Below, piece after piece: positions 1 through 43,476 of a stretch of 43,476 nt of DNA. A program made the translations under genes and the position numbers. Below the pieces are notes generated by a model. The model was not told where the DNA came from and ran no database searches. It saw nothing but the letters and a program-made list of their open reading frames with translations. The DNA lies in IMG/VR virus record IMGVR_UViG_3300030419_004817, positions 1-43,476 of that record, one strand, 5' to 3'. Source of the DNA: a virus. How positions within the stretch are numbered: the stretch's first letter is position 1; every line of letters begins with the position of its first letter.

Positions 1-39
1 GCCTACGCCCACGCCTACGCCTACGCCTACGCCTACGCC
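1..39 (+). repeat. 6-bp tandem repeat coding for Pro-Thr
   Basis: The hexamer CCTACG, with the variant CCCACG, is repeated about six times at the window edge. In the reading frame of the first gene it encodes a Pro-Thr run. Such tracts form flexible linkers and can change length by slippage. It may extend upstream of the window. Confidence 0.75.
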
Positions 40-868
40 CGATCTTGCACCTGCGCCTGTGATTGAGACTGAGCAGACTAAAACAGGTGATTTTTTAGAG
101 CCTACTGAAACAGAGGGAGGTGGTTTTGCTGAAGTAACCAGGAAACCAATCGTCCCTGAAGATCCGACACCAGGTGTGACTGGAGAAATTGGTGAAGTGC
201 GACAAATCGTCCCTGAGCCAAAGTTAAAAGACGAGCCTGGGCCTCCTGAAGAAGTTGTGACGGAACTAGAAGAAAAACCAAAGCCAAAGAAAGAAGACGA
301 ACCTGAGGGCGAGGTCACCACTATCACTCCTGATCCTACATATACTTTAGAAGAGCCAAAAGGAGATGAGCCCCAACCTGAACGACGAAGGACTACAAGG
401 CGTCGTAGACGTAGGAGATCCATCTCGGATTTATTAAAAATCCCAAGTTTGAGCGTTACTCTTCCACGCCTTGGTGGTTTTGGAGGAAGTGAGCCTGACA
501 TCACGACTGGTCAGGTTCCACATCTTACCCAGGGACAAAGGATCCAAGGTACTTATTATTTAAACTCTCAAGGGCAAGATTCCTTTGGTGGCGAATATAT
601 GGACTATGTGAGATGGGACAGCGCTCCAGAAGACGGCATGCATCATGGTTTTTATTATCGATACTACCTTGATCAGCCTGAACGGAGATTGCCAGCGAGA
701 GCAATCAAGATGATTGTTCAAGAAGGCAGTCCCATTCGTCAGCAACAGTTTCAAAGAAAGCACGGCGGCCAGCCAGTTGAAAACAACTTCCAAGAAATCG
801 ATCCAAACTCTATAGAATTTAGAAACTTAAGAGACGCAGTACAACAAGCTCAAGAATCGGACCAATAA
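2..868 (+). CDS. Partial Pro/Glu-rich probable virion protein (5' end missing)
   Basis: The frame is open to the window edge, so the GTG at 59 is not taken as the start and the gene is truncated upstream. About 288 residues are visible. They begin with a Pro-Thr repeat, followed by a long Pro/Glu/Lys-rich low-complexity stretch and a basic Arg cluster (RRRTTRRRRRRR) near residue 130. The last ~110 residues are folded-looking and aromatic-rich, with a run of Tyr around GTYYLNSQGQ and GFYYRYYLDQ. No family is recognised. The stop is one base before the ATG of the next large gene, so the two are probably co-translated. Its position directly upstream of very large virion-type proteins suggests a structural or internal capsid protein; this is inference. 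Confidence 0.8.
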   Translation, partial: PTPTPTPTPTPTPDLAPAPVIETEQTKTGDFLEPTETEGGGFAEVTRKPIVPEDPTPGVTGEIGEVRQIVPEPKLKDEPGPPEEVVTELEEKPKPKKEDEPEGEVTTITPDPTYTLEEPKGDEPQPERRRTTRRRRRRRSISDLLKIPSLSVTLPRLGGFGGSEPDITTGQVPHLTQGQRIQGTYYLNSQGQDSFGGEYMDYVRWDSAPEDGMHHGFYYRYYLDQPERRLPARAIKMIVQEGSPIRQQQFQRKHGGQPVENNFQEIDPNSIEFRNLRDAVQQAQESDQ

Positions 869-869
869 A

Positions 870-3719
870 ATGGGTAGATTTTCTACCAAACCCAGATTGG
901 ACGTGACGCCTGAGCCGACACCTCCGGTCATTTCTGAGCCAACGGTTCCCGTCACTCCTGAAGACGCCGAACTGTCGAGTTCTTTGCAGCTTGCGAAAAA
1001 AACGCGAAAGTCTGAATCTGAGGTTCTTGAAGAAGCCAGGAGTCAACAGGAAGCAGAAGAAGAAGCTTTTATTGAAGAGTGGAAATCGAAAACTAATGAT
1101 GAGCACTTGGCTGAACTTTTCCCTGGAGCTCTTCAAGCATATGGCGATCCTGAAAAAGCTCGACGGGTAGTTCTTGATTATATCAACGAAGTCAACACCG
1201 CATTAAGCAACAGAGAAGCTGATGAATTGTGGAGACGAGAAGATGAATTAAAAAGCGAATTGATGGCTAAAACAGAGCCAGAAAACGCTTTGGAAGCTCT
1301 TAGTCAGGGAGAAATTACACACCCGTTTGTCTCTAGAAGTTCTTGGATGGAAGACGATCCTTCAACAGAAATAAACGAAGCAGAACTTTTCGATAGGTTT
1401 GTAGTAGAAGAAGTACAGAAAGTTGCGAAATTAGAAGAAGCTCACGGAGGCGGAGAACAAGCCGCACAAAGACTTGCTGAGCACTATGAAGAAAATCGTG
1501 CCGATTATTTGAAATCACCAACATGGATGATGCTCGAAGACGATCAAAGGGGCCAAATAAACCAATGGGCCAACATGATGTATGATTCGGTCTGGAAAGA
1601 TTCGACCTATCATACTCCTCCAACTGGGTTTGTTAAAACAATTCTTGATCACTCTCTTGGGGTGGCTGGACTAAACCCAGTGTTGCCTGATGAAGGCACT
1701 ATGGGGATGCTTGCTGGCACCGCACAAAAGGCTTTAGATATAGCCTCGCTTTGGTACGGGTTTGGAAAACCTATTCTTAGCGGCATTGGGTTTGCTACTG
1801 GCGCTGCAAAATTACAGAAGGTTCAGAGATATGCTCAAACATCGGCTTTAGCACACACTGGTGCTTTGCCTTTTACAGCAACTGCATCCAGCTCACCTGT
1901 TTTAGGGATTCCATTCACAATGCCATTAGACCCATGGCATAAAAAATATTTTTTAGGAAACTTTAGCAGGCAAGTCTCAATCGCTTCTGTAAGTCCCTAC
2001 GAAAGACCGACAGGCCCAAGAGAAGGATATATTCCTTTTCTTTATTCTGATATGGCAGGATGGAAGCTGCCTTTTGGTGAGAGAATGCGGGCCATCGACA
2101 TTCAAAGATCGCGAGACCTTTGGAGAGAAGTGGACGGTGTGGGGTCACACATTTCTTGGTATGTCCCTGTCCCAGGAGACATAGATGAAGATCTTCTAAA
2201 CAACACTCGGTCCAACATATGGATGTATGTAGAAAATCTTCGAGAAGAATCCGAAACACCTGAACTTTTTATTGAACGACTATTAGAATTAGACACCGCA
2301 ATTGGAGAACAAGTAGGAAGCCACTTGAGAGACTCCAGGGAACAGCAACACATCCTTATGGGGATTCAGTTTATTAAAGCTGTAAATGAGGGCGGGTTTA
2401 GTTTCGATTTTGATATCAATCAAATGTATGACACCATTGGTGGCCCAGCACCAGCCGCAGTTACAGGCTTTGAGATGCTTCGGGACACAATAAACTCTTT
2501 GATTCCCAACTTAAAAGACCAAGACCTTGATGCTGCTCTTCAAATGGGGGGTGTCACGCCGGTAGGGGCAGAGGGTTTGTCTTTTCACTTAGCGCAGCAA
2601 CAAGGTGAGTACTTTGATTTAGCTTCAGCATTAGAGCCTGGCGGAGAAGAAGAAATCAGGCGCAAAATGCAAGTCAGCTTTATAAACGGGCAGATTTATC
2701 AGGAAGTTCAAAGAACAATAGGCTCTTATCTTTCGCATTATCAAACCGGAACATCTGGTACTTTGGACACCCACAAAGGAACGCTTCAGCCGGGCATGGG
2801 ATTTGATGAGCTATTGAACCCTGTTTATCAAGCGCCAGGCGCTGGGTTTCATGATGAGTATGAGGGGCCGGGACAACCTTTGGGCACTACGCTTTCCTCT
2901 CAAGGCTTAGATGCGGTCTCAGGGGCCTCTAGAACCTATTCTGATGATGAGCTGAGCCGAATGTTTCCAGACGGTCAGCAGCGCATAACAACATGGACTG
3001 GCCAAGAGGGAATGGACTATGTTGTACAAAACTTTTATGGAGCCCCGAGGCTTGTTGCTGATGCGTATTTGCAAGGCAAATGGTCAAGAAAGGCTGTTCT
3101 TAGCCCGCTTGCCTCTTTAGAAGAACAACTAATCAATGAATCAAACACGCCACCTTTTGTTGGGCGGGGAACATTCTTTTCGGGCTTAGTTGCTGATATA
3201 AATCAGAAATTAGAAAACGAGTGGCTTCCTACTTTTCAAGAAGATTATTATCAGTACGACCCTATAGAGGGTGGATATGATGTGGCTAGTTTTGGATATG
3301 GGAAAGCCCAGCCAGAAGGACTAAGGCCCTGGCAAAAAGCCGAGCACGGCAGGGTTTCTGAGGCTCATTCATGGGGAATGATTGTTGGTCCGAACGATGA
3401 CGTTGGAAATATTGCAGAACGCGCAAGAGAACTTTCTCCAAACGAACGCTCGGAGCTTCTAAATTCCCTAAGAGAATCATGGAAAATCGCTTCTCATCGC
3501 AGAACGAATTTGTTGGGCAGAGCCTCAAACACAATGCCTGGCGCTACACGGTCTGTAATGGAAATGTATCGCAACGCTTATTCTTCTGATCTTCAGACCT
3601 TAAGGGTTATTATTCAAGCTGTTGGTGGGTATGATTCGCAACCGTCTTCGATTGAAAGAATGAATCAGTTTTTGATGGGAGCTTCTCAACCATATTCTCC
3701 GTTGTTAGAATCTCGGTAA
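870..3719 (+). CDS. Large probable internal virion protein (949 aa)
   Basis: This is an intact 949-residue frame whose ATG lies one base after the preceding stop. The first ~200 residues are acidic and rich in Glu/Ala heptad-like runs (EEARSQQEAEEEAF), consistent with coiled coil. Around residues 280-310 there is a Gly/Ala/Ile-rich, mildly hydrophobic stretch (GFGKPILSGIGFATGAAK) that could touch a membrane. No catalytic motif or signal peptide is evident and I recognise no family. It sits between two other oversized proteins and is read in the same direction 13 bases before the 3471-residue gene. That layout resembles the internal core or ejection protein blocks of podophages. The role is inferred from context only. 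Confidence 0.85.
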   Translation: MGRFSTKPRLDVTPEPTPPVISEPTVPVTPEDAELSSSLQLAKKTRKSESEVLEEARSQQEAEEEAFIEEWKSKTNDEHLAELFPGALQAYGDPEKARRVVLDYINEVNTALSNREADELWRREDELKSELMAKTEPENALEALSQGEITHPFVSRSSWMEDDPSTEINEAELFDRFVVEEVQKVAKLEEAHGGGEQAAQRLAEHYEENRADYLKSPTWMMLEDDQRGQINQWANMMYDSVWKDSTYHTPPTGFVKTILDHSLGVAGLNPVLPDEGTMGMLAGTAQKALDIASLWYGFGKPILSGIGFATGAAKLQKVQRYAQTSALAHTGALPFTATASSSPVLGIPFTMPLDPWHKKYFLGNFSRQVSIASVSPYERPTGPREGYIPFLYSDMAGWKLPFGERMRAIDIQRSRDLWREVDGVGSHISWYVPVPGDIDEDLLNNTRSNIWMYVENLREESETPELFIERLLELDTAIGEQVGSHLRDSREQQHILMGIQFIKAVNEGGFSFDFDINQMYDTIGGPAPAAVTGFEMLRDTINSLIPNLKDQDLDAALQMGGVTPVGAEGLSFHLAQQQGEYFDLASALEPGGEEEIRRKMQVSFINGQIYQEVQRTIGSYLSHYQTGTSGTLDTHKGTLQPGMGFDELLNPVYQAPGAGFHDEYEGPGQPLGTTLSSQGLDAVSGASRTYSDDELSRMFPDGQQRITTWTGQEGMDYVVQNFYGAPRLVADAYLQGKWSRKAVLSPLASLEEQLINESNTPPFVGRGTFFSGLVADINQKLENEWLPTFQEDYYQYDPIEGGYDVASFGYGKAQPEGLRPWQKAEHGRVSEAHSWGMIVGPNDDVGNIAERARELSPNERSELLNSLRESWKIASHRRTNLLGRASNTMPGATRSVMEMYRNAYSSDLQTLRVIIQAVGGYDSQPSSIERMNQFLMGASQPYSPLLESR

Positions 3720-3732
3720 CCTTGGAATAAAA

Positions 3733-6700
3733 ATGGCCGAAACTGCAGAAGAAAGACGGGCTCGAATATGGAGAGCAGAGCGAAAAGTTCAAGAAGAAAC
3801 AAGGCTTCTTGGAGAAAGAGAACCAAGATCTGGCAGGTCAGTAACCGCGTCAGAGATGGAAATTGCCGGTGAGGTTTCATCTCCTGCGCTTCCTGGTGTC
3901 ACTCCTCTTGAGATGTCGAACCAGGCAGAGGAGACGATTAAAGCGCTTGCTGATGAATCGATGAGAATCGACGACAACCTCAGTCGAGAAGACGCACTTA
4001 AATTAGCAAGGAGAAAACTTGAATTTGCCCATGTCGGTAACGAAGAGTTTTCTGGAAACCTGCACGGAATACCAGAAAGAACAAAGCCTAGTCTTTCAGA
4101 TTTTAAAAATAGATATGGAGAAAGGCGTGAGGGGTTGAGGCTTACTACCAATCCTAACAGCGCTGTCTTTGAAATTTATGATGCGATAGATGCTGGAGCT
4201 GAAGACAGCGAAATCGAGTCTATGATTGATGACATCGATGCCAGCCTGATTCCATCAACTCTAAAAAACAATGTAAGCACGCTTACTATGGCTACAGGAA
4301 TCTTCAATTATCGAACAATTGATATTGCTGAAGCAACCCCAACACCTCAAGCAAGGTTTGAAAATCGTCGTCAATTGGCTCGAGACATCGATGCCGCCAT
4401 GAGAACCGAGGGCATTCTTCCAGCGTTTGCTATGGCGATGGGTCGTCAGACTATGATGACTGGAGAGGAGGCTCAAAACTTAGGTTTTGATATTGACGCG
4501 ATTCAGAACGGTGCAGACTGGATTGATAGAACAGTCGGGATTGGTGCTGGTATTATTGGCGCGTCATTAGTCACAGGAAGACCGCAAGCTTGGGCAGCAA
4601 CAAAAGTTACGGGCACTCCGTACTTTATTCCATCAGTTAAAGCCAACCCGTTTACAAGAAGCCCTCTTAGATACACAGCATCCAAGGCCGTTGAGGCGGT
4701 TGCCCCCGGCGGAAAAGTAAAAGGGCCTGCTCAAACCCGTCTTGGTCAATGGCTTTATCCAGAAGTCAAAGCAACTGTTCTTCTTCCAGAAGGGCACAAG
4801 TATCAAGGCAAGCTTCCTCCAAGAGTGGGGCCTACTGACTATTGGCTTGCACCAGACGCTGGCGGTAAAAAATACCCAGGATTTAAAGGGCTTAGAAAGT
4901 TTTCTGGCGGTGGCGCTTTAAAAATTACTGGCTCGGCTCTACTGTTTGGCTTTATTGGCTACGGATTGTCAAGGACATCCAGAAACACTCCAGATTTCTG
5001 GAGAGGCATCCCGATGGGGAGAGAGGGCCTCCTTGCTCAAATTAAAGCACCACAAGGTCTTGTAGACTTATCAACGCGGTTTCAAATCCTTACCGGCATC
5101 GCTGATCAATACATTCCTTTTTTCGCTGACAATGAAGAAGATGCTAGGCGTCTTCAGCTCGAAATTAATAGGACGAGGCCAGCGGAAACTTGGAACAGGG
5201 TAATCGAATCTGTTCGTGTATATTTAGACAATGGAATGTCTGTTGAACAGGCGTCTAAAGATGAAGATGTAAAGAACGCTGTTCGGCATCTTATCCTTGG
5301 TCTTACTATTTCAGAAATGCCTGAGCACATTATTCGCGGCAGATTAGACCTTGCTAAGTTTAAGCTTCTCGGCCAGCAAAGGTACGATGAGCTCACTCAA
5401 TCGGATGTTCCTCCAGCGATTCGAACGATTCTTATAGCTGTTGAGAACAACGAACTTACTAACCACGAAATTCGTAGGCACCTTCGTGCTGTTCCGATTG
5501 GTTTGATTGCAAAGTATCTCCCTGAGCTTTTAGACAACCTTATTCCGTCTGAACAAAGCTTTATGGACTCCATTTTGCTTGCGGCTGGTGCGGACATAGA
5601 TGCAATCTTTACGGGTGGCGGAAGAACAACGGTTCCCGCAGCAAGAGCTTTTGGAACGATTTTTATGGAAACCGCCATTGAAAATGGCGAAATCGTTATC
5701 CAAGAAAGCAGCATCGGCAGAATCATGCGTGTCGCTGGTGGATTTCAAGAAGTCTTTATGGAAGCTCCTCTTCCATTTACTCCAGCAGGAATCGACTTTG
5801 CCCGGTCTCCAAACAAACGAGTAAGGGATCCAAACACGTCTTATTTAGCTCGTGTTCTTGCCAACATTTACACTGGCGAGATGGGTCTCTCTAGGCACAT
5901 GACTGACCTCATGTATGCTAAGGGTGTTGATAGAAACTCTGGAGAGTTCCTGTTCTGGGGTAACGTTGGAATCCTTGCAGATTGGTTGGTTCCTTGGGAA
6001 GCGCCGCCTCTTTGGGCTACTGGTCAAGTTTATAGAACCGCCCACAGGGGTTGGAACACATGGAGTTATTGGAGCCACCCAACAGGAAAAAAAGGTTTTT
6101 GGTCAGATGTGGCTAGTTTTGGAGTTGACGACGCGAGCGGTCTCGCTGTTCCTGGTACTGGCAAGGCCAAAAAGAAACCTACAGTAGCGTTTAGATTAGA
6201 CGCCACATTATCTGCAATGTTTCCGAGGCTTAGGTCTAAACGGTTTAGTGTAGATTTAGAAGTCACTCGAGCTGTAAATCATATTCGAGACATTGTTGAT
6301 GACGCTGATTTAAACAATGTCGAAGCTTTAGAAAGGCTTAGTCGTTCTGACGATGACCGGCTTGGTGTGCATGAGCGAAGAGTTTTAGATGCTGTAATCT
6401 CTCACATGAAAAAAACCGGAGATGGTTTTGGGGATTCAATAGACTCAATCCCTGAGATTAAGCACAAAGATCTTTATGCCTTGGCCTCAAGAGGCATTGA
6501 GCTTATGGCTCACAATTCCCTCAACAGCATCGAGGCGGAAAAGTTTCTTGAAACCGTTCCAAGTCACGTTCTGAATGAAGTTCTGGCTATCTATGAAATC
6601 GTTACCGGCACTCCGAGACAAACGATTTTAAAGAACCTCAAGAACATTGCCGCAAAAAGAAAAGGTGTAGCGCTCAAAACTATTGAGCATTTGCTTACTT

Positions 6701-9700
6701 ACGGCGATCCGAACATTATTAATACACGTCAATCAGATGCATATAAGCGTGTAGAAACTGAGCTGTATAACGCTGCCGACAAAGGGCTTATTGATCGGGC
6801 AGAGATTCCAACGATTCTTACAAGCCTTGAAAAACAAGCTTGGCGATATGCGATGGAAGATCGAATCTACGATCCCATTGAGTTCTTTGAATACGTCAGT
6901 ATCAAGTTTGAAAGAGACGGTTTTGAGCCTAAGAAGGCCGACCCTGATGTTGATGTTGATCCAGAAGCAGGAGAAACACCAACTGCTCCGCCACCAACTC
7001 ATTCCGGTAGGCCGACCACTATTGAAACCGATTTTGGTCCGAGAAAGTTTGACCCTGATTTAGGCAGTCTCGGCGTTTGGATTGACTTTGATATTGGTTT
7101 AGGCAAGCCAATTGAGTTTTCTCCAAAAGCAAACAGCAAAGGATATACAGAACGGCCTTTGCGCAGAAGCGTCATTCGAAGAAATGGTGAAGTAGATCCT
7201 GTCCTAAAAGAGGTAATGCGAGGAGAAGCCGATGGTCCTTGGCGACTAAAAGAAGGTGAAGCCCCAATACCAGAATCAATGGATCTCTTTGTTGTTATCG
7301 ATGGTCCTGACGGAAAACCAGTCATTGCTGCTTTTATGGAGCAGACTGATAAAGGCGGGCCAAATCATAGGCTTACTTTTAAAATCAGAACCTTAGAAGG
7401 AACAGACGCCAAGCCTCTTTTTGAGGGCAATGGTTTTAGTGTTGCAGATGTCACCTTGGATTCTATTGTTGCTCAAATCGAGTTGATGGTTGATTCCTTT
7501 CCAGACATTGATGCAGCGATTGTTTTTTCTGATGTTGAGTTGTCTGCTCAGTTCCAGAAGAGACTCAAAGGCGTGCTGAACAGACCTAAAGCCCAGAAAC
7601 ACCCTGATGCACGGCCCTATTCTGTAGTTGAATCAGCCGAAGTTGAAGACGTTAGCGGGGTGGCTGTAAAGAGGCTTAGGGTTGTAAAGGCCGATGACGC
7701 TGACTCATTGATGGACGCTGGCCCTACTAAAAAATACAAAACACAAAGAAGGGCGTTCGAAGAAAAGCTGACACTTTGGCATGAGGAAGGCTTCATCGAT
7801 GAGCCTAACTACTGGTTGACGATGGCTTTGGTTGACATTCTTCCTGATCAATTTTTTAGGAAAGCTTTCCTGGGGGATTCCGGTTCTTTAGACCTGGACG
7901 CTGGTATTACCGATTTAGGCTTCTACAACGTTAGAACTGGCCAAATTAGAATGAACTTCGCCAAGCCTTTAAACGAAGGCCCGATTGAAGAGTTTGCAGA
8001 TATTGACTTCAAACAATTCGGTGAGCTGTTTGCCGAAGAAGTCGATAAAGTATTTGATCAAGTTTCGGTTCTGACTCAAGCCATGATGGACGCCAAAGGC
8101 TCTAAGTCAAGATTAGAAATTGAAAGAAGAATCAAAGAATTATTGAAAAAGAAATTGGGAAGACACATTTCTCATTCAGCTCAACAAGTCATGGACAGGG
8201 TCTTTGGTCCTGGCGCTGCAGGTCAAGAAGAAAAAATTATATTAGCTCTTGCATCGCAAATGACCTTGAAAGTTGGAAAGATTAGCAAAAAATGGAGTGC
8301 CCCAGGAAAAGATCCGATAAGAATTAAAACCGCTGAGGTAATAAGCGAAACGATTGCTCGTTTGACTAAGAATGAAATGCTGGCTCTTTCTGATCCAGAA
8401 ACGAGAGCTTCAACTTTTATTCATGAATTAGTTCATGCTCTTCATGCCACCTTCCTTCCAGAAACAGACATTAGAGCCTTAAGAACGGCATATTTGCGTG
8501 AAGCCTCAAAAGGATTTCCAGACTGGTCAAGGTCTGATGATTTCAAAGGAAGGTACGGTACTGAAACAACCTTTTCAGAGTGGCTTGCTGATACTTTGTC
8601 TGACTATTTGATTACTAAAGAACTTCCTAAGTCTTTGATGGCTCAAAAAGAGTTTGCAGAAAACAAAAGTTATTGGAAAAAGACATTCGACGCTTTCGTT
8701 AAGAAGTTCAAAGCCTTGATGAAATACATTAGAAACGAAAAGGTTTCTGAAGAGTTTCCACCAGAAATTTTGGACATTTCAGAAAGGCTTGTTGAAGGAA
8801 AAATAAGCATCGGTTCTGATGTGTCTTTTGCGGAAAGAGAAGCTCTGTTTCGAAGGCAAGCTGCTCTTGATTTTATTGTGGCAGAAATGTCTTCAGCGGT
8901 TTCTGGACCAATCAAGAACACCCCTGAAAGCATTTCTAAAAACAACCAAAGAATCTTTGAAGTTCTTCAAAACAAGATCAGAGAAGGAAAGTTTACCACT
9001 CAGGTCTGGGGTGATTTTAACGATTCTACTACGCCAGATGCGCAGCGAGTCCTCAATGAGGTTCTTTCTGAAGTAGGCGAGTTTATGGCCTTTGGTCATG
9101 ATTTCGAAACTGCTGTTTCCTTGGTTGCAGTAATGGGTCGTCCAAGTGGGGCTGATGCGTCAGTGCTTGGCATTGGCGATGTCGATAGACTTAATGTTCC
9201 ATGGAGAAACGCAGACTTGCGTTTAGAGTTGTTTGGTCCACTGCGAACAAACGAAAGAATCGCTCCTGATTGGATTCAAGCAGTTGACGATCTTCCATTG
9301 ATTGAAAAACTGAATTTGGCTGATGCGGTTATCAAACAATACGAGCTAAATGAAAGACTGTGGTCTACTCAAGATTTTAGAAAGTATATTATTTCCGGCG
9401 GGAAAACCGGGTCTGTTCCAAGAGACATTGAACCATACTTGTTTTCTACATACAGAAGTGACGTTGACAAGGTTCCCAGGAAAACCTCCAGATATGAGGT
9501 CAGGTACAGCAACCCTGATGATGTCTTAGATGAATTGCTGATGACCAATGAAGATGTTTTTCATCTTACAGAGTTGTTTCAGACTGGTGATTTTAGAAAG
9601 CTGTTTTCAGCAAATGGAAGGCTCATAGCAAGACTTATGGGCGAGACCTGGTACAAAGCGTTTGCTAAGAACTTTGACCATTCAGGAAAGACTTCTCCAG

Positions 9701-12700
9701 TGCTGACTCCATCTGGTGCAGCTCATGCTGCGGATGTGTTTGAGAACTACGTCAATACGCTTGAAACTCCAGACGGAATCAGTCCTCGAGCCATGGATGA
9801 CCTGTATAGAAGCATGCAAGATTTTTGGATCAAGCATCGCCAGCGTGGTTTGGCTACAATCGATCCAAAGACTCGCGCATTCTGGGATAGGTTTTTGCGG
9901 CCAGAGGAGGCTCTTAGAAGAGACGTTTCCGACATGACTTCTAAGTTGGGTCGAACTTTTCCTGGCGACAAAATTAGGCTTGAAACAGAAAAGGCTTTGG
10001 AAGAAGAATCGGCTATTGCACAGGCCCAAAAAAGAACTTTTTATCAAATAGATAGAAGGCTTGAAAACGTTCTACAAGCAATTGGATACAGGCCAGGAGA
10101 GGCCGAAGTTGATCCTGTGGATCTGTTTGCAAGGATTCTTGGCTATGTAAGCGGAGAACATGCACGGAAAACGTTTGGACATGCAATGGATATGGTTCCA
10201 ATGACAACCAGAAGCATTGTTCCAAGAAACAGGGTTAAAGAAATCCAAAAAGCTGTAGATGAGATGTTCGGAGAAATCTTTGCACACAACGATCCGAGCA
10301 AGAACTATGATCCATCTACCAACACCTTTACATTCAACGATTTCGAGGCAGAAGGTCTAAGGATCCACATCCGATCTCTTGCAAGAGAACCCCTTGGTGC
10401 TGCAACTTTAGAGGCCATTCCTGCAGGAACTGGAAAGCACATTACCGATTGGGACAGAGACCTAAATACGGTAACTGCAGATGAGTGGAATGCGATTCAA
10501 ACAGCAACAGTAGATGTTCTTGCTGGCCCCGCAGCTCGTCAGACTAGCTATACACACAAGATACCAAAATCACTTGGGTATGCTTGGTGGAACGCTCTTA
10601 AACAAAGCGGCTCATCAGCCCTTGAGAGATTTGGTCCAGACTCAGGCGACAACGTAATGACCAAGCTTAGGTCTGCGTTTGGTGCTCTTAAGAAGGAACA
10701 GTTTGCTGGTGGAGATTTGAATCCAGAGGCAGTTGAAGCTCTTACAGAGATTATCGCTCAGATTGGAAACGTAGATAAAGATTTTAGGGCTCTTATTGTT
10801 CGCGCAATGCGTTCTGGTGTAGAGGTTGATGAAGGCGAGTTGTTTGCTTTTTTCGAGCACATGTTTCAAGCGCCAGTGGATCCTGCAAAAGTTACAAGGC
10901 TTCTTGGTTCCAGAAAGGACAAAAACAAAGGAACCGAGTTCGTTGAACCATTTAGAGAACGGTTTGACTCGTTTGTTCAAGAACTTAGAAATGCTGATAT
11001 TGATAGCGATTCATACATTCCGCAAAACCCCAAAGATGCTGTAGATCCTATAGATGGAACGGAAGTTGATATCGAGCAAGGTTCTATGCTCATTGAGATT
11101 CTTGATAGCTTAGAAGAGCTTCAAGACATCATTACGAGTCGAGACTTGACTGGAAAAGGAGGGCCTCAAAAACGACGACTTAGAGAAAGAGAACGAGAAG
11201 CCCTAAGAATTCTTGGCCTTTATAGACGAAAAGCGTACAAGGCTTTTGAAGAAGGAAAGACTCCAGACTTTTCTGAAGCAGACCGTCTTGCCATGGGAGA
11301 CGCCCTTTATCGTCTACGAAAAAGCGTAAAAGAAAAAGAAGAAGCAGTAATACAGCGCGGTCGAATCATTCTTGGAGCATTCGTTGGTGGAATGGGTATT
11401 CACCTAGACAGGAGAATCCCAGACGTTGATTTAGGGGCTATCTACAGTTTGTTCTATACAGGAAAGATCGATGAGTTGATGGTTTATGTGTCCAACAACT
11501 TTAAAACTAAAGTTGGTTCAAGACCCGATCAAATGCCCAACTTTAATCCCGGCCTTGCAATGATGGAAGTCATGGCTCGGCTTCGATGCATGGACCTGGT
11601 TGAAGGATTAAACAAGACTCTTCTTAGATCAGGAATCGGTCTTAGCACATGGGACATTGCTAGAACCGGGCGAGGCAAGATTCTTGAACAAGGACCAGAG
11701 GGCGCTGAATATGTTGGTATTAATGAGGATCTCTACTACCAAAGGGTTCTTTGGTATCTAAATCAAGAGCAGCATTATTTGTTAGCAAGAAAAGTCTATT
11801 TCCAAGAAGTAGAAAGCGGACAAGTAGAGTACCAATACCAAGAGTTTCCAGACGCACCACGACAAGACACTACAACGGGAGGCATTTTTCCCGCTGACGA
11901 AATTACTAGAGCAGCAGACAACTTTTTCCCAAGAGACACTCTCGATAATGTCCACGACATGATGGCTTATGAAGCCGCAATGGACATTCTTGATCGTCTT
12001 GGTATGGAGCCATCGAAAAGAGGATTCGAAAGATACACCACCCCTGATGGGCAAGAAATGTTTATGCCCTCTGCTGTGGTTATGGAAATTGAAAATGCCT
12101 ATGACCGAGTATCTCGGGTTGGTGCTGCTTATGGTCCAAAGGCTGATACAACAAGCACAAACAGATTGACTCAAAGCATTTCGGAAAGGATTAAAGAAAA
12201 AGATCTAAATGTTCAAGTTGGAATGGTTGTCAACGAGGGGCTTCAAACTCTTGCCGCCTTGTTTCCTATGACCTTTCGAAACGTTCGAATGGGCGTAACT
12301 ACCGGAATCGGCATTCCAAACCCTGCTTACTATATGGGTGTTGGAATGGGCGGGTTCTTCCAGATGTACCAAGGAATGGGCATTACTGGAACAATTAGAG
12401 CTTTGTTTAGAAACACCGCTCAAACGAAAGCGATTGTAATGGCATTGTATAAAGACGGCCTTACAAAGAATGGCCGCAGAATTGCTATTGATTATTCGCC
12501 TGATGCTCCACCGCTGGTGACCAGACATGGAATGGTCTATTCAACGGAACAGCTTATTCGGTTGACTGAAAACGCTGGACTAAAATCAAGTTTTATTCAT
12601 GCTGAAACAATCCAGTCTTTAACTAAAGACCTTGAAAGAATGTTTTCAGGAAAACCAGGATGGGCAAAAGCTGTTGGTCGCGGAGGTCGTGAATGGCAAA

Positions 12701-14148
12701 GGACTCTTATTGAAACAGCCACCGCGATGGACAATTTCTATCGCGTAAGCATTTTCCTTGATTACCTTGAAAGAGGATTTACTCCAGCTCATGCGGCAGA
12801 ACGCGCCCGCAAGTTCTTGTATGACTACGCCGATTTGAGCGAGGCCGAGAAAAAGGTTGGTCGCAACCTGATCATGTTCTATTCCTACCTGAGAAAGAAC
12901 CTTGATCATTTCTGGGAGACATTGCTTACCAACCCAGCCCGACTCATTGGTCAGATTAGAATGGTTCGTGGTGTGCAGCAGGTTTATCTTAGTGATGATC
13001 CAGAGATCATGATGAGGGAGTATCAGATCAATAGGCTTCCCGTGTTTATTAGAAACACGCAGATAAACACGCAAAGAACTGCACAAATAGCCTACATTAC
13101 GCCGCCTCTTCCAATGATGGATGTTTTGAACTTGTATGTAGACATTGTGGATACTGGAGTGATTCCGGGCTTAGGAGGCGAAAGCAGAGGAGATGCTATT
13201 CGTGGTTTGGCGTCACGATTTATGCCGCACATTCAAGCTCTTCCTGTCCTGGCAACAGGTAAAGATATTTTCTACAACAGGTCTCTTGATGACTACAACA
13301 AGGTTCCGCCCTGGCTTGTTGAGATTGACAGAGCAATTTCTGGCGGAATGCTTGTTGATGGACTCTTTGACGTTACTCCAAGAAGTCATTTGGATGCCAC
13401 TAAAGCAGACCAAATTGGTTTACCAGAACAAGGCTGGTTCCACGCTAAGAACGGAAAAGCTTGGTGGATTTGGCGCAATCTTATGCAAACCCCTGGTGGC
13501 GGTAGGTCAATGGATACTTTCAATTGGCTGGATAGGGCCAACACGGGCATTTTAGAAGCGTTTGTTGCTGCAACAAGAGCCGCATCTCGTAAGTTAGACA
13601 GACCTATTCTCAAACCGTTTGGTGCAACATGGTCTGAAATGAGGGCCGATCCAACAGCATATATTGATAGACAGGGTGATCCAATGTCAGCCCGGCATAC
13701 TTTAGATAGGCCGATGAGACAGCTTCATCCTCGAATCAACATGATGGAGCTGACTCTTACAAGCGACATGACTGAAGATGAAGTTCGCGCCAAAGCGGCG
13801 TCGGCTGGTGTAAAAGACGTTTGGATGAAAAACGCAAAAGGCGAATATAAAGTCCACCTGAATGATGTCATTACAAAGTTGATGGAAAAACAGGCAACAG
13901 AATTCAGTTTGTCAGAGCTTGCTGGAATGTTTGGAATCAAGCCAGTTTATCTTCCAACACGAAGCACTGTGAGAGCCAGGGCTCAGACAAGAGCTAAGAA
14001 CAGAATGCTTATGCAAGAGCGCCAAGCAGCCCTTACTACTGATCCAAACGTCGAACAGACGTACACTGCAGAACAACAGAAAGCTAATCAAGAAGCCCTA
14101 AAACAAGGCCCTATCACTTTGGAGGGACTAAAGTATGAAGAATGGTAA
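3733..14148 (+). CDS. Giant 3471-aa polyvalent-type virion protein with zincin motif
   Basis: This is a single uninterrupted 3471-codon frame. Weakly hydrophobic segments lie near residues 269-280 and 396-416. The zinc-protease motif HELVH is at 1564-1568, followed by FSEWLADTLSDYL with Glu1616 as a candidate third ligand, which is the usual zincin layout. Around residues 3000-3056 the sequence includes FLYDYADLSEAEK and IMFYSYLRKN. This resembles the C-terminal region often seen in very large phage polyvalent proteins, where a Tyr-rich DYSDL-type motif precedes FYxxxRKN. Such proteins are thought to be packaged and ejected with the DNA, and the protease may process virion or host proteins. 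The stop codon comes from a duplicated 24-bp sequence at 14099/14146. Function is inferred; the motifs are seen directly. Confidence 0.9.
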   Translation: MAETAEERRARIWRAERKVQEETRLLGEREPRSGRSVTASEMEIAGEVSSPALPGVTPLEMSNQAEETIKALADESMRIDDNLSREDALKLARRKLEFAHVGNEEFSGNLHGIPERTKPSLSDFKNRYGERREGLRLTTNPNSAVFEIYDAIDAGAEDSEIESMIDDIDASLIPSTLKNNVSTLTMATGIFNYRTIDIAEATPTPQARFENRRQLARDIDAAMRTEGILPAFAMAMGRQTMMTGEEAQNLGFDIDAIQNGADWIDRTVGIGAGIIGASLVTGRPQAWAATKVTGTPYFIPSVKANPFTRSPLRYTASKAVEAVAPGGKVKGPAQTRLGQWLYPEVKATVLLPEGHKYQGKLPPRVGPTDYWLAPDAGGKKYPGFKGLRKFSGGGALKITGSALLFGFIGYGLSRTSRNTPDFWRGIPMGREGLLAQIKAPQGLVDLSTRFQILTGIADQYIPFFADNEEDARRLQLEINRTRPAETWNRVIESVRVYLDNGMSVEQASKDEDVKNAVRHLILGLTISEMPEHIIRGRLDLAKFKLLGQQRYDELTQSDVPPAIRTILIAVENNELTNHEIRRHLRAVPIGLIAKYLPELLDNLIPSEQSFMDSILLAAGADIDAIFTGGGRTTVPAARAFGTIFMETAIENGEIVIQESSIGRIMRVAGGFQEVFMEAPLPFTPAGIDFARSPNKRVRDPNTSYLARVLANIYTGEMGLSRHMTDLMYAKGVDRNSGEFLFWGNVGILADWLVPWEAPPLWATGQVYRTAHRGWNTWSYWSHPTGKKGFWSDVASFGVDDASGLAVPGTGKAKKKPTVAFRLDATLSAMFPRLRSKRFSVDLEVTRAVNHIRDIVDDADLNNVEALERLSRSDDDRLGVHERRVLDAVISHMKKTGDGFGDSIDSIPEIKHKDLYALASRGIELMAHNSLNSIEAEKFLETVPSHVLNEVLAIYEIVTGTPRQTILKNLKNIAAKRKGVALKTIEHLLTYGDPNIINTRQSDAYKRVETELYNAADKGLIDRAEIPTILTSLEKQAWRYAMEDRIYDPIEFFEYVSIKFERDGFEPKKADPDVDVDPEAGETPTAPPPTHSGRPTTIETDFGPRKFDPDLGSLGVWIDFDIGLGKPIEFSPKANSKGYTERPLRRSVIRRNGEVDPVLKEVMRGEADGPWRLKEGEAPIPESMDLFVVIDGPDGKPVIAAFMEQTDKGGPNHRLTFKIRTLEGTDAKPLFEGNGFSVADVTLDSIVAQIELMVDSFPDIDAAIVFSDVELSAQFQKRLKGVLNRPKAQKHPDARPYSVVESAEVEDVSGVAVKRLRVVKADDADSLMDAGPTKKYKTQRRAFEEKLTLWHEEGFIDEPNYWLTMALVDILPDQFFRKAFLGDSGSLDLDAGITDLGFYNVRTGQIRMNFAKPLNEGPIEEFADIDFKQFGELFAEEVDKVFDQVSVLTQAMMDAKGSKSRLEIERRIKELLKKKLGRHISHSAQQVMDRVFGPGAAGQEEKIILALASQMTLKVGKISKKWSAPGKDPIRIKTAEVISETIARLTKNEMLALSDPETRASTFIHELVHALHATFLPETDIRALRTAYLREASKGFPDWSRSDDFKGRYGTETTFSEWLADTLSDYLITKELPKSLMAQKEFAENKSYWKKTFDAFVKKFKALMKYIRNEKVSEEFPPEILDISERLVEGKISIGSDVSFAEREALFRRQAALDFIVAEMSSAVSGPIKNTPESISKNNQRIFEVLQNKIREGKFTTQVWGDFNDSTTPDAQRVLNEVLSEVGEFMAFGHDFETAVSLVAVMGRPSGADASVLGIGDVDRLNVPWRNADLRLELFGPLRTNERIAPDWIQAVDDLPLIEKLNLADAVIKQYELNERLWSTQDFRKYIISGGKTGSVPRDIEPYLFSTYRSDVDKVPRKTSRYEVRYSNPDDVLDELLMTNEDVFHLTELFQTGDFRKLFSANGRLIARLMGETWYKAFAKNFDHSGKTSPVLTPSGAAHAADVFENYVNTLETPDGISPRAMDDLYRSMQDFWIKHRQRGLATIDPKTRAFWDRFLRPEEALRRDVSDMTSKLGRTFPGDKIRLETEKALEEESAIAQAQKRTFYQIDRRLENVLQAIGYRPGEAEVDPVDLFARILGYVSGEHARKTFGHAMDMVPMTTRSIVPRNRVKEIQKAVDEMFGEIFAHNDPSKNYDPSTNTFTFNDFEAEGLRIHIRSLAREPLGAATLEAIPAGTGKHITDWDRDLNTVTADEWNAIQTATVDVLAGPAARQTSYTHKIPKSLGYAWWNALKQSGSSALERFGPDSGDNVMTKLRSAFGALKKEQFAGGDLNPEAVEALTEIIAQIGNVDKDFRALIVRAMRSGVEVDEGELFAFFEHMFQAPVDPAKVTRLLGSRKDKNKGTEFVEPFRERFDSFVQELRNADIDSDSYIPQNPKDAVDPIDGTEVDIEQGSMLIEILDSLEELQDIITSRDLTGKGGPQKRRLREREREALRILGLYRRKAYKAFEEGKTPDFSEADRLAMGDALYRLRKSVKEKEEAVIQRGRIILGAFVGGMGIHLDRRIPDVDLGAIYSLFYTGKIDELMVYVSNNFKTKVGSRPDQMPNFNPGLAMMEVMARLRCMDLVEGLNKTLLRSGIGLSTWDIARTGRGKILEQGPEGAEYVGINEDLYYQRVLWYLNQEQHYLLARKVYFQEVESGQVEYQYQEFPDAPRQDTTTGGIFPADEITRAADNFFPRDTLDNVHDMMAYEAAMDILDRLGMEPSKRGFERYTTPDGQEMFMPSAVVMEIENAYDRVSRVGAAYGPKADTTSTNRLTQSISERIKEKDLNVQVGMVVNEGLQTLAALFPMTFRNVRMGVTTGIGIPNPAYYMGVGMGGFFQMYQGMGITGTIRALFRNTAQTKAIVMALYKDGLTKNGRRIAIDYSPDAPPLVTRHGMVYSTEQLIRLTENAGLKSSFIHAETIQSLTKDLERMFSGKPGWAKAVGRGGREWQRTLIETATAMDNFYRVSIFLDYLERGFTPAHAAERARKFLYDYADLSEAEKKVGRNLIMFYSYLRKNLDHFWETLLTNPARLIGQIRMVRGVQQVYLSDDPEIMMREYQINRLPVFIRNTQINTQRTAQIAYITPPLPMMDVLNLYVDIVDTGVIPGLGGESRGDAIRGLASRFMPHIQALPVLATGKDIFYNRSLDDYNKVPPWLVEIDRAISGGMLVDGLFDVTPRSHLDATKADQIGLPEQGWFHAKNGKAWWIWRNLMQTPGGGRSMDTFNWLDRANTGILEAFVAATRAASRKLDRPILKPFGATWSEMRADPTAYIDRQGDPMSARHTLDRPMRQLHPRINMMELTLTSDMTEDEVRAKAASAGVKDVWMKNAKGEYKVHLNDVITKLMEKQATEFSLSELAGMFGIKPVYLPTRSTVRARAQTRAKNRMLMQERQAALTTDPNVEQTYTAEQQKANQEALKQGPITLEGLKYEEW

Positions 14149-14169
14149 AACAAGGCCCTATCACTTTGG
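14099..14169 (+). repeat. 24-bp direct duplication spanning a gene end
   Basis: Bases 14099-14122 and 14146-14169 are identical. The copies start TAAAACAAGG, end CACTTTGG, and are offset by 47 bp. In the first copy the frame reads through as Leu-Lys-Gln-Gly. In the second copy the first three bases are the TAA stop of the giant gene. The duplication therefore set the present C-terminus, or copied it beyond the stop. Confidence 0.9.
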
Positions 14170-14171
14170 TG

Positions 14172-14200
14172 TTCGCTGATTAATCGCAACGTGCTATTAT
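14172..14200 (+). promoter_or_regulatory. Probable extended -10 promoter for the tail/appendage genes
   Basis: TGCTATTAT at 14192-14200 is an extended -10 (TGnTATTAT). The -35 position 17 bp upstream (14172-14177, TTCGCT) is poor, as is common for extended -10 sites. It lies in a 91-bp gap and is followed by a T-rich stretch, then an AGGAG ribosome site 10 bases before the ATG at 14240. The start of a highly expressed structural operon is a sensible place for a new promoter. Confidence 0.45.
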
Positions 14201-14239
14201 TTTTTTAAGATCCCTCTACCCTACTAGGAGACCACTACA

Positions 14240-14692
14240 ATGTCCCAAATTCCCGAAATGATGAACGGTAACGCTCTCAATCACGATATTCCCGTTGAGC
14301 CTGGCTTTGGCTTGAAGGTCAAAGGGCAGACCGCTTTGTTGACAGCTCTTAGCGGCGCAACAAGCCTTCTGTCGTTCAGGGGCCAAGCCATCGATATGGC
14401 TGATGCTACTCATACCTTGTTGGTTACGGGAACTGCTGCTGCTGCCCAGACTGTCATCACATCTAACTTTTTGGTTGTTGATCCTGGTGGTAATGACGAG
14501 AACCTGGACCTTCCGGCTGAGGCTCTTTGCACCGGACTTCTCCTTTTCATCTTCAACTCTGCTAATGCCGCTGAGGATATTGTGGTCCGAAACGATGCTG
14601 CAGGCACAATCCTTACTATTGAACAGAACGAATCTGGTTTAGTGTACTGCGATGGCACCACATGGCGTGGACTTGTTGGCGGCGCAACCTGA
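14240..14692 (+). CDS. Probable minor structural/appendage protein (150 aa)
   Basis: The start is ATG with AGGAG ten bases upstream. The protein is 150 residues, neutral, and rich in Ala, Thr, Leu and Asn, with beta-prone repeats such as ADATHTLLVTGTAAAAQTV and a C-terminus of YCDGTTWRGLVGGAT. The ending CDGTxWxGL resembles the ends of phage tail-fibre and tail-spike domains (typically YYYDGTSWVGL). No enzyme motif is present. It heads a run of small Ala/Thr/Gly-rich proteins downstream of the probable promoter at 14195. A tail or capsid decoration role is likely but unproven. Confidence 0.8.
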   Translation: MSQIPEMMNGNALNHDIPVEPGFGLKVKGQTALLTALSGATSLLSFRGQAIDMADATHTLLVTGTAAAAQTVITSNFLVVDPGGNDENLDLPAEALCTGLLLFIFNSANAAEDIVVRNDAAGTILTIEQNESGLVYCDGTTWRGLVGGAT

Positions 14693-14721
14693 TTCTTCTA
14701 CCTTCTAACTAGGAGGCCAGA

Positions 14722-15171
14722 ATGCAGGGCTTCATCGTCAACGCTAATGCTACAACCGAGGTAAGAGAGACTTACGCAGCTATGGGTGGCGGTAATGTTG
14801 GTTTGATTCTTGAAGAAGATTCTGCCATCGATGCCAAGTCCAAAGCTATGCCTCAGGCTTGCTATTTGTCTCATCTCGACCTTTCCCTTACCAATGCGAA
14901 TAGCGCCACTACGGTGGATTGTTTTTTGACTTGGGATACGGGTCGGGATCACCCTATGACTGGTGAGGCTACAGGCCAAAGGCTTCAGAGTGGAGTCACA
15001 GGCAACCTTAAGCATGTCTCGATTGCGATTGATGCTGTAGTGACAGCCCCTGCCGCGCAGACAACGGCTGGGAAGTGTGTTCTGTGGGTGCAGGTAAATG
15101 ACCATACTGGGAGCCCGGAGATTGCGTCTGCCAGGCTGCATTGGGCTGATTCAAAAGCAGGTAATCATTAG
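14722..15171 (+). CDS. Probable structural protein (149 aa)
   Basis: The start is ATG with a strong AGGAGG site (14711-14716). The untranslated stretch before it, with CTACC, CTAACTAGGAGG and CCA, resembles the leader of the preceding gene, suggesting a duplicated leader. The 149-residue product is beta-rich, with no signal peptide or catalytic motif. It contains ANSATTVDCFLTWDTGRDHP, typical of a compact extracellular or virion beta-sandwich. It lies eight bases before the long fibre gene. I do not recognise a family; attachment of the fibre to the virion is a possible role. Confidence 0.8.
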   Translation: MQGFIVNANATTEVRETYAAMGGGNVGLILEEDSAIDAKSKAMPQACYLSHLDLSLTNANSATTVDCFLTWDTGRDHPMTGEATGQRLQSGVTGNLKHVSIAIDAVVTAPAAQTTAGKCVLWVQVNDHTGSPEIASARLHWADSKAGNH

Positions 15172-15179
15172 GGGGTAGC

Positions 15180-17198
15180 ATGGGTTTCAATAGTCCGTTC
15201 AACAGCAGCGGAGGGTCACAGATCCTTACCGACCTTGAGGTTGATAGCCCAACTGTTGTGGTTGATGAAACCAATGATCGTGTTGGTATTGGTACGGCCT
15301 CTCCTGGGACAAAGCTACAAGTTGAGGACAACGCTCCGTATGTCACCCTAAAGAACTCAACATCTGAGAACTCAGACGGTGGCTGTGAATCGAAGCTGAT
15401 CTTTGAAGACCACGCCAATGTTGCGCTTGGACAGATTGAGGTAAGCCATAGCGGCTCTTCTGACGACACCAAAGGCAAGATGATCCTGTCTACGCATACA
15501 GGGTCCAGCCTTACCACCGCTCTGACTATTGATGACGAGCAGGCCACAACGCTTGCTGGTGACCTGACTGTCGGAGGCGGCAACCTTGTTGTGGACGCTA
15601 ATGTCACGGCCACAACAAGCCACACAACCGTTGCCGCCCACATTGACTACGACGCTACTGGAATCATTGCTACAGGCCAAACAGGACAAAACATTGGTCT
15701 TGATTTAGACATCAACTCAGATTCACCAACCATGGTTGGAACGGTTCTGAACACAGGAATCGACGTTGATCTTACTGGTGGAACTTCTGGAGCACAGACC
15801 AACATCGGTTTGGACATCTATGCTTCAGGTGCTGACCAGAATTATGGTGCGATTATTACAGGCACTACTGCGGATCTTATCTTAGGTACGGCTGGTAATG
15901 CTGACCTTACGGTTCTTAGTGCCCGAAATCAAACGAGCGGCACTACCGCAGGAAAGAACCTGTCTATCAGCGCCGGAAGCGGCGTCATGGGCGGTGCAAA
16001 CAACATTAACGGTGGCGACTTAATCTTGGCTACCGGACAAGGAGATGGCACCGGCACCGCAAGCATGCAGTTTAGGACGAAGGTTAGCGGTACTGATGAT
16101 GTTGCCGAACGCATGCGTATTCACACTGACGGAAACGTAGGTATTGGGGACAACGCTCCTGGCACTATGTTGCAGATTAAGGGCGCGAACGCATATGTGA
16201 CCCTTCAGAATGAAACTGCCGAGAATAGCGATGGTGGTTGTGAAACTCGATTGATCTTTGAGGATCACGGTAACAACGCTTTAGGTCAGATTGAAATTAG
16301 CCACGTTGGTTCGTCGGACGATGAAAAAGGCCAAATGGTCTTTTCGACCAACAACGACTCGGGTTTGCAAGCTGCTCTTACAATCAGTGAAACGCAGAAC
16401 GTGGTGCTTGCTGGCGATCTTAAAGTCTCCGGCAACAACATCGTAGACAACGGTGGGTCTGCTGGGATCTCTTTCGATGGCTCTGGAAACACCCAGGTTG
16501 ATGGTGACCTCACCGTAAACGGTGGTGATCTTCAGTATTCCAACGGTCAGAACGCTACGATGTCTATTGCTGCTGTTTCTGGCACCAACACTGCCGGTAG
16601 GAGCCTGACGATTAGTGGTGGGCAGAGCACAGGAAATGCCGCTGGTGGCGCTATTGTCTTCAAGAGCTCAGCAGCAGGTGGTTCCGGCAGTAGCGCAAAT
16701 AGTTTGTCCACTGTGTTCACCATTGAAAATGATGGCGACATTGTCGTTCCTGGCGACATTGAAATGACGGACAGCAGCGCTATCGTTGACAGCAATAACG
16801 CTAAGTTGCTGAAGTTCTGTGAAGTTGGGAGCGCCGTCAACTACGTTGAGATTGAAAACGCAGCAGATGGCACTGCTCCTGCAATCAGCGTGCTGGGAGA
16901 CTCGACCAACATCACGATGTCTTTGAAGCCGAAAGGTACAGGTGGTGTTCGGATCTTTGGGTCTACTGCCGCAGCGGCCTCTCTCCTTCTCAACGAGGAC
17001 TCAGACAACGGCACGAACTTTATGAAGTTTCAGGCCGCTGCGAACATCGCGTCTAACCACACCTATACTTGGCCTGCCGCAACGCCTGCTGCGGATAGCA
17101 TCCTAAAAACCAATAGTGGTGGCGACCTTTCATGGGTTGACGAGGCTCCGCCTCCAAACGACCTCAACTTAAATCTTCACATGCAAGTTTTTTCATAG
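15180..17198 (+). CDS. Tail fibre-like protein with duplicated module (672 aa)
   Basis: The 672-residue protein is rich in Gly, Ser, Thr, Asn and Asp with no Lys-rich catalytic regions. Residues 32-48 (NDRVGIGTASPGTKLQV) match the GIGTTSPxxKLxV motif common in phage fibre and adhesin repeats. That motif recurs as NVGIGDNAPGTMLQI. A module of about 85 residues near 51-134 (YVTLKNSTSENSDGG, LIFEDH, LGQIEVSH) is repeated near 336-418. The C-terminus has YTWPAATPAADSILKTNSGG, typical of marine-phage fibre ends. There is no C-terminal chaperone domain. It most likely forms a trimeric fibre that contacts the host surface. Confidence 0.85.
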   Translation: MGFNSPFNSSGGSQILTDLEVDSPTVVVDETNDRVGIGTASPGTKLQVEDNAPYVTLKNSTSENSDGGCESKLIFEDHANVALGQIEVSHSGSSDDTKGKMILSTHTGSSLTTALTIDDEQATTLAGDLTVGGGNLVVDANVTATTSHTTVAAHIDYDATGIIATGQTGQNIGLDLDINSDSPTMVGTVLNTGIDVDLTGGTSGAQTNIGLDIYASGADQNYGAIITGTTADLILGTAGNADLTVLSARNQTSGTTAGKNLSISAGSGVMGGANNINGGDLILATGQGDGTGTASMQFRTKVSGTDDVAERMRIHTDGNVGIGDNAPGTMLQIKGANAYVTLQNETAENSDGGCETRLIFEDHGNNALGQIEISHVGSSDDEKGQMVFSTNNDSGLQAALTISETQNVVLAGDLKVSGNNIVDNGGSAGISFDGSGNTQVDGDLTVNGGDLQYSNGQNATMSIAAVSGTNTAGRSLTISGGQSTGNAAGGAIVFKSSAAGGSGSSANSLSTVFTIENDGDIVVPGDIEMTDSSAIVDSNNAKLLKFCEVGSAVNYVEIENAADGTAPAISVLGDSTNITMSLKPKGTGGVRIFGSTAAAASLLLNEDSDNGTNFMKFQAAANIASNHTYTWPAATPAADSILKTNSGGDLSWVDEAPPPNDLNLNLHMQVFS

Positions 17199-17207
17199 GA
17201 TCACTCA

Positions 17208-17561
17208 ATGGCTACAATCAGCAAAGTACTTCTTGGCGGAAGCACCCAGGGCAAAGGAATCAAGGTTACGGGCACTAGCACTGGTGCTGCTGTTACTGTT
17301 CACACAGCAGTGAGCGGCACGACCGACATTGATGAAATCTGGTTGTGGGCTGCTAACCAGCACACCGGCACTGTTGAGCTAACCATTGAATGGGGCGGCA
17401 CAGCCGCTGACGACTTGATTGTTGTTGATGTTGCTGAGGAAGCCGGTCTTGTGCAGATTGCACCAGGCATTCCTCTTCAGAACGGCCTTGTTATAAAAGC
17501 GTTTGCAAACCAAGCAAACGTGATCAACATCTTTGGATTTGTAAACAGGCTGGACATCTGA
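17208..17561 (+). CDS. Small virion-associated protein, paralogue of 19477-19863
   Basis: The product is 117 residues and starts at an ATG preceded by a weak GGATCA. It shares a clear pattern with the 128-residue product of 19477-19863: DEIWLWAANQHTG against DEVWLWMTNIDTT in the middle, and IFGFVNRLDI against VVGYVNRITD at the end. Beta-strand-rich composition with no charged catalytic cluster suggests a compact decoration or fibre-tip protein. Its stop overlaps the next ATG (TGATGA), so translation is coupled to the 329-residue gene. Confidence 0.8.
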   Translation: MATISKVLLGGSTQGKGIKVTGTSTGAAVTVHTAVSGTTDIDEIWLWAANQHTGTVELTIEWGGTAADDLIVVDVAEEAGLVQIAPGIPLQNGLVIKAFANQANVINIFGFVNRLDI

Positions 17562-18550
17562 TGAGTAGACGTAGCCGATTTGATCTTGGGTTATACGCTC
17601 CAAGAGTTACACGGAACCCTAATGTTATCCCAAACCGTGGTCCTAAAACCCCAACTGCTGGCGGCGGTGACACCTACTCTGCTTGGACAGAAGTTAGCCT
17701 AGACCCAGGTAACGCTTTTTGGGTCAGGAAGAACGGCAACAACGGCGCGAATCAAACTTGGTCGCTTACTAACGGCAAGATGCAAATCGACATGCCTAAT
17801 GGGCAAAACCATAAAATGGTTGGAAACGATACAAAGCGGGGGGCCTGCCTGATTTCAGCGCAACCGATCAATTGTTTTCCAAATGGCAGGCCGAGTGGTG
17901 TTGATGCGGGAAAGTGGTACGGAGAGGCCGCAGTTTTTACTGTCGAGGTTCAGTTCGACACGGACTGGCCATGGACAGCGGGCTCTTCAAGCTACGGAAA
18001 TAACAACATGCTTGGTCTTGGAATCGCCTGGTACAACTCAGACCAGGGCGGCGACCCAGCTCTTCCTGCCACTGTTGATAGTTTTGCGGCTGTTGTTACC
18101 AAAAACATGAACCATAATCCTGCCACTAGTTCTGACGGAAGAGTGTTTAAGGTTGGGTTTACAGGCCAAAGCGGTATCACAAACAGTGTTCAGGTGAGGT
18201 GGAAAAATCAAGGTGGCAGTCATGCAGACGGCCCCAATGCGTTGGTTTTTCAAATGGGCGGCATTCCAACCGGACATTCAAGCGGAAGAACCGCTGTTAA
18301 AGGTTCAGCGTACAACTCTGACGTTAACGATTATTACCCCGACAATGACACCGTAAATTCTGCACTTTGGACAACAGGTGTGACAATCGGAACTACGGAT
18401 AACAGTACAAAGTTTGATGGTAAGTATTGCCATATTTACTTGTGCTCAGGCAACTGGACCGGGAACTGCTCTACTTCGGTCGTCAAGATTAAAAAAATAC
18501 GGTACATGGTTCAAAGCTTGGCGAACCGTATTGCTTTCCCAGGTGCGTAG
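17561..18550 (+). CDS. Probable appendage / carbohydrate-binding-like protein (329 aa)
   Basis: The ATG overlaps the previous stop by one base. The 329-residue protein is Asn, Gly, Trp and Tyr-rich (WYGEAAVFTVEVQFDTDWPW). It has a basic N-terminus (MSRRSRFDLGLYAPRV) that could anchor to the virion. The rest looks like an all-beta lectin-type or concanavalin-like domain, with many aromatic residues suited to sugar contact, but no exact family motif is seen. Its place among fibre genes supports a receptor-binding or tail-spike role. No hydrolase motif can be identified. Confidence in the gene is high and in the role low. Confidence 0.8.
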   Translation: MSRRSRFDLGLYAPRVTRNPNVIPNRGPKTPTAGGGDTYSAWTEVSLDPGNAFWVRKNGNNGANQTWSLTNGKMQIDMPNGQNHKMVGNDTKRGACLISAQPINCFPNGRPSGVDAGKWYGEAAVFTVEVQFDTDWPWTAGSSSYGNNNMLGLGIAWYNSDQGGDPALPATVDSFAAVVTKNMNHNPATSSDGRVFKVGFTGQSGITNSVQVRWKNQGGSHADGPNALVFQMGGIPTGHSSGRTAVKGSAYNSDVNDYYPDNDTVNSALWTTGVTIGTTDNSTKFDGKYCHIYLCSGNWTGNCSTSVVKIKKIRYMVQSLANRIAFPGA

Positions 18551-18552
18551 GT

Positions 18553-18849
18553 ATGGCTTCTGAGATTCTAATTGATGCTAGATCAAACTCGAAAGCAACA
18601 GAGATTATGAATGCTATTGCCGCGCAAGAACTCTGGGGTGTTGCGTTAGGCACGACTACTGTTGGAACTGAATACGCGAACTACATTCGAATTGAATGTA
18701 CCGACAATCGCGCAAACGAACTGCTCTCTGTAGTTCCAACGGATGAAGTTGATTTTCTGGTATTGAACTGCAATATCTTTGCGTTTAGCAGTGATGACGT
18801 GGAAGATAGCCAAAGATTGTGGTATTTGCGTGGTGTCGCAGCGGAGTAG
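18553..18849 (+). CDS. Hypothetical protein (98 aa)
   Basis: The ATG at 18553 follows the previous stop by two bases, and GTAGGT just upstream is a weak ribosome site. The 98-residue acidic protein (ILIDARSNSKATEIMNAIAAQELWG) looks like a small alpha/beta fold with no transmembrane segment. It is the last gene of the fibre group before the small membrane genes. No family is recognised. It could be an assembly factor for the fibre, but nothing in the sequence proves this. Confidence 0.7.
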   Translation: MASEILIDARSNSKATEIMNAIAAQELWGVALGTTTVGTEYANYIRIECTDNRANELLSVVPTDEVDFLVLNCNIFAFSSDDVEDSQRLWYLRGVAAE

Positions 18850-18857
18850 GGGATGTA

Positions 18858-19049
18858 ATGGAGCAGAGAGTAAGAAAGCTTGAAACGGACGTAGCTGTTC
18901 TTGGCCAGCGCGTTGATACTACGGAGGCTGAAGTGTCCGCAATTCGTGTTGATATTCAAGGCATTAAGAAGGAAATCCACAAAGCCCAAGGGCTGATTCT
19001 CGCAACCATCGTCATCATGCAGTGCATTGCGATTTTTATGGAGGGGTAA
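18858..19049 (+). CDS. XhlA-like small coiled-coil membrane protein (63 aa)
   Basis: The ATG at 18858 is chosen because AGGGGATGT precedes it and the upstream in-frame sequence lies inside the previous gene. The 63 residues form an N-terminal heptad coiled coil (EQRVRKLETDVAVLGQRV, then TEAEVSAIRVDIQGIKKEI), followed by one C-terminal membrane segment (LILATIVIMQCIAIFM). This is the layout of haemolysin XhlA-type phage proteins, which sit in lysis cassettes. It is followed without a gap by two more small probable membrane genes, which supports a membrane or lysis role. Assignment is by architecture only. Confidence 0.7.
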   Translation: MEQRVRKLETDVAVLGQRVDTTEAEVSAIRVDIQGIKKEIHKAQGLILATIVIMQCIAIFMEG

Positions 19050-19211
19050 GTGGAAGGCGATGTCGTAGCTCAATACCTGGACCTGGGAATGACCATGGGA
19101 TTTATTGGCTACCTCATCAACCAAAATCGGCGGATGGGCCGCCAGCTCACAAAAATGACTCGGAAATATGAAGAGCTTTTTGAGCGCGTACTAAAGAGGG
19201 AATGTGAGTGA
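19050..19211 (+). CDS. Small probable membrane-associated protein (53 aa)
   Basis: A GTG start immediately follows the previous stop, with GAGGGG as ribosome site. The 53-residue product has a moderately hydrophobic N-terminal stretch (YLDLGMTMGFIGYLI) and then a basic amphipathic helix (RRMGRQLTKMTRKYEELF). The reading frame ends eight bases inside the next gene, so the three genes from 18858 to 19467 are translationally linked. The layout, a short membrane-touching helix followed by a charged helix, is seen in holin accessory and spanin-like proteins, but no family is recognised. Confidence 0.6.
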   Translation: MEGDVVAQYLDLGMTMGFIGYLINQNRRMGRQLTKMTRKYEELFERVLKRECE

Positions 19212-19467
19212 GGGTTCTACCAACCCTTTGTCCAACATGCCTCCGTGGGGCTGGATACTCGTTTATCTTGCTGGCGGATCTGCAATAGGAGTAGGCGGCA
19301 TTGAACTTAGTCATGGCTCTCACGACTCAGATCAAGAATGCCCCGACCCAGGCTTTGCTCTTCATCAGGCAGAGAAAGAAATAGAAGAACTAAAGGAAGC
19401 TCATGAGTCAATGGTGTCCAGTATTGGTATGATTTCTGGGTTATTGTCTCAATGCCAACAGCAATAG
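19204..19467 (+). CDS. Membrane protein with C-terminal coiled coil, candidate lysis protein (87 aa)
   Basis: A GTG start overlaps the previous gene by eight bases. Residues 14-33 (WGWILVYLAGGSAIGVGGIEL) form one membrane segment. A soluble charged helix follows (ALHQAEKEIEELKEAHESM). One transmembrane helix plus a coiled coil fits an inner-membrane spanin or a class III-like holin. No partner lipoprotein is nested in the gene. Two Cys residues, one near position 45 and one at the end (LSQCQQQ), could form a disulfide. The role is inferred from neighbours. Confidence 0.65.
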   Translation: MSEGSTNPLSNMPPWGWILVYLAGGSAIGVGGIELSHGSHDSDQECPDPGFALHQAEKEIEELKEAHESMVSSIGMISGLLSQCQQQ

Positions 19468-19476
19468 GAGGTTGAT

Positions 19477-19863
19477 TTGGCAACCTATGCAAAAATTAAC
19501 CTGTCACCTGGCGGAACAGAAGGAGACGGAAACCCGATTACTATCACGGATACTGCCGGAAACGGTTCCTTTATTCACGACACAGGAACGTCTTCAGGCA
19601 TTCGAGATGAAGTTTGGTTGTGGATGACCAATATTGATACAACTTCTATTTTAGTAACTCTACACGTTGGCTATGTAAGCAGCGCGTCTGCAGCAGACGC
19701 TGAAAAAGTAATGTTCAAAGTTCCTCCCCAAACAGGGTTGATGCTTGTGCTCTCTGGACATTCTGTTCGTGGGACCGGAAGCGCTGCCAGAAGAATCGCT
19801 GCTATTGCCGACACTGCGAATAAAATCAACGTGGTTGGTTATGTCAACAGAATCACCGATTAA
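19477..19863 (+). CDS. Paralogue of the 117-aa protein at 17208 (128 aa)
   Basis: A TTG start is chosen because a perfect AGGAGG (19467-19472) sits four bases upstream and no ATG or GTG is suitably placed. The 128-residue product shares DEVWLWMTN in the middle, a PxTGLML core and the terminal VGYVNRITD with the 17208 protein, so the pair arose by duplication. The protein is beta-rich and neutral. Because its paralogue sits in the fibre operon, a virion-decoration or fibre-tip role is the best inference. Confidence 0.8.
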   Translation: MATYAKINLSPGGTEGDGNPITITDTAGNGSFIHDTGTSSGIRDEVWLWMTNIDTTSILVTLHVGYVSSASAADAEKVMFKVPPQTGLMLVLSGHSVRGTGSAARRIAAIADTANKINVVGYVNRITD

Positions 19864-20104
19864 TAAGAATCGATGGCAAGACAATGAGTCTTTTGTTCAG
19901 TGGCTTTTAGAACAGCAATATGCAGAGCTTCGAGAAGATAGGGTTTACCCTTTCTTAAGCGGCGGTGCAGTGCTTTATATGTATGAAGCTTGGTGTGCTG
20001 GGCATCAAGAAGCAAAACAACCAAAGCCATTAGTATGCCAGTGTGATGTTTGTAGAAAAGTCCAAATAAGGGAAAAGGACGATGGCACACTTCTCGTTAG
20101 ATGA
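19841..20104 (+). CDS. Small protein with Cys cluster (87 aa)
   Basis: The ATG at 19841 lies inside the end of the previous gene (23-base overlap) and is the first start in the frame that does not read far back into it. The 87 residues contain an aromatic amphipathic N-terminal half (FVQWLLEQQYAELRED) and a C-terminal CQCDVCRK cluster like half a zinc knuckle. The end overlaps the next gene by another 23 bases. No family is recognised. The short nested spacing suggests coupled translation with both neighbours. Confidence 0.6.
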   Translation: MSTESPINKNRWQDNESFVQWLLEQQYAELREDRVYPFLSGGAVLYMYEAWCAGHQEAKQPKPLVCQCDVCRKVQIREKDDGTLLVR

Positions 20105-20570
20105 GTTTGTTGGAGCAATTCAAGAAGCCGTAATCAAATCAACAGATATCGCTGAACAGCACGAACTGAATCACATTCAGCAAGAAGAATATTGGATTGA
20201 TACAGGCGAAAAAGCTTCTGACGGAAGCCCAATATACAAACCAAGAATGGTGACTGTTCGTCTTCCTGTGTGGGAAGAAGGAAAACAGATTGAACGAGAC
20301 GTTCAAATTCCGATGCAAACACTCGTCACCGGACAATCTTTAGCGATTGATGCACTTACTGTTGAAATGGATATTGAACTTCAGGGCATGCAAGATGGCG
20401 CTGACATTGGTTGTACTCATCGCAAGCTAAAAATAAATCCGTCTGTAGGTGGCAATGGATGGTTTGCTAAAAAACGAAATACTGCTAAGATTTCCATAAC
20501 TTTTAAAGGGCAAGAGCCTCCTGAAGGTTATGCTCGAATCGACAATCAACTTATTAAACTGCTCCCGTAA
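20082..20570 (+). CDS. DUF2589-related protein (162 aa)
   Basis: The ATG is preceded by AAGGGAAAAGGA. The middle of the protein reads MQTLVTGQSLAIDALTVEMD and the end reads ISITFKGQEPPEGYARI. Both follow the same pattern as the 212-residue DUF2589 protein at 21148 (ILAILNTPSLAVKEVEVEF and a C-terminal MPEGLKR helix). The two therefore appear to be divergent relatives placed 600 bases apart with three tiny basic genes between them. DUF2589 proteins have no established biochemical role. Membership of this protein in the family is inferred from this shared pattern. Confidence 0.75.
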   Translation: MAHFSLDEFVGAIQEAVIKSTDIAEQHELNHIQQEEYWIDTGEKASDGSPIYKPRMVTVRLPVWEEGKQIERDVQIPMQTLVTGQSLAIDALTVEMDIELQGMQDGADIGCTHRKLKINPSVGGNGWFAKKRNTAKISITFKGQEPPEGYARIDNQLIKLLP

Positions 20571-20575
20571 AAAAC

Positions 20576-20830
20576 ATGGCCAAACCAGCAAAAGGAAAAG
20601 CGAAAGTCAAAGTTACTGCTTCAGGCAAAAGAGTTTCTTATGGCCAAGCTGGCAAAGCCAAAGGCGGCGGTCGTCGTGTAAAGCCTGGCACATCGAAAGG
20701 TGATGCTTATTGCGCTCGTTCTGCTGGAATTAAGAAGCGGCTTTCTAAGAAAAAACAGAACGATCCAAACACCCCAAACAATCTTTCGAGAAAACGCTGG
20801 AAGTGCAAAGGCACTAAGAGCATGAAGTAG
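20576..20830 (+). CDS. Small basic phage protein (84 aa)
   Basis: The ATG lies five bases after the previous stop. The product is 84 residues, strongly basic, with KPGTSKGDAYCARSAGI and NNLSRKRWKCKG. The combination GDAYCARSxGI and NPNSPxxLSRKRWKC is a pattern I associate with a widespread small phage protein of unknown function. The two Cys may bind a metal. It is the first of three consecutive Lys-rich genes (20576, 20836, 20992). Its charge suggests DNA or RNA binding. Confidence 0.8.
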   Translation: MAKPAKGKAKVKVTASGKRVSYGQAGKAKGGGRRVKPGTSKGDAYCARSAGIKKRLSKKKQNDPNTPNNLSRKRWKCKGTKSMK

Positions 20831-20835
20831 AACAC

Positions 20836-20982
20836 ATGGCTAAAAACAGTTTGTATGGAAACATCAATAAGCGTAAGAAAGCAGGGACAAGTCGTTCCAA
20901 GTCAAACTCGACCATCTCGTCGAAGACTTACAGTAAGATGAAGAAGAAAACAGGCTCATTCAAAGCCAAGAAGAAGAAGTAG
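20836..20982 (+). CDS. Lys-rich mini-protein (48 aa)
   Basis: The ATG at 20836 opens a 48-residue frame that ends TAG at 20980-20982. The sequence begins MAKNSLYGNINKRKKAGTSR and ends in a KAKKKK tail. About a third of residues are Lys or Arg. The pattern KKAGTSRxKSxSTIS is familiar from small proteins in marine phages, with no known function. Ribosome site is poor (AGAACAC), but the spacing to both neighbours (5 and 9 bases) supports a true gene. Confidence 0.7.
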   Translation: MAKNSLYGNINKRKKAGTSRSKSNSTISSKTYSKMKKKTGSFKAKKKK

Positions 20983-20991
20983 GGGTGCGTT

Positions 20992-21132
20992 TTGCCTGTA
21001 CAGAAAAAACTTTCGAAGATTAGTAAAGAGCTGAAGAAAGCCTCGAAGATGCATGCGCGGCAATCGAAAGCCGTAAAAAAAGTAGCGAAAGGTCTTGGTT
21101 CGAAAAAAACCTCAACACGAAAAAAGAAATAG
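20992..21132 (+). CDS. Lys-rich mini-protein (46 aa)
   Basis: A TTG start is inferred from AGGGG six bases upstream and the lack of another start. The 46-residue product is nearly all charged or small residues (QKKLSKISKELKKASKMHA, ending TSTRKKK) and should form a basic amphipathic helix. It closes the run of three Lys-rich genes and is followed by an AGGAG site for the DUF2589 gene. DNA compaction or a virion-internal role is possible; no family is assigned. Confidence 0.65.
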   Translation: MPVQKKLSKISKELKKASKMHARQSKAVKKVAKGLGSKKTSTRKKK

Positions 21133-21147
21133 ACTTAGGAGCTTGTA

Positions 21148-21786
21148 ATGGCTGATGGCCTCGTAAAAATGTCCGACCAGTTTGGTGGTCTTCCAATGGA
21201 TCAACTTATCGGTGGTCCGCTGGCGGCTGCTTGTAACTCCCAGGTTCAGCTTGCTAAAGCTACTGCGGATTTTATTCAAACCGTTGGTTTGGAGACTGAC
21301 GCCAATGGCCTGATGAAGGCGAGGACGGTGGACTTTACCTATTCTAAGCCCGTGAACGACGGGGCTGGTGGATACACTGAAGTCACGAATCAACTTGATG
21401 TTCCGATTCTTGCGATTCTAAACACTCCTTCATTGGCGGTGAAAGAGGTGGAAGTTGAATTCACTATGGAAGTGAAGTCTAGCACTTCATCTAAATCTAG
21501 TCGCGATTACGAAGCGACAATGGATACTGAGGTCAAAGCGGGCTGGGGTCCAGTTAGTGTTGATGTCAAGATCCACGGTTCCATCTCCGCCAAGAGCGAA
21601 AACACTCGCTCTTCCGACAACTCAGCAAAGTACAACGTCAAGGTTCTTGCTCGTGATGACGGAATGCCTGAGGGCCTCAAACGATGCCTTGATATTGTGC
21701 AGTCTGCGATTGCGGAAAAACCTGCCGCTGCTCCTGCTGCCAATCCTAATCCTCCTGCTCCCACTCCTTCCGGTCGAGGTGGCTAA
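21148..21786 (+). CDS. DUF2589 domain protein (212 aa)
   Basis: The ATG is preceded by TTAGGAGCT. Residues 13-30 (GGLPMDQLIGGPLAAACN) and the later ILAILNTPSLAVKEVEVEFTM are hallmark stretches of DUF2589, a bacterial family of unknown function. A middle beta-rich region (VSVDVKIHGSISAKSEN) and MPEGLKRCLDIVQSAI follow. A Pro/Ala tail (AAAPAANPNPPAPTPSGRGG) ends the protein, apparently a disordered extension. The gene overlaps the next ATG. The family is usually seen in bacterial chromosomes, so its presence in a phage late operon beside a relative (20082) is notable. Confidence 0.85.
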   Translation: MADGLVKMSDQFGGLPMDQLIGGPLAAACNSQVQLAKATADFIQTVGLETDANGLMKARTVDFTYSKPVNDGAGGYTEVTNQLDVPILAILNTPSLAVKEVEVEFTMEVKSSTSSKSSRDYEATMDTEVKAGWGPVSVDVKIHGSISAKSENTRSSDNSAKYNVKVLARDDGMPEGLKRCLDIVQSAIAEKPAAAPAANPNPPAPTPSGRGG

Positions 21787-22154
21787 TGGCTATTACAGCA
21801 ACCAATCAAACGCTTTCGTTAGGCGCAGACATCATTCATGATACTGGTCCCGGCCTTACTGCTGTTGAAGACGTGGCTGGCGGAGGGGGCACTTGGTATA
21901 CAATTGTTTATGTAAGCGGAGACGCCAACACTGCTTACCTCAAGTTGTTTGATTCGGCTGACATTACACCAGGAACAACACAACCAAACTGGATTCTTCA
22001 AATGAAGCCAAACGATACTACTGTTTGGACCGTTCCTGATGGTGTGACGTTTTCTAATGGTCTTAGCTACTTTGTGTCTGAAGAGAATGGAAAGGAAGCA
22101 AGTACTGGTCCAGCAGGCACCAACAAACTCACTATCATTCTGAAACGGAGTTAA
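21786..22154 (+). CDS. Hypothetical beta-rich protein (122 aa)
   Basis: The ATG overlaps the previous stop (TAATGG). The 122-residue protein has features of a small beta-sandwich (WYTIVYVSGDANTAYLKLF, TVWTVPDGVTFSNGLSYFV). Its general form recalls the 117- and 128-residue proteins (17208, 19477): a short soluble domain with a hydrophobic PDGVTF/NGL turn before the last strands. No sequence family is recognised. A virion surface role is possible. Confidence 0.75.
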   Translation: MAITATNQTLSLGADIIHDTGPGLTAVEDVAGGGGTWYTIVYVSGDANTAYLKLFDSADITPGTTQPNWILQMKPNDTTVWTVPDGVTFSNGLSYFVSEENGKEASTGPAGTNKLTIILKRS

Positions 22155-22156
22155 AA

Positions 22157-22564
22157 ATGGCAGCAAGTTTTACTACTAAAAGAGCAAAACTAATTGATTA
22201 TGTCGCTACCGAAACTGACGCCACGACGACTGAGGCGCAGGACATTAGCGGTGCTGTTGCTGACCTTGGCATTATGATTGTTGAAGTAGACAATACGCAG
22301 AACAGCAGCGATGCTGTACACGCCGCTTTATACAACGATGGGTCAGACGTTAATGTAGGTGTTGATGATCCAGACTTGTTGTTTCGAGTTCAGGGTGGAG
22401 TAAGCCGACAGTTTATTGGCATTATTAACAGCGGCGCACCAAGCAGTACGACATTTGGCAATCTTGCAATCGCTGGCGTTATTGAAGCAGGAGCTATTGG
22501 CGTAAGCCCAACCTCGCCCACTTCTGATGTGATTGTTCGCGTTGGCATCAAGAGCATGGGGTAA
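22157..22564 (+). CDS. Hypothetical beta-rich protein (135 aa)
   Basis: The ATG lies two bases after the preceding stop. The 135-residue product is rich in Val, Ala, Asp and Thr, with VATETDATTTEAQDISGAVA near the start and VIVRVGIKSMG at the end. It has no signal, membrane or catalytic motif. It continues the run of small beta-type proteins and ends eight bases before the lysin. It may be another decoration protein. Confidence 0.75.
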   Translation: MAASFTTKRAKLIDYVATETDATTTEAQDISGAVADLGIMIVEVDNTQNSSDAVHAALYNDGSDVNVGVDDPDLLFRVQGGVSRQFIGIINSGAPSSTTFGNLAIAGVIEAGAIGVSPTSPTSDVIVRVGIKSMG

Positions 22565-22571
22565 ATGAGCT

Positions 22572-23387
22572 GTGCTAATCAAAGTCGGATCCCGTGGAGA
22601 TGAAGTCAAAGACATTCAAAAGGCTTTGAACGACAAGGGCTATGGCCAGATCGGTGTAGACGGAATCTTTGGTAGAGGCACAGAAAAGGCCGTAAAGCGC
22701 TTCCAGAAGGCGTCAGGACTAGCAGCAGACGGAATCGTGGGGCCTAACACCCTAAAGGCTTTACAAGCCGCTGAGGAGCCAAAGCAGCCCGAAGTGTCTG
22801 ATGAGCCACCACCTATCATCAATGTGTTGAAGAAAAAGGACTACGAAGTTTATACCGATGGTCAAATCAACATTATTGGCGTCAGATCAAACAACACGAT
22901 CTCCAATAGCTTTGACGATGAGATGCACTTGGTATGGGTGAACAACGGATTGTGGCAGCACAAAAAATACAGAATCACCACGGATCCGGGGGCGTATTGC
23001 CTTGAACATCCTGAGGTTTACGGTCGTGCTGCTGGCACCGCAATCATGGTTCCCGGCTCATACAGGGCGTATAAGTGGGATATGCACCGTGGAAAGTACC
23101 TAACTTTGTGTCAACGGGCAGCGCCCATCCGCGTCTGGCGTGACAATGATCGGAATAACATTTTGTCGTTTGGCCATGACGACGACCCTGGAATCGAGGG
23201 CTGGTACGGTGTGAATTTGCACCATGCTGGGGAGAACTCTACGCGAGTAGATAAGTGGTCGGCGGGCTGCCAGGTGTTTGCCCGAATCGCAGACTGGGAA
23301 GAAGCGGTTAGTATTTGGAAGGCGTCAGGTGCTGAGGTTTTCACATATACACTCATTACCGAAGACGACCTGTCTGAGGAGACATAA
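22572..23387 (+). CDS. Lysin: peptidoglycan-binding domain plus HxH/SxGCQ catalytic-like domain (271 aa)
   Basis: A GTG start is chosen so that the N-terminus begins directly with the PG_binding_1 repeat (VGSRGDEVKDIQKALNDKGY then GVDGIFGRGTEKAVKRFQ, residues 4-63). A linker follows, then a C-terminal domain with NLHHAG, about ten residues, and WSAGCQVF near residues 215-235. The His and SxGC arrangement resembles the active site of L,D-transpeptidase-type enzymes, but this catalytic domain is not a standard lysozyme or amidase. It probably cleaves or remodels peptidoglycan at lysis. No signal peptide is seen, so a holin is expected. The gene overlaps the next by one base. Confidence 0.85.
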   Translation: MLIKVGSRGDEVKDIQKALNDKGYGQIGVDGIFGRGTEKAVKRFQKASGLAADGIVGPNTLKALQAAEEPKQPEVSDEPPPIINVLKKKDYEVYTDGQINIIGVRSNNTISNSFDDEMHLVWVNNGLWQHKKYRITTDPGAYCLEHPEVYGRAAGTAIMVPGSYRAYKWDMHRGKYLTLCQRAAPIRVWRDNDRNNILSFGHDDDPGIEGWYGVNLHHAGENSTRVDKWSAGCQVFARIADWEEAVSIWKASGAEVFTYTLITEDDLSEET

Positions 23388-23611
23388 TGGAAAAGCTAAA
23401 AGAACTCTGGAAGAAACTCAATCCAAAGGTTGCTCTGATTGGAGGGGTTGTAGTTATTTCAACAAGCATGGGTACTTGTCATCTTATGGATGACGGTGAT
23501 AAAACCCCTGATGCGGCAGAAGAGGCTCCTGCAAAAGAAGCACCCGCAGAAGAGGCACCCGCAGAAGAGGCACCCGCAGAGGAAGCTTCAGAAGAAGCGG
23601 CTCCTGTATAA
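23387..23611 (+). CDS. Membrane-anchored Ala/Pro/Glu-repeat protein (74 aa)
   Basis: The ATG overlaps the lysin stop (TAATGG). After a basic N-terminus (EKLKELWKKLNPK), residues 15-30 (VALIGGVVVISTSMGT) form one membrane segment. A highly acidic tail with imperfect 5-residue repeats (EEAPA) follows. The tail is encoded by a 15-base tandem repeat with the theme GCAGAAGAGGCACCC. Location immediately after the lysin suggests a holin or spanin-type function, or a membrane tether, but the sequence gives no family. Confidence 0.7.
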   Translation: MEKLKELWKKLNPKVALIGGVVVISTSMGTCHLMDDGDKTPDAAEEAPAKEAPAEEAPAEEAPAEEASEEAAPV

Positions 23612-23616
23612 ATAAA

Positions 23617-23685
23617 GGGGGCGGTCACGGTCGCTTGCAGAACCCTACAGCAAGCATTCCCGACGTGACCGCCCCTACTTTTTTT
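23617..23685 (+). terminator. Strong terminator between convergent blocks
   Basis: GGGGCGGTCACG (23618-23629) pairs with CGTGACCGCCCC (23664-23675). An inner GCTTGC/GCAAGC stem is nested inside, and seven T follow at 23679-23685. The T tract ends + strand transcription. On the - strand, an A/T-rich CTTTATTT tail follows the same stem, so it may also work from the other side. Confidence 0.85.
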
Positions 23686-23698
23686 GGCATTGAAACGC

Positions 23699-24343
23699 TC
23701 AAGTCATTTCAACGCCTTCCTCTCCCTGAGGCAGTGTTTTCGTATCTGTTGTTGGCGTAGCGTCAGAAGCCATTACTGTAATCAGTTGCTTAAGAAGCCC
23801 CTTGAGCTCATCGTCGCCCGTTGACCGTTCACCAAGAGCAGACAAAAGCTCTTTAGGAATAGCCGGTGATTTAACGCTTACGTTGACGTTGGATGAAGGA
23901 ATGCCGTTCACATACTGAAGGTCTTCCTTATTCAGAACATCAATGTACCGAGCTGCAATAACCAACAACTCATTGTTGTCGCGATCCTTGTCTGTTGCGA
24001 CTTCATATTCTGCAAGCTTCCAGTCTCCATTTCCTTGTGAATGCCGAATTGTTTTCAATCCAGCTTCAATGCTCCTTTGACATGTCTCTTCAAAATTGGC
24101 TGCTGTAATGCTGCCAATCAGGCTGGTAAAATGCCAGTTGAATGAATGAAGACGGAACCGATGATTCTTCATCTTTGAGTACGTCTTCTTGTCAATGCAG
24201 TTTCTAGTATAAACCTGGCGTGCAATGTTCATAAATTCAGTAGAAGAAATAACCATTGCGTCTTCTTGCTTTTCTTCTGCTTCTTTTTTCTTCTTGCCAA
24301 AAACGCCAAGGCGCTCGTTTTCAATTTCTTTCAATAGAGACAT
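23699..24343 (-). CDS. Unknown protein in the RecT/exonuclease operon (214 aa)
   Basis: The ATG start is nine bases after the RecT stop. The N-terminus is charged and coiled-coil-like (KKKKEAEEKQEDAMV). A globular part follows (CQRSIEAGLKTIRHSQGNGD, then ELLVIAARYIDVLNKED), and the C-terminal ~35 residues are acidic and disordered. No nuclease, HTH or ATP motif is seen. As the last gene of the recombination operon, ending just before the terminator at 23617, it may assist RecT or the exonuclease; this is inference. Confidence 0.75.
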   Translation of the reverse strand: MSLLKEIENERLGVFGKKKKEAEEKQEDAMVISSTEFMNIARQVYTRNCIDKKTYSKMKNHRFRLHSFNWHFTSLIGSITAANFEETCQRSIEAGLKTIRHSQGNGDWKLAEYEVATDKDRDNNELLVIAARYIDVLNKEDLQYVNGIPSSNVNVSVKSPAIPKELLSALGERSTGDDELKGLLKQLITVMASDATPTTDTKTLPQGEEGVEMT

Positions 24344-24352
24344 TAGGGTTCC

Positions 24353-25276
24353 TTATCTGTCTGGGTTGATTACAAAATCATCTTCTGACGGATTGTCCGT
24401 TTCAGTAGATTTAGTCGCGGTTTCTTTGGCAGCAACCACTTGTGCCGCCTTAGTTCGTTTCTTAGTTTTCTTCTTCAACGGAAGATCGAAACCATCAACA
24501 TCGATTGGTTCCGAATTAACTATCACTTGTTCTGTTTGAATATCTTGAAGAACAGATTTGGGAGTAAACAGCTCCGACTTTTCTCCAGTAACATCAGCGC
24601 TTGTATCGTATTCAAGAACAGTCTTTGCTTCTGCTGACAATGGTAGGTACTTGCAGATTCGACGGATTACCGTTTTGCGCCACATCTCTTCTGTATGACT
24701 CACCCATGGGCCACTCTTGCCGCTTCTAGAGTTGTCTCGAATCTTTTCGATTTGGTCTTTGCGCATCACCTCTACTTGCCGCTGACCGTCTTTGAAAAAA
24801 CAAACAGCGTATGCAAGCTTAGGCTCTCCAACTGTTCCATCATAGTTTGGTTGATGGCGAAGCACTTCTCCATCGTCCAAATCAAAGTAGTGCTCGAACT
24901 CTTCCCCTTCATGAACCACTCGAGCAACAAAGTTTGCAATCTCTCCAGACCGACGAACCAACTCCATTAAGCCGGTGTAGTCAATCCAAAGTTCGGCCTC
25001 CATAGACCGGCTCTTCTTATTCCAAAGCGGAACCAAGTGAGAGCGATGAAGCACCCCGCCTGCAACCAGGTTTAACTGGCATGCTTTAGACAAAGCCATG
25101 TACATCGATTGTGGAGAGCACTGTAGAAGCTGTTCGTTTTTAGCGGCCTCAAAGGTAGCAAGAGCAACGATCTTGTCGATGTCTGCTCCTTTAGGGGCTA
25201 ACTTCTTTAGAATCGGCTTCTTGCTTTCAAGGTAGCTTCCAAGTTCTTTTAAGGGTGAGATTTCATTCTTGCTCAT
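24353..25276 (-). CDS. recT: RecT single-strand annealing protein (307 aa)
   Basis: The ATG at 25276 is chosen because GGAGAACAACA precedes it; a longer frame to 25438 would run deep into the exonuclease gene. RecT-family features include CSPQSMYMALSKACQLNLVA near the first third, LWIDYTGLMELVRRSGEI, and the later WVSHTEEMWRKTVIRRICKY. The C-terminal ~70 residues are acidic/Lys-rich and variable, as is usual for RecT. The protein anneals homologous single strands. Its start overlaps the exonuclease end by 14 bases, so it is translationally coupled, the standard YqaJ-RecT pair for double-strand-break repair and recombination. Confidence 0.9.
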   Translation of the reverse strand: MSKNEISPLKELGSYLESKKPILKKLAPKGADIDKIVALATFEAAKNEQLLQCSPQSMYMALSKACQLNLVAGGVLHRSHLVPLWNKKSRSMEAELWIDYTGLMELVRRSGEIANFVARVVHEGEEFEHYFDLDDGEVLRHQPNYDGTVGEPKLAYAVCFFKDGQRQVEVMRKDQIEKIRDNSRSGKSGPWVSHTEEMWRKTVIRRICKYLPLSAEAKTVLEYDTSADVTGEKSELFTPKSVLQDIQTEQVIVNSEPIDVDGFDLPLKKKTKKRTKAAQVVAAKETATKSTETDNPSEDDFVINPDR

Positions 25277-26228
25277 TGTTGTTCTCCAAGATTCGAAGCA
25301 CCCGGTTGCCGGGCTTCTCCGTGGTGTATGAATCGTACATGTCTGGGTTTTCTTCTCTAAACCTAACCTTATCAAAGAACTGTCTTGGTTTAGATTGTTT
25401 CCATGTAGCAACACGATCAATGCCAACCGAGTCACCAATCAAGCGACGAAGTTCATTCTCTAACTCTTTCTTCTTATCGTCGATTCTTTTGTGTTTTCGT
25501 TTGATCGAAACCAGTTCTTTATGCAGCTCAAGCTCTATGTTTGTAGGAGCCCTAAGCTGTTCATCCACAACTCTTGGATGAAGTTTTCCAATGACTGACT
25601 TGGCTATGTCTGATGAATCCACCGCAGGAGGAACAGATTCATCGACGTGGTTTTTCCACCACTTTTCAGCAATGTTAAGGATTTCCTGACCAAGATCTTC
25701 GTCTCGTTGAAGCCTGTACACTCGGAAGTCATCAAGACCAAAGAGCGTAGCAACGTCCCAATAAGGCGAGTTGAACACTTCCATGTACACTCGCATCTGA
25801 ACCTCTGTGTCTAATGGAACCTGGTCTGTTCCGGCATCGCCCCAACCTTTTCTGTTGCGTCGAGTCTTTGCATCCATTCCCCATTCGATTCCGTCTTTAA
25901 GCACCAGGCGATCAGGAGTACCAAAGATTCGTTTTCGCTCTGGGTGCCAAGTAAGACCTGGATCAATCAGGCTCGCTCCGTCTCCAAGAAACTCCAAATA
26001 CAGTTCGCAAACATATTTTTCCATGACGCGACCACGCTTCATAGACGAGTCTTCAGAACTATCACGTCTTGTTAGCTGCGATTTCTCTGCCCACAAAGCA
26101 AACGGGCTCTTATGAAAACAGCCAACCTTTTGAGCTGGGTTTGCAGAACTCATGACAATGTTTGCTACATCAGTACCACCCAGTCCTTTGAGTCGTTCCT
26201 GAAGCCATTCTTCTCTTGTTGTGTCCAT
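25263..26228 (-). CDS. YqaJ-type phage exonuclease (321 aa)
   Basis: The ATG at 26228 is chosen because a promoter places its transcription start at or within a base or two of this codon (leaderless); a TTG at 26264 is the -35 element itself. N-terminal EEWLQERLKGLGGTDVANIV matches the R...GGSD-type start of the YqaJ recombinase family. Later come GTPDRLVLKDGIEWGMDAKT, with the D and ExK of the PD-(D/E)xK nuclease core, and a downstream Gln-containing TEVQMRVYMEVF. The 5'-3' exonuclease resects ends for RecT. The C-terminal third is a charged coiled coil (KHKRIDDKKKELENELRR). Confidence 0.9.
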   Translation of the reverse strand: MDTTREEWLQERLKGLGGTDVANIVMSSANPAQKVGCFHKSPFALWAEKSQLTRRDSSEDSSMKRGRVMEKYVCELYLEFLGDGASLIDPGLTWHPERKRIFGTPDRLVLKDGIEWGMDAKTRRNRKGWGDAGTDQVPLDTEVQMRVYMEVFNSPYWDVATLFGLDDFRVYRLQRDEDLGQEILNIAEKWWKNHVDESVPPAVDSSDIAKSVIGKLHPRVVDEQLRAPTNIELELHKELVSIKRKHKRIDDKKKELENELRRLIGDSVGIDRVATWKQSKPRQFFDKVRFREENPDMYDSYTTEKPGNRVLRILENNNEQE

Positions 26229-26235
26229 GGTATTT

Positions 26236-26264
26236 AAAATAGTGCTGTTCACAAAGTGCGTCAA
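26236..26264 (-). promoter_or_regulatory. Leaderless promoter for exonuclease-RecT
   Basis: On the - strand TTGACG (26264-26259), 17 bases, then TATTTT (26241-26236) form a sigma70-like promoter. Seven bases, AAATACC, separate it from the exonuclease ATG at 26228, so the transcript should start at or next to the A of ATG. The CAAAGTG arm of the operator lies inside the spacer. Confidence 0.7.
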
Positions 26265-26278
26265 GGAGCATCACTTTG
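26252..26278. promoter_or_regulatory. Inverted-repeat operator in the divergent switch
   Basis: CAAAGTG (26252-26258) and CACTTTG (26272-26278) are perfect 7-bp inverted arms separated by 13 bp. The left arm overlaps the - promoter spacer directly beside its -35, and the right arm overlaps the -35 of the + promoter. A protein bound here, most likely the product of 26329-26568, could control both directions. Confidence 0.65.
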
Positions 26279-26304
26279 CATACGGACAAATTTTGGCTTA
26301 TCTA
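26276..26304 (+). promoter_or_regulatory. Promoter for the Cro-like gene
   Basis: TTGCAT (26276-26281), 17 bases, then TATCTA (26299-26304) point rightward towards the 26329 gene. Its -35 shares bases with the right arm of the inverted repeat, suggesting autoregulation. Confidence 0.65.
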
Positions 26305-26328
26305 AAAAACAATCAGATTGGAGTGACA

Positions 26329-26568
26329 ATGCAAGTTCAAGACTACAGAGCGAGTTTACCTGGAAAATCGACGAGAGCAGCCTTTGTAGGCTGGTTAAAT
26401 GATGAACTCGATCCTCTTGGTCAGCGAATCTCTATTGCTTATTTACGAGATTTAGAAGGTGGGCGAAAGGTGCCATCCTTGGCACTGGCTGTGGCTATTG
26501 AGCACGTCACGGGGGGCGTAGTATCGGTCAGGGAATGGCCTGGTCTTCAATCAAAGCTTCGGCTCTAA
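26329..26568 (+). CDS. Cro/CI-like small HTH regulator (79 aa)
   Basis: The ATG at 26329 has TTGGAGTG upstream; a longer frame to 26221 would cover the promoter and operator. The 79-residue protein has an XRE/YdaS-like HTH pattern (RISIAYLRDLEGGRKVPSLA, then LAVAIEHVTGGVVSVREW), with the typical GxRxP turn after the recognition helix. It is the only short + gene between two - operons and faces the exonuclease promoter across a shared inverted repeat. It probably represses exonuclease-RecT transcription and its own. It overlaps the convergent gene 26551 by 18 bases. Confidence 0.8.
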   Translation: MQVQDYRASLPGKSTRAAFVGWLNDELDPLGQRISIAYLRDLEGGRKVPSLALAVAIEHVTGGVVSVREWPGLQSKLRL

Positions 26569-26820
26569 TGGGCCACATGTTCTGCAGAACTCGTTGTCTT
26601 TTTCATCTTCGAAAACCATCGAACCTCCACACCCTTCTTTACAGGACCGGCCAGAGATCCTGACAAGGTTTCCTTTGTATTTCCAAAGGGTTCCTACATA
26701 AAAGATTGTTCCCTCTGGCATGTCTTCATAGTTTAGAATCTTCCCAGTTATGGGTAGAATGACAGCGGGTTTGTTACTGTCTTTAGACAAATATCTTTTC
26801 CAAGCCTTCATTCTTTCCAT
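26551..26820 (-). CDS. Zinc-ribbon protein (up to 89 aa)
   Basis: The C-terminal half holds CKEGCGGSMVFEDEKDNEFC then RTCG, two Cys pairs typical of a zinc ribbon. The N-terminal half is a small beta domain (AVILPITGKILNYEDMPEG). The start may be ATG 26820 or ATG 26811. The second lies exactly seven bases after TAAGAT (26824-26819), a -10-like sequence, so it could be leaderless like the exonuclease gene. It converges on the HTH gene, with an 18-base overlap of the 3' ends. Nucleic-acid binding or a structural zinc site is likely. Confidence 0.7.
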   Translation of the reverse strand: MERMKAWKRYLSKDSNKPAVILPITGKILNYEDMPEGTIFYVGTLWKYKGNLVRISGRSCKEGCGGSMVFEDEKDNEFCRTCGPLEPKL

Positions 26821-26840
26821 CTTAACAAAGGAAAAACTAA

Positions 26841-27140
26841 GTGGGACTTCTTAGTAAAAAACGCCTTGAGAACATCCGTAAATTTTGGAACAGCAATTAC
26901 AAAGGTCAAGACCTTGTTCCTGTATTGTTGAGTCATATCGATGCACTCGAGCAACAATTGAAAGACGGTAAGATTAAGGTTCGTGTCGGCGCAATTGAAG
27001 CAACTGTCGATGCTGGGCCTGACGGAAAGTTTGGAACCAAAGACGATGAAGTGAAGCTCAAGCGAGCTCCACGAAAGCGCAAGCCCGCTGCCAAGAAAAA
27101 ACCTGCCGCTAAAAAGAAGCCTGCGAGCAAAAAGAAATGA
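26841..27140 (+). CDS. Small protein with histone H1-like Lys/Ala tail (99 aa)
   Basis: A GTG start is preceded by AAAGGAAAAAC. Residues 1-70 form a soluble domain with LVPVLLSHIDALEQQL and VDAGPDGKFGTKDDEVKL. The last 28 residues are PRKRKPAAKKKPAAKKKPAS-type repeats, like eukaryotic histone H1 or bacterial Hc1 tails. A DNA-binding role is the plain reading of the tail. It is an isolated + gene set with a zinc-ribbon and a Lys-rich mini gene, all overlapping by a few bases. Confidence 0.75.
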   Translation: MGLLSKKRLENIRKFWNSNYKGQDLVPVLLSHIDALEQQLKDGKIKVRVGAIEATVDAGPDGKFGTKDDEVKLKRAPRKRKPAAKKKPAAKKKPASKKK

Positions 27141-27256
27141 AAATAGAACGCATTTGCTTTGAATGTGACCACCGCTATCACGGCTCTTTATATTGTCCGG
27201 CTTGTTCAAAGCCTGCCGGTGAGCCAATCAAACAAGAGGAACAAAATGCCGGGTAA
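27137..27256 (+). CDS. Zinc-ribbon mini-protein (39 aa)
   Basis: The ATG overlaps the previous stop (ATGA). The 39-residue product carries two pairs, CFEC and CPAC, spaced by a His-containing loop (DHRYHGSLY), a compact zinc ribbon. The end overlaps the next gene by 11 bases. The AAAAGAA stretch gives only a weak ribosome site, but the coupling and the conserved Cys spacing support a real gene. Function unknown. Confidence 0.65.
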   Translation: MKIERICFECDHRYHGSLYCPACSKPAGEPIKQEEQNAG

Positions 27257-27362
27257 AAAATATAAAGGCAGCACTACAATGAAAAAGAGCAAGCTGAAAA
27301 AACCTACTAAGAAGAAGGTTCTTAAGCCCTTGAAAAACAGAAAGGTGGGATACGGCAGGTAA
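27246..27362 (+). CDS. Lys-rich mini-protein (38 aa)
   Basis: The ATG at 27246 follows AGAGGAACAAA. The product, MPGKKYKGSTTMKKSKLKK onward, is nearly half Lys/Arg and ends KVGYGR. It is similar in style to the three mini-proteins at 20576-21132. A nucleic-acid or virion-packaging role is possible. It converges directly on the gene ending at 27364 with one base between. Confidence 0.6.
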   Translation: MPGKKYKGSTTMKKSKLKKPTKKKVLKPLKNRKVGYGR

Positions 27363-27363
27363 G

Positions 27364-27588
27364 TTAGGCTTCTGCCTTTTTCTTCGCTATAAAGTCCATC
27401 AGGCTGTCTTCAACAACTTCGTTCTTTGCTTCAAGAATAGTCCTAAGCCGGTCTTTCAATTCATCGTAGTGTCTGGCTTCGATTACCATTTCATGGTCGG
27501 GATCAAATACTGACCAACATTCCTGTTCTTCTACAAGAGTAAAGCCCTTTGGGACGCATTTAGAAATCGGCGTGCTCATCTTCTTCAT
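27364..27588 (-). CDS. Small hypothetical protein (about 71-74 aa)
   Basis: The 3' end of the VapE gene overlaps this reading frame. The ATG at 27588 and that at 27579 (MSTPISKCVP) are the likely starts because the frame upstream lies within the VapE coding end. The protein is soluble and acidic (VIEARHYDELKDRLRTILEAKNE) with a Lys/Ala tail. It belongs to the - replication operon as its last gene. No family is recognised. Confidence 0.65.
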   Translation of the reverse strand: MKKMSTPISKCVPKGFTLVEEQECWSVFDPDHEMVIEARHYDELKDRLRTILEAKNEVVEDSLMDFIAKKKAEA

Positions 27589-28915
27589 CTGTATGTTTCG
27601 ACTCAAACCTCGACCAAACATAGCACCTCTTGCCCAATACGGTTTTCCTCACTCGGTTTAGACCCAAGTGGCGAAGGATGTCTGAAACTCTCATTTGAGC
27701 GAGTTTGGTCATTTGGTTTGGATCAAGCTTCAAACCTTCCTGCATTACATCTGTGACTGTGACGTTGCTCTTGGCTACCAACCATTGCTCTATCATTGGT
27801 TGCCACGGATCAATCTGTCGGTAGTCCTCAGATATTTTCTGCAGCTCACTCTCCGATTCATTCTCAAGCCACCAGATTTCTCCTCTCTTGTAAGCCGCCA
27901 TTGCTTCGGCCCACAACTGATCTCGATTGTCTTTGATCCACTGGAGATCTACAGTCCCTACTCGAACTGGCCAGAACCGTCTCGAACCCGTCATGTCAGA
28001 AATGAATGACTGTTCATTTGTTGTTCCACAGAAGATACAGTGCCTCTTCGTTGTAACTGCATGTCTTCCGTATGCTGGCCTGTATGTGTCTTCTTGAGCT
28101 GTAAGAAACGCCTTGGTTGCACTGTTGGCAGACCTTCGGATTGAATCAAGCTCAGCGACCTCGTAAATCCACGCTCTACGAATCTGACTGTAGGCGTTTG
28201 GAGATCCGATATCCATCGGCGTGTCACAGAAGTATTCGTCTCCGCACAGTGCTCGAAAGCAAGTGCTCTTCTTTGCGCCTTGTGGTCCCACAAAGATGAG
28301 TACAGTGTCTGCCTTACATCCAGGCTGCATGGCTCTTGCCACTGCAGAGATAAGCCATCGCTTGCCTACATCGCGAACAAGCTTTGTATCCGTGGTCCCA
28401 ACTCCACGAATCAGCCAGGTATCGATGCGCGGTATTCCATCCCACTGCAGGCTCTCTAAATACTCGTGCAAAGGATTCCGAGAGAACTCTTCTCCAACAA
28501 GTCGAGCCACTTCAGAAACCGTCCCAGTTGACATCCTCATTCCGTAGATGCCCTCAAGCCACATCTGCAGCTTGGTATCGTCAGTGTCTTTGTATTCCTC
28601 CTGGCTGCGCATCAACGTGCCTTTGAAGTCATCGTGCCAAATCTTTCCTCTTACTCTAGTGTCGTTGCACAAGACCAAGTAAGCGTTTCGTCGGCTTGGC
28701 CTAAAAGCCATGTCTCCATTCTTAGTGACATATGTGTCTAGTAGATTGACCACCTTTGATTCGGGTTGACCTACTGCTGCCGCGTTTCCTATCACACGCA
28801 TCTGGCCGTTTACAGCAATCGGTTTGGTCCCAATAGGCCCCTGCTGTTTAGCGGTCTGAATAAGTGTTCTTAGGTTGTTTTCTTTATTCGCAAGTACTTT
28901 ATCAAGATCAGGCAC
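27560..28915 (-). CDS. VapE-type (virulence-associated E) P-loop helicase/ATPase (451 aa)
   Basis: A GTG start is chosen because GGAGTAGAG lies upstream; it is two bases after the primase stop. A Walker A, GPQGAKKST, is at residues 210-218. It is followed by a Walker B-like region (AWIYEVAELDSI) and the family signature of an Arg-finger-like TNEQSFISDMTGSRRFWP. Such proteins work as replicative helicases for phage and island DNA. Working with the CHC2/Toprim primase just upstream, it forms a two-protein primase-helicase. The C-terminal ~80 residues look like a small winged helix. Confidence 0.85.
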   Translation of the reverse strand: MPDLDKVLANKENNLRTLIQTAKQQGPIGTKPIAVNGQMRVIGNAAAVGQPESKVVNLLDTYVTKNGDMAFRPSRRNAYLVLCNDTRVRGKIWHDDFKGTLMRSQEEYKDTDDTKLQMWLEGIYGMRMSTGTVSEVARLVGEEFSRNPLHEYLESLQWDGIPRIDTWLIRGVGTTDTKLVRDVGKRWLISAVARAMQPGCKADTVLIFVGPQGAKKSTCFRALCGDEYFCDTPMDIGSPNAYSQIRRAWIYEVAELDSIRRSANSATKAFLTAQEDTYRPAYGRHAVTTKRHCIFCGTTNEQSFISDMTGSRRFWPVRVGTVDLQWIKDNRDQLWAEAMAAYKRGEIWWLENESESELQKISEDYRQIDPWQPMIEQWLVAKSNVTVTDVMQEGLKLDPNQMTKLAQMRVSDILRHLGLNRVRKTVLGKRCYVWSRFESKHTDEEDEHADF

Positions 28916-28917
28916 CT

Positions 28918-29925
28918 CTACTCCAGCTCATCTAAATTCAATCTGTACACGGTGTGTGGTGCAACTGCCTTGTGGATCAAACTTGCGTATTGCTCGCCTT
29001 GTTCATCGGGATCTGTTGCAACGTAAACATTAAGGTTCTTAGGAATAACAATCTTCGACATCTCACGGAAACTTCCAGAGGTTCCAGAGAGGACAGCGAT
29101 ATTCATATTCTCATGGATTACCGAACAACAAGCCCTAAGCATGTCAGTAATCCCTTCACAAATCAGTAACCCTTCAAGTGATTTAGAAGGGTTGCCTCGT
29201 AAAAGCTCGATTCCCTGTTTGTTTGCAAGGAACAGCCCGCCCGCCTCAAATCCCTTTGGCCATCGACTTTTTGGCTTTACTTGTTTGTCTCCGATGGCGC
29301 GAACGTGGATTGATGCAAGCTGACCGTTTGTTTCAAACGCTGGGACCGCAAGCCTGTATATGGAACTCCAGGTGCCCGGCCACCAAGCAGGCCACCGATA
29401 GTTCTTTCTCTCTGGAAGAACTCTAACGATCTTACTTTGGGCCAAAAGGTCAATGTCAAAACTCCTGTCCAACAAGAACTTCTTGACCTTGTTGTTAGAC
29501 CTGGTGTCCTGAAGTCTGTGCAATGGCGATGCTGCCTTCCACAACTCTGCTACCTCTAAAACAGGAGGTCTAACTCTCTGTCTTGGTGGCTTTGGTTGAG
29601 GTTTGACTGCGTTGTTTAGAACTACGCCCTCCTGAGTAAACCAAGTCTTTACTTCTTGCTGGTCTACCTTGGTCAGATTTCGAAACCTATCACCCTTAAT
29701 GGCGTGCGATACGAGATCCACAACGTCACCGCCAGCCCCACAAACATGACACCTCCAGCCCTTAGCGTCTCGAGTCTGACCTAAAGGTCCACGTTTGTCC
29801 GAACTACCCCTTTCTTCCGCCCCGCATGCAGGGCATGGACTAAAAGAATTGCTTCGTCGAGAGCCAAGACCTATGCGTTGTGCAACCCCAACAATGGAGA
29901 GATTTTGAGCACTTTCAATCCACAT
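28918..29925 (-). CDS. DNA primase with CHC2 zinc and Toprim domains (335 aa)
   Basis: The ATG has AAGATGGG upstream. Residues 31-62 hold CPAC and CHVC, the two Cys pairs of a CHC2-type zinc finger, embedded in KGWRCHVCGAGGDVVDL. The Toprim fold is visible in LLICEGITDMLRAC (EG plus D) and YVATDPDEQGEQ (DxD). This is the shape of phage primases that make RNA primers at the fork. The gene is between a small HTH gene and VapE in one operon, with gaps of 8 and 2 bases. Confidence 0.9.
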   Translation of the reverse strand: MWIESAQNLSIVGVAQRIGLGSRRSNSFSPCPACGAEERGSSDKRGPLGQTRDAKGWRCHVCGAGGDVVDLVSHAIKGDRFRNLTKVDQQEVKTWFTQEGVVLNNAVKPQPKPPRQRVRPPVLEVAELWKAASPLHRLQDTRSNNKVKKFLLDRSFDIDLLAQSKIVRVLPERKNYRWPAWWPGTWSSIYRLAVPAFETNGQLASIHVRAIGDKQVKPKSRWPKGFEAGGLFLANKQGIELLRGNPSKSLEGLLICEGITDMLRACCSVIHENMNIAVLSGTSGSFREMSKIVIPKNLNVYVATDPDEQGEQYASLIHKAVAPHTVYRLNLDELE

Positions 29926-29933
29926 CCCATCTT

Positions 29934-30185
29934 CTACTCAGACAGGGTGAAGGTCCAGTCAAGCACGCCACCGGGCTTAACTGTAAACGATAGTTCAATG
30001 CCTGCTTCTTCTTTGGCATTGCTCGCCCATCGGGCAAGAGTGTCCAATGTAGGAGGCGGCCTGTCTCCTTCAAGAGCATGCCACAATGCAGTGTGACTAG
30101 TGCCAAGGATGCGGGCACATGGCCTGTATCCACCACCGAGTTTTTCTACTAACTCTCTAACTACTTCAATCGTATTGATGCGCAT
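29934..30185 (-). CDS. Small XRE/YdaS-like HTH protein (83 aa)
   Basis: The ATG starts an 83-residue protein with an XRE-like HTH pattern (YRPCARILGTSHTALWHALE, then RPPPTLDTLARWASNAK). The C-terminal ~25 residues form a short beta tail (VKPGGVLDWTFTLSE). It lies three bases after the unknown gene at 30189 and eight bases before the primase. It may be an operon regulator or an origin-binding helper. It is not similar to the regulator at 26329. Confidence 0.75.
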   Translation of the reverse strand: MRINTIEVVRELVEKLGGGYRPCARILGTSHTALWHALEGDRPPPTLDTLARWASNAKEEAGIELSFTVKPGGVLDWTFTLSE

Positions 30186-30188
30186 CTA

Positions 30189-30629
30189 TCACTCCTGCCA
30201 CAAGCTGTAATCGCCAACGTAATATTTCGACTTGTCTCCATCAGGAGAATCGTTTTCCCATCGAGCGTCATTGAACTTCGCCACAACCGAAACCTCATAG
30301 TTGTCGATGTCCGTTTGGGCTCTCATGTGATCCGTTCCATCAGTAAACAGACCTGACACTTCTTCTTCACCACCGAGGTGATCAACAATATTCTTAGGAA
30401 CCCACAGCTCAATAATGTCTTGGTTGAGTTCAATGACTGGAACCATCTTGCTGTCGCATCCAGTAAAGCCCCAGTACTCATAGGCTCCAACACCGTGGTC
30501 TTCCATCCGGTATGGCTCTCTATTGAGAATGTCTTCTAGTTCATCCTTGATGATCTCCCAAAGCATGTCTTCATACCTTGAGTCATAGTCAATCTTGATG
30601 ACCCTCTTAGGGTTAATCTTTCTTTCCAT
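30189..30629 (-). CDS. Hypothetical protein (146 aa), first gene of replication operon
   Basis: The ATG at 30629 is chosen because AAGGA lies upstream and the AACACCACA leader element precedes it. The 146-residue acidic protein has EDMLWEIIKDELEDILNREP, then CDSKMVPVIELNQDIIELW, with no recognised motif. It heads the operon 30629-27364 of HTH, primase, VapE and one small gene. A replication-accessory role is inferred only from order. Confidence 0.75.
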   Translation of the reverse strand: MERKINPKRVIKIDYDSRYEDMLWEIIKDELEDILNREPYRMEDHGVGAYEYWGFTGCDSKMVPVIELNQDIIELWVPKNIVDHLGGEEEVSGLFTDGTDHMRAQTDIDNYEVSVVAKFNDARWENDSPDGDKSKYYVGDYSLWQE

Positions 30630-30657
30630 TTGTCCTTCCTTGTGGTGTGGTGTTGTC

Positions 30658-30686
30658 AATGTAGGCTACAGACTTGTTTCGCGCAA
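30658..30686 (-). promoter_or_regulatory. Promoter of the replication operon
   Basis: On the - strand TTGCGC (30686-30681), 17 bases, TACATT (30663-30658). Immediately after the -10 come GAC and then the conserved AACACCACA element with its repeated CACCACA, then AAGGA and the ATG at 30629. The -10 has four of six consensus bases. Confidence 0.5.
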
Positions 30687-31013
30687 GTCATGTTTGATAC
30701 AAAAGTCGTAAGACGACTCAGGTCTTGGTGTTGGGTCTGGTTCTTCCAACAGAAAACGATGTGGGTGAAAGAGCCAAAGCTGGTATTCAGTTTCAGCTTT
30801 TGCGATTGCTCTCAACCAAAATGCAGCGCCAGCAAACCTTCTACATTCGTCTTGGTATGGTGCGTTCTTGGCTGCGACCAAAAGCATTTCAGAAGAGATG
30901 CGTTGGTTCTCTAAGTAGTCTCCAGCAAGACCTTCAAGCGCACCGTAGTTTGTATGCTTCGGCGCACAGGAACATGTGAAAAGCATGCCTACTAAGAGAT
31001 TTTTGTACAACAT
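30666..31013 (-). CDS. Putative lipoprotein (115 aa)
   Basis: The N-terminus MLYKNLLVGMLFTCSCAP is a short basic, hydrophobic leader ending in a lipobox-like LFTC or SC site. This suggests a lipid-modified secreted protein, though the box is imperfect. The rest (CRRFAGAAFWLRAIAKAET and HPHRFLLEEPDPTPRP) is soluble. It lies between the tRNA-Asn and the replication operon promoter, which overlaps its 3' end. A cell-envelope or superinfection role is possible; no family is recognised. Confidence 0.65.
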   Translation of the reverse strand: MLYKNLLVGMLFTCSCAPKHTNYGALEGLAGDYLENQRISSEMLLVAAKNAPYQDECRRFAGAAFWLRAIAKAETEYQLWLFHPHRFLLEEPDPTPRPESSYDFCIKHDLRETSL

Positions 31014-31031
31014 TATCGTCTCTCCAAAGAG

Positions 31032-31107
31032 GCTGGGGCAGCAGGACTCGAACCTGCAACCTCCTGATTAACAGTCAGGCGTTCTGCCAATTGAACTACA
31101 CCCCAGC
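31032..31107 (-). tRNA. tRNA-Asn (GTT)
   Basis: The 76-nt reverse-complement sequence folds as a full cloverleaf. Acceptor arm GCTGGGG pairs with CCCCAGC. The anticodon stem CCTGA/TCAGG flanks loop CTGTTAA with anticodon GTT (Asn). The T arm has GCAGG, loop TTCGAGT and CCTGC. No CCA is encoded at the 3' end. It sits between SSB and the lipoprotein gene, in the same strand as both. Confidence 0.95.
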
Positions 31108-31115
31108 GTTTTTAT

Positions 31116-31514
31116 TTAGAATGGAATGTCGTCCAGGTTTACAGACTGGGACTGTTGAGCTGGTGCTCTTCCATTTGTAGAAGCAGCCTCGTCTCGGCCA
31201 CCAAGGAACTTGATGTCGTCGGCTACAATCTCAGTGCTGTAGCGATCATTGCCTTCCTTGTCTTGCCACTTACGAGTTTGAATCCGGCCCATGATGTAGA
31301 CCTGTTTGCCTCGCCTGCAATACTTAGCGACATTCTCTGCCGTCTTGCCAAAGCAGACAACTGAATGCCATTCAGTATGGTCTGTCCATTCGTCGTTCAC
31401 CTTCCGTCGCTCGTTGGTTGCCAAGCGAAAGTTGGTAACCGTCGTGCCTGAGTTGGTCTGACGGGCTTCTGGATCCTGACCCAGATTGCCTATGAGTACT
31501 ACTTTGTTGACCAT
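31116..31514 (-). CDS. ssb: Single-stranded DNA-binding protein (132 aa)
   Basis: The start ATG has TAGGAGGACAAACACA upstream. The protein has the canonical OB-fold SSB pattern: MVNKVVLIGNLGQDPEARQ, WHSVVCFGKTAENVAKYC, RGKQVYIMGRIQTRKW and the C-terminal acidic tip DDIPF that recruits partners. It coats single-stranded DNA during phage replication and RecT recombination. It precedes the tRNA and follows a 30-residue mini-gene and an SF2 helicase on the same strand. Confidence 0.95.
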   Translation of the reverse strand: MVNKVVLIGNLGQDPEARQTNSGTTVTNFRLATNERRKVNDEWTDHTEWHSVVCFGKTAENVAKYCRRGKQVYIMGRIQTRKWQDKEGNDRYSTEIVADDIKFLGGRDEAASTNGRAPAQQSQSVNLDDIPF

Positions 31515-31556
31515 TGTGTTTGTCCTCCTAAGAACAATATTGATTGCGTGCTTGCA

Positions 31557-31649
31557 TCAATGTGAATCGAACACCATGCACCAAGCGGTGTAGATGCCCA
31601 TGTAAAGTAAGAATCCTTGCGTCCCTTCATTCAGTTCAAAACACCCCAT
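31557..31649 (-). CDS. Possible 30-aa micropeptide downstream of the SF2 helicase
   Basis: The ATG overlaps the helicase stop as TAATG, and the frame ends TGA at 31559-31557 (31 codons). The product is aromatic and hydrophobic in the middle (GFLLYMGIYTAWCMVF), suggesting a peripheral or transmembrane helix. There is no strong ribosome site, so translation would rely on coupling to the helicase. It occupies most of the 134-bp gap before SSB. Confidence 0.4.
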   Translation of the reverse strand: MGCFELNEGTQGFLLYMGIYTAWCMVFDSH

Positions 31650-33070
31650 TAGCTAACTCCCATCTTGCATCCAAGGCTTGAATACAGCCGCCGCCTTTTC
31701 TTGGCCGCGCCATAGAATCGTCCACCTTCATCAACCAGGTCGATGACGAGTGGCTCTTGCTTGCCTTCTTTAGTTCTCATGATTCGACCAATGCGTTGTT
31801 GGATGCGTCCCATCGCACTGCTCGGTGATGTCAGTATGACTGTGTCTAAGCCTGGAAGGTCAAGACCCTCATCAGCTACTGTCGTAGCAAAGATTGCTCG
31901 AATCCCTCCCTCGTCTGCTTTCTTGAGAATCTCTTCTCTCTTCTTCTTGCTGACCTTTCCAACTAGCGCAGCGCTGATGCAGACAGAACTCATCTTCTCT
32001 GCCATGTCGATGCAGTGTTGAACTCGGTCTGAAAGAACCAGAACCTGGCGTCCGTTGTTCACGGCACGTCGAGCAGTGTCGAGTATGAGTTGAGTACGAT
32101 CCTCATCACCGCACATGGCGCTAATCATCTTGGTGTACTCCATCTCCTTTTGTGGTGGCTTCCATCCTGTGTTCACGTTCACTACTCGAGGAGCCAAGAC
32201 CAGCCCTCGCTCAATCAGCTCAGGAGTAGTTACCTCGTGAATGATTTCTCCAAGACTCCAATGAAGCATGTTGGTCAGTCCATCAGCCCGCTCAGGAGTA
32301 GCGGTCAGTCCGAGTCTGAATCGAGCGCCTAACGTCATCAGAATCTCAGTGAATGTGTTGGCTGGAACGTGATGTGCCTCGTCTACAATGACCAAGCCAA
32401 AGTGCTTGCCGAAGTTGTATCGTTCCTCCCACGTCCATTTGTACATCGTCTGGAAGGTTGCAACGACGATGCGTGCATCTTTCTCTTGGCTGTCCCAGTC
32501 TTTCTTAGATGAACTGTTGCCTCCACCAATCAGAAGAGCCTCCTCTCCCAGTTGTTGTCTGCATCGAGTCACCCACTGTGTAGCCAAGTCCAACGTGTGA
32601 ACAAGCACAAGCGCTGGCGATGACACAGCAGCAATGGTTCCAATGCCGATAGTTGTCTTTCCGGCACCGCATGGTGCTACGACCACTGCGTCTCGCGCAT
32701 GGCTATCTACCTCGACAAACTTCTTAATCGCCAGATACTGGTAGTCTCTCAGTTTGATGTGGGGCTCGAGGTTGACCTTTCTAGCTGCTGGGTAGCTGGT
32801 TCGAACGTGGTTCTCGAAGCCATAGCTTCTCAAATCAACGCACCTTGGAACCTGAAGGCCGCCTGCCCATGGGTGGGAGTAAGGCAGTTCACGGGCAGCG
32901 TAGATGTATTCCTCTGGTAGGTCTACATACTTGCCGCTCCTGATTAAAGACTGCGCACGCCCATACTCAGGATTGCGCATCTTAAATCGATCCACAATCT
33001 CATCGAGAACGGGGCAGTCGGGGTGCAGGTATTGCCCACCCCCAACCACCTTGGCATGCGCCATAGTCAT
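31649..33070 (-). CDS. SF2 DNA helicase, XPB/UvsW-like (473 aa)
   Basis: The ATG at 33070 is chosen because GGAGG lies six bases upstream and it overlaps the previous TGA (ATGA). Helicase motifs: APCGAGKTT at 133-141 (Walker A), DEAHH from 230 (motif II), TATPERADG (motif III) and QQRIGRIMR (motif VI). The first ~100 residues form a separate N-terminal domain. The general form matches phage UvsW and XPB-type helicases, which unwind branched DNA and restart forks. It would act with RecT, the exonuclease and SSB. Confidence 0.9.
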   Translation of the reverse strand: MTMAHAKVVGGGQYLHPDCPVLDEIVDRFKMRNPEYGRAQSLIRSGKYVDLPEEYIYAARELPYSHPWAGGLQVPRCVDLRSYGFENHVRTSYPAARKVNLEPHIKLRDYQYLAIKKFVEVDSHARDAVVVAPCGAGKTTIGIGTIAAVSSPALVLVHTLDLATQWVTRCRQQLGEEALLIGGGNSSSKKDWDSQEKDARIVVATFQTMYKWTWEERYNFGKHFGLVIVDEAHHVPANTFTEILMTLGARFRLGLTATPERADGLTNMLHWSLGEIIHEVTTPELIERGLVLAPRVVNVNTGWKPPQKEMEYTKMISAMCGDEDRTQLILDTARRAVNNGRQVLVLSDRVQHCIDMAEKMSSVCISAALVGKVSKKKREEILKKADEGGIRAIFATTVADEGLDLPGLDTVILTSPSSAMGRIQQRIGRIMRTKEGKQEPLVIDLVDEGGRFYGAAKKRRRLYSSLGCKMGVS

Positions 33071-33513
33071 CACTCACCTCCCATCGTCTTAAGCTGCTGA
33101 ATCTCAGCCTCGAGCGAATCGATCTTGTTTAGTGCTGACTTGAGCATCCTGCGGAGTCGTCGTTCTTCCGACCCTGGATCTCTTACAGCCAGCATTCCTT
33201 TGAGCGCATACTTCACAGCTTCACGCACATTCTCGCCAGTGATTGACCATTGTGGCTGACCGCCCATAAGTCCCAGCGTGGTAGTCTCAGGCCACTTGTC
33301 CATGTGGTCTTGCAATGTTGTCAGCAGGTATCGGCAGATAAACTGACCACGGTAGCCACAGTCCGTGTCCGCTTGTTTGTACCTGGTGTCGTAGAACTCT
33401 ACGAGTGGCTCATCGCTTTGGTAGATAAGCTTGTCGTTTAGTCCGTATGAACCGCCTCGATAAACGACTCTCACGTTGAACGTAATGTCTTGCTCATTTG
33501 TAATCTCGATCAT
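33070..33513 (-). CDS. Unknown protein upstream of helicase (147 aa)
   Basis: The ATG has CTGGAGATCAA upstream, and a leader with AACACCACA precedes it. The 147-residue protein has a beta-rich first half (FNVRVVYRGGSYGLNDKLIY) and a C-terminal coiled coil (RRLRRMLKSALNKIDSLEAE). Its TGA overlaps the helicase ATG. There is no enzyme motif. The coiled coil suggests a protein partner, perhaps the helicase itself, but this is inference. Confidence 0.75.
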   Translation of the reverse strand: MIEITNEQDITFNVRVVYRGGSYGLNDKLIYQSDEPLVEFYDTRYKQADTDCGYRGQFICRYLLTTLQDHMDKWPETTTLGLMGGQPQWSITGENVREAVKYALKGMLAVRDPGSEERRLRRMLKSALNKIDSLEAEIQQLKTMGGE

Positions 33514-33785
33514 TTGATCTCCAGTGTGGTGTTGTGTTCTTTGTTCTTTCTGCAGCAGCCGTCACTATGAACAGCTACCCATTTGAGGGTTCCTCCAACC
33601 CCCCTACATTTGATCCACTCGTCACAGAAGGCACAGTAAATCTCTGCGTATGTCTGTTCTAAGAATCCTGACCATGCAGGTTGAACATCATTTGTTGATT
33701 CACAGTTTTTGGCGAACCACACCGAGATTTCTCTCGGCCTTGAGTGGCAAACCATCCTTCTGTTTCGAACTTCTCCGTGTTTCAA
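33510..33785 (-). CDS. Cys-rich zinc-binding-like protein (91 aa)
   Basis: A TTG start fits AGGAGGACGC upstream and a good promoter at 33840-33812. The protein has a Cys set CAFCDEWIKC and, later, CC, compatible with a treble-clef or ribbon. Basic N-terminus (MKHGEVRNRRMVCHSRPR). It heads an operon with the 147-residue gene and the helicase, with 4-base ATGA-type overlaps. Nucleic-acid binding is likely. No named family. Confidence 0.65.
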   Translation of the reverse strand: MKHGEVRNRRMVCHSRPREISVWFAKNCESTNDVQPAWSGFLEQTYAEIYCAFCDEWIKCRGVGGTLKWVAVHSDGCCRKNKEHNTTLEIK

Positions 33786-33811
33786 GCGTCCTCCTATTGT
33801 GGTGTTTAAAG

Positions 33812-33840
33812 AGAATAGTTTGTGCTTTTTGTGTTGTCAA
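33812..33840 (-). promoter_or_regulatory. Promoter for the 33785-31649 operon
   Basis: On the - strand a perfect TTGACA (33840-33835), 17 bases, TATTCT (33817-33812), one of the best promoters here. The -10 is followed by CTTTA and then AACACCACA. That places the conserved element at the expected transcription start, with AGGAGG just downstream. Confidence 0.8.
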
Positions 33841-33940
33841 TAGAGATAACATAAAAAAGATGGAGACGACGAGAGCCTGGTACAAAAACCCTGGCGGATT
33901 CCAGTGTTTAGTTGATCCCGTCGCCTCCGAGAAAAGGTGA

Positions 33941-33999
33941 GCCACCACCCGAGTTTTCTGAACACCCCATCATTGATTCGTGAGTAGGTGGGTGGTGGC
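33941..33999. other. Long-loop stem (10-bp inverted repeat)
   Basis: GCCACCACCC at 33941-33950 pairs with GGGTGGTGGC at 33990-33999 around a 39-nt loop. It lies in the 33786-34118 gap between two - strand units. On the - strand a CTTTTC follows the arm, so it could be a weak terminator for the 34220 unit. No T run of the usual length is present. Confidence 0.5.
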
Positions 34000-34118
34000 C
34001 CATAATATTTGAGGCATCTGTTTGACCACGGCCATGCCTCCCTGCGCCGCCGTCTTCACACCCAGAAGCACAACCCAGTTGAAAAATGCTTCTTTACGGT
34101 GCACAAGTCATTTGTATC

Positions 34119-34220
34119 TTACATCAAAGAGATGAGCGCTGACCCTAAAACCCATGTGAGAATACCGAGGGCTATGACACCGAGGGCTATATCGGCCAGG
34201 TCATAATCGTTCTTGTTCAT
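34119..34220 (-). CDS. 33-aa single-span membrane micropeptide
   Basis: The ATG overlaps the preceding stop as ATGA and is preceded by GATGAGGA. The product is 33 residues with a polar N-terminus (MNKNDYDLAD) and one clear hydrophobic helix (IALGVIALGILTWVLGSALI). No other hydrophobic gene lies nearby. Translation is coupled to the 248-residue gene. Possible roles are a membrane toxin, a superinfection-exclusion peptide or an inhibitor, with no family support. Confidence 0.6.
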   Translation of the reverse strand: MNKNDYDLADIALGVIALGILTWVLGSALISLM

Positions 34221-34963
34221 TCCTCATCCTCTTCGTAGAAGTGTTTGATTTCGTTTGCTTCTTTGATGACGCCTACGGGATCTCCCCATGGGTCCAGCTC
34301 AACCTTGTCTTCTGGCTCATCGTCTTCAGCGACTGGATGTGTCCATCGGCCATCTGTTTGCCTTACTTCCATCTCAGGGGGCACAATGCTTTCGTCTTCG
34401 ATGTGGTCGAAGTAATCCACGACGTTCTCAAGGTTCTTTGCTTGAGGAGCCTCTACATCTGGGAACACCCAGTCTTCTGGCGGATACCATCGATAGGCTC
34501 TGATGTTGTGGATCATGGTTCTCTTTCTCTCCCAGCCCAGTTCATCGAGGATACGAGCCAGTCTCATCTCACCGCTCCGTCCTTGCATCAGCATTCCTGC
34601 GGGCAGTTGCTCGATGATGTCAGTTGTAGACATGGCAACGTGATCCCTGGTCAGCTTTTCTTTGGCCCACTGCACTTCTTTTTCAGGCAGTGAGTTCTTC
34701 TTGCGTTCGACCTTTACTTCTTGAGAGGCACCCAGAATCCCTGTGTACAACTCAAACTCGGTAGGCCGCATGCCCCACTTGCCCGTCAGGTAGATGAGGA
34801 CAGAAGCCAGTTTGGCTTTATTGATCTTGTCTCCATCCATGAAGAGGGTTCCGGCTTCAGTCTTCTTGAATCTCCCTACGAGTTCAGGGTCGTGCCGCAC
34901 TGCTAAGAAGACAGCATGGCTTCCGATTGCTTTCTTGATCATAGTTGAGGTTTGTTCGTTCAC
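34217..34963 (-). CDS. Winged-helix-like phage protein (248 aa)
   Basis: A GTG start is preceded by AAAGGAGACAACAA. Residues ~105-165 (DIIEQLPAGMLMQGRSGEMR, then ILDELGWERKRTMIHNIR) resemble the winged-helix C-terminal module of phage primase/VapE-type proteins, with the LGWxRKR pattern. The C-terminal ~60 residues are acidic (EDDEPEDKVELDPWGD). It overlaps the adenine methyltransferase gene by four bases. A DNA-binding role in replication or regulation is likely. Confidence 0.75.
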   Translation of the reverse strand: MNEQTSTMIKKAIGSHAVFLAVRHDPELVGRFKKTEAGTLFMDGDKINKAKLASVLIYLTGKWGMRPTEFELYTGILGASQEVKVERKKNSLPEKEVQWAKEKLTRDHVAMSTTDIIEQLPAGMLMQGRSGEMRLARILDELGWERKRTMIHNIRAYRWYPPEDWVFPDVEAPQAKNLENVVDYFDHIEDESIVPPEMEVRQTDGRWTHPVAEDDEPEDKVELDPWGDPVGVIKEANEIKHFYEEDEE

Positions 34964-35379
34964 TTGTTGTCTCCTTTGAAGATCACGATTGCTGACGGGA
35001 AGGGTGCAGAGTTCTTAGCGTCACCGAACTTGAGCCTTCCCCTTAGAAAGATCACTTGTCCTTTCATTGCGTAGTCATGCCACCAAGCGGTGTCTGTTCT
35101 AGAAGGAACCAGGCAAACCACTGTGCATCCACGTTGGGATTCTTCGTAGGCTTTCTTCATCCACTTCTTGATCTCTCTTCCATACGGTGGATTCATCCAG
35201 CACACACCAGACCACTGTTGAGCAAGCCCATCGTCCTCCGGTGTGAAGTATTTCTGGCATTTGGCATTGCTCGGTAGAGCACAAACATCCAGCTCAAATC
35301 CCCACAGTTTGTCATAGCTATCGAATAAATCCTGGGGTGTAGACCACTGATCGGTCTTACTACTAAAATGTACGCTCAT
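34960..35379 (-). CDS. Phage DNA N-6-adenine methyltransferase (139 aa)
   Basis: The ATG is preceded by AGAGGACACA. The product has the short phage Dam form: TPQDLFDSYDKLWGFELDVC at the start, NPPYGREI at residues 63-70 (catalytic NPPY), and VPSRTDTAWWHDYAMKG later. It modifies adenines in the phage DNA, which can protect from host restriction. At 139 residues it is near the usual length for this family. It heads the unit 35379-34119. Confidence 0.9.
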   Translation of the reverse strand: MSVHFSSKTDQWSTPQDLFDSYDKLWGFELDVCALPSNAKCQKYFTPEDDGLAQQWSGVCWMNPPYGREIKKWMKKAYEESQRGCTVVCLVPSRTDTAWWHDYAMKGQVIFLRGRLKFGDAKNSAPFPSAIVIFKGDNK

Positions 35380-35755
35380 TGTGTCCTCTGTGGTGTTTGG
35401 TAACCTGATGGGGACTAAGTGTCACCCAATGGTGTACTAAGTCATAAGGTATGGGGATGTGGCGGTCAAGTCATGTTTGGGCCAAAGGTCAGGCACATTC
35501 CAGGGTTATTAGGGGCTTTCAATACGATGCCGCCCCACTTATAGGAAGTTGTGGCTACAACATGGTCAGCGGTAAATAGTTAGAATGCTTAGGTTATTTA
35601 CCATTGCCTCCCTTATATCCCCTTTTCCTATAAAAAAAAATAAATGGTATAGAGGAGTAGTGGTCAGGCAATAGAGAGGGCTAATAAAAGGTTAAGAAAA
35701 GGTGGGGCAGATATGGGCAGCAAGGGTTTCTTGTCTTGATTCCTTACTGATATCA
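35380..35755. other. 376-bp gene-free, partly A/T-rich region
   Basis: No coding frame with start and ribosome site is seen. It holds the promoter at 35441-35469 and a very A-rich run of nine A near 35630-35640 with CCTTATATCC and AAATAAATGG next to it. The mixture of an A tract and easily melted DNA between the methyltransferase and XRE units suggests a candidate origin or regulatory site. No repeated short iterons are visible. Confidence 0.5.
35441..35469 (-). promoter_or_regulatory. Promoter for the methyltransferase unit
   Basis: On the - strand TTGACC (35469-35464), 17 bases, TATGAC (35446-35441). The transcript would have a leader of about 60 nt that carries AACACCACA (35397-35389) just before AGAGGA. 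Confidence 0.45.
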
Positions 35756-36220
35756 CTACTTTAGCTGTGGCTCGCCCGCGTTCTTGATAACACCTAACGG
35801 ACTCATGTGAACTAAGAAGGGACGAACAACTCCGTCAGCACGCAAATGTAGATCAACCTGAGGTCCACCAAACTCCTCAAGCCATAGTGAGCTGATGCCA
35901 CAACACCACCTGTGAAGAACATCTGTGTTGTACCGAGTAGGCTTGTCCTTACCAAGAAAGTATGCAGCTATCGCTGTAGGTGACTCGTCTATCGCTCGTG
36001 CAAACCTCGCGAACTTTCCACTACCACCGTACTCAATGTCTAATGTGCGGAACAATCTCCATATGCGAATCGAACATGCCTGAATCTCATCACGCCAATG
36101 ATCTCCAGTCAGTGCAGCCTCACAATCAGATACCAAATCTTCCAACTCAGACTCGCTCAAACGACGGTAAGATGAAGGAGGCGCTGATAAACGACGAATT
36201 CGGAGATGATAATGTTGCAT
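35756..36220 (-). CDS. XRE-family-like regulator (154 aa)
   Basis: The ATG at 36220 is chosen because GAGG lies upstream and the 46 extra residues to 36358 look non-coding (Cys/Arg/His scatter). Residues ~68-118 follow an XRE HTH pattern: GKFARFARAIDESPTAIAAY, then LGKDKPTRY and a final GISSLWLEEFGGP, like the WLxxGxGP ending of repressor HTH domains. The rest is unlike known repressors. It is a candidate regulator of the dispersed repeat arrays, since the largest array (A) lies 302 bases upstream. Confidence 0.7.
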   Translation of the reverse strand: MQHYHLRIRRLSAPPSSYRRLSESELEDLVSDCEAALTGDHWRDEIQACSIRIWRLFRTLDIEYGGSGKFARFARAIDESPTAIAAYFLGKDKPTRYNTDVLHRWCCGISSLWLEEFGGPQVDLHLRADGVVRPFLVHMSPLGVIKNAGEPQLK

Positions 36221-36511
36221 TTGAAAGAACCTCAATACCTGTATATTGTCCCACAGGCAAAGGATGGATGGGTAGCCAGGGTCAGTGGGATGTGTGGAAA
36301 TAGTGCTCCGGCGGCCCTCGAAGGCGTGCCTGCATCCTCGATTCATGCCGCATGGCACCGTTTTAGCAAAAAAACGAGCTATTTCAATGGTTTACGGGCC
36401 AAAATCGCCCAAAAAAAGCGCCTTGAACCCGAAAGCAAGGCCAAACAGCGGTATAGGCAGCGTGTTCTCGGCTTGATAACAGGTAGTCTGGGCAGTCGAG
36501 AGTCCGGTTAG
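36212..36511 (+). CDS. Possible 99-aa divergent + strand gene
   Basis: This + frame has GGAG (36202-36205) six bases upstream of ATG 36212 and reads as ordinary protein (VPASSIHAAWHRFSKKTSYF, then KAKQRYRQRVLGLITGSLG). It overlaps the start of the XRE gene on the other strand by nine bases, which is unusual. Its coding potential looks better than that of the opposite frame upstream of 36220. It could be a Cro-like partner of the regulator, but no HTH is clear. Evidence is conflicting. Confidence 0.4.
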   Translation: MLHLKEPQYLYIVPQAKDGWVARVSGMCGNSAPAALEGVPASSIHAAWHRFSKKTSYFNGLRAKIAQKKRLEPESKAKQRYRQRVLGLITGSLGSRESG

Positions 36512-36521
36512 CCCATCCGGC

Positions 36522-36734
36522 GGTGCGACCCGGCCCGCTCAGCAAGTAACCCCTCGGTGTTCTCTACTTGACACCACACATCGATGCGACTTGGCTCGAC
36601 CCCCAACTTGAGCTGGTTGGTTTGAGCTGTTTCCATATGGCATCGGTGCGACTTCGCCCGGCCCCGAACTTGGTCGATGCGACTTGGCCCGACTTTCTAC
36701 CAGGAGATCGGTGCGACTTGGTTCGACCCCAAAC
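36522..36734. repeat. Repeat array A (5 copies, irregular spacing)
   Basis: Copies of the ~25-bp repeat start at 36522, 36583, 36645, 36676 and 36710. The common left block is GRTGCGACTTGG (the first copy has CGACCCGG) and the right end has CGACCCCNAAC-like bases. Starts are 61, 62, 31 and 34 bp apart, less regular than in arrays C, D and E. The array lies between the stop of 36791 and the XRE unit and is the most divergent of the six. Confidence 0.85.
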
Positions 36735-36766
36735 AAACCTGTCGGCGGACACCACATCACACCGAC

Positions 36767-36787
36767 AGGCGGAGCTCAGCTCCTGTT
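36767..36787 (-). terminator. Weak stem-loop after the 36791 gene
   Basis: CAGGAGC and GCTCCGCCTG arms with a TGA loop form a stem on the - strand just beyond the stop of the gene at 36791-36958. No T run follows, so termination is uncertain. Confidence 0.35.
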
Positions 36788-36790
36788 TGT

Positions 36791-36958
36791 TCATTTGTTT
36801 TCCGCCTCTTGGAGTTGAGTAAGGAACTCGAGGCAGACTTTTCTACATATCTGTGCGGCAAGTTCGGAGGGCATTTCGCCCTCGTCACTTTTCTCATGCG
36901 CTTCGCTGACCTGTGCCCAGAGTTCGTCTACGAGTCGAAAGCATTCCTTCGAAATCAC
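36791..36958 (-). CDS. Small helical protein (55 aa), GTG start
   Basis: The GTG at 36958 overlaps the stop of the preceding gene (ATGTGA), with GGAGG six bases upstream. The 55-residue product is helical and acidic (CFRLVDELWAQVSEAHEKSD and LAAQICRKVCLEFLTQLQEA). No family. It is the last gene of the B unit (38421-36791). Confidence 0.65.
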   Translation of the reverse strand: MISKECFRLVDELWAQVSEAHEKSDEGEMPSELAAQICRKVCLEFLTQLQEAENK

Positions 36959-37749
36959 ATTCCACCTCCCATGATTTCGTCGGCCAGTCGCTTCATGTTG
37001 ACAACGATGTCCATGATGGACTCCTCTTCCTCTTCGGGAGTGAAGCAATCGGAGCACAAGTACTCAGCGCTTCCATCTGGATTGTCGTTGCCGCAGTGCT
37101 CATCCTCTGGCACATCGACTCCGCAGGATTCACACCGCTTGTGTTCGAATGCCTCCCAAACCCAGGCAAAGCCACCGATGCACCAGACAGGTTCGTCAAC
37201 GCCATCGATTGTTTGGGGCGACCAGGTGTCGTGGGGCTCATCATCATAGGGAGATGCGCTGTGGACAACGATGGTCCCGTCTTCCTCTGTCTCCCATCGT
37301 ACCCAAGGAGTAAGGCCGGACTTAGTCAACGCCTCTTTGACCTTCTCTACTTGGCTCTTGGTGAAGTAAGGCACCGCCCATCCATTCCAAGTCTGTCCAA
37401 TCGAGTATCCTTCCACCTCGAAGAGATCATCGATTGCAAACCAGACCGGCTTTGCTTCGAACTTGGCTGTCCCAGGTTGTTTGCCGTACCACTTCTGGAT
37501 CTTCTCTTCACTCCAGAGTGGTTGGTTGGTTGACAGTACTTCGCTGTCGTGTGTCAGTCGGAGCGACTCGGCACATCTGTAATCGAAGTCACCGATTCTT
37601 CTGTAGTCTTCTTCGCTCATGTACATGATTCCGAAGTTGCCGCTCGACCTGGTTAGTTGGTCGAGGAGAATCTTGTGTGCCCCTTCGATGTCTACGGAGC
37701 ATCCAAGGATTTCTCCGTCCTTGAAGATAAAGTATCGTTTGTTTTCCAT
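36955..37749 (-). CDS. Zinc-ribbon protein of unknown function (264 aa)
   Basis: The ATG at 37749 has AAGGACACCACA upstream. A longer frame to 37950 would cross a hairpin and the gene at 37805. The protein begins MENKRYFIFKDGEILGCS and has CESCGVDVPEDEHC later with a second CSDC, a four-Cys zinc ribbon near residues 205-240. The C-terminal end is acidic then basic (EEEEESIMDIVVNMKRLADE). The first two thirds are globular with Trp-rich stretches (WFAIDDLFEVEGYSIGQTWN). No named family. Confidence 0.75.
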   Translation of the reverse strand: MENKRYFIFKDGEILGCSVDIEGAHKILLDQLTRSSGNFGIMYMSEEDYRRIGDFDYRCAESLRLTHDSEVLSTNQPLWSEEKIQKWYGKQPGTAKFEAKPVWFAIDDLFEVEGYSIGQTWNGWAVPYFTKSQVEKVKEALTKSGLTPWVRWETEEDGTIVVHSASPYDDEPHDTWSPQTIDGVDEPVWCIGGFAWVWEAFEHKRCESCGVDVPEDEHCGNDNPDGSAEYLCSDCFTPEEEEESIMDIVVNMKRLADEIMGGGM

Positions 37750-37771
37750 TGTGGTGTCCTTATGTGGTGTT

Positions 37772-37787
37772 GGGGGCTTGCGCCCCC
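37772..37787 (-). other. GCAA tetraloop hairpin in the leader of the 37749 gene
   Basis: On the - strand GGGGGC, loop GCAA and GCCCCC form a 6-bp stem with a GNRA loop. It sits after the 37805 stop and before AACACCACA and the ATG at 37749. No T run follows, so RNA stability or processing is more likely than termination. Confidence 0.7.
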
Positions 37788-37804
37788 GTGGTTGGTTTGT
37801 GGTT

Positions 37805-38080
37805 CTAAAAGAAGTTGACTTGAAGTGGTTCGTGCTCTCGGAGATCTGAGATTTCCCAATGCCCTGTGTCGTAAGCCTTGCCGCCGATGACCATGACAAT
37901 GGTGTTCTCGTCGCCTCGGATGTGGCATTCATACAATGTGGCGTCTCCATATACGGTCCAGCCCTTGTAGAGTGGCTCCCATTTGATGGCCTCTGCTAAG
38001 TACTTGTCGGAGTACTGGCGCAACTCAGAAAGTGGAGTGTAGAACTGTGGGTTTGAAATGATTGTGTTTTGACTACTCAT
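37805..38080 (-). CDS. Hypothetical protein (91 aa)
   Basis: The ATG is preceded by CAGGAGCACCC and a CACCACA element. The 91-residue product is a soluble alpha/beta protein (FYTPLSELRQYSDKYLAEAI, then WTVYGDATLYECHIRG). No catalytic or metal motif is clear. It lies between two tetraloop hairpins in the B unit. A phage accessory or anti-host role is possible but unsupported. Confidence 0.75.
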   Translation of the reverse strand: MSSQNTIISNPQFYTPLSELRQYSDKYLAEAIKWEPLYKGWTVYGDATLYECHIRGDENTIVMVIGGKAYDTGHWEISDLREHEPLQVNFF

Positions 38081-38098
38081 GGGTGCTCCTGTGGTGAT

Positions 38099-38116
38099 GG
38101 GGGGCTTGCGCCCCCC
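38099..38116 (-). other. GCAA tetraloop hairpin in the leader of the 38080 gene
   Basis: GGGGGGC, loop GCAA, GCCCCCC on the - strand form a 7-bp G-C stem. It separates the stop of 38125 from the leader of 38080 and is nearly identical to the hairpins at 37772 and 41944. Confidence 0.7.
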
Positions 38117-38124
38117 GTTAGAGT

Positions 38125-38421
38125 TTATGGTCGGTATGTACCGTCAGCCTTGAAGCCTCCGGTCACTTCTGCGTAAACGCCCTTCGATGCCAGGAAGGCA
38201 CACAGTGCATTCATGTCTCCTCTCAAACCTTCAGGGTGGTCAAGCTTTGCCTCGAGGTAGCCAGGAGTAACCATGCCTCCACCATCGTAGTTGATTGCTG
38301 GGCCGCTAATCCCGTTTCGGTTCAGCCAGACAAGGATGAACCCTCCGTTCCCGTTCTTCGCGAACAGCAAATCGTATCGGGTCATGTTGCCTGGGCAGTG
38401 GTTGAATCTTTCGAATTCCAT
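38125..38421 (-). CDS. Hypothetical protein (98 aa)
   Basis: The ATG has GAGACACCACA upstream. The 98-residue product contains a Gly-rich middle (FAKNGNGGFILVWLNRNGI) and a short helix (MNALCAFLASKGVYAEVTGG). No family. It is the first gene of the unit that follows array B. Its leader shares a 16-nt hairpin with the gene at 39471. Confidence 0.75.
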   Translation of the reverse strand: MEFERFNHCPGNMTRYDLLFAKNGNGGFILVWLNRNGISGPAINYDGGGMVTPGYLEAKLDHPEGLRGDMNALCAFLASKGVYAEVTGGFKADGTYRP

Positions 38422-38442
38422 TGTGGTGTCTCACTTGTTGTT

Positions 38443-38458
38443 TGTAGGTTCATCCTAC
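38443..38458 (-). promoter_or_regulatory. Shared 16-nt leader hairpin (copy 1)
   Basis: TGTAGGTTCATCCTAC read on the + strand is a small stem (GTAGG/CCTAC) with a 5-base loop. The identical 16 bases recur at 39489-39504, in both cases between a promoter and a gene start on the - strand. Confidence 0.7.
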
Positions 38459-38464
38459 CCCATA

Positions 38465-38494
38465 TCCATAACATTGATTCATTTGAGTAGTCAA
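38465..38494 (-). promoter_or_regulatory. Weak promoter for the 38421 unit
   Basis: On the - strand TTGACT (38494-38489) is followed 17-18 bases later by TTATGG or TATGGA (38471-38465). The -10 is weak. It lies between array B and the shared leader hairpin, in the position of the better promoters elsewhere. Confidence 0.35.
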
Positions 38495-38538
38495 GGAAGA
38501 TAACAGCATTAGCCAAAATAGTTTCCCGTCCATCGTTT

Positions 38539-38650
38539 GGTGCGACCTGGACCGCCCCCCAACCATTGAACATAATGCATGTTATTGGAACATGGTGCGA
38601 CCTGGCCCGCCCCCCAACTATGGTGAAGCGACCTGGCCCGACCCCTAACG
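38539..38650. repeat. Repeat array B (3 copies plus a degenerate one)
   Basis: Copies start at 38539, 38594 and 38622. All have ACCTGG in the left block, against ACTTGG in arrays A and C. Starts are 55 and 28 bp apart, so a missing copy may once have filled the first gap. A degenerate copy (GGCGCAACCGCGTCCGAA) begins near 38655. The array lies between the terminator at 38729 and the promoter near 38489. Confidence 0.85.
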
Positions 38651-38728
38651 GAGCTGGCGCAACCGCGTCCGAATGTGAACTATCACTGCTGCCCTCACAT
38701 CTTGAGCTGAGGGCCGGATTTCGTGCCG

Positions 38729-38760
38729 AAAAAAGGGGCCAGGACCGAAATCCTGACCCC
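38729..38760 (-). terminator. Intrinsic terminator of the 39171 gene
   Basis: On the - strand GGGGTCAGGA, loop TTTCGG, TCCTGGCCCC then TTTTTT. It follows the stop of 38776-39171 by 15 bases. A second 7-bp inverted repeat (38691-38714, GCCCTCA/TGAGGGC) lies just beyond it, before array B. Confidence 0.85.
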
Positions 38761-38775
38761 TCGGAGCATATCTCC

Positions 38776-39171
38776 CTAATCAGCTATGTCCTGCTCGTAG
38801 CTGATCGTTGCGTTGTAGTTTACAAGCCGATTGTTCTCGACTTTCCACATCCAACGTTCCCCGTCTTCGCCTTGCATCTCGATCCATGAGTCGTTTTTGG
38901 CGTATTTAGCCAGTATTCTTAAGAATACTTCGTCATCACCAAACTTTTCTCCATTGAAGTACAGATCGTCAATGTTTCCTGCTTCGTCTGTTGTGGCATG
39001 CCAACGCCAGGCTCTGATCGCCTGCTCTAACGTCTCCGCGTGCTTTATTCCGACGTGATCTACCCATGCATAGTCGCGACCGGATAGATTTTTGAGGGCC
39101 AATAGCGCCTCCGCCTTATTGGCGGAGGCTATTGTAAACGATCCATCTCGTTGAAACATACAGTATCCCAT
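38776..39171 (-). CDS. Conserved hypothetical protein (131 aa), MGYCMFQRDGSF type
   Basis: The ATG begins MGYCMFQRDGSFTIASANKA, followed by EALLALKNLS. Further on are AWVDHVG, RAWRWHATTDEAGNID, GDDEVFLRIL and SWIEMQGEDGERW. This whole pattern is one I know from small hypothetical proteins of mobile elements, with no function. The 131-residue product is intact. Its T6 terminator at 38729 ends the unit. Confidence 0.85.
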   Translation of the reverse strand: MGYCMFQRDGSFTIASANKAEALLALKNLSGRDYAWVDHVGIKHAETLEQAIRAWRWHATTDEAGNIDDLYFNGEKFGDDEVFLRILAKYAKNDSWIEMQGEDGERWMWKVENNRLVNYNATISYEQDIAD

Positions 39172-39180
39172 GATCTCTCC

Positions 39181-39471
39181 CTATTCTGGTTGGATGTAGT
39201 GTGGCATGCGGCGGACGTGTGATTGACCGTTAGTGCTACTGTCAATCCACTTAGGACGAAAGCCATACTTCTCTTGGAAGGCTTTCAGGAACACTGCCGC
39301 ATCGCAGTCCCCTTCCAGATATGCGACGGTTTTGTGCTTGTTGGTGTATGAGTAGGAAGAGATCTCCTTCTCAATGTCCAAGTCTTTCAATGCGCTGAAA
39401 GGCACTGCTAACCATTCGTGACCAGGGTCCGAATAGAAAACGTATGCTGATTTGTGTGGGTCGAATGACAT
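39181..39471 (-). CDS. Hypothetical protein (96 aa)
   Basis: The ATG has AGGAGCAACA upstream and a good promoter at 39539-39511. The 96-residue product reads PHKSAYVFYSDPGHEWLAVP and DCDAAVFLKAFQEKYGFRPK. It looks like a small alpha/beta protein known mainly from phage and plasmid hypothetical sets. It is co-directional with the MGYCMF gene, nine bases downstream. Confidence 0.75.
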   Translation of the reverse strand: MSFDPHKSAYVFYSDPGHEWLAVPFSALKDLDIEKEISSYSYTNKHKTVAYLEGDCDAAVFLKAFQEKYGFRPKWIDSSTNGQSHVRRMPHYIQPE

Positions 39472-39488
39472 TGTTGCTCCTTGTGGTG

Positions 39489-39504
39489 TGTAGGTTCATC
39501 CTAC
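39489..39504 (-). promoter_or_regulatory. Shared 16-nt leader hairpin (copy 2)
   Basis: The same 16 bases as at 38443-38458 lie between the TAAGAT -10 (39516-39511) and the CACCACAAGGAG leader of the 39471 gene. Identity at both sites with unrelated flanks points to a functional RNA or DNA site. Confidence 0.7.
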
Positions 39505-39510
39505 TTTTGA

Positions 39511-39539
39511 ATCTTAGCTTGTGTTCTTTGTGGTGTCAA
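39511..39539 (-). promoter_or_regulatory. Promoter for the 39471 unit, with inverted repeat
   Basis: A perfect TTGACA (39539-39534), 17 bases, TAAGAT (39516-39511). The -35 lies in an 8-bp inverted repeat (GTCAAGCC 39535-39542 and GGCTTGAC 39551-39558) that also covers the stop of the upstream gene. No repeat array is present at this promoter. Confidence 0.8.
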
Positions 39540-39545
39540 GCCCGA

Positions 39546-40286
39546 TTACAGGCTTGACCTCCACTTTTCGTATCTTTTTGCCATAGGGCCATGAGCCACA
39601 ATGGCGTAGGACTTTCGTTTTTGTCCGCGTCGGATGCCATCACATCCTCTGCACTGCTCGCAAGTCAACACTTGCCCGAACTCATGCGATGCCGGACACA
39701 CGCGCTCGTGTGGCATCAACACTTCGTCAGGGAGACGGGTGCGGAACGTCCGGTATCCCATCGCAATCGCTTCGCGTGCTTCGTCTGGCGTGTCAACGCT
39801 CGCCATGACAAGAGGAGACCACACTGCAGGATCGATATCGCGCCACCTGTGATCGTATCCGGTATGGCCCTTCGACTGTGCAAGTAAGACCTCCCAACGA
39901 TCCGCAGGGATAGCAGACGGATTGCCATAGGAGCCAAGACGGATCGTCCGACCTGCTACCATGGCGGAGATCTCCGCGTCCGATGGCCTGATCACGTTGC
40001 CTCGCTTGTAAGCGCTCCAAACAGCGAGCGGACCACGAAAGGCGATCACATAGCATGCGCCCGATCCGCCCGATGCCTCTGATCGGTGTGCGCATCCTCC
40101 ACAAATTGACGTGTCCTCTCCTGACTTGATTGCCGCGTTAGGCTTGACATCCTGTCGCAGAATATAAGTCTGGACTTCGTCTGCAGTTTTCACGTTTTTA
40201 GACTTGCGATCAATGTCGGCTGTCAATGCGACAATTGGTGCGCCGTCAATGGCGGATGGTCCTTCGTATAAAACAATTCTTCTCAT
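39546..40286 (-). CDS. Conserved phage protein with Cys clusters (246 aa)
   Basis: The ATG at 40286 is chosen because AAGGACACCACAA lies upstream. The protein contains SKNVKTADEVQTYILRQDV, ICGGCAHRSE with a later ACYV, GPLAVWSAYKRGN, and, near the end, CPASHEFGQVLTCEQCRGCD. This combination of a CGGCxHR site and a C-terminal Cys cluster recurs in hypothetical phage proteins with no agreed function; the Cys sets suggest two metal sites. It is the only large gene in the 39-42 kb region and follows array C. Confidence 0.8.
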   Translation of the reverse strand: MRRIVLYEGPSAIDGAPIVALTADIDRKSKNVKTADEVQTYILRQDVKPNAAIKSGEDTSICGGCAHRSEASGGSGACYVIAFRGPLAVWSAYKRGNVIRPSDAEISAMVAGRTIRLGSYGNPSAIPADRWEVLLAQSKGHTGYDHRWRDIDPAVWSPLVMASVDTPDEAREAIAMGYRTFRTRLPDEVLMPHERVCPASHEFGQVLTCEQCRGCDGIRRGQKRKSYAIVAHGPMAKRYEKWRSSL

Positions 40287-40314
40287 TTGTGGTGTCCTTT
40301 GTTGTGGTGTTTTT

Positions 40315-40343
40315 ATCTTAGCTGTTGTTATCAATCTTGGCAA
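40315..40343 (-). promoter_or_regulatory. Promoter for the 40286 gene
   Basis: TTGCCA (40343-40338), 17 bases, TAAGAT (40320-40315), then AAA and AACACCACA. Two CTTGACA boxes lie just upstream (40357-40363 and 40368-40374, + strand reading). Confidence 0.75.
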
Positions 40344-40356
40344 CACTTATTTTGCC

Positions 40357-40374
40357 CTTGACATTTTCTTGACA
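40357..40374. repeat. Tandem CTTGACA boxes, 11 bp apart (copy 1)
   Basis: CTTGACA at 40357-40363 and at 40368-40374 are spaced 11 bp, one helical turn. The same pair occurs at 42296-42313, upstream of another promoter. The boxes lie between array C and the -35. Confidence 0.75.
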
Positions 40375-40377
40375 TTC

Positions 40378-40474
40378 GATGCGACTTGGACCGTCCCCTA
40401 ACTGTGGTGCGACTTGGACCGTCCCCTAACGGTGCGACTTGGTACGGCTTTTAACGGTGCGACTTGGACCGTCG
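40378..40474. repeat. Repeat array C (4 copies)
   Basis: Copies start at 40378, 40406, 40431 and 40456, 28, 25 and 25 bp apart. Copies 1 and 2 share GACTTGGACCGTCCCCTAAC, and GGACCGTCC in these copies is a perfect palindrome. Copy 3 has GGTACGGCTTTTAAC and copy 4 is cut short. The array is between gene 40553 and the CTTGACA boxes. Confidence 0.9.
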
Positions 40475-40552
40475 CGCTGCTGTTGAATCGAAAGCGAGCT
40501 GTGAGCTGACCGGCCCTTCGACCGGATAGCCCAGTTTGCTCCAAAAGGAGGC

Positions 40553-40807
40553 TCATCTATCACCCCCTTTCTTTTCGATGAGATGCCAACACAATGCCCA
40601 GGTCTCCCCTGTTTGCTCATCGAAGGCTTCGAACATTGTTTCAGTGCTTTCTGTGCAGGCTTTCTGCTTTTTTAGTGCTTCTTTCATCTCATCAAACTCC
40701 GCTTCTACAGCATCGCATGCATCAATCAAAGAATCTTTCCAGTCTGGTTTAGGATCGTTTCCAACCGCGTCCACAACGCTCATTACTAGCGCTTGCATGG
40801 TTTCCAT
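40553..40807 (-). CDS. Acidic helical protein (84 aa)
   Basis: The ATG overlaps the previous stop as TAATG, with AAGGAGGTGAA upstream. The 84-residue acidic product has WKDSLIDACDAVEAEFDEMK and a Trp-Cys end (ETWALCWHLIEKK). No family is recognised. It could be a small anti-host protein or inhibitor mimicking nucleic acid charge, which is speculation from composition. Confidence 0.7.
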   Translation of the reverse strand: METMQALVMSVVDAVGNDPKPDWKDSLIDACDAVEAEFDEMKEALKKQKACTESTETMFEAFDEQTGETWALCWHLIEKKGGDR

Positions 40808-41070
40808 TATTCACCTCCTTTGTTTTGTTCAGCTTCCATTGCTTTCTCAGCTTCCCATTCAGCGGCCCATTCATTCATGGACTCTTCGTATGCCACGTCT
40901 TCTGGATGACGTTCGTTTCCCTTGCGATGAGCGGTGTAGCTGCACTGCTGCCAGGTGTCATAGTTGGAAAGCCACCAACCGCTACCCTTACAAATGCATT
41001 TTGCGGGATCCGGGTCCGAAGAGTGAATCGACGTGTAGTGCAGGCTTTGACTTTGATAAGACCATTTCAT
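40807..41070 (-). CDS. Small Cys-containing protein (87 aa)
   Basis: The ATG at 41070 has CACCACGGAGCACAAAAA upstream, the same leader form as several neighbours. The 87 residues have CICKGSGWWLSNYDTWQQC, a Cys set that may bind zinc, and an acidic helical end (WAAEWEAEKAMEAEQNKGGE). It is the first gene of the unit that follows array D. No known family. Confidence 0.7.
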   Translation of the reverse strand: MKWSYQSQSLHYTSIHSSDPDPAKCICKGSGWWLSNYDTWQQCSYTAHRKGNERHPEDVAYEESMNEWAAEWEAEKAMEAEQNKGGE

Positions 41071-41118
41071 TTTTTGTGCTCCGTGGTGATTGAAAGAAGA
41101 CCGTCCTCTCCCACCCCC

Positions 41119-41147
41119 AATGTCGCATTTCTCACCCTCGTTGTCAA
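41119..41147 (-). promoter_or_regulatory. Weak promoter for the 41070 unit
   Basis: TTGACA (41147-41142) with 17 bases to GACATT (41124-41119). The -35 is perfect and the -10 poor (three of six). It lies between array D and the leader with CACCACGGAG. Confidence 0.35.
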
Positions 41148-41187
41148 CCTTGGCACCAGAAAAAAGGAGCTGGTGATTTGTTGAGCT

Positions 41188-41268
41188 GGTGCGACTTGGC
41201 CCGCCCCCTAACGACGGCGCGACTTGGCCCGCCCCCCAACGACGGCGCGACCTGGTACGTCCCCAAAC
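41188..41268. repeat. Repeat array D (3 copies, 28-bp period)
   Basis: Copies start at 41188, 41216 and 41244, exactly 28 bp apart. The left block is GGTGCGACTTGG in the first and GGCGCGACYTGG in the others, and the right block ends CCCCCTAAC, CCCCCCAAC or CCCCAAAC. The array lies directly beyond the terminator at 41287-41323. Confidence 0.9.
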
Positions 41269-41286
41269 AGTGATAGTACTGTAGCT

Positions 41287-41323
41287 CAAAAGAAAACCCG
41301 ATCATCTGTGCACGATGATCGGG
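41287..41323 (-). terminator. Terminator with 10-bp stem
   Basis: CCCGATCATC (41297-41306) and GATGATCGGG (41314-41323) are a perfect 10-bp inverted repeat with a GTGCACA loop. On the - strand the T-rich TTTTCTTTT follows. It ends the unit of the gene at 41439. Confidence 0.85.
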
Positions 41324-41438
41324 CCGCCTCTATTGGTGATTTTCTTAGCTGTTCTTCAGCTCATTCATGGGCGCGACCCTACAATGATGAAGATCATTTA
41401 CCTCCTGCACTAGAAGCACATCCAATAGCGCATGCTTT

Positions 41439-41552
41439 CTAAGCTATCGCTGGGGTTTGATACGATACAAACAAGCGATGCCACAAAGTGAATGCTAAGT
41501 CTTGCTCGCTAAAAGTACTGCAGACCTCTGCTAACCATTCTTGCTCTTCCAT
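41439..41552 (-). CDS. Mini-protein (37 aa)
   Basis: The ATG at 41552 is preceded by GGAGCAAGGAAA. The frame of 38 codons ends TAG at 41441-41439. The product, MEEQEWLAEVCSTFSEQDLA then FTLWHRLFVS, is amphipathic. The 41553-41610 gap before it holds a hairpin, and 41324-41438 after it holds only the terminator approach. No family. Confidence 0.55.
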   Translation of the reverse strand: MEEQEWLAEVCSTFSEQDLAFTLWHRLFVSYQTPAIA

Positions 41553-41568
41553 TTTCCTTGCTCCAATA

Positions 41569-41603
41569 GGGGTGGCGGACCCTTGCGGGCTACCCGCCAC
41601 CCC
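41569..41603 (-). other. Hairpin between the 41611 and 41439 genes
   Basis: GGGGTGGCGG (41569-41578) and CCGCCACCCC (41594-41603) pair. On the - strand the inner CCC, GCAA, GGG gives a second small stem with a GNRA loop. No T run follows. This is the same style as the tetraloop hairpins at 37772, 38099 and 41944. Confidence 0.65.
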
Positions 41604-41610
41604 ACCACGG

Positions 41611-41922
41611 TTATGCGATGTTTAGTGCGTTCTCTACAAGATTGACTGCAGTTCGTGAACGGCCTCCAACGTGCCATTCCTTGATCTGATATTGGTTCAG
41701 ACCATTCTCTCCACAATAGTTGGGTCCGTTTTTCCAGTTGTAGACAGTCGCGACTGTACCGTCCTCAAACTCGATTTCCCATTCCCAATCGACCTTGTAT
41801 TCGTCACCCTCGCAAGGCTCTCCGAATACGGCGACCAGTTTATCAAAGTCAATCGTGATGTAGCCTTGCAAGCATGTTCCGCCGCTAAGGACTGTGGTCT
41901 CATTGTGTGTTTCGAATGTCAT
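41611..41922 (-). CDS. Hypothetical protein (103 aa)
   Basis: The ATG is preceded by CACGGAGAAAAACA. The 103-residue product is Trp/Glu/Gly-rich (FGEPCEGDEYKVDWEWEIEF, then VYNWKNGPNYCGENGL) and ends NLVENALNIA. It resembles small phage hypothetical proteins, without a known function. It lies between two hairpins in the E unit. Confidence 0.75.
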   Translation of the reverse strand: MTFETHNETTVLSGGTCLQGYITIDFDKLVAVFGEPCEGDEYKVDWEWEIEFEDGTVATVYNWKNGPNYCGENGLNQYQIKEWHVGGRSRTAVNLVENALNIA

Positions 41923-41943
41923 TGTTTTTCTCCGTGGTGTGAT

Positions 41944-41961
41944 GGGGGGCTTGCGCCCCCC
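41944..41961 (-). other. GCAA tetraloop hairpin in the leader of the 41922 gene
   Basis: GGGGGGC, loop GCAA, GCCCCCC on the - strand, sequence-identical to 38099-38116. It separates the stop of 41970 and the CACCACGGAG leader of 41922. Confidence 0.7.
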
Positions 41962-41969
41962 GTTAGGGT

Positions 41970-42209
41970 TTACATCATGCTCTTGAGTTCAGCTTTGATG
42001 CGTCGTGCATTCTCGCCTCGCCAGCTTTGCGCATTGGCAAGGAAGTAGCGGACTACAGACTTGCCGGAATCATAGTGGAAGTTGTCGTCAATGCTATCCA
42101 GTGAGAACATTGCTTCCAGATATGGAACGGCGGCATAGTTGACGACTTTCCAATCAGCGAGGATTTCCTTTGCGATTACGTTGATTGGACGTTGTGGTTT
42201 TTGACTCAT
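41970..42209 (-). CDS. Hypothetical protein (79 aa)
   Basis: The ATG at 42209 has CACGGAGCAAAAACA upstream. The 79-residue product begins MSQKPQRPINVIAKEILADW and ends GENARRIKAELKSMM. Helical and basic. It is the first gene of the unit after array E. No family is recognised. Confidence 0.75.
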   Translation of the reverse strand: MSQKPQRPINVIAKEILADWKVVNYAAVPYLEAMFSLDSIDDNFHYDSGKSVVRYFLANAQSWRGENARRIKAELKSMM

Positions 42210-42251
42210 TGTTTTTGCTCCGTGTTGTTGTAGCGTCCTTGCTACTCTCAC

Positions 42252-42280
42252 AATATGCCACGTGGTATCGGAGTTGGCAA
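42252..42280 (-). promoter_or_regulatory. Promoter for the 42209 gene
   Basis: TTGCCA (42280-42275), 17 bases, CATATT (42257-42252). As at the 40286 promoter, two CTTGACA boxes spaced 11 bp lie upstream (42296-42302 and 42307-42313, + strand reading). Confidence 0.65.
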
Positions 42281-42295
42281 CACCTAAAACACACC

Positions 42296-42313
42296 CTTGA
42301 CATTTCCTTGACA
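42296..42313. repeat. Tandem CTTGACA boxes, 11 bp apart (copy 2)
   Basis: CTTGACA at 42296 and at 42307, 11 bp apart. The flanking TGGCAACAC (at 42275) and CCC are also shared with the copy at 40357, so the whole promoter-upstream region has been duplicated or selected. Confidence 0.75.
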
Positions 42314-42349
42314 ACTCGACCCGTGCGAAGTCTTTTGTCTTTTAGCGAT

Positions 42350-42402
42350 GGTGCGACCTGGTACGCCCCCTAACGATGGTGCGACCTGGTACGCCCTCTA
42401 AC
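42350..42402. repeat. Repeat array E (2 copies, 28-bp period)
   Basis: Copies start at 42350 and 42378. Both have GGTGCGACCTGG followed by TACGCC, and end CCCCTAAC or CTCTAAC. The array is between the stop of 42419 and the CTTGACA boxes. Confidence 0.9.
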
Positions 42403-42418
42403 GGTTACGGGGGGGGGT

Positions 42419-42649
42419 TCATGTAATTGCCTCCATGCGTTTCTTCATTGCTTCACCAAGTTCTTGCTCTATTGAAATGATGTTGAGTCCATGCAAGAGA
42501 CCAATCATTTCTTGCACATGCTCTTCGCCAGCATCGACACCAGCATCACGCATTTCAATCAGCTCTTCACTCAACTTCTTAGCGAATAAGCCAATGAAGC
42601 TTTTTGCTAGGTCGCGGTGCTCGTCTTCTCTCTCTTCAAACTTACTCAT
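42419..42649 (-). CDS. Helical hypothetical protein (76 aa)
   Basis: The ATG at 42649 has TAGGAGAACAACA upstream. The product is 76 residues, helical and acidic: MSKFEEREDEHRDLAKSFIG then LFAKKLSEELIEMRDAGV. No family. It is the gene directly after array F. The end is ten bases from a G tract beyond which array E begins. Confidence 0.75.
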   Translation of the reverse strand: MSKFEEREDEHRDLAKSFIGLFAKKLSEELIEMRDAGVDAGEEHVQEMIGLLHGLNIISIEQELGEAMKKRMEAIT

Positions 42650-42720
42650 TGTTGTTCTCCTAAAATACAAGACGAGCTCGCATGATTTAGGCGGACAAAA
42701 AAGTTTTGTTTTTTTGAGCT

Positions 42721-42745
42721 GGCGCGACTTGGACCGTCTTCTGAC
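42721..42745. repeat. Single repeat copy (array F)
   Basis: One copy, with GGCGCGACTTGGACCGTC then TTCTGAC, sits between the terminator at 42778 and the start of the 42649 gene. The preceding GAGCT is also found in front of the first copy of array D. Confidence 0.75.
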
Positions 42746-42777
42746 AAGTGATAGGTCGAGCTGCCCCAGACGCAAGA

Positions 42778-42802
42778 AGGCCCCGAGCTGAGCTCAGGGC
42801 CT
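42778..42802 (-). terminator. Terminator-like stem at the end of the 43323 unit
   Basis: AGGCCC (42778-42783) pairs with GGGCCT (42797-42802), with an inner GAGCT/AGCTC stem. A CTTCTT tail follows on the - strand. TGTTTTAG follows on the + strand, so it may be bidirectional. Confidence 0.6.
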
Positions 42803-42807
42803 CTGTT

Positions 42808-42885
42808 TTAGTTTGGTAGCACCCACCATCCGGCGAACAGTAGGCTGACCAAGAAGAGCCATTCAATCCAGAACTGAGGATCCAT
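42808..42885 (-). CDS. 25-aa membrane micropeptide
   Basis: The ATG overlaps the previous stop as TAATG, and AAGGGGGTGA lies upstream. The 25 residues start MDPQFWIE and then form one hydrophobic helix (WLFLVSLLFAGWWVLP). Its small size, position and coupling make it a candidate lysis-inhibition, exclusion or toxin peptide. No family. Confidence 0.55.
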   Translation of the reverse strand: MDPQFWIEWLFLVSLLFAGWWVLPN

Positions 42886-43058
42886 TACTCACCCCCTTCT
42901 TGATTGCATTGTTTGCATCTCTTGCCGTTGTCCAGTGTTCCCCATCCTTGGCATAATGGGCATTCTTTCCAAGCCTGGATCCTTTCAAGCACTTGCTTTA
43001 GATTCTCAGGAGAGAGGGGAGTGCAGATTTCTTGGTTTAGTTTTTCAAAGCTGTCCAT
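42885..43058 (-). CDS. Zinc-ribbon protein (57 aa)
   Basis: The ATG has CACGGAGCACAACACC upstream, the shared leader form. The 57 residues have CPLCQGWGTLDNGKRCKQC, a typical zinc-ribbon (DnaJ-like CxxC pairs), after a helical N-terminus (FEKLNQEICTPLSPENLKQV). The gene is coupled to the membrane micropeptide downstream. No named family. Confidence 0.7.
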   Translation of the reverse strand: MDSFEKLNQEICTPLSPENLKQVLERIQAWKECPLCQGWGTLDNGKRCKQCNQEGGE

Positions 43059-43079
43059 GGTGTTGTGCTCCGTGTAAGT

Positions 43080-43097
43080 GCCCCCCCGAAGGGGGGC
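43080..43097 (-). other. UUCG tetraloop hairpin in the leader of the 43058 gene
   Basis: On the - strand GCCCCCC, loop TTCG, GGGGGGC form a 7-bp stem. It sits between the stop of 43105 and the leader of the 43058 gene. UUCG replaces the GNRA loop found at the other leader hairpins. Confidence 0.7.
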
Positions 43098-43104
43098 GGT
43101 GTTG

Positions 43105-43323
43105 TTATCGAGTAATAGCGAAGAATCTTTTTTGGGTTCGCTTATTGTCGCACTTGTCGCAGATGTAGCCGAAAGGGTGGCTCCGTGTTGCGTTGATTAC
43201 GAGAGGTTCAGACATCGGGACGGTGAACTCGTAGAGAGGTTCTTGGCATCCTTCCTCTGCGCAAAGCTGTTTGCTCTGTTGTACTTTACCTTCTGAGATC
43301 AGTTGTTTGATATGTGGTTGCAT
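43105..43323 (-). CDS. Cys-containing small protein (72 aa)
   Basis: The ATG at 43323 is chosen because ACGGAAACACAACACA precedes it, in the same form as neighbouring leaders. The 72-residue product has CAEEGCQEPLYEF and a C-terminal CDKCDNKRTQKRFF, four Cys for one metal site. No family. It is the first complete gene of the last visible unit. Confidence 0.7.
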   Translation of the reverse strand: MQPHIKQLISEGKVQQSKQLCAEEGCQEPLYEFTVPMSEPLVINATRSHPFGYICDKCDNKRTQKRFFAITR

Positions 43324-43432
43324 TGTGTTGTGTTTCCGTTTGGAGTTTCCGTTTCGACTCTCCGTGAGTCTCATCAGCGAGGCGGTACAGCCCCGGACGG
43401 AGGGGGTGGAGGTTACCAGGCCCCCACCCCCA

Positions 43433-43446
43433 GGGGCTTACGCCCC
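43433..43446 (-). other. GTAA tetraloop hairpin near the window edge
   Basis: On the - strand GGGGC, loop GTAA, GCCCC. It is GNRA-type like the others. A possible stop codon (TAA) of an incoming gene lies in the loop. Confidence 0.55.
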
Positions 43447-43476
43447 CAACACATCCCTCCAGTAAGTGCTGATGTC
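43438..43476 (-). CDS. Possible partial gene end at the window edge
   Basis: Twelve codons and a TAA are visible on the - strand (ending TYWRDVLGA). Twelve codons prove little. It is listed because the hairpin follows stop codons at the other sites in this region, and here the TAA lies in the loop. Confidence 0.2.
   Translation of the reverse strand, partial: DISTYWRDVLGA

Follow-up and report, generated by a model that had tools for sequence, protein, structure and literature searches.

The protein family DUF2589 (Pfam PF11655) is, to our knowledge, one to which no role has been assigned. In the open literature searched, nothing was found on it beyond a passing mention in a list of induced genes of Archaeoglobus fulgidus, an organism without murein that is reported to have DUF2589-related genes (PMC3949148), and neither a pairing of two such genes nor a murein-hydrolase neighbour of DUF2589 was found described in the same literature. 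Two ORFs of the window, i.e., the whole stretch of viral DNA analysed here (43,476 nucleotides, positions 1 to 43,476 of IMG/VR virus record IMGVR_UViG_3300030419_004817), match the whole of this domain far above its cut-off of 23 bits; they are hereafter called A, the short paralogue, and B, the long paralogue.

With respect to gene context, A and B resemble the holin-endolysin-spanin cassettes of phages, in that they share a small operon with a leaderless murein hydrolase and occupy a late position in the window, but they are not predicted to be membrane proteins or lipoproteins and their bacterial versions usually come without an evident holin gene. No part of DUF2589 in type 10 secretion is known to us. 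In this type of secretion, proteins are released by means of a lysis cassette, e.g., in Yersinia entomophaga (PMC10847048, PMC10101115); the bacterial A and B may likewise belong to a phage-derived lysis module for protein release, a resemblance that is one of analogy only, drawn from operon context, whereas type 10 secretion uses holin and spanin proteins. As for the XhlA-type haemolysin/holin-associated proteins (PF10779), the candidate in the window is a gene upstream of A (18858-19049, + strand), possibly holin-associated, encoding a coiled coil with a C-terminal hydrophobic segment; its product matches phrog_1193, “hemolysin” (E 2e-4), and its homologues have one predicted transmembrane (TM) segment, but its match to PF10779 (E 0.011) lies below the curated cut-off and it is thus only weakly XhlA-like.

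Identity and features of the two DUF2589 proteins

In a Pfam HMM search, A (20082-20570, + strand, 162 amino acids) matches PF11655 with 61.6 bits (E 1.5e-16, positions 2-153 of the 154 of the profile) and B (21148-21786, + strand, 212 amino acids) with 144.9 bits (E 3.4e-42, positions 1-153 of 154), and both ORFs are preceded by a ribosome-binding-like sequence. The preliminary description had taken B for a DUF2589 protein and A for a probable relative, and had named an HMM search of both as one check; the search bears out the assignment of B and, as it also returned a DUF2589 match for A, makes the latter a true member of the family. The layout of B comprises the N-terminus LPMDQLIGGPL, the core NTPSLAVKEVEVEFTMEV, the motif ENTRSSDNSAKYNVKV and a Pro-rich tail. 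Among 20 viral B proteins, the residues GLP, LI, VPxL, DNSAKY and EG are invariant or nearly so and the B of the window has them all; in a second viral group, IGGPL is replaced by IVSPx or IVQPx. For A, a low-confidence model predicts a long N-terminal helix, a strand-rich core and a short C-terminal helix, the AlphaFold models being poor for both proteins (pLDDT of 57 for A and 45 for B).

Other searches returned little. Neither B nor profiles built from A and B retrieved a relative of solved structure from the PDB sequences, NCBIfam and PADLOC gave nothing useful for either protein, and in PHROG A had no match and B a best match of only E 0.27. Pfam matches of B to MATH and Trypco2 were weak and below cut-off and, among annotated phage records, the sole relative was one unannotated 4-kb faecal contig. 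Respective to the known components of lysis, (i) a simple hydropathy scan gave no convincing TM segment of the kind that a canonical holin has in A or B, the stretches flagged being mostly the conserved VPLLAIV core and not of the length of a TM helix, (ii) neither an N-terminal TM segment nor, by eye, a lipobox was found, i.e., the inner-membrane anchor or lipobox of a spanin, and (iii) Pfam gave no catalytic murein-hydrolase domain within the proteins themselves, but only DUF2589 and, in some A proteins, a peptidoglycan (PG)-binding domain.

Distribution and descent of the pair

A scan of viral sequences with B yielded 79 loci, each with an A homologue adjoining B, and scans with two bacterial B proteins yielded 84 further viral loci, 82 of them with both genes and the other two stopping at a contig edge. 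Together with the window, A therefore adjoins B in 162 of 164 viral loci (161 of the 163 others), the two exceptions being those at a contig edge; A precedes B in 91 and follows it in 71. Of 50 loci from bacteria or plasmids, 32 likewise contain both genes, so that the search for the gene pair in other phages and bacteria, as proposed in the preliminary description, found it in both; in most of the remaining ones B stands alone and is of a different subtype, often with two further conserved genes behind it. The view of the family as mostly bacterial needs correcting: DUF2589 is frequent in contigs of uncultured phages, with 132, 124, and 174 confirmed stretches in three IMG/VR scans that overlap, but sparse among the bacteria sampled, where carriers amounted to 9/399 (one phylum), 2/189, 10/198, 15/248, 3/300, and 5/247 genomes in six samples.

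In a tree of both proteins, A and B lie on opposite sides of a branch with a support of 100, the window A within the A clade, with the exception of a few rows, namely from loci L194 and L211, where B is duplicated, and L210, where the pair is mislabelled. Moreover, the distances among A proteins correlate with those among B proteins (r 0.69, 0 of 2000 permutations, 48 loci). Such a combination of two clades and correlated trees indicates that the pair is ancient and co-inherited: judged from their sequences, A and B are ancient paralogues common to phages and bacteria, for which the simplest reading would be a single early duplication, after which the two genes were inherited jointly in both. 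The two-gene module is defined here accordingly, as adjacent genes of the A clade and the B clade.

Some further genes recur beside DUF2589. The second subtype, i.e., a single B with two conserved unnamed genes (about 225 and 185 amino acids), is found in L132, L133, L200, L202-L205, L208, L209, and L212-L216, and in L132 neither of the two genes has a Pfam match. A zinc-ribbon-like protein of 62-105 amino acids (CPxC...CPxC) adjoins the pair in L043 (11420-11623) and 32 other viral loci as well as in the bacterial loci L196, L198, L199, and L211, and is possibly a third component. Finally, a protein of 83-124 amino acids (FDLSxIxFVKRIxVG...GEHQVVLQ), without Pfam match, is encoded after B at many bacterial loci, in L127 (8997-9263) and also in L084, L128, L149-L151, L191-L195, and L207.

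Gene neighbourhood in the window and in other phages

Between A and B, the window contains three Lys-rich mini-genes (all on the + strand), encoding 84 amino acids (20576-20830; homologues in five loci, absent from most A-B phages), 48 amino acids (20836-20982; phrog_25774 of unknown function, E 6.4e-13) and, from a TTG start, 46 amino acids (20992-21132; homologues in five loci). The gap between A and B is at most 15 bases in 72 of the 91 A-B phage loci and, at other loci, is occupied by different Lys-rich ORFs. As such, A and B do flank these mini-genes in the window, as was described, but as variable inserts, and a place for them as a fixed part of the module is rejected because most relatives do without them.

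Upstream of A, two small genes of the + strand appear by eye as candidate lysis accessories, the first (19050-19211) encoding 53 amino acids with a hydrophobic N-terminal part and a charged tail, without Pfam match and with homologues upstream of A in 17 loci (cluster c13), the second (19204-19467) encoding 87 amino acids with a short hydrophobic stretch and a charged tail (cluster c19, 12 loci), for which Pfam and PHROG gave no convincing family. The window further holds two members of the small-protein family phrog_30535, of unknown function (17208-17561 and 19477-19863), a giant ORF of 3471 amino acids (3733-14148) with a HELVH zinc-protease-like motif and resembling a large internal virion protein, and a tRNA-Asn (GTT) on the - strand (31031-31105), inside a block of reverse-strand genes.

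Downstream of B come two small genes that are recurrent neighbours of the pair, for proteins of 122 amino acids (21786-22154, + strand; cluster c2, 27 loci) and 135 amino acids (22157-22564, + strand; cluster c2), and then a gene for a murein-active enzyme (22572-23387, + strand) with a PG_binding_1 domain (PF01471, E 3e-21) and an L,D-transpeptidase-like domain. This enzyme matches phrog_3000 and endolysin PHROGs, is related to the PDB endolysin 7rum (E 7e-14) by its PG-binding part only, and displays a conserved H and SxGC within the motif NIHxxG...STxxxWSAGCQVF; L,D-transpeptidase-like by this motif only, it is a candidate lysin. Among the phage loci, a seed enzyme is found within 2.1 kb of the pair in 52 of the 107 testable ones, whereas in the 55 others none of the families searched for turned up over a distance of about 2 kb. 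In other phages than that of the window, a GH19 gene touches A in L053 and lies near B in L056, a GH24 gene plus the L,D-transpeptidase-like gene stand beside the pair in L078, a lysozyme-like gene precedes B by two genes in L041, and in a group of deep-branching A-B phages the enzyme is encoded on the other strand and points towards the pair. The A proteins of the giant phages L038, L043, and L065 themselves carry an insert, which Pfam identifies as PG_binding_1 in L038 and L065. Patatin-like phospholipase genes adjoin the pair in phage L043 (8334-9296) and in bacterium L213 (8134-9171).

The late-operon location had been seen as a lead to function, suggesting a virion or assembly role. The context does provide a lead, but that role is unsupported since the pair is also found among replication genes (L035), directly behind the major head gene as part of a trio (L074), and in stand-alone operons in bacteria. 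That A and B would be virion or ejection proteins, the adjoining enzyme then being a virion-borne lysin for entry, seems to us unlikely: while the late position in the window, the fibre-like and small repeat-family proteins upstream, the L074 trio after the head gene, and the L041 enzyme, which is similar both to tail/internal-virion lysozymes and to endolysins, would all suit such proteins, the position of the pair differs between phages, the stand-alone bacterial pairs adjoin endolysin-type enzymes, and no phage structural family is among the top 25 families listed for the near genes.

Murein hydrolases beside the bacterial pairs

Within 2.05 kb of DUF2589, 18 of the 50 bacterial loci encode a murein hydrolase without a leader; at the 32 others, none of the hydrolase families searched for turned up over a distance of about 2 kb. 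The enzymes found belong to unrelated families, namely GH24 (L127, L152, L192), GH19 (L126, L130), GH108 (L085, from Luteibacter, and L134), N-acetylmuramidase (L084, L151), pesticin-type (L131, L193, L195), Amidase_3 (L128), M15 (L132, L213), CHAP (L214), and PG-binding (L086, L202), the weakest of the 18 being the M15 of L132 and the PG-binding protein of L202, which have no Pfam match at E 1e-3 and were called by reading the sequence. Along the B tree, the type of hydrolase changes at least 16 times, from which it follows that the enzyme slot was refilled many times.

A further 426 kb of sequence flanking the bacterial loci gave no homologue of the 12 seed enzyme families. Because 11 of the 12 seed enzymes were taken from these same loci, the less biased part of the comparison is provided by the non-seed hydrolases, i.e., 7 of the 18, all of which are near DUF2589 (P 0.0017). 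Genome-wide, in 42 carrier genomes, 7 of 39 copies of PF00959, PF00182, PF11860, and PF05838 lie near DUF2589 vs. 0.06 expected (P 7e-13); as the choice of families was made with near copies already in view, one such copy was discounted for each family, which gives P 3e-5. A Pfam survey of near and far genes (150 each) lists the top 25 families only, for which reason the single-copy hydrolases were confirmed singly and their rate tested genome-wide; LuxR/response-regulator and Mor families are among the near genes listed. The A/B pair is thus linked to swappable murein-active enzymes in roughly half of the phage loci that could be tested and in a sizeable minority of the bacterial ones.

This link could be indirect, the pair and the hydrolases merely travelling together in phage-derived islands where DUF2589 would have an unrelated task, e.g., in folding or regulation. 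Mor regulators and phage-type endolysins are indeed phage-derived and many loci have no hydrolase, but the tight operon order, the different enzymes found in the same slot and absent from nearby flanks, and the PG-binding domain nested in A make such co-travel improbable.

Sixteen hydrolases from beside the pair have neither predicted TM segment nor obvious export signal. TM genes are few in the hydrolase-bearing bacterial operons, most of which have no evident holin, the counts of TM genes and neighbours being approximate since the locus gene calls are simple ORF picks. Leaderless hydrolases of these kinds, pesticin-type muramidases included, are also used as effectors and, considering the patatin neighbours in L213 and L043, A and B might instead serve an antibacterial effector module, where they would provide leaderless murein hydrolases and lipases with an adaptor, a carrier or an immunity function; yet secretion-system genes were not seen in the loci read, phages show the same pairing and PADLOC gives A and B no defence match, and we consider this rather implausible. 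Large toxin-like or DUF4157-like genes, recognised by eye or, in L150, from the record annotation, occur near DUF2589 in L216 (2622-6818), L150 (415-1938), and L133 (6276-8093), and might be cargo released by lysis.

Proposed role of the pair

The recurrent murein-hydrolase neighbour fits a role in lysis/egress better than one in the virion or its assembly. Whether A and B together form a single heteromeric component, each contributing one half, of a murein-hydrolase lysis/egress module is, in our estimation, evenly balanced. In such a module, A and B would bind each other to form a complex acting at the envelope, which would either (i) let the leaderless hydrolase reach the wall, or (ii) complete the rupture of the envelope, i.e., a holin- or spanin-like task performed by non-membrane proteins. 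In phages, the module would release the progeny; in bacteria, where genes for regulators of LuxR or Mor type sometimes lie nearby, it would work on its own for lysis or the release of proteins. Since the hydrolases have no predicted TM segment or obvious export signal and most of their bacterial operons no evident holin, A and B are a candidate for the missing step. The more specific proposal that they form a new class of soluble two-protein lysis/export factor replacing holins or spanins, which would carry leaderless hydrolases of any fold to the wall, or admit them to it, and serve phage egress as well as bacterial programmed lysis or protein release, is put forward tentatively, as rather doubtful. 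Counting against the lysis/egress reading are the loci without hydrolase (55/107 in phages and 32/50 in bacteria), the contexts of L035 and L074, the DUF2589-related genes reported in the murein-less A. fulgidus, the assignment of the window enzyme by motif only, the weak XhlA resemblance upstream of A, and the poor quality of the models of A and B.

Relative to the sources searched, the A/B module is novel, and its biochemical role is one that we infer. For DUF2589, the present analysis raises a testable question, namely, do two non-membrane proteins help wall enzymes to leave the cell? If so, the pair would constitute a new part for phage lysis and for lysis-based protein release in bacteria.
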